IMG/VR virus record: IMGVR_UViG_3300037456_000001
Location: 1 to 20,452 of that record
Source: a virus
Strand: one strand, 5' to 3'
Length of the DNA: 20,452 nt
Positions 1 through 20,452 of the stretch are shown in pieces. A program made the position numbers and the translations under genes. Numbering within the stretch: the stretch's first letter is position 1; the number at the start of each line of letters is the position of its first letter. Under the pieces are notes generated by a model, which saw only the letters and a program-made list of their open reading frames with translations, was not told where the DNA came from and did no database searches.

Positions 1-330
1 CGCGAGTATGGGCGCGCCGCTGCCGTCGAGCGTTCGGCAGACCCAAATTCACCGCGCTACGGGCAGATCGTGCGGGCATCCAAGTATGACCAATCGGCCA
101 ACGATGTCCTCGGCGCCGTAATCTGGGTAGAATCCGACGATAAAACGGACGATCTATCGGATCTCGCGGCATCCGTGCGGGAGAGTGCCGAAGACTTGGC
201 TGCTGCCACGGAATCGCGCAATGAAGCCATCCGTGCGGCCGTGTCTGGGGGGGTGACCATGTATCGGGTGGCGCAGATTGTGGGGCTGTCACAGCAAATG
301 GTCGCGAAGATCGTCAAGGCTTCACTGTAA
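1..330 (+). CDS. 3' part of a helix-turn-helix protein (partial at left edge)
   Basis: The reading frame is open from the first base and ends at TAA 328-330, so the 5' end lies outside the window; 109 residues are visible. The middle is acidic and helical (DDKTDDLSDLAASVRESAED). The last 35 or so residues look like a small helix-turn-helix, with the pattern MYRVAQIVGLSQQMVAKIVK, which is common at the C-terminus of short actinobacterial and phage DNA-binding proteins. A role in DNA binding or regulation is inferred only from this motif. It is the only gene on the plus strand and converges on the late operon, so it belongs to a separate transcription unit. A GTG at 70 could be an internal start, but the upstream frame is also plausible coding sequence, so I treat the gene as truncated by the window edge. 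Confidence 0.7.
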   Translation, partial: REYGRAAAVERSADPNSPRYGQIVRASKYDQSANDVLGAVIWVESDDKTDDLSDLAASVRESAEDLAAATESRNEAIRAAVSGGVTMYRVAQIVGLSQQMVAKIVKASL

Positions 331-341
331 AACTGCACGCA

Positions 342-392
342 GAAAACCGCCCCGGCCGTAACTTTTATGTTACGGCTGGGGGCGGTTGTTTT
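342..392. terminator. Bidirectional intrinsic terminator between convergent genes
   Basis: The arms 345-362 and 369-387 pair over 18 base pairs, with one G-T pair and one bulged G at 382, around a six-base TTTTAT loop. A TTTT run follows on the plus strand (389-392) and an AAAA run (343-346) provides the U-tract on the minus strand. It sits between the plus-strand gene stop at 330 and the holin stop at 400, where a shared terminator is expected. It should end both the late operon and the convergent transcript. Confidence 0.92.
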
Positions 393-399
393 GTGCGTA

Positions 400-708
400 T
401 CAAACGATTGGGGTTGTGTCCACGGTGGTGGGGAGTGGTGCCGGGTCGGGTGCGACGAGGGGGTGCGGGTCGGCCGTGATGACGGCGCCGCTGTCCACGT
501 GCTTGCCGGTGCCGGACGTGCCGACGTTGGACAGGGACGTGATCGAGGTCAGTACGGATGCGAGGGCTGCGGCTCCGGCGACGTTGAGGACGACGAGCCA
601 GTCAAGGTGTGTCAAGCCCACGGAACCGGTCGTCATGAGTGCGAGGACGGCCTGCGCGAAGGTTTTCACGGCACGGACGGCGGCGTCTTTCCAGAATGCG
701 GTGGTCAA
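400..708 (-). CDS. Holin, r1t-like family
   Basis: This 102-residue protein has two predicted membrane segments, about residues 13-32 and 37-56, joined by a short turn. Its N-terminus (FWKDAAVRAVKTFAQA) is typical of r1t-type holins, as is the segment AGAAALASVLTSI. After residue 60 it has a Pro/Thr-rich soluble tail. Holins assemble in the inner membrane and open it at a set time so that the lysin reaches the wall. The start is a TTG at 706-708 with AGGAG six bases upstream; that Shine-Dalgarno overlaps the stop codon of the lysin gene. It is the last gene of the late operon, directly before the bidirectional terminator. Family assignment comes from recognised sequence pattern and position beside the muramidase. 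Confidence 0.88.
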   Translation of the reverse strand: MTTAFWKDAAVRAVKTFAQAVLALMTTGSVGLTHLDWLVVLNVAGAAALASVLTSITSLSNVGTSGTGKHVDSGAVITADPHPLVAPDPAPLPTTVDTTPIV

Positions 709-717
709 GGGGTGCTC

Positions 718-1683
718 CTACTTGTTGATCTGGGCTTTGAACGCTTCGAGGGTCGCGGCGGGGAGTGTGGCGCGCAGTTGGTCGGCCAGCGCTGTCACCT
801 GCGCGTCGGTGAGTGCGGCGACGGAGGGTTTGGCGGCGTCCACAAGGTATTGGTGCATGTCGGCGGCGTCCCCACTGGCAGGGTTTTGGTATGCCCACAC
901 GGTGGCGGGGGTGGTGGCTGCGGCGTTGAGTACGGCTTGGTGCATGTCGCAGGGGTCGTTGCTGGCGCTGTTGCGGTATCCCCAGACGGCGCGGGCGACG
1001 GCTTGCAGGTCTGTGGTGGTGAGTGGCATGTCTGGCTCCTGAATGGGTGTGACGCTGCTGGCGTCGGTGGTGATGGTGGGTTTGGTGTAGGCGTCCCACG
1101 CCGCGCCGTTGCCGTAGAACTGGGACAGGTCGAGGTTGCCTCCCCACCCGGGGAGGCGCCCGGTGGATGTGAACTGCCACATCCCGCAGGACACCCACCA
1201 CTTCGGCGGTTGGAGACCGGCCGGCGGGTTGAAGCCGTTGATGACGGCGTCTCCGGCCACGTAGGCGGCAAGCCAGAGCATGTAACCGGCGCGGACGGCA
1301 GGTGACCAGTCATACTTGTTCAGGAGGTAGGCGGGGGCGTAGATGACGGGTTTCACACCGGTCCCGGCTTCAATGCGGCGTGCAGCCTCGAGGGTGGCCG
1401 CAACCATGTTTGGTGCGTCAGTTTCGGCGTCGATGATGATCATTGCCTGACCGACATAGCCGCGGATTTGGGAGACGAAATAGTCTGCTTCGGCGGGGTC
1501 GTTGCGGAAGTACTGGTACACGCCCACACGTTTGCCTGCACGCCGCGCCCCCTGGTACTGGGCATCCGCATGCGGGTTGTTCGTGAACGCGTCGCACACG
1601 CCCACAATGACGGCGTCGCACGGCACGGCGGCCAGGTTGATGCCCGCCTGATCCTTGCCTATGTCGATGACGTTGAGAGTCAT
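718..1683 (-). CDS. Endolysin: GH25 muramidase with C-terminal repeats
   Basis: This 321-residue lysin should cleave the MurNAc-GlcNAc bond of peptidoglycan. Residues 1-200 match the GH25 lysozyme pattern: a first-strand Asp (D7 in VIDIGKDQ), the acidic pair D85/E87 in IIIDAET, the strand MLWLAAY (135-141) and the terminal WQFTSTGRLPGW followed by LDLSQFYG. A linker (200-220) leads to two 24-residue repeats (232-255 and 261-284) and a short helical tail. No signal peptide is seen, so it relies on the adjacent holin. I chose ATG 1681-1683 because it gives an ATGA overlap with the previous gene and has GGAG seven bases upstream; the longer upstream extension lacks family similarity. The C-terminal part is probably the wall-binding or multimerisation domain, which is inference. 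Confidence 0.9.
   Translation of the reverse strand: MTLNVIDIGKDQAGINLAAVPCDAVIVGVCDAFTNNPHADAQYQGARRAGKRVGVYQYFRNDPAEADYFVSQIRGYVGQAMIIIDAETDAPNMVAATLEAARRIEAGTGVKPVIYAPAYLLNKYDWSPAVRAGYMLWLAAYVAGDAVINGFNPPAGLQPPKWWVSCGMWQFTSTGRLPGWGGNLDLSQFYGNGAAWDAYTKPTITTDASSVTPIQEPDMPLTTTDLQAVARAVWGYRNSASNDPCDMHQAVLNAAATTPATVWAYQNPASGDAADMHQYLVDAAKPSVAALTDAQVTALADQLRATLPAATLEAFKAQINK
832..990 (-). repeat. Two 24-residue repeats in the lysin C-terminus
   Basis: Bases 919-990 and 832-903 encode two copies of a motif with consensus VWxYxNxASxDxxDMHQxLxxAA, offset by 29 residues. Shared positions include Trp, Tyr, Asn, Ala-Ser, Asp, Asp-Met-His-Gln and a final Ala-Ala. The repeat is at protein level only; the DNA copies have diverged. 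Related VW-Y-N repeats are known in lysins of actinobacterial phages, where they follow the catalytic domain. Confidence 0.8.
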
Positions 1684-2000
1684 GGGGTCGACTCCGGGTT
1701 GATGTTGATCGTGGTCGTCTGTCCGGGCGGGCACGCGGCGATATGGTCGTCAAGTTTCTTGCCCTGCTGGTCTATGGCGTCACGCAGCGACTTGCCACTA
1801 TTGGGGTGTAGTTCGTGTTCGATGCTGTCGAGGCGTTGGAAGATGCCGGGGCGTGCGTCGAATCCGGGGCGGGCGTCCTCCCCGGTCATGTCGTCCACGA
1901 AATGGTTGATCTTACGGATGGCTGGGAGGCCCTTGCGCCAGAACCAGACGAGGACTGTCCCCGCGATGGGGGTGATGATTGAGAATGCGGTCCAGTCCAT
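1680..2000 (-). CDS. Small membrane-anchored protein of the lysis region (possible second holin)
   Basis: This 106-residue protein has one N-terminal hydrophobic segment (about residues 4-20, FSIITPIAGTVLVWFW), then a basic stretch and a long charged, helical cytoplasmic part. The segment RLDSIEHELHPNSGKSLRDA resembles one seen in small actinophage proteins encoded next to lysins. It lies directly upstream of the muramidase, whose ATG overlaps its TGA (ATGA), and four bases after the tail-fibre gene. The start ATG 1998-2000 has AGGG six bases upstream. Location and the single membrane segment suggest a lysis accessory role, such as a one-segment holin or a regulator of holin timing. It could equally be an unrelated membrane protein; its function is not shown by the sequence. 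Confidence 0.65.
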   Translation of the reverse strand: MDWTAFSIITPIAGTVLVWFWRKGLPAIRKINHFVDDMTGEDARPGFDARPGIFQRLDSIEHELHPNSGKSLRDAIDQQGKKLDDHIAACPPGQTTTININPESTP

Positions 2001-2003
2001 GGG

Positions 2004-2540
2004 TCACCCTGCCGCCGAGGCCGGGGTCATCTGGACCGCGATCCACTGGACGGGGATCGCATAGGTTGCGGCGACACCGGTTCCGTCAATGGTGCGCAGG
2101 TCCATGGTGAAACCTGTGGTCGTCTGCCCGTAGGCGTGCGCCTCCAGCTTGTAGCTGTTGTTCCCGGTGACGGCGTTGATGTTGACAGTGATGATCGGGG
2201 CCTGGGTGAATGCGGGGGCCGGGAACGTGACCGACGCCGTGCCTGCCGCGTTCCCGGCCGGGACTGACACGGTCACCGTTCCGGCATGGACCATGTACGG
2301 TGACGCGCCCTGAACCTGGGTGACCGGGACCCACGCCCCTGACAGGTAGCATTCGATTGCGCCTGTGTCTTGGCGGAGAACGACCATGCCGTTTACGGCG
2401 GTGAGTGCGTCGCGGGCCGCTTGGTTGGCGACGGGGATGATGACGTTCGCGCTGTTGCCCATGGTGGCGAGGTCGGCGGCCAAATTGTAGGCGTCGGAGT
2501 TGATTGGGGTGGTGACACCGTTGGCGAGGGTCTGGGGCAT
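2004..2540 (-). CDS. Minor tail/fibre protein with H-type-lectin-like C-terminus
   Basis: The product has 178 residues. The N-terminal 75 residues (NSDAYNLAADLATMG and the stretch RQDTGAIECYLSGAWVPV) look like the small head segments of phage fibre proteins. From about residue 87 to 172 the pattern is beta-rich, with FTQAPIITVNINAV, a YKLEAHAYGQTTTGFTM strand pair and a final IPVQWIAVQ. This is the layout of the H-type lectin fold, known for sugar binding in invertebrate lectins and some phage fibres. It probably contacts cell-surface sugars. The start ATG 2538-2540 has AAGGAG five bases upstream, overlapping the stop of the preceding fibre gene. Lectin assignment is by pattern only and should be tested by profile search. 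Confidence 0.68.
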   Translation of the reverse strand: MPQTLANGVTTPINSDAYNLAADLATMGNSANVIIPVANQAARDALTAVNGMVVLRQDTGAIECYLSGAWVPVTQVQGASPYMVHAGTVTVSVPAGNAAGTASVTFPAPAFTQAPIITVNINAVTGNNSYKLEAHAYGQTTTGFTMDLRTIDGTGVAATYAIPVQWIAVQMTPASAAG

Positions 2541-2549
2541 GGTGTCTCC

Positions 2550-3494
2550 TTAGCGGGACCAGTAGATGGTGAGTTTGCCGGATGCGGCGTCGACCAGGCG
2601 GCCGTTGTAGCCGGAGTAGTCGCCGCCGGAGATGGCGATGCCGCCGCCAGCCAAAAGTGCGGCACCCATGCTGGTGGGCAGGTCGAAGGTTCTTTGTCCT
2701 ACCCCGGCGGGGATGGTGACGGCGTAGCTTGATCCGGTGAGGGTGATGTCACCGGCGGGGCGTTTCGTAGAGTTGTGCGTGTAGAAGTAGATGGTTGCGG
2801 GCGCGTTGTAGGCGCCTCCCGGACGGCGTGCGCCGAGAGTGAACCGGATGCGGGTCACGGTGCGGCCCGCTAGTTGCTTGGGTGATCCTGCGTACCACCA
2901 TGCGCCGTGGACGGTTTCCCCGTACGTGCCGGTGTAGACGTTCCCGCCGCCGGTCGCGTACGTGTCCCACCCGTAGGTGGCCATGGTCGCGGAGTCGGTG
3001 GCCGGGTAGGTGTTGGATCCGGTTTGGGCTGGTGGTGGGGGCGGTGTGACTGGTGGTGGGGGTGGTGGTGGTGCGGCTGTCGCCCCGACTTTGCCCGTCA
3101 CGGTGGGGGCGGCTGCGTTCCATGCGAGGATGACAAGGTCGTTGACGGTGGGTGTGTAGGAGGACACGAACGTTGCCGTGTAGGCGACGTTGTCCGTCCC
3201 CGTGACCGTGATGGTGGGGGATGACACCGGGACGGTCGTTACGGTGCCCGTGGCGGGGCGTGGTGTGAGTGTCAGCCTGCCGGTGACGACAGCCTCGGAC
3301 TGGCCGGTGGCCCCGGTGACAAGGTCCACACTGACCGCATCCCCCACGGAGACCACAATGGGGTCACTGTAGGAGGCGGGGAGGTTGTTGCCGTTGACGT
3401 TCACGGCCAAGGCGCCGTTGTTGTCCAGCACCATGACGCCCTTGTAGCGGGCAAACGAACCAGCCGGGATAACAAGTTTTCGCAGGTTAGGCAC
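2550..3494 (-). CDS. Minor tail protein with poly-proline linker and C-terminal beta domain
   Basis: This 314-residue protein has three parts. Residues 1-138 are beta-rich (VTGRLTLTP, PTITVTGTDNVAYTATF). Residues 142-155 are an almost pure proline linker, PPPPPPPVTPPPPP. Residues 160-314 form a second beta domain with aromatic strands (GAWWYAGSPKQLAGR, TRIRFTLGARRPGG, ATIYFYTHN) and end in LTIYW. Similar C-terminal domains occur in actinophage tail fibres, which suggests a distal adsorption structure. The start is GTG 3492-3494, overlapping the end of the hub gene by 8 bases, with AAGG six bases upstream. A role in host binding is inferred from position between the hub and the lectin-like protein. 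The proline linker would work as a stiff spacer. Confidence 0.75.
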   Translation of the reverse strand: MPNLRKLVIPAGSFARYKGVMVLDNNGALAVNVNGNNLPASYSDPIVVSVGDAVSVDLVTGATGQSEAVVTGRLTLTPRPATGTVTTVPVSSPTITVTGTDNVAYTATFVSSYTPTVNDLVILAWNAAAPTVTGKVGATAAPPPPPPPVTPPPPPAQTGSNTYPATDSATMATYGWDTYATGGGNVYTGTYGETVHGAWWYAGSPKQLAGRTVTRIRFTLGARRPGGAYNAPATIYFYTHNSTKRPAGDITLTGSSYAVTIPAGVGQRTFDLPTSMGAALLAGGGIAISGGDYSGYNGRLVDAASGKLTIYWSR

Positions 3495-4707
3495 GGGTCA
3501 CCTTCCCGAAAGCTAGTTGGACATCCGCATATGAGCATTCGACGGTGAGCTTCATGGCCTGCACGGCTGTCCCGTTGGATTGCAAGGCCATGGTCTTCAC
3601 CATGCCCACCAGCGGGACGGCCTGCTGGTTGATGACGGGGGCGGCGACCGTGACCCAGTCCCCGACCTGCAACGCCGGATGGGGCAGGCAGGTCACTTTC
3701 AGGTCCGTGGTGAGTCCCCTGATCTGGGTGTCCCGCATCGTTGCCGCGTAGGCGTCGCACTCGGCCTGTGTGGTGAGCATCGTGGACTGGTAGAACGTTG
3801 GGTAGGTGCCGTGGGGTCCGCCCACTGCCATGGGTCCGGCGTCAATGCGGGCAATGCCGCGGATGGGGCTTTGTTGGTTGTTGACCGTCTGCGTGCCGTC
3901 AGCGACGAACACGTTGTACAGGCCGGTGAGGTCTTGTGCCCGGTCGACCTCGACCAGCACGCCCTCGGGTCCGCCCTGAATGGTCCAGACCGGTGTTTGT
4001 TTCGCGATTGGGTAGACCTCGAACTGTCCGTCGCCGTTCATGCGGTAATCGCAGGAGATGCGTTTGCACAAGTCTTGGACGGCGTTGAGTCGATCGTCCT
4101 GGTAGATGAGGGTTTTGTTGACGGCCCGGTCGGTGACGGTGCCGTAGGTGACGACGGGGACGATGCCGTCCAACAGTCGGGCGATCTCCCCCATGATGGT
4201 GGGGGATGTGCCCTGTGGACTGCCGGGGGCGAGGAGGCGGTTGTTCGCCGCTTCGACGGCCAAGTCTTGCCCGGTGACCTGCACGGTCGCCGCCGTGAGT
4301 TCCAGCACCAGGGCCTTGTTTTTGGGGATGGGGGTGCCGGGGTTGACCTGCCCCAGGTTGTCGATCACATAGGCCGTCCACCGTTCGGACGGGGTGTTTT
4401 GTGTGACCCGGTACCATCCCATGTTCACGGTCCCGGCGCCGCCGACCTGGTAGGTGACTTGTAGCCGTGTCCCACCGACGCCGAGGGGGTCCTCAAAAAG
4501 CCATGGGGAGAGTTTGCCGGTGGGGTCTGCGATGGTGAGGGACAGGTTTTGGAGTTGGCGGGTCCCGTCCCAGTCCATGCCCCATGAGCTGACCTTCAGG
4601 GGCGCGGGCCATGCAAGGTTGCCGCCGTACCATGCCCACACGGTGATCCGGTCGCCGGTGCGGGAGCCGTTGAGGGCGGCTAGGGTGTTCGCGTCAATGT
4701 CGCGCAC
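3487..4707 (-). CDS. Baseplate-hub/minor tail protein (gpD- or DUF5047-like)
   Basis: This 406-residue protein has the pattern of actinophage minor tail proteins that form the central hub below the tail tube. The N-terminal region has GDRITVWAWYGG and the segment LTIADPTGKLSPWLFEDPLG, seen in proteins annotated DUF5047. The middle has a helical part (EIARLLDGIVPVVTYG, DRLNAVQDLCKRISCDYRMN) and a GQFEVYPI strand; the last third has VGDWVTVAAP, as in hub domains that resemble gp27. It follows the distal tail candidate and a small structural protein and precedes the fibres, as expected for a hub. The start is GTG 4705-4707 after a purine-rich AAAGGGGG six bases upstream. Family membership is from recognised pattern and gene order; a structure prediction would settle it. 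Confidence 0.75.
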   Translation of the reverse strand: MRDIDANTLAALNGSRTGDRITVWAWYGGNLAWPAPLKVSSWGMDWDGTRQLQNLSLTIADPTGKLSPWLFEDPLGVGGTRLQVTYQVGGAGTVNMGWYRVTQNTPSERWTAYVIDNLGQVNPGTPIPKNKALVLELTAATVQVTGQDLAVEAANNRLLAPGSPQGTSPTIMGEIARLLDGIVPVVTYGTVTDRAVNKTLIYQDDRLNAVQDLCKRISCDYRMNGDGQFEVYPIAKQTPVWTIQGGPEGVLVEVDRAQDLTGLYNVFVADGTQTVNNQQSPIRGIARIDAGPMAVGGPHGTYPTFYQSTMLTTQAECDAYAATMRDTQIRGLTTDLKVTCLPHPALQVGDWVTVAAPVINQQAVPLVGMVKTMALQSNGTAVQAMKLTVECSYADVQLAFGKVTRA

Positions 4708-4719
4708 GGCGGCCCCCCT

Positions 4720-5052
4720 TTAGCTGTAACTGTTCGCGGTCCCGGTGAAGGATGGGTCAGTGCCGGTGAGTTGGCATACGGCCCGGTAGTAAGCCGCCTT
4801 GGCTTCAAAGCGTTGGACTATGACCGTGGGTGCCGTGATAGGTACGAACGTGTCCGCTGGGATCGCGTCCGCCCATACCCCGCCATCCATAGACCATTGG
4901 AGGCTGAACTGGGCGCACGCGCCGGCGCCGCTGACGGCCGTTACTTCCAAGACGACGCCAACCCAATCCGTGGTTGCCGGGGCTGGTGTCTTGATTGTTG
5001 CGATGGTTGTTTGGGTGATGGTTCCGGCGAATATTGCGTGTCCTGTAGGCAC
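4720..5052 (-). CDS. Small beta-rich tail protein, function unknown
   Basis: This 110-residue protein is almost wholly beta-strand in character, with LEVTAVSGAGACAQFSLQWS, SMDGGVWADAIPA and a final YYRAVCQLTGTDPSF. Small proteins of this kind sit among the minor tail genes of actinophages. It lies between the distal tail candidate and the hub gene with gaps of 21 and 12 bases, so it is probably part of the tail tip. The start is GTG 5050-5052, with GAAAGG six bases upstream. I do not recognise a named family; a tail-tip or baseplate component is the likely role from position only. Confidence 0.65.
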   Translation of the reverse strand: MPTGHAIFAGTITQTTIATIKTPAPATTDWVGVVLEVTAVSGAGACAQFSLQWSMDGGVWADAIPADTFVPITAPTVIVQRFEAKAAYYRAVCQLTGTDPSFTGTANSYS

Positions 5053-5073
5053 GGCAGACCTTTCGATCAGTGG

Positions 5074-6495
5074 CTAAACGCCCGAGGGGGATTTGAGGAC
5101 GTCGAGGTAGCGTTTCCCGGCCAGTGTTGTTTGTGCTTGCTGGTAGGTTGCCCAGAGGGCTTGCACGGTCCCGTACGTCCAGATGGGGACAAGGACGTTC
5201 AGGGATGGTGCCGCGACGAGGTCGCCTTGGAGTTGCCAGTTCGTCAGCGTGCCGCCGAACGCGACCGTGACAGGGACTTCCACGGGTTTGGCGGAGGCGA
5301 AGTAGGCGAGTCCGGGGACGCCGTTGTTCCTGACCCCGTTGGTGCGGACCAGGAGCAGCGGTGTTTGTTGGATCAGGTTCCGCAATTGTGTGGTCGCCGT
5401 CGCGGCGCGGGTGAACATGGAGAAATCCGCGCCGGACGCGATTTGGCGTGTCCCCATCATCGCGACGGGTTCCGACGAGCCGACGATGGGGATGATGGTC
5501 ACGTCTGCCGCGTAAGCCAACGCTTTCACGGCGGCGGCGGTGAGGGTGGGGATGGTTGTATCTTGTCCGGTGACGGCTAGTGGGATCGCGGAGGATGGGA
5601 CGAGGGGGTCTTGAATCCACCATGTGGCGGATGTCACGGTGGCGGTGTCGGGGAACGTCGCCGCCAAATAGTTTGTCCCCGAGACAACCTCAATGTCGTA
5701 ACTGATCGCCCGCCCGAGGGGGGCCTCATAGTCGATGACGTAGTCACTGTCGACGGTGGACCGGTTACGCGCCCCACGCACAACTTTGCGGACACCATCA
5801 GATGTCCGCCACAGGTTGTACACGGTCGTCCCAGACCCCAAGCCGTCCACGGTCACACCCACACGCGGGCACGGATCATCCACCATGGTCTGGCACGTCG
5901 TGGTCGGCAGGCCGATGGACTCCGTAGATGTGGACGCGTTCGCCGTACCCGTCCACGCATACGTCTTGTTCGTCGTTGTCGCGGTGCCGCCGTCAAAGTA
6001 CGTCCCGTACTTGCCAACATACGCCGCGCCGAAATCGAAGAAGTCCCCAACCACCCAGTTCGACTGGTCGTTGCTGACGCCAATTCTCAGCAATACATGG
6101 TCCGTACCTGCGGGGGCCGTCGCCGTCGTGGACAGTTGAGTCCACGACGACCCGACCCGCGAACCAACCCCAATATTTGAACCGACTTGCACATTTGACG
6201 AGTTCATGAAATAGGCGGTAACTGAGGTGGTGCGCGGGGTGGCCGTGTTGCGCACCCACACACTGATCTGATATGTCACGTTGGGTGTGATTGACGCGGC
6301 GGGCGTGGACGTATCGGCCCGCTGCGTGTAAGCGCCCGCTGTCACGTCCGTGACGGTCGCCCGGAAATATTGTGCGGTGACACCCGTGATCGTTCCGGCC
6401 GTCGCCGCGAGTGTGCAGCGAAGCGGGGTCCAGCCTGTTGTGCTGGACCCGTTCGACCCCGGATTCGTCACGTAATTTGTCCGTGAGATGGTCAC
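5074..6495 (-). CDS. Distal tail/minor tail protein with N-terminal carbohydrate-binding-like domain
   Basis: This 473-residue protein directly follows the tape measure, the usual place of the distal tail (Dit) protein. Residues 6-165 look like a jelly-roll carbohydrate-binding module: an opening TNPGSNGSSTTGW, a middle YQISVWVRNT, then SSWTQLSTTATAPAGTDHVL and a closing FDFGAAYVGKYGTYFDGG. A linker with TYAWTGTANASTST follows, which is typical after such modules in actinophage tails. The C-terminal half (200-473) is beta-rich and likely packs under the tube. The start is GTG 6493-6495, which overlaps the tape-measure stop as GTGA and has GGAGG eight bases upstream. Sugar binding is inferred from fold pattern. 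A perfect 10-bp inverted repeat lies inside the gene at 6124-6149. Confidence 0.75.
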   Translation of the reverse strand: MTISRTNYVTNPGSNGSSTTGWTPLRCTLAATAGTITGVTAQYFRATVTDVTAGAYTQRADTSTPAASITPNVTYQISVWVRNTATPRTTSVTAYFMNSSNVQVGSNIGVGSRVGSSWTQLSTTATAPAGTDHVLLRIGVSNDQSNWVVGDFFDFGAAYVGKYGTYFDGGTATTTNKTYAWTGTANASTSTESIGLPTTTCQTMVDDPCPRVGVTVDGLGSGTTVYNLWRTSDGVRKVVRGARNRSTVDSDYVIDYEAPLGRAISYDIEVVSGTNYLAATFPDTATVTSATWWIQDPLVPSSAIPLAVTGQDTTIPTLTAAAVKALAYAADVTIIPIVGSSEPVAMMGTRQIASGADFSMFTRAATATTQLRNLIQQTPLLLVRTNGVRNNGVPGLAYFASAKPVEVPVTVAFGGTLTNWQLQGDLVAAPSLNVLVPIWTYGTVQALWATYQQAQTTLAGKRYLDVLKSPSGV

Positions 6496-9200
6496 CGTGA
6501 GGGCCTCCGTCCTGCGTCGTTGTTAGCCTGCTGAAAGCCGGCATTGACGGCGTTAGTCGCCGCCGTGTGGACGACGGCCATGACTTGTTCCCCGGTGAAG
6601 GGGTTGGTCACGTAGACCGTGATGTTCTGCCCCCCGTTGGGTAGTTTGCCGGTGTCGTTCATGTACTTCAACGCGGGCGCACCAATGGACTCGGCGCTAG
6701 ACCGTTTCATGACGTGCTCACCCGGCGTCAACCAGGCAGGCACCGTGTCACTACCGATAGGGCCACGAGAGAAACCGCCACCCGCAAGGTAGACAGGCCC
6801 ACCGCCCGCACGGTAGATCGTGCCGCCGTCCGACTTGGTTTGCCCACCACTGCCGCCCACACCGTTTGACGTGTGCGTTTCCGAATAGATGCTGTTCACA
6901 TGGGAAGTGATCCACACTTCCTTGCCGTGCAAGGCGTCGATCGCAGCTTGGAACCGTGCCAACTGGGCGTGTGCTTCCGCCGTCAGAACTTCCGTCTTTG
7001 TCAGCGTGAGCGGGGGGATCTTGTACATGCTGTCCACCAGTTTGGTGATAGCTTCCCGGTCGACGCCGTGCGCCACGGCATTGTCGATGATCGCCTGTCG
7101 CATCTTCACGTACTCGGCGCGAGAGGACGCGGTCATCTTCTGGACGCCGCCGTTGGCCTCGATCACGCCCTCCATGGCGTTGATCTGGCCGATGACCTGA
7201 CCACGCAAAGCCACCGACGCGGAAGACATGTCATTGATAGACGTTGTCGTGAAGTGAACCTTTTTACCGGTAGCGGTCATATGGTCGCCCATATTTACGA
7301 GGGATGAGTCGAAGGTGTTCTGTGCTTGCGCGGCCGTTATGGTCTTCCCGTTTAGTGCGTCCCATGCCTGCTTTAGCAACCCGGCCGCGTCATCCTGTAC
7401 CTTCATGGACGCGGTGGTTGCCTCGGTTGATGCCTGGGTTTGGGCTTGCGCGGCGACGGCCTGCTGGTAAGCGGTCACGGTCATGCCTAGTGCGGCGGCG
7501 GTCGCGGCGGTTGAACCCGTGGACTGGTCCATTGCGGCAGCCATGTCAAGGTTCGCTTGACGGCCACGGTCAATGCTGGACTTGTTCACGTCGATGGCCT
7601 TGTTGACCGTGTCAATCGCACCAACGAAACCATCCGTGGCCGACGTAGAATCCGTCGTCGCCCCCACATAGCCGCTGGTCGCATCCGCCGCGGCCTGCAC
7701 CTTATCCTTCGCGGCGGCGACCTTGTCAGCAACCTGCTGCTGTGCACCTGCCATGCCCATGGCGGCGTCCGTCAGGGTGGACTGGGAGATCCCGAGGCGT
7801 TGCGCGGCCTCGAATGCGCCCTCATCGGAGAGGGCTTTCGCGGCCTGCTGGCGGACGTGCTCCCCCAAGGCGTTATTATCGTCCCGCAACGCTTGCGTGT
7901 AGTCCTGCACCGCCATGGTCGCTTGGCCTTGTGATGCTGCGGCGGACGCGGCACCCACAGCCACCCCGGCAACCGCAGCCAACAGGATACCCACCACGGG
8001 CACGGCAAGGTTCGCCATGACACCCGTGAGTCCGATAGCTTCCGCCACCGCCGTTATACCGGCAGAAATAGCACCCGAACCCACAATGCGCAGGGCGATG
8101 CCCAGCGACGTTGCCGTGGTCACCAACCCGGCCAAGACCGGCAACGGCAGGTCATTGATCACAGTCGTCAACCCGTTCAAGAACCCGATCACCACGGGAC
8201 CCAGGGGGGCGAATGCGGCAAGGATGTGCCCCGCCGACGTCACCAACCCCTCAATAAGCTGCATCACCGAGGGGAGGTTATCGACCGCGTACGTCACAAA
8301 CGTGGTAAACCCGTTAGAGGACGGCATCGCGGACAGCCACCCAATGAACGCATTCAACTGGGCCGCACCCTCCTGAATCAGAGGATTAGCGGCCTGCAAA
8401 CCAGCAATCACACCAGCCAACGCCGTGGACCCCATACGCCCCAGCGCGGCAGCCGAATTCCCCACCAACGTGTTCAGGAAGGGCAGGTTCGTGTTGATCG
8501 CATCGACGGCGTCCTGGAACGAGCCGAGCATCCGGACGGCGGCGGTCTGCGCCAGCGTGTCCAGGGTGCCCTTCAACGACGTCAGGCCGGCCTTGTATTC
8601 CAGACCGGCCGTGGTGCCCTGCGCCATGGCCTGCTTGATGCCCACAACGGCGAGGACACCCGAGGCGGCCATGACACCGAACGCGGCACCCAAACCGACG
8701 GCGGCGGCCCCAATCGGGGCGGCGGCAGCTACAATGGCCGGGGCAAGCGCAATCAGGTTGGCAATCGTGGCGCGTCGCCCGTGCAGGGCCTCGTTGTTCC
8801 GGTTGGTGGAGTCGGTGTTCTTATCCGTCTCGGCCGTGTCGCGGCCTTTCGCGGCGGACAGCTTGCCCTCGGCGTCCTGCTCCGCGTTCAACGCCCGCGT
8901 CAGTGTCAGGCGGGCGGCGGCGGCCTGGGTGGAATCGTCGCCCCACTTCTTTGTGACAGCGGCGAGCTTGTCCTGTGAGATCGCCGAACGCTGGTAGGCG
9001 ACGTCAAGGTCACGCTCCGCCTTCGCAACGGCGCCCAGCTTCGACAACGCCCCGGCAACGTTCGCGTCGACCTTGACAGTCGGGTCCAGTGCGCCCAGTT
9101 CGCGGGCCTCAGCCTTGACCTCGGCAGCTTTCTGGTCCCACCCGGACTTGTCAATGCCAAGTTTCGCGTCAATGCTGCCGACAGTCGTAGGACCCGTCAT
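6492..9200 (-). CDS. Tape measure protein
   Basis: At 902 residues this is the longest gene, placed after the G/GT chaperones as in other siphoviruses. Residues 20-135 are helical and charged, consistent with coiled coil. A long hydrophobic Ala/Gly-rich region lies at about 145-190, and a second hydrophobic segment (VVGILLAAVAGVAVGAA) near 400. These are usual for tape measures, which fill the tail lumen, set its length and may enter the host membrane. The rest is Ala/Gln/Asp-rich helix, with a Gly-rich segment (YRAGGGPVYLAGGGFSRG) near the C-terminus. I chose ATG 9198-9200 because GGAGG lies six bases upstream; the GTG at 9206 would have no spacing. At about 1.5 angstrom per residue, a tail near 135 nm would be expected. 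No lytic enzyme domain was seen. Confidence 0.93.
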   Translation of the reverse strand: MTGPTTVGSIDAKLGIDKSGWDQKAAEVKAEARELGALDPTVKVDANVAGALSKLGAVAKAERDLDVAYQRSAISQDKLAAVTKKWGDDSTQAAAARLTLTRALNAEQDAEGKLSAAKGRDTAETDKNTDSTNRNNEALHGRRATIANLIALAPAIVAAAAPIGAAAVGLGAAFGVMAASGVLAVVGIKQAMAQGTTAGLEYKAGLTSLKGTLDTLAQTAAVRMLGSFQDAVDAINTNLPFLNTLVGNSAAALGRMGSTALAGVIAGLQAANPLIQEGAAQLNAFIGWLSAMPSSNGFTTFVTYAVDNLPSVMQLIEGLVTSAGHILAAFAPLGPVVIGFLNGLTTVINDLPLPVLAGLVTTATSLGIALRIVGSGAISAGITAVAEAIGLTGVMANLAVPVVGILLAAVAGVAVGAASAAASQGQATMAVQDYTQALRDDNNALGEHVRQQAAKALSDEGAFEAAQRLGISQSTLTDAAMGMAGAQQQVADKVAAAKDKVQAAADATSGYVGATTDSTSATDGFVGAIDTVNKAIDVNKSSIDRGRQANLDMAAAMDQSTGSTAATAAALGMTVTAYQQAVAAQAQTQASTEATTASMKVQDDAAGLLKQAWDALNGKTITAAQAQNTFDSSLVNMGDHMTATGKKVHFTTTSINDMSSASVALRGQVIGQINAMEGVIEANGGVQKMTASSRAEYVKMRQAIIDNAVAHGVDREAITKLVDSMYKIPPLTLTKTEVLTAEAHAQLARFQAAIDALHGKEVWITSHVNSIYSETHTSNGVGGSGGQTKSDGGTIYRAGGGPVYLAGGGFSRGPIGSDTVPAWLTPGEHVMKRSSAESIGAPALKYMNDTGKLPNGGQNITVYVTNPFTGEQVMAVVHTAATNAVNAGFQQANNDAGRRPSR

Positions 9201-9202
9201 GG

Positions 9203-9834
9203 TCACCCTCCGTGCGTTTTAGTGTCTTCTTCGGGTGGTTTCAAGGCACGCCACAGGCGGGACTCCCCCGCCAACAAACCCTGTATCAGGTCGCGGAACT
9301 CACACCACGGCGGCTGCTCACGATGTAGGCGGATGCCGTACACGTCCGCGAAGTCAGCCACAATGGCCGTCCACTGGTTTAGGATTTGCTCCCACGTGAC
9401 CGGGTCACCGGTTTCTTCGTCTTCGCCGCGGTCGTACCATTCCCAGAGTCCGGTGCCGGCGTCGTAGCTGCCGCGCCCTGTGGGATCATTTGGGCCGTCT
9501 TGACGGCTTCGTACAGTGCCGCCACCGCCACTTTTGGGATGCCGTTTTCCCACACCTTCTCCGCGCCTTCACGGTCGGTTTGGAAGTCAGCCAAGGCGGT
9601 GAAGAACACCCGGTCGGTCGTGTCAGGTCCGACACCGTCCGCCCGCAACTGGTGCTGCACATCCCCAAGTAGGATGTCGTACACGTCCTGTAGGGATGCG
9701 GTGGTGTCTTCCTGGCGGAGGATCGCGTGGAGGCGTACCCCGTCCGACAAGGACACTTTGGGGAGTGTGTAGGTTTTGTCTTTAATGGGTAGGACGATGG
9801 GGCCGAGGACTTCCTCGAGGCTGCGGAATGCCAT
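9203..9834 (-). CDS. Tail assembly chaperone GT (made by -1 frameshift)
   Basis: The extended chaperone is expected from two overlapping frames: 9379-9834, then the -1 frame ending at 9203. Shifting after codon 101 would give about 210 residues. The second frame carries a well-formed T domain: TWEQILNQW, then ADFADVYGI and a final FRDLIQGLLAGESRLW, a pattern shared by actinophage chaperones. That frame has no good independent start. G/GT pairs bind the tape measure during tail assembly and are absent from the virion; this is established for lambda and widely conserved in siphoviruses. Position between tube protein and tape measure fits exactly. The frame relation is -1, and the canonical heptamer CCCAAAA lies in phase at 9532-9538. 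The exact slip point is inferred. Confidence 0.83.
9379..9834 (-). CDS. Tail assembly chaperone G
   Basis: The unshifted product is 151 residues. Residues 1-100 have the compact helical layout of G proteins: PIVLPIKDKTYTLPKVSLSD, then a helix with LQDVYDILLGDVQHQ and RVFFTALADFQTDREGAEKVW. The tail after residue 120 is a disordered Ala/Thr/Lys-rich stretch ending in TRSRGSKS. It lies between the major tail protein and the tape measure. The start is ATG 9832-9834; the upstream region offers only a weak GAAAG, so initiation may be modest. Most ribosomes should stop at 9379 and yield G, while a fraction shifts to yield GT. Confidence 0.85.
   Translation of the reverse strand: MAFRSLEEVLGPIVLPIKDKTYTLPKVSLSDGVRLHAILRQEDTTASLQDVYDILLGDVQHQLRADGVGPDTTDRVFFTALADFQTDREGAEKVWENGIPKVAVAALYEAVKTAQMIPQGAAATTPAPDSGNGTTAAKTKKPVTRSRGSKS
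9532..9538 (-). promoter_or_regulatory. Programmed -1 frameshift slippery heptamer CCCAAAA
   Basis: On the minus strand the heptamer reads C CCA AAA in the frame of G, which fits the canonical X XXY YYZ rule. After an eight-base spacer a 6-bp stem (9518-9523 with 9502-9507, one G-U pair) can form around a ten-base loop, the usual place of a stimulating structure. The next frame is -1 and carries the T domain. No other canonical heptamer in phase was found between here and the stop of G at 9379. Confidence 0.72.
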
Positions 9835-9879
9835 AGTGTGTTGTTCTTTCGCTCAATTGCTCATGAAAGGTTGGGGGGT

Positions 9880-9914
9880 GCCCCCTTGCCGCTGTACACG
9901 GACGGCAAGGGGGC
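9880..9914 (-). other. Perfect 12-bp hairpin downstream of the tail-tube gene
   Basis: The arms 9880-9891 (GCCCCCTTGCCG) and 9903-9914 (CGGCAAGGGGGC) are perfect reverse complements around an 11-base loop. It begins 19 bases after the tube-protein stop and lies upstream of chaperone G. There is no T-run on the minus strand, so it is not a standard intrinsic terminator. It may protect the 3' end of the abundant tube message or lower read-through into the chaperone genes. Confidence 0.8.
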
Positions 9915-9932
9915 GGGTATGACGCCTAGGGT

Positions 9933-10640
9933 TTAGGCGCCACGGGTGTAGGCGAAGCTGGCAGAAGCCCCGGCCGCGTTCGTGACCACAATCGCGGCCG
10001 AACCAGCCGTACCGGCAGGCATGACAGCCTCAATCAACGAGTTCGACACCACATCCCACGACGTGGCGTTCGTGGCGCCGAACTTCACACCCGTGGTCGC
10101 CACAGTCCCGATGAAGTTCGTACCCTGGATACGGACCAGGCCGCCAACAGCAACACCGGACGGGGTAGCGGCAGACACCACAGGGACCGCGACCGAGTTC
10201 CACGGGTTCGTGATGAACGACAGGACACCGTCACCCTTGAACGTCGCCGTGACCTCTTCCAGGTCGGCGGTGCCGGTCTTGGACTGGTTCCACTCCACCA
10301 GCGCGTAACCACTCTTCGCCTCGGGGGCGCCGTTGCGGTCGTACCAGCGCACGTACAGGCGGGCTGCACTGCCGAACTGGAACTGGGCCTGACGGACCAA
10401 CTCCTGGCCGGGATCGAACAGGCCCGTGGTGGGGTTGACGGGGCGGTCGGCTTTGATGACGAGCTGCCACGCCGTCATGGTCTTTTCAAAGCTGTCGAAC
10501 CCGGCGTTGTCATAGTTCGCGGTCGACTGGTAGGTGGGGGATTCGGTGGGGGCGAAGTCGGTCATGGCGGAGAACGGGAGCCATGAAACATTGTCCGCGG
10601 ACACGTCGACCTTGAACCGGCGCGCAAGGGAATAGGACAT
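9933..10640 (-). CDS. Major tail (tube) protein with C-terminal IPT/TIG Ig-like domain
   Basis: This 235-residue protein forms the tail tube. Residues 1-148 match the tube fold seen in actinophages, with RRFKVDVSADNVSWLPF, TAWQLVIKADRP, ARLYVRWYDRNGAPEAKSGY and VTATFKGDG. Residues 152-235 are an Ig-like IPT/TIG domain: SAATPSGVAVGG, the strand VRIQGTNF, VKFGATNAT and a final IVVTNAAGASASF. Such domains often decorate the outside of phage tails and may bind cell-surface sugars weakly. The start ATG 10638-10640 has a full AGGAGG nine bases upstream, fitting high expression. The gene is flanked by an intrinsic terminator upstream and a strong hairpin downstream. It lies directly before the G/GT chaperones, as in most siphoviruses. 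Confidence 0.92.
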   Translation of the reverse strand: MSYSLARRFKVDVSADNVSWLPFSAMTDFAPTESPTYQSTANYDNAGFDSFEKTMTAWQLVIKADRPVNPTTGLFDPGQELVRQAQFQFGSAARLYVRWYDRNGAPEAKSGYALVEWNQSKTGTADLEEVTATFKGDGVLSFITNPWNSVAVPVVSAATPSGVAVGGLVRIQGTNFIGTVATTGVKFGATNATSWDVVSNSLIEAVMPAGTAGSAAIVVTNAAGASASFAYTRGA

Positions 10641-10676
10641 AAGGGGGTGCCTCCTAGGGGGCTGTTTTCGGACATG

Positions 10677-10702
10677 AAAAAAGCCACCCGGAGAGAGTGG
10701 CT
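10677..10702 (-). terminator. Intrinsic terminator/attenuator upstream of the tail-tube gene
   Basis: On the minus strand the stem AGCCAC / GTGGCT (10697-10702 with 10682-10687) encloses a nine-base loop and is followed by six T residues (10677-10682 on the plus strand read as A). It lies between the tail-terminator stop at 10739 and the tube start at 10640. The stem is short (6 bp), so it may be leaky. If it works, it would reduce read-through from the head module, so the tube gene may need its own promoter. I see no clear promoter in the 36 bases between the two. Confidence 0.65.
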
Positions 10703-10738
10703 AGAAGTGGTTCGTATTATTCAGTTAGGGAATGTGGG

Positions 10739-11163
10739 TTAGTCCCAGCCGTTGGCGGGGCGGTTCACCGTGGGAGGGTAGTCCATGTCAACGTACATGT
10801 GGTCGACGCGTTCCCACCGGTTCGCAGAATCCTCACCCATGGGCACGGATGAATTCCGCAAGCACTGGATGATGTGGGTGGATCCCATGGTGGTGTTGGT
10901 GAGGTTCTGCAATAGGTCAAAGACCGCATCCCCCAAGTCGTCCACGTCGAGACCTGCACCAGCATTTTTCCCATAGGCGACATCGTCATGTCCGTCAACG
11001 GCACGGCCGTCAGCACGATCACACGGTCAGGGCTGGCCGGCATGTTCTTGAAGATGACCGCCGTATCCGTGGCGGCGTAAACACCGGACGGGTTGAATAC
11101 CCCAATCCCGGTATCGGCGATCATCTGGGCTATGCCCGTCAACAGGTCTCGTGTCGCTGCCAT
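10739..11163 (-). CDS. Tail terminator protein, split over two frames
   Basis: The gene starts at ATG 11161-11163 and reads as a tail terminator (MAATRDLLTGIAQMIADTG, then SPDRVIVLTAVPLTD). After about codon 66 this frame becomes unrelated, Thr/Trp/Pro-rich sequence ending at 10765. The -1 frame supplies the missing C-terminal half: VDDLGDAVFDLLQNL, then RWERVDHMYV and the end NRPANGWD, stopping at TAA 10739. Joined at the GGGAAAA run (10966-10972), the product would be 141 residues, close to the family's usual size. The protein caps the tail tube and joins it to the neck. Causes could be programmed -1 shift, a deletion, or a miscalled A-run; the sequence alone cannot decide. The function call is firm, the intactness is not. 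Confidence 0.8.
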
Positions 11164-11198
11164 TGTTCATCCATTCTACCGGGTCAGACTGGCAGTGG

Positions 11199-11534
11199 TT
11201 AGGGGATCGCCTTGCGTAGTTCGGAGGCGACGATTTCGAGGATCGCCTCCGTCTCTTGCACGAGGGGCTGTTCGAGGTAGAGGGCCTGCCCCACCTCGTG
11301 GCGGAGCTGCAACTCGTAGTGTTGGTATCTGGCGTACGGACCCGGGTAGTAGACGCTGGCGCCGTCCGGGGCTGGCAGTGTTGCCGCCTCACCGCGTAGG
11401 TTGCCGGTGTCCATGGGGGTTTTGGACACGGCGACTTCCCTTAGATGTTCCATTCCTTTGAACGCCGCACCGGGGATCGCGTCGACCACATTCTGGGTGA
11501 TCTCGTCAAGGTAGATGCTGAAATTATCGGTCAC
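11199..11534 (-). CDS. Neck/minor capsid protein, HK97 gp10-like
   Basis: This 111-residue protein has an N-terminal helix region (FSIYLDEITQNVVDAIPGAA), the segment VSKTPMDTGNLRGEAAT typical of HK97 gp10-like proteins, and a C-terminal part RHEVGQALYLEQPL that recurs in actinophage minor capsid proteins. These proteins lie between stopper and tail terminator and help join head and tail. The start is GTG 11532-11534, which overlaps the stop of the preceding gene (GTGA), so translation is probably coupled. It is followed by a 35-base gap before the tail terminator start. A perfect 9-bp inverted repeat (11222-11230 and 11243-11251) lies near its 3' end and may be chance. Confidence 0.78.
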   Translation of the reverse strand: MTDNFSIYLDEITQNVVDAIPGAAFKGMEHLREVAVSKTPMDTGNLRGEAATLPAPDGASVYYPGPYARYQHYELQLRHEVGQALYLEQPLVQETEAILEIVASELRKAIP

Positions 11535-11857
11535 TTCAACGTCACTGCGGCGTGTTCGGGAAGGTCCAACCCGGGGGCGTCGTTCACGTTCTGCGTGATC
11601 ACATACGAGGCCTTCCCGCCCACGGTCACCCGCGAGTCCGGGACAAACAACGCACCGTCCGCCGTACCCATGTACAGGGTCGACTCCGACACGACTTGTT
11701 CGCCGTCCTTCGCACGTACCAGACGTCTCTTCGCCTCAGCGAAGCACGCCACCACGACTTTTGGACCATAAACATCCCCATACGCGCCCGCCCCCTCAAA
11801 TGGTTCGACAGTGGCGGTGTGTACGTAGAAGTCGGCCATGTCGTCGGCGGCACTCAC
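11531..11857 (-). CDS. Head-tail stopper (head closure) protein
   Basis: The product is about 108 residues, a small beta-barrel-like protein. It has DMADFYVHTATVEPFEGAG, the segment YGDVYGPKVVVACFAEAKRRLV, then ADGALFVPDSRVTVGGKASYV. This matches stopper proteins that close the portal channel after packaging. Start choice is uncertain. GTG 11855-11857 gives a GTGA overlap with the previous stop, the arrangement used elsewhere in this operon. An upstream GTG at 11869 and an ATG at 11837-11839 (MADFYV) are alternatives. It lies between the adaptor and the gp10-like gene, which is the expected order of the neck module. Confidence 0.78.
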   Translation of the reverse strand: MSAADDMADFYVHTATVEPFEGAGAYGDVYGPKVVVACFAEAKRRLVRAKDGEQVVSESTLYMGTADGALFVPDSRVTVGGKASYVITQNVNDAPGLDLPEHAAVTLK

Positions 11858-12306
11858 CCGTACATCCACACGTTGGAATCCATCATGTTGTTCTCAACGA
11901 GCTTCCGGGCGGCTTCGGGTACCAGTTTCGTCAGCGCCTCGGCCTTAGCCGTCGCGGCTGCGGCCCCGTCAGCGTAGGTGATGTGTGCTGTGCCGATGGA
12001 CTTCGAGGATGCGACGCCGGCGACTTGTACACCACCGGTCAGCGGGTTGACACCCAACGCGGCCCAAGCGGCTGCCTGGATACAGGTGGCGTCATTCAAC
12101 ACCTGCGCGACGATAGGGTCAGTCGCCAAACCAGTGGTGTCATCTACGGCATAGTAGGACGATGACGTGGCCTGTAACACCAGCGAGGACGCGGAGCGCA
12201 ACAACGGGACCGCGTTCACGGGCGGGTCCGCACCAGTCCACGCGGCAAGATCCGCGACCTGGGCGAGCATGGACGGAACCACAAAATTACCGAACAAGCC
12301 AGCCAT
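11854..12306 (-). CDS. Head-tail adaptor (connector) protein
   Basis: This 150-residue helical protein fits the adaptor that binds below the portal ring (gp6/gp15-type). The N-terminal helices include PSMLAQVADLAAWTG and LLRSASSLVLQAT. A central segment TDPIVAQVLNDATCIQAAAW is followed by a Gly/Val region and a C-terminal helix (AEALTKLVPEAARKLVENN). The start is ATG 12304-12306. Its stop TGA at 11854-11856 overlaps the next gene's GTG, which implies coupling. Assignment rests on the helical pattern plus its place between coat and stopper genes. Confidence 0.77.
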   Translation of the reverse strand: MAGLFGNFVVPSMLAQVADLAAWTGADPPVNAVPLLRSASSLVLQATSSSYYAVDDTTGLATDPIVAQVLNDATCIQAAAWAALGVNPLTGGVQVAGVASSKSIGTAHITYADGAAAATAKAEALTKLVPEAARKLVENNMMDSNVWMYG

Positions 12307-12313
12307 GGTCTAC

Positions 12314-12586
12314 CTACATCCCGTATTTTTCGATCAAGTCAGTTTTCGTCAGCGCTTCCGCATCATCCGGCAAGCACCCGTTATGGACGGCCCATGAAAT
12401 CCACGCGACCTTCGCCGCATTCAAGGCGGGCCGGGATCGTGCCACTTCTTCGACAAAGTCGGTGCCGTCCTCATTCACCCGCTTCGCATACCCCTTGAGA
12501 AGCTGATGTTCAATGACCTCGTGGAGAGGGAGAGACATCCTAAAGATGCTCCCCCCCTCTCCACGGATGAACCAGGTTTCGGCCAC
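12314..12586 (-). CDS. Small head-region protein of unknown function
   Basis: The 90-residue product begins FIRGEGGSIFRMSLPLHE, then has a helical segment with KGYAKRVNEDGTDF and ends with TKTDLIEKYGM. Short proteins of this kind occur between decoration and adaptor genes in actinophages and may be head accessory proteins. The start is GTG 12584-12586, two bases from the TAA of the preceding gene, without a clear Shine-Dalgarno. Translation is therefore probably coupled to the gene before it. An internal ATG at codon 17, with GGAG ten bases upstream, is an alternative, but the residues before it fit the protein pattern. I cannot name a function. Confidence 0.68.
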   Translation of the reverse strand: MAETWFIRGEGGSIFRMSLPLHEVIEHQLLKGYAKRVNEDGTDFVEEVARSRPALNAAKVAWISWAVHNGCLPDDAEALTKTDLIEKYGM

Positions 12587-12588
12587 GG

Positions 12589-12951
12589 TTAGCGGCGGTT
12601 GACCTTGAACGCGGTCACAGTGCCGGTGAACCCGGTCTGCAAGTCCAGGGACACGGACCCGTCCGGCTGCAAGAACCGGGCGGACTCGGACGGGGACAGC
12701 CAGACGGTCGCGCCAGCGGCAACAGCGACGGTCAGGTCACCAAGGCCGCTGGACGGGGCGAGGGGCTGGGTGCCGGCGCGCAGGATCGCGTTGAGGGAAC
12801 CGGCGGTCGTGTTCTTCACCCGGAACGCCAGCGTCTCGGGGCGCACACCGATTACGGTGTGTCCGTTGGGCGCGTCGGCGGTGGTGCCTGCCGGGTCCGC
12901 CACAGTCGCGGCGGTGGTCAGGTCAGTTACAGGTACGGCGGTGCGTGCCAT
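12589..12951 (-). CDS. Probable head decoration protein
   Basis: This 120-residue, beta-rich protein is encoded directly after the coat gene, the usual place of a head decoration or stabilising protein. Segments include LAFRVKNTTAGSLNAILRAG, LGDLTVAVAAGATVWLSP and SVSLDLQTGFTGTVTAF. It is rich in Ala, Thr and Val, with no cysteine and few charged residues, as expected for a surface beta-sandwich. The start is ATG 12949-12951; AAAGG lies about 14 bases upstream, which is rather far. Decoration is inferred from position and composition; no diagnostic motif is visible. Confidence 0.65.
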   Translation of the reverse strand: MARTAVPVTDLTTAATVADPAGTTADAPNGHTVIGVRPETLAFRVKNTTAGSLNAILRAGTQPLAPSSGLGDLTVAVAAGATVWLSPSESARFLQPDGSVSLDLQTGFTGTVTAFKVNRR

Positions 12952-12973
12952 AGTGTGTCAGCTACCTTTCGGG

Positions 12974-13822
12974 TTAGTTGATCGTGACAAGCGCGCTTGC
13001 CAGGGAGTCGGGGCGGACGAGCTTGCCACCGTAGAGGGCGAGGCCCTTCACGGCGTCAGAGAACGAGGACTGCGGCCGGTACGCCTCAACCTTGTTGATC
13101 TGTTCCGCGAACGTGAGGGCGGTGGAGTTGCCGGCGATGACGGCGTATTCCTGACCGGTCGTGTTGGGGGCGTTGTTCGAGAGGACAATGTCGAACCCGG
13201 CGGCACGGCCCACCATGCCGTTGCGCAGGCCCTCGGACGTGCCGGACTCGTTGACCTTGATGAAGCGGGAGTCACGCAGGAGCGCGCCGTGAGCTTCGGG
13301 CCGGACGACGACGGAACGGCCCGCGGTGGGGACGTTGGAGAGGTCCAGTTTGATCTTCAACGGCACCAGGACCTTGTCGTAGAAGTCAGACGGGGTGGTC
13401 GAGGCGATGGACACGGACCCGATCTGGTTTGCGGTCTGCACGCCGAGGAGGAGCAGGTTCGCCATGTACTGGTCCATGACGTCGCCGAGGCCGTAGGCGG
13501 CTTCGTTCATGGACTGGGGGATGACGTTGCCCTTGGCCTGTCGTGCGTCAATGTCGTCGACGGCGAACGCATAGAACTTCGACTGGTCCACAACCAGGGT
13601 GCGCTGGGAGTCGTTGACCTGCTCCGGGGTGATGACCGTGGAGTTGGGCACGTAGTTCTGGATGGTGGGGCGGCCGATGGACGTGATGCGGACGGTGTCG
13701 CCGGCGGCGGTGATCTCGCCCTCGTAGTCGCGGTTGGACAGGGCCGAGTAGACCAGGTTTTTGCGGAGCGCGACCAGGAGGTTTGCGCTCCAAATTTCCG
13801 GGCGGAAATTGAGGAGGGACAT
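12974..13822 (-). CDS. Major capsid (coat) protein, HK97 fold, P22-coat-like
   Basis: This 282-residue protein forms the icosahedral shell. The opening LLNFRPEIWSANLLVALRKN and the segment GDTVRITSIGRPTIQNYVP match the P22-type coat family widespread in actinophages. The middle includes SKFYAFAVDDIDARQAKG and GDVMDQYMANLLLL, followed by the P-domain-like DLSNVPTAGRSVVVRPEAHG. The C-terminus has FAEQINKVEAYRPQSSFSDA and LYGGKLVRPDSLA. It lies after the scaffold gene. The start ATG 13820-13822 has AAAGGA about eight bases upstream. That site lies within a small A/T-rich hairpin (GTTTTC/GAAAAC, 13826-13831 with 13839-13844), which might modulate initiation. No separate protease gene is seen, so maturation probably relies on the scaffold alone. 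Confidence 0.93.
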   Translation of the reverse strand: MSLLNFRPEIWSANLLVALRKNLVYSALSNRDYEGEITAAGDTVRITSIGRPTIQNYVPNSTVITPEQVNDSQRTLVVDQSKFYAFAVDDIDARQAKGNVIPQSMNEAAYGLGDVMDQYMANLLLLGVQTANQIGSVSIASTTPSDFYDKVLVPLKIKLDLSNVPTAGRSVVVRPEAHGALLRDSRFIKVNESGTSEGLRNGMVGRAAGFDIVLSNNAPNTTGQEYAVIAGNSTALTFAEQINKVEAYRPQSSFSDAVKGLALYGGKLVRPDSLASALVTIN

Positions 13823-13852
13823 ATCGTTTTCCTTTCAAGAAAACAGGTTGGG

Positions 13853-14506
13853 TTATTGCCCGAGAAGGTTTTTGAGGAGGCCTTTTGCTTGGGCTTCGAC
13901 GATGGCTTCGGGGGTCATGCGCGCTATTTGCGCTTCGGTGATTTGGCCTGTCTCTCCGGTCCCGCCGTTGAGTTCTACGCCGCTCGCACCAACCGCCGGG
14001 GTTGCTTTGAGGATGGGGTTGCTGGTCACCGCTGCTGTGATGGCTTCGGTGACCTGTGTTGCGAAGTCGGCCCCGTTGGGGTCGAGGGTGCGCACCTTCG
14101 CCAGGAAGGATGCGGAGTCTAGGAGCGCGTCGGGGTTGGCCTTGTTCGCGGCTGCTGCCCGGTACACGGCGAGTTCGACGGCGGTTTGTCGTGCCTGCTC
14201 GCGGGCTGTGGTGAGGTCTTTCGCCAAGGCGTCGGGGTCGGGTTTCTCTGCACCGTCTTTGGTGAGGCCCAACTTCTGCAACAGCTCGTTGCGTGCTTCC
14301 TCTGCGGCCTGTGTCTTCGCGTTGACGCGTTCGGCCCCGTTCTCACGGCGGAGTTTCTCAATCTCGGCGCGGGCTGCGGCGGGGTCATCCCACACGTTCG
14401 CGGCTGGGGTTGGTTCTACCGGCGCGGGTGGTCCGGGGACGGGCGCGGCGTGCGGCTCAACGACTGCGGCCGGTGCAATGGGTTCGGTGGTCTGCTGCTC
14501 GGGCAT
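13853..14506 (-). CDS. Scaffolding protein
   Basis: This 217-residue protein is acidic, low in aromatic residues and mostly helical, as expected for an internal scaffold that guides shell assembly and then leaves. The N-terminus (residues 1-38) is disordered and Pro/Ala-rich. Residues 43-120 form a probable coiled coil (AAARAEIEKLRRENGAERVN, then ARNELLQKLG). The C-terminus ends in a short basic/helical segment, EAQAKGLLKNLLGQ, which may bind the coat. It lies between the MuF and coat genes, the standard place. The start ATG 14504-14506 has a strong AGGAGGA six to eight bases upstream. No protease motif is visible, so it is not an obvious protease-scaffold fusion. Confidence 0.86.
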   Translation of the reverse strand: MPEQQTTEPIAPAAVVEPHAAPVPGPPAPVEPTPAANVWDDPAAARAEIEKLRRENGAERVNAKTQAAEEARNELLQKLGLTKDGAEKPDPDALAKDLTTAREQARQTAVELAVYRAAAANKANPDALLDSASFLAKVRTLDPNGADFATQVTEAITAAVTSNPILKATPAVGASGVELNGGTGETGQITEAQIARMTPEAIVEAQAKGLLKNLLGQ

Positions 14507-14528
14507 GGGTTTGTCCTCCTGGGACGGG

Positions 14529-15695
14529 TTAGGGTTTGTTGCCGAGGTCGAGTTGTTCGCGGCGTGGCCGGCGTAGTAGGCCGGTCTGGTTGGTGAAGTC
14601 TCGGATGCGTGCTTGACCGGCCTTGACGGCGGCGTTGGCGCGCTGCTTGTCGAGCGGGGTCACAGCACCAGCGGCCTGCAACTTCGCAGCCCTCACGGCC
14701 CGTTCTAGGGCGCGTAGTTTCTGCGTGTTCTGGTATTGGGCTTCGTCATCTGCTGACCATTGGTTGGTTTGCAGGAGCGTGGCACCGGGCAGGTACGCCA
14801 CGAGGGTGTGTTTGCAGCACGGGTGAAAGAGACCCGCTGCGGTGGCGTCCTCGATGGTCGCCGCCACATGGAAGGTGACGGGGTCGCCACCGCGTGCGTT
14901 GGGTTCGGTGACTTCCCCGGCCCCACGGTCAGCCAGCACTTTGCCTTCCCACGGGGCGCAGAGCGGGCACGGGCGGCCTGTCGTGGAGATGGTGAAGTAG
15001 TTGATCCCGGCCAGTGTCAAACGGTCCTTGTGGGAGGCGTTGTAGGCTTTCTGCGCCGCCGTGCGGGTCGCCATTTCGACGTAGGTGGCGAGGTTCCATT
15101 GACGGCCGGTCCGGTCGGTGAACCCGGTGACGCCTTTGGCGGTGAGTTCCCGCCACGCCTGCGCCTGTGCCTCGGCAGGGGTGGCCTTGTCCATGATCTG
15201 CGTGAGGGCGCTGGACACGGTCGCGGCACGGTAGGCGTCATCAGCGAACCGGGCAATCCGCTGCGCCGCCGCATCCAACCGCACGCCGAGATCTTCGGCG
15301 ATGAACCGGGCCGAGTTCACATCATGGGGCAGGAGTTGTTCAAGGTTCCCGTTGGATGTGAGCCGGTCACCAAACGCGCGTGCTTCACGGGCGGCGGCAA
15401 GGTTCCCGTTCCTAGCCGCCGTATCAGCAACGCGGTTAGCCAACCCCTGCGCTTGCATCCGTGCGCCAGCACTGGCCTGACGTGCCGCCTGCTGCAACCT
15501 GCCATACAGCATGTACCGGGGCGGGGAGTTCGGCGGGGCATCCATGGCTTCACGGATGATCCCCGCCGACGTGACTATCAGATCCTGCTCAGTTGTTGCA
15601 TAAACTGCAACAACTGCCCCGGCGAGGGTGTCAACCGTTACTGGAAGACTGGCCCCCGCCGCTTCCGGGGTCTGGGCTGGAACCGGCTGGGCCAC
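14529..15695 (-). CDS. MuF-like minor head protein (Phage_min_cap2-like)
   Basis: This 388-residue protein follows the portal gene, as MuF-type minor head proteins do. The N-terminal half is helical and Ala-rich. The middle has WNLATYVEMATRTAAQKAYN, then FTISTTGRPCPLCAPWEGKV. A conserved GLFHPCCKHTLVAYLPG follows; the CxxC, the CC and the two His (HPCCKH) suggest a small metal-binding or structural site. The last 90 residues are basic and helical. The start is probably GTG 15693-15695, with AGGGG nine bases upstream, overlapping the portal frame by 65 bases; a TTG two codons earlier has too short a spacing. The protein is likely internal and near the portal. No toxin or enzyme domain is fused to it. 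Confidence 0.82.
   Translation of the reverse strand: MAQPVPAQTPEAAGASLPVTVDTLAGAVVAVYATTEQDLIVTSAGIIREAMDAPPNSPPRYMLYGRLQQAARQASAGARMQAQGLANRVADTAARNGNLAAAREARAFGDRLTSNGNLEQLLPHDVNSARFIAEDLGVRLDAAAQRIARFADDAYRAATVSSALTQIMDKATPAEAQAQAWRELTAKGVTGFTDRTGRQWNLATYVEMATRTAAQKAYNASHKDRLTLAGINYFTISTTGRPCPLCAPWEGKVLADRGAGEVTEPNARGGDPVTFHVAATIEDATAAGLFHPCCKHTLVAYLPGATLLQTNQWSADDEAQYQNTQKLRALERAVRAAKLQAAGAVTPLDKQRANAAVKAGQARIRDFTNQTGLLRRPRREQLDLGNKP
15590..15616. repeat. Perfect 11-bp inverted repeat near the start of the MuF gene
   Basis: CAGTTGTTGCA (15590-15600) and TGCAACAACTG (15606-15616) are exact reverse complements around a five-base TAAAC spacer. It begins 14 bases beyond the portal stop and lies about 27 codons into the MuF gene. 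The codons across it (GCA GTT GTT GCA GTT TAT GCA ACA ACT) are A/T-ending, unlike the G/C-ending codons around them. I saw no second copy of the motif in the window. It could be a protein-binding operator or an RNA hairpin; function is not established. Confidence 0.85.
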
Positions 15696-17277
15696 TACCA
15701 ATCACCCCTGTATCGTGTGCGAACATCGGATCGGGTAGGGGCTGGGGTTTCTGCGCCTGAATCTTGGCGACCTCTTCCAGGATTTTGTCTTGGTCCCAGT
15801 CGGGGTGAACCATGCCAACAATGACCTCATCCGACGCCGCATCAGCCGCACGAAGGGCTTGGACGGTCATGGCAATGTCTAGTTGGGATTCTTGCACACC
15901 ATCGGCGAAGACCACGTCCACGTCGTTGATGGCCGGGACGCCGGGGGTGCCGAACAGGACAGCGTCCACAGCCAACAGCTTCTCCAACATGCGGACAAGC
16001 TGCGGAACCCACAAACGGATTTTCCGGTCGCGGGTGAGCAGGGACCGCTGCTGTTTGGATTCGATCTCGGTAGCAGTCCTCGTGGGTCCGCCGCCGTCGT
16101 AGATCCCGAACGTCTCCGACGAATACCCACACATTTGTAGGATGTCCTTCACCAACTGCTGCGATGTTTGCTGGTGTTCCATGACACGGATGTTGAACTG
16201 GACCTGTTCGATCTGGTCGGATAGTTTCATATCCGTCCCGCCGAGCATGTTCATGCTGGCGTAGGCTTCCTGTTCCGCATTGAACGCGGACCCCTGCCCG
16301 GTGCCCACATTGTTGAGCAGGGATTTGGCGATCATGAGCCGGGACTTACCCAAACGCACGTCACGCATCCAGGACGTGTAAACCTCATCCAACGCGTCCA
16401 TGAGCTGCTCAACACCGTCAAGGTCCGACCGGCCGAGGTTGCGGCCGAGCGGGTCGGTACGCCAGAGCCTGTTGGGGGTCTGGTTCGGCACGTACATGAC
16501 ACACAGGCCGGGGGTTTGGGAGTCGATGAACCCGAACGCGTTCACCAACGGTGCGAGCGGTGCGGTCGCTGGCTGGTCGGTCAAGGGGACGAGGTGGCCG
16601 AGCTTGTCTTCTTCGCCCTCATAGAGTCCGTGGAGGATGATGCCGTCGCCGGCGGGGTTGGTTTCGTGGCGTTCCAGATGGCGCCACACGGTTTTCCCGT
16701 CGCGGGCAACAACCTGCCAGAACGTGACCGCACTGAGCTGTCCCCACGCGAATTCGGGGATGGCCTGGTCCGCGTCCACATGGGTGAGGAAAGGCCCGTC
16801 CGGGCGGTGCAGGGCATCCCAGGTGACGCGGAGGTACACGCCGCCGAGTGCGGCGGCTACTTCTGCGGCTTCGGCGAGTTCGGCGTGCAGGGTGTCGTCG
16901 CAGATCTCATCCAGGCGTTCCTGGACGGTGGCGTTGTCGACTTTGAGGGTGATCGTGTCACTGAACAAAAGGTCCGCACTGGCTTGGCAGAGTTCCGCCG
17001 CGATGGGGACGTGGAGCTTGACCCTGCGGTCGGGTCCACGTGATGCTTCCCCCCAGAACCAGCGCGTCAACGCACGCCCCACGGTCGCACGGAACCCGCC
17101 ATGGTCACTGGCGAAGAACCCTGTCATGGTCGGGTCGGACCCGGTCGCGCCACCATAAACGGAGGCGAGCTGGTCACTGTTGCCCGCATACCATGCAGAC
17201 CAGACACCCATGTGGGGCAGGATCGTTGCCTTGATTTGGGCGGGGGGCCAGGACTGACCATTGGAAGGCAACGCCAC
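15631..17277 (-). CDS. Portal protein, SPP1 gp6-like
   Basis: This 548-residue protein should form the ring at one vertex through which DNA enters and leaves. The pattern fits the SPP1 gp6-type portal family: an early WYAGNSDQLASVYGG, KLHVPIAAELCQASADLLFSD, the beta segment VYLRVTWDALHRPDG, then QLMDALDEVYTSWMRDVRLG and SSETFGIYDGGGPTRTATEI in the stem and crown region. The last 25 residues are a disordered Gly/Ser/Pro tail. The start is GTG 17275-17277 with GAGGGG six bases upstream. It lies after TerL and an 85-residue gene, and its end overlaps the MuF gene by 65 bases. Confidence is high from pattern, length and position. Confidence 0.92.
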   Translation of the reverse strand: MALPSNGQSWPPAQIKATILPHMGVWSAWYAGNSDQLASVYGGATGSDPTMTGFFASDHGGFRATVGRALTRWFWGEASRGPDRRVKLHVPIAAELCQASADLLFSDTITLKVDNATVQERLDEICDDTLHAELAEAAEVAAALGGVYLRVTWDALHRPDGPFLTHVDADQAIPEFAWGQLSAVTFWQVVARDGKTVWRHLERHETNPAGDGIILHGLYEGEEDKLGHLVPLTDQPATAPLAPLVNAFGFIDSQTPGLCVMYVPNQTPNRLWRTDPLGRNLGRSDLDGVEQLMDALDEVYTSWMRDVRLGKSRLMIAKSLLNNVGTGQGSAFNAEQEAYASMNMLGGTDMKLSDQIEQVQFNIRVMEHQQTSQQLVKDILQMCGYSSETFGIYDGGGPTRTATEIESKQQRSLLTRDRKIRLWVPQLVRMLEKLLAVDAVLFGTPGVPAINDVDVVFADGVQESQLDIAMTVQALRAADAASDEVIVGMVHPDWDQDKILEEVAKIQAQKPQPLPDPMFAHDTGVIGSGPAGSSPDPGSGGGQSSSNG

Positions 17278-17299
17278 GGCGGACCCCTCTCAGGGTGGG

Positions 17300-17557
17300 T
17301 TAGACGAAATAACGGGGCTTAGTGGGATCGGTTGGATAGAACCCGAACGAGACACCACCCGGTGGAGGCTTGGGTGCGGCTGCCTTTCGTAGCGCGGTGA
17401 TCACGTCCTCAAGGTCACGATTCATGACTTCAATGCGCGTGTATGTCCCGTTGTCCGTGGCGTTGTAGATGCCGATGAGCACGCCTAGCCGGTCGCCTGA
17501 CGGGGTGATGTCCATGGAGTCCACGGTTGGCGGATGGTACCGGTAGGGATCAGTCAT
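17300..17557 (-). CDS. 85-residue protein of unknown function between terminase and portal
   Basis: The product is soluble with mixed strand and helix: DITPSGDRLGVLIGIYNAT, then TYTRIEVMNRDLEDVITALR, a Lys/Pro linker, and a C-terminal FGFYPTDPTKPRYFV. I recognise no family. The start is ATG 17555-17557 with AGGAG seven bases upstream. It lies 10 bases after TerL and 22 bases before the portal gene, so it is certainly in the operon. A small packaging or portal-associated protein is possible, but this is position only. Confidence 0.68.
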   Translation of the reverse strand: MTDPYRYHPPTVDSMDITPSGDRLGVLIGIYNATDNGTYTRIEVMNRDLEDVITALRKAAAPKPPPGGVSFGFYPTDPTKPRYFV

Positions 17558-17567
17558 GGTGTTGCTC

Positions 17568-18833
17568 CTAGAACTGGTTGGTTGGTGCGAGTTCGCCACG
17601 CCACATTGCTTCGGTCGTCACGACTGCGTAGCGGCCTGCGTCGAGTGCGTCGTCGTTGGACTTGATGGGTTTGTCTTCGCCCTTCAACGTCGCTTTGGGG
17701 TCCCAGGAGTAGCCGGGGGCCTCGTTGATGAAGCGGGCGCATTTGTCGGAGACTTTCAGGTACCCTTCACCGAGCAACCACGCCATGGTCGACAGGCCGT
17801 AGGTGACGGACTTCTCGGCGGCTTGGGTGACAACCCCGTCGTCCGCCAACTGCACGCGCAACGATGCACCGGCTTGGTCGGCGATGATCCACTCAGGTTT
17901 CAGCCCGGACGGTTCCGGCAAATGTTCCTGCGCCAGCCATGCCTTGATCGCCGCGGATTGTTTCGCATCGTTTTGACGGACCTGAGACAGTGCCGGGTCG
18001 ATGACTAGTTCGTCGACGAGGTACAGTTTCCGGTCGTACCCGAGGCCCAGCAGGATGGCGACGGTGGAGTGCTGCGTACCGTAGTCAATACCGACGCTGA
18101 TAAGGCGGCGCATCGGGGGCAGGTCCTGCCAGGGGATCACGTGTTTGTCGGGGTCCCACATGTCATAGACGGCACCCTCAGCGACACACCATTCCCCGAG
18201 GATGAAGCGCCGGTACCAGAGGCCGGTGAATTCGCGGCGGACGCTGGCCTTGTATTCTTCGGTCAGGGCGGGGTTGTCGTCGAGGTTGAAATGCCATGCA
18301 GTCCAGTCGGGCAGGTCCTTGATGCGGTCGAGAAACTTGGTCTTCAACCAGTGCGCGGGGTTGTCCGGGTTCGTGGTCCCAAACAGTTTCGCGCCCGGGG
18401 CTGACATGCGGCCCAACAACTGGGTGAAGAACTCTTCCGGGATGACCGTCAACTCATCCACGTATGCGCCACGGACGGTCAGGCCGCGAATGACTTTCTC
18501 AGCCTTCACATCCGAGGCACCGAACACGTAGACGCGGATGCCCATGATCTTCACGGTGGGTGCGCCGTAGTTCCCGACGACCTGTTCAGCGACTTTCCCA
18601 AACAGGGACGGGTCCTGCAACGGGCCGATGCAGTTACGCCAGACAGCGTCCCTCGTGCGGCCCACCATGACAAGGTCGCCGGAACCGGTGGAGCGACGGA
18701 TGAACAGCATCCAACGCAACAGGGTGATGATGGTTTTACCGGAGCGGATCGACCCTTCACAGACGTTCACACGGGCGGAGGAGCCTTTGATGAACGCGGA
18801 CTGTTTGGGGCTGACGGCCGGGGCTTCACTCAT
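17568..18833 (-). CDS. terL: Terminase large subunit (packaging ATPase and nuclease)
   Basis: This 421-residue enzyme cuts concatemeric DNA and pumps it into the prohead. The ATPase part has Walker A GSIRSGKT (27-34), Walker B AYVDE (123-127) and the coupling segment GTTNPDNP (152-159). The nuclease part has the expected acidic residues: D250 in SVGIDYG, D319 in WIIADQAG and D394/D395 plus D398 in SNDDALDAGRYA. All key residues are present, so it should be active. I chose ATG 18831-18833, which overlaps the TerS stop by eight bases; a TTG eleven codons earlier is less likely. It follows TerS and precedes the portal module. Confidence 0.95.
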   Translation of the reverse strand: MSEAPAVSPKQSAFIKGSSARVNVCEGSIRSGKTIITLLRWMLFIRRSTGSGDLVMVGRTRDAVWRNCIGPLQDPSLFGKVAEQVVGNYGAPTVKIMGIRVYVFGASDVKAEKVIRGLTVRGAYVDELTVIPEEFFTQLLGRMSAPGAKLFGTTNPDNPAHWLKTKFLDRIKDLPDWTAWHFNLDDNPALTEEYKASVRREFTGLWYRRFILGEWCVAEGAVYDMWDPDKHVIPWQDLPPMRRLISVGIDYGTQHSTVAILLGLGYDRKLYLVDELVIDPALSQVRQNDAKQSAAIKAWLAQEHLPEPSGLKPEWIIADQAGASLRVQLADDGVVTQAAEKSVTYGLSTMAWLLGEGYLKVSDKCARFINEAPGYSWDPKATLKGEDKPIKSNDDALDAGRYAVVTTEAMWRGELAPTNQF

Positions 18834-19329
18834 CGGGGACGCCGAGGCTTTCAATGACTTTGTCAAGCATGGACTTGGCTTCTTGGATGCCTACCTCGAC
18901 CTCCAATGGTGCGAGGTTGCGGAATGCGCTGCTGTGGGATGCGGCGGTGGAGGAGTTGTTGCGGGCGTCGTCGGGTGGGATGAAGTCGACGGTTTCGAAG
19001 TATTCGCCGCCACCCTGGGTTTTGACACGGGTGCGCCATGTGGCACGGCCTTCCAACACGTCGAGTTGGCGGGCGTCTTCCAACTCCATGATGCGGAGTC
19101 GGCGTTCCCTCGCTGCGACTTGGCGTTCCTTGATGGAGAGGGCGCGGGCTTCCACGAACGGGGCCGACAATACGACGGCGGGGGTCATGTCGTTCTCACG
19201 GCAGATGCGTGCCACCGTGGTCAGTGCACGGCCTACTTCTTTCGCAATGGATGACCGTGTGCGGCCCTGCGCGGCGAGGGCGAGTATGCGGGCCTTCTCG
19301 GCCGGGGTGAGTTTGTTTGGTTTGGGCAC
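18826..19329 (-). CDS. terS: Terminase small subunit (DNA recognition)
   Basis: This 167-residue protein has an N-terminal helix-turn-helix (residues 7-48) with KLTPAEKARILALAAQGRTR and AKEVGRALTTVARICREND, which would bind the packaging site. The middle is a charged helix (LSIKERQVAARERRLRIMEL) likely used for ring formation. The C-terminus is acidic and helical and may contact TerL. The start is GTG 19327-19329 with AGGAG six bases upstream. It overlaps the TerL start by eight bases, so the two are translationally coupled. Assignment rests on the helix-turn-helix plus direct adjacency to TerL, as small subunits vary widely in sequence. Confidence 0.85.
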   Translation of the reverse strand: MPKPNKLTPAEKARILALAAQGRTRSSIAKEVGRALTTVARICRENDMTPAVVLSAPFVEARALSIKERQVAARERRLRIMELEDARQLDVLEGRATWRTRVKTQGGGEYFETVDFIPPDDARNNSSTAASHSSAFRNLAPLEVEVGIQEAKSMLDKVIESLGVPDE

Positions 19330-19367
19330 CGTAGACTCCTGGCCTGTTGGTGTTGGTGGTGTGGTGG

Positions 19368-19589
19368 TTAGTCTGCGGCTGTGGTTTCGCCGCGCAGGTA
19401 GCGTTCGAGCCGGTGCGCGTACTTGATGACATCCGTTCCACCGTTGAACAGGGCGTCACGCCCTAGTGCCCGGTCAAGGGCCGCGAGTCGGATTTGGTAG
19501 TCGCTGGGCTTCAACCCGGCAACGGCCTTGTCGAACTCGGCGGTGTCCGCGTCGATCTTCACGGTGATGGTGGCTTCTGGCTTGCTCAT
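19368..19589 (-). CDS. 73-residue protein upstream of terminase
   Basis: The start ATG 19587-19589 has GGAG eight bases upstream (GGAGAAAACCTT ATG). The product begins with EATITVKIDADTAEFDKAVA, a pattern that also opens some tape-measure and structural proteins, followed by a helical part with DYQIRLAALDRALGRDALF and AHRLERYLRGE. Two short helices at the C-terminus suggest a small helical bundle. It lies 38 bases upstream of TerS and 23 bases after the peptidase gene. I do not recognise a function; association with packaging is only from position. Confidence 0.65.
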   Translation of the reverse strand: MSKPEATITVKIDADTAEFDKAVAGLKPSDYQIRLAALDRALGRDALFNGGTDVIKYAHRLERYLRGETTAAD

Positions 19590-19612
19590 AAGGTTTTCTC
19601 CATGGTGGTTGG

Positions 19613-20101
19613 TTAGAGGAACCCTTCGTGTTGGAAGAGTCGTTCGAAGTCGCCGGGCGTGACGATGTCGGAGGGCTGGTCGACGAAGAGTTGAATACCG
19701 GCGGCGTGGTAGATGTCGTCGCTGATTTGGGAGCAGTTCACGTTCCGGCGGCGTCCCAACCATCGGGCGATGATGCCGGGGACGGGGATGTGGGTGATGC
19801 GTGCCAGGACGAGGGGGGCGTAGATGAGGTAGTTGTAGGGGAGTTTCAGGGAGGCGTTCCCGGCGGCGGTGATGGCCGCGCGTTGTTCACTGGTCAGTTG
19901 GAATCGTGACCATGTGATGTTGGTGTAGGCGGCGTTGGTCCGCTTCACAACACCGCTGCCCGGTTCGGCACTCACGCATTCCGTTTCGGATACGGCGACG
20001 ACCACATGGTGGGTGTGGGACCATGTCGCCCATTCGATGGCGCGGGCTATCCACGTGGTCCCGTACCGGCAGATGCCTATCTGCCCGGTCAGGTCAGTCA
20101 T
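19613..20101 (-). CDS. Permuted NlpC/P60-like (YiiX/LRAT-type) cysteine peptidase or hydrolase
   Basis: This 162-residue protein has the features of the circularly permuted NlpC/P60 fold: the His segment WSHTHHVVVAVSE (His 29, 31 and 32) near the N-terminus and the Cys segment NCSQISDDIYHAAG (C123) near the C-terminus. The order His before Cys is the permuted arrangement. E46 in AEPG may be the third catalytic residue. Members of this fold cut peptides or amides, often in cell walls or lipids. No signal peptide is seen. It lies before the terminase genes, far from the lysis cassette. The start ATG 20099-20101 overlaps the end of the micro-ORF by eight bases. Fold assignment is by motif; the substrate is unknown. 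Confidence 0.77.
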   Translation of the reverse strand: MTDLTGQIGICRYGTTWIARAIEWATWSHTHHVVVAVSETECVSAEPGSGVVKRTNAAYTNITWSRFQLTSEQRAAITAAGNASLKLPYNYLIYAPLVLARITHIPVPGIIARWLGRRRNVNCSQISDDIYHAAGIQLFVDQPSDIVTPGDFERLFQHEGFL

Positions 20102-20171
20102 TGTCTAGCCAGTTGAGCGCGTCACACCCGCAAAAGACCCGGTGCAGCCAGTCAAGAAGTTTGGTCACCAC
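20094..20171 (-). CDS. Micro-ORF of 24-25 residues
   Basis: This frame begins at GTG 20169-20171, or at the next codon GTG 20166-20168, and ends at TGA 20094-20096. The product includes LLDWLHRVFCGCDALNWLDN, with CGC and two Trp. AAGGAG lies eight bases before the first GTG. The second GTG overlaps the zinc-ribbon stop (GTGA), and the end overlaps the peptidase start (ATGACTGA). Without it the operon would have a 63-base gap. The tight coupling at both ends supports a real short gene; no function can be assigned. Confidence 0.6.
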   Translation of the reverse strand: MVTKLLDWLHRVFCGCDALNWLDND

Positions 20172-20368
20172 GAGCCGGTCTCCTTCTTTCGCTTCCGTTC
20201 CGCCGTGTGCTCATTCGTGACCCGGATCTGGATCCAGTACTGGTAACGGCGGCACAGGGTGCAGGACGCGTGGACGGGTGACATGTCGCAGTGCGGACAG
20301 AGCGTGTATGTCTGGTAGACGTTCATTTCCTCACCGCACTGGCATAGGATCGGCTTCGGCTTACTCAT
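20165..20368 (-). CDS. Small zinc-ribbon protein
   Basis: This 67-residue protein has three cysteine pairs: C9/C11 (CQC), C24/C27 (CPHC) and C36/C39 (CTLC), with His 26 and 33 nearby. This is the layout of a zinc ribbon or zinc-finger fold. The C-terminus is basic (EHTAERKRKKE). It may bind nucleic acid or a protein partner. The start ATG 20366-20368 overlaps the upstream stop as ATGAGTAA, so translation is coupled although no strong Shine-Dalgarno is present. It lies at the head of the visible operon. The specific role is unknown. Confidence 0.78.
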   Translation of the reverse strand: MSKPKPILCQCGEEMNVYQTYTLCPHCDMSPVHASCTLCRRYQYWIQIRVTNEHTAERKRKKETGSW

Positions 20369-20452
20369 CGTCTGACCGGTATGTGTCGGCTTCGGATTCG
20401 CCAAGGTCGCGGGGCGGGGTGGTGAACCCGACAACTCTTTGCGCGGGACCGG
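20361..20452 (-). CDS. 3' end of an unknown gene (partial at right edge)
   Basis: The frame is open from the right edge and ends at TAA 20361-20363; 29 residues are visible, including RVVGFTTPPRDLGESEADTY and an acidic end SDDE. The stop overlaps the zinc-ribbon ATG by eight bases, the same kind of coupling as at other junctions in this operon. The piece is too short for a family assignment. A competing frame that extends the zinc-ribbon protein upstream is Pro-rich and less protein-like. Confidence 0.6.
   Translation of the reverse strand, partial: GPAQRVVGFTTPPRDLGESEADTYRSDDE

Follow-up and report, generated by a model that had tools for sequence, protein, structure and literature searches.

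Gene content and family of the split locus

The window (the whole stretch of DNA analysed, 20,452 bases of IMG/VR virus record IMGVR_UViG_3300037456_000001) carries its examined structural genes all on the minus strand. The tail terminator gene starts at an ATG at 11163-11161, from which frame 0 runs uninterrupted for 132 aa, its stop ending at 10765; the -1 frame reads through to a stop at 10739. A heptamer, G GGA AAA, lies at 10972-10966 in phase with frame 0, together with an A5 run at 10969-10965. The features on which the argument turns are as follows.

10951..11163, minus strand: N-terminal part of the tail terminator, codons 1-71 ending in LVQV; frame 0, aligning with 60 relatives through MLVQV
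10739..10951, minus strand: C-terminal part of the tail terminator, beginning at LDVDDLG and running to the stop; -1 frame, placed by a tblastn frame switch and by PF12691
10950..10951, minus strand: junction from which 28 nt are absent (425 versus 453 nt), placed by codon-level comparison with the closest relatives
10966..10972, minus strand: GGGAAAA heptamer, encoding Gly-Lys of an MGK stretch; unconserved (0/60 relatives)
9532..9538, minus strand: CCCAAAA, probable site of -1 frameshifting in the tail assembly chaperone genes; in phase and conserved

That a single tail terminator is spread over two frames, as an earlier note on this DNA had claimed, is borne out by the sequence and by profile scores. 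The joined halves reach 29.9 bits against PF12691 (Phage_tail_terminator_6), above its curated cut-off of 23.8 bits, and the C-terminal half by itself falls below it at 19.7 bits, which together point to a single gene divided between two frames; the frame-0 ORF on its own gives no match. Intact relatives L118, L007 and L016 score 33-45 bits against the same family, and another relative, L044, does not match it. Tail terminators form the capping ring of the tail tube; PF12691 covers those of actinophages, and PHROG 2595 bears the annotation 'head-tail connector protein'.

Gene order and predicted structure agree with this family assignment. Like other PF12691 terminators, the gene has an HK97-gp10-like neck gene on one side and the gene of the major tail protein on the other. 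The model that AlphaFold gives for relative L118 (mean pLDDT 93.8) resembles solved tail terminators, lambda gpU among them, with modest similarity scores. In this model R73 closes a strand spanning residues 63-73, and G74 opens a loop leading to a helix at 81-93. The gene is a siphophage tail terminator of PF12691 type. Unlike its relatives, the window copy is without 28 nt that include this R-G loop and runs out of frame thereafter; judged on its sequence, it is a damaged member of the family, without a complete single open frame that includes the loop. The neighbouring major tail protein (9933-10640, minus strand) carries an IPT/TIG (Ig-like) domain at its C-terminus.

Position and size of the break

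Three query proteins, the joined terminator and the major capsid and major tail proteins, were used to scan viral contigs in IMG/VR, yielding more than 130 loci that represent sixty distinct terminator genes, with the window's own excluded. In every one of the sixty the terminator reads as a single uninterrupted frame, free of internal stops. A DNA search of a phage collection with the terminator gene gave no match, and tblastn of that collection recovered distant Streptomyces and Micromonospora phages only. A near-identical record spanning the junction (gap of 0-30 nt) was found in neither viral nor genome contigs, a degenerate DNA pattern for the intact motif found no match, and scanning genome contigs with L118 returned two partial Streptomyces matches only.

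Protein alignment with these relatives places the break away from the heptamer. Where the window reads MGK-MLVQV, relatives read MGK-TLLQV, MGK-TLVQV or MGM-VLVQA, such that frame-0 homology continues past the heptamer for five codons (15 nt) and reaches 10951. It resumes, in the -1 frame, only at LDVDDLGDAVFDL, from LDVDDLG onward. A tblastn search with relative L106 locates the same switch, with residues 25-74 ending at 10951 and residues 84-148 beginning at 10951 in the other frame, nine residues being skipped. The homology frame change is thus at 10951 and not at the slippery site, and it was the alignment of relatives that shifted the break 15 nt from the heptamer.

The remark in the earlier note that typical family members have about nine more residues here was accurate: the stretch absent from the window comprises nine residues in 56 of the 60 relatives and eight in the other four, and always contains R-G or K-G. 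In an alignment of 28 sequences only five columns are invariant, and the R and G of this stretch occupy two of them. At the DNA level, the window terminator measures 425 nt and that of the closest relatives 453 nt (149 matched codons plus start and stop), so 28 nt are absent from the window gene. This figure comes from comparison with relatives that share only about 63-68% protein identity with the window terminator, and a parent whose loop was one codon shorter, corresponding to a 25-nt loss, retains some small probability on sequence grounds. The breakpoint itself is uncertain by a few bases on either side, or back to about 10961 if a repeat is involved. A deletion, the third of the explanations put forward earlier, is accordingly supported by comparison with the closest relatives.

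Slippery heptamers in the terminator and chaperone genes

The earlier note also raised a programmed -1 ribosomal frameshift at GGGAAAA, which would yield a 141-residue tail terminator from the two halves. Its description of the heptamer as in phase and of canonical type holds at 10972-10966, and both properties speak for programming, as do the open -1 frame as far as 10739 and the score of the joined product above the PF12691 cut-off. We nonetheless reject this explanation, and consider it very improbable, because homology in frame 0 continues after the heptamer: a product shifted there would lose both LVQV and the invariant R-G. Slippage at GGGAAAA, or a single additional A, makes the protein read GKNAGAGLDVDD, in which the strand LVQV becomes NAGAG and the R-G loop is still absent. 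Nor is the site shared, as neither a split frame nor GGGAAAA in any phase occurs in any of the 60 relative terminator genes. Four relatives that have the same Gly-Lys pair spell it GGT AAG, GGT AAA or GGG AAG, so the heptamer is just how the window spells Met-Gly-Lys. The alignment with terminators of related phages that had been suggested as a check, in which all are uninterrupted and GGGAAAA is unconserved, therefore argues against programming.

Stimulatory RNA structure downstream of -1 frameshift sites is frequent, and not obligatory. Around GGGAAAA none was detected by folding against shuffled sequence in a model that leaves pseudoknots out, with z-scores of -0.66, -0.27 and 0.23 for three downstream stretches and 0.70 for a stretch spanning the heptamer; that the RNA 3' of the heptamer folds no better than shuffles is a further point against programming. 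The window's genes contain 12 in-phase heptamers of the XXXYYYZ type in about 6,300 codon positions, which makes an in-phase GGGAAAA unremarkable.

The same window supplies an example of what a genuine programmed site looks like. The genes for the tail assembly chaperone (9834-9379 and 9553-9203, minus strand) contain an in-phase C CCA AAA at 9538-9532, beyond which the -1 frame stays open over a long distance. This heptamer is unchanged in 47 of 50 relatives; two others have CCCAAAC, and the last is cut off by a contig end. On this conservation it is the probable -1 frameshift site to be expected in the chaperone overlap, a known kind of feature. The terminator resembles the lambda G/GT-type chaperone arrangement in that an in-phase X XXY YYZ heptamer precedes an open -1 frame, but differs in that its heptamer is unconserved, its break falls 15 nt later and its relatives are unsplit. 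Conservation of the chaperone site among relatives thus weighs against a programmed shift in the terminator, which has no such thing; an in-phase slippery heptamer beside a frame break is, by itself, no evidence of recoding.

A sequencing error within the A5 run (10969-10965) had been proposed as well, whereby one A was missed in an otherwise intact gene. The five codons MLVQV that follow the run are homologous in frame 0, which contradicts such an error, and the nine-residue R-G segment would remain absent after correction. Homopolymers often suffer single-base errors, and an added A does restore an open frame; even so, we reject this reading and rate it the least probable of those weighed here.

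Origin of the missing 28 nucleotides

Almost certainly, the split is explained by a deletion of 28 nt, which arose either as a genuine, recent mutation or through faulty assembly and in which recoding plays no part. The 28 nt are missing between codon 71, at the end of LVQV, and LDVDDLG, which places the remainder of the gene in the -1 frame. Read as it stands, the record encodes a 132-residue product which, with its last 61 residues out of frame, is probably inactive. If ribosomes slipped by -1 at GGGAAAA or close to the junction and so made a working, shortened terminator despite a real deletion, this would be a rare translational rescue of a structural gene; nothing supports it, and we consider it very unlikely.

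Purifying constraint is similar in both halves of the gene (pN 0.20-0.33 versus pS 0.55-0.67 in the N-terminal half; pN 0.12-0.30 versus pS 0.57-0.81 in the C-terminal half), which marks the break as either recent or spurious. The coding strand showed no second split gene across the window genes for which relatives were available; those at about 700-5000 had few or none. In a large survey of frame transitions in prokaryotes, singleton breaks with intact homologues were attributed to sequencing errors or recent indels (PMC3711429). The terminator resembles such cases in being confined to one record, with intact homologues and an unconserved break site, and differs from them in that 28 nt rather than one base are lost.

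Within this reading, we lean slightly towards a real deletion in a defective prophage or phage variant, in which the gene would be dead. Loss of 28 nt would be unusual as a base-calling error, and deletion between short repeats could cause it, as relative L013 carries a repeat with exactly this spacing. Set against this is the essential role of the terminator in phage TP901-1, where a stop mutant without complementation gave a titre of 0 and polytails (PMC4493119). As loss of the terminator abolished infectivity there, a real deletion here would probably denote a defective phage. Moreover, with both halves constrained and no second split gene seen, any decay must have set in very recently.

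An assembly or consensus artefact that masks an intact phage gene is a serious, if somewhat less probable, alternative. The same observations, namely a lone break in an essential gene, constraint on both halves and the lack of other split genes, are what an artefact would produce; the record is one virus contig in a large collection, and the survey cited above ascribes singleton breaks of this kind to sequencing errors as well as to recent indels. Loss of 28 nt outside any long repeat is, however, atypical of errors in short-read assembly.

As to how the 28 nt may have been lost, the earlier note suggested the loss of one copy of a short direct repeat. Two copies of GGTGCA lie exactly 28 nt apart in L013, but the corresponding repeat amounts to 0-4 nt in the other 59 relatives, and deletion through a direct repeat is possible, though weakly supported. 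The companion proposal, that GCTGGTGCAGGTC codes usefully in both frames, we reject, since the frame-0 reading alone aligns with relatives generally and the second frame does not. GCTGGTGCAGGTC may instead be what is left of a deletion between repeats, given the paired GGTGCA of L013. The terminator break is of little biological importance.

Two further observations concern other parts of the window. Near the terminase genes, 19613-20101 (minus strand) encodes a small protein that matches PHROG 1128, of the host-takeover/auxiliary category, and that by eye has the look of a permuted papain-like (YiiX/NlpC-type) hydrolase. In the head region, a small gene at 12314-12586 (minus strand) bears an in-phase GGGGGGG near its start, at 12551-12557, which is probably incidental.
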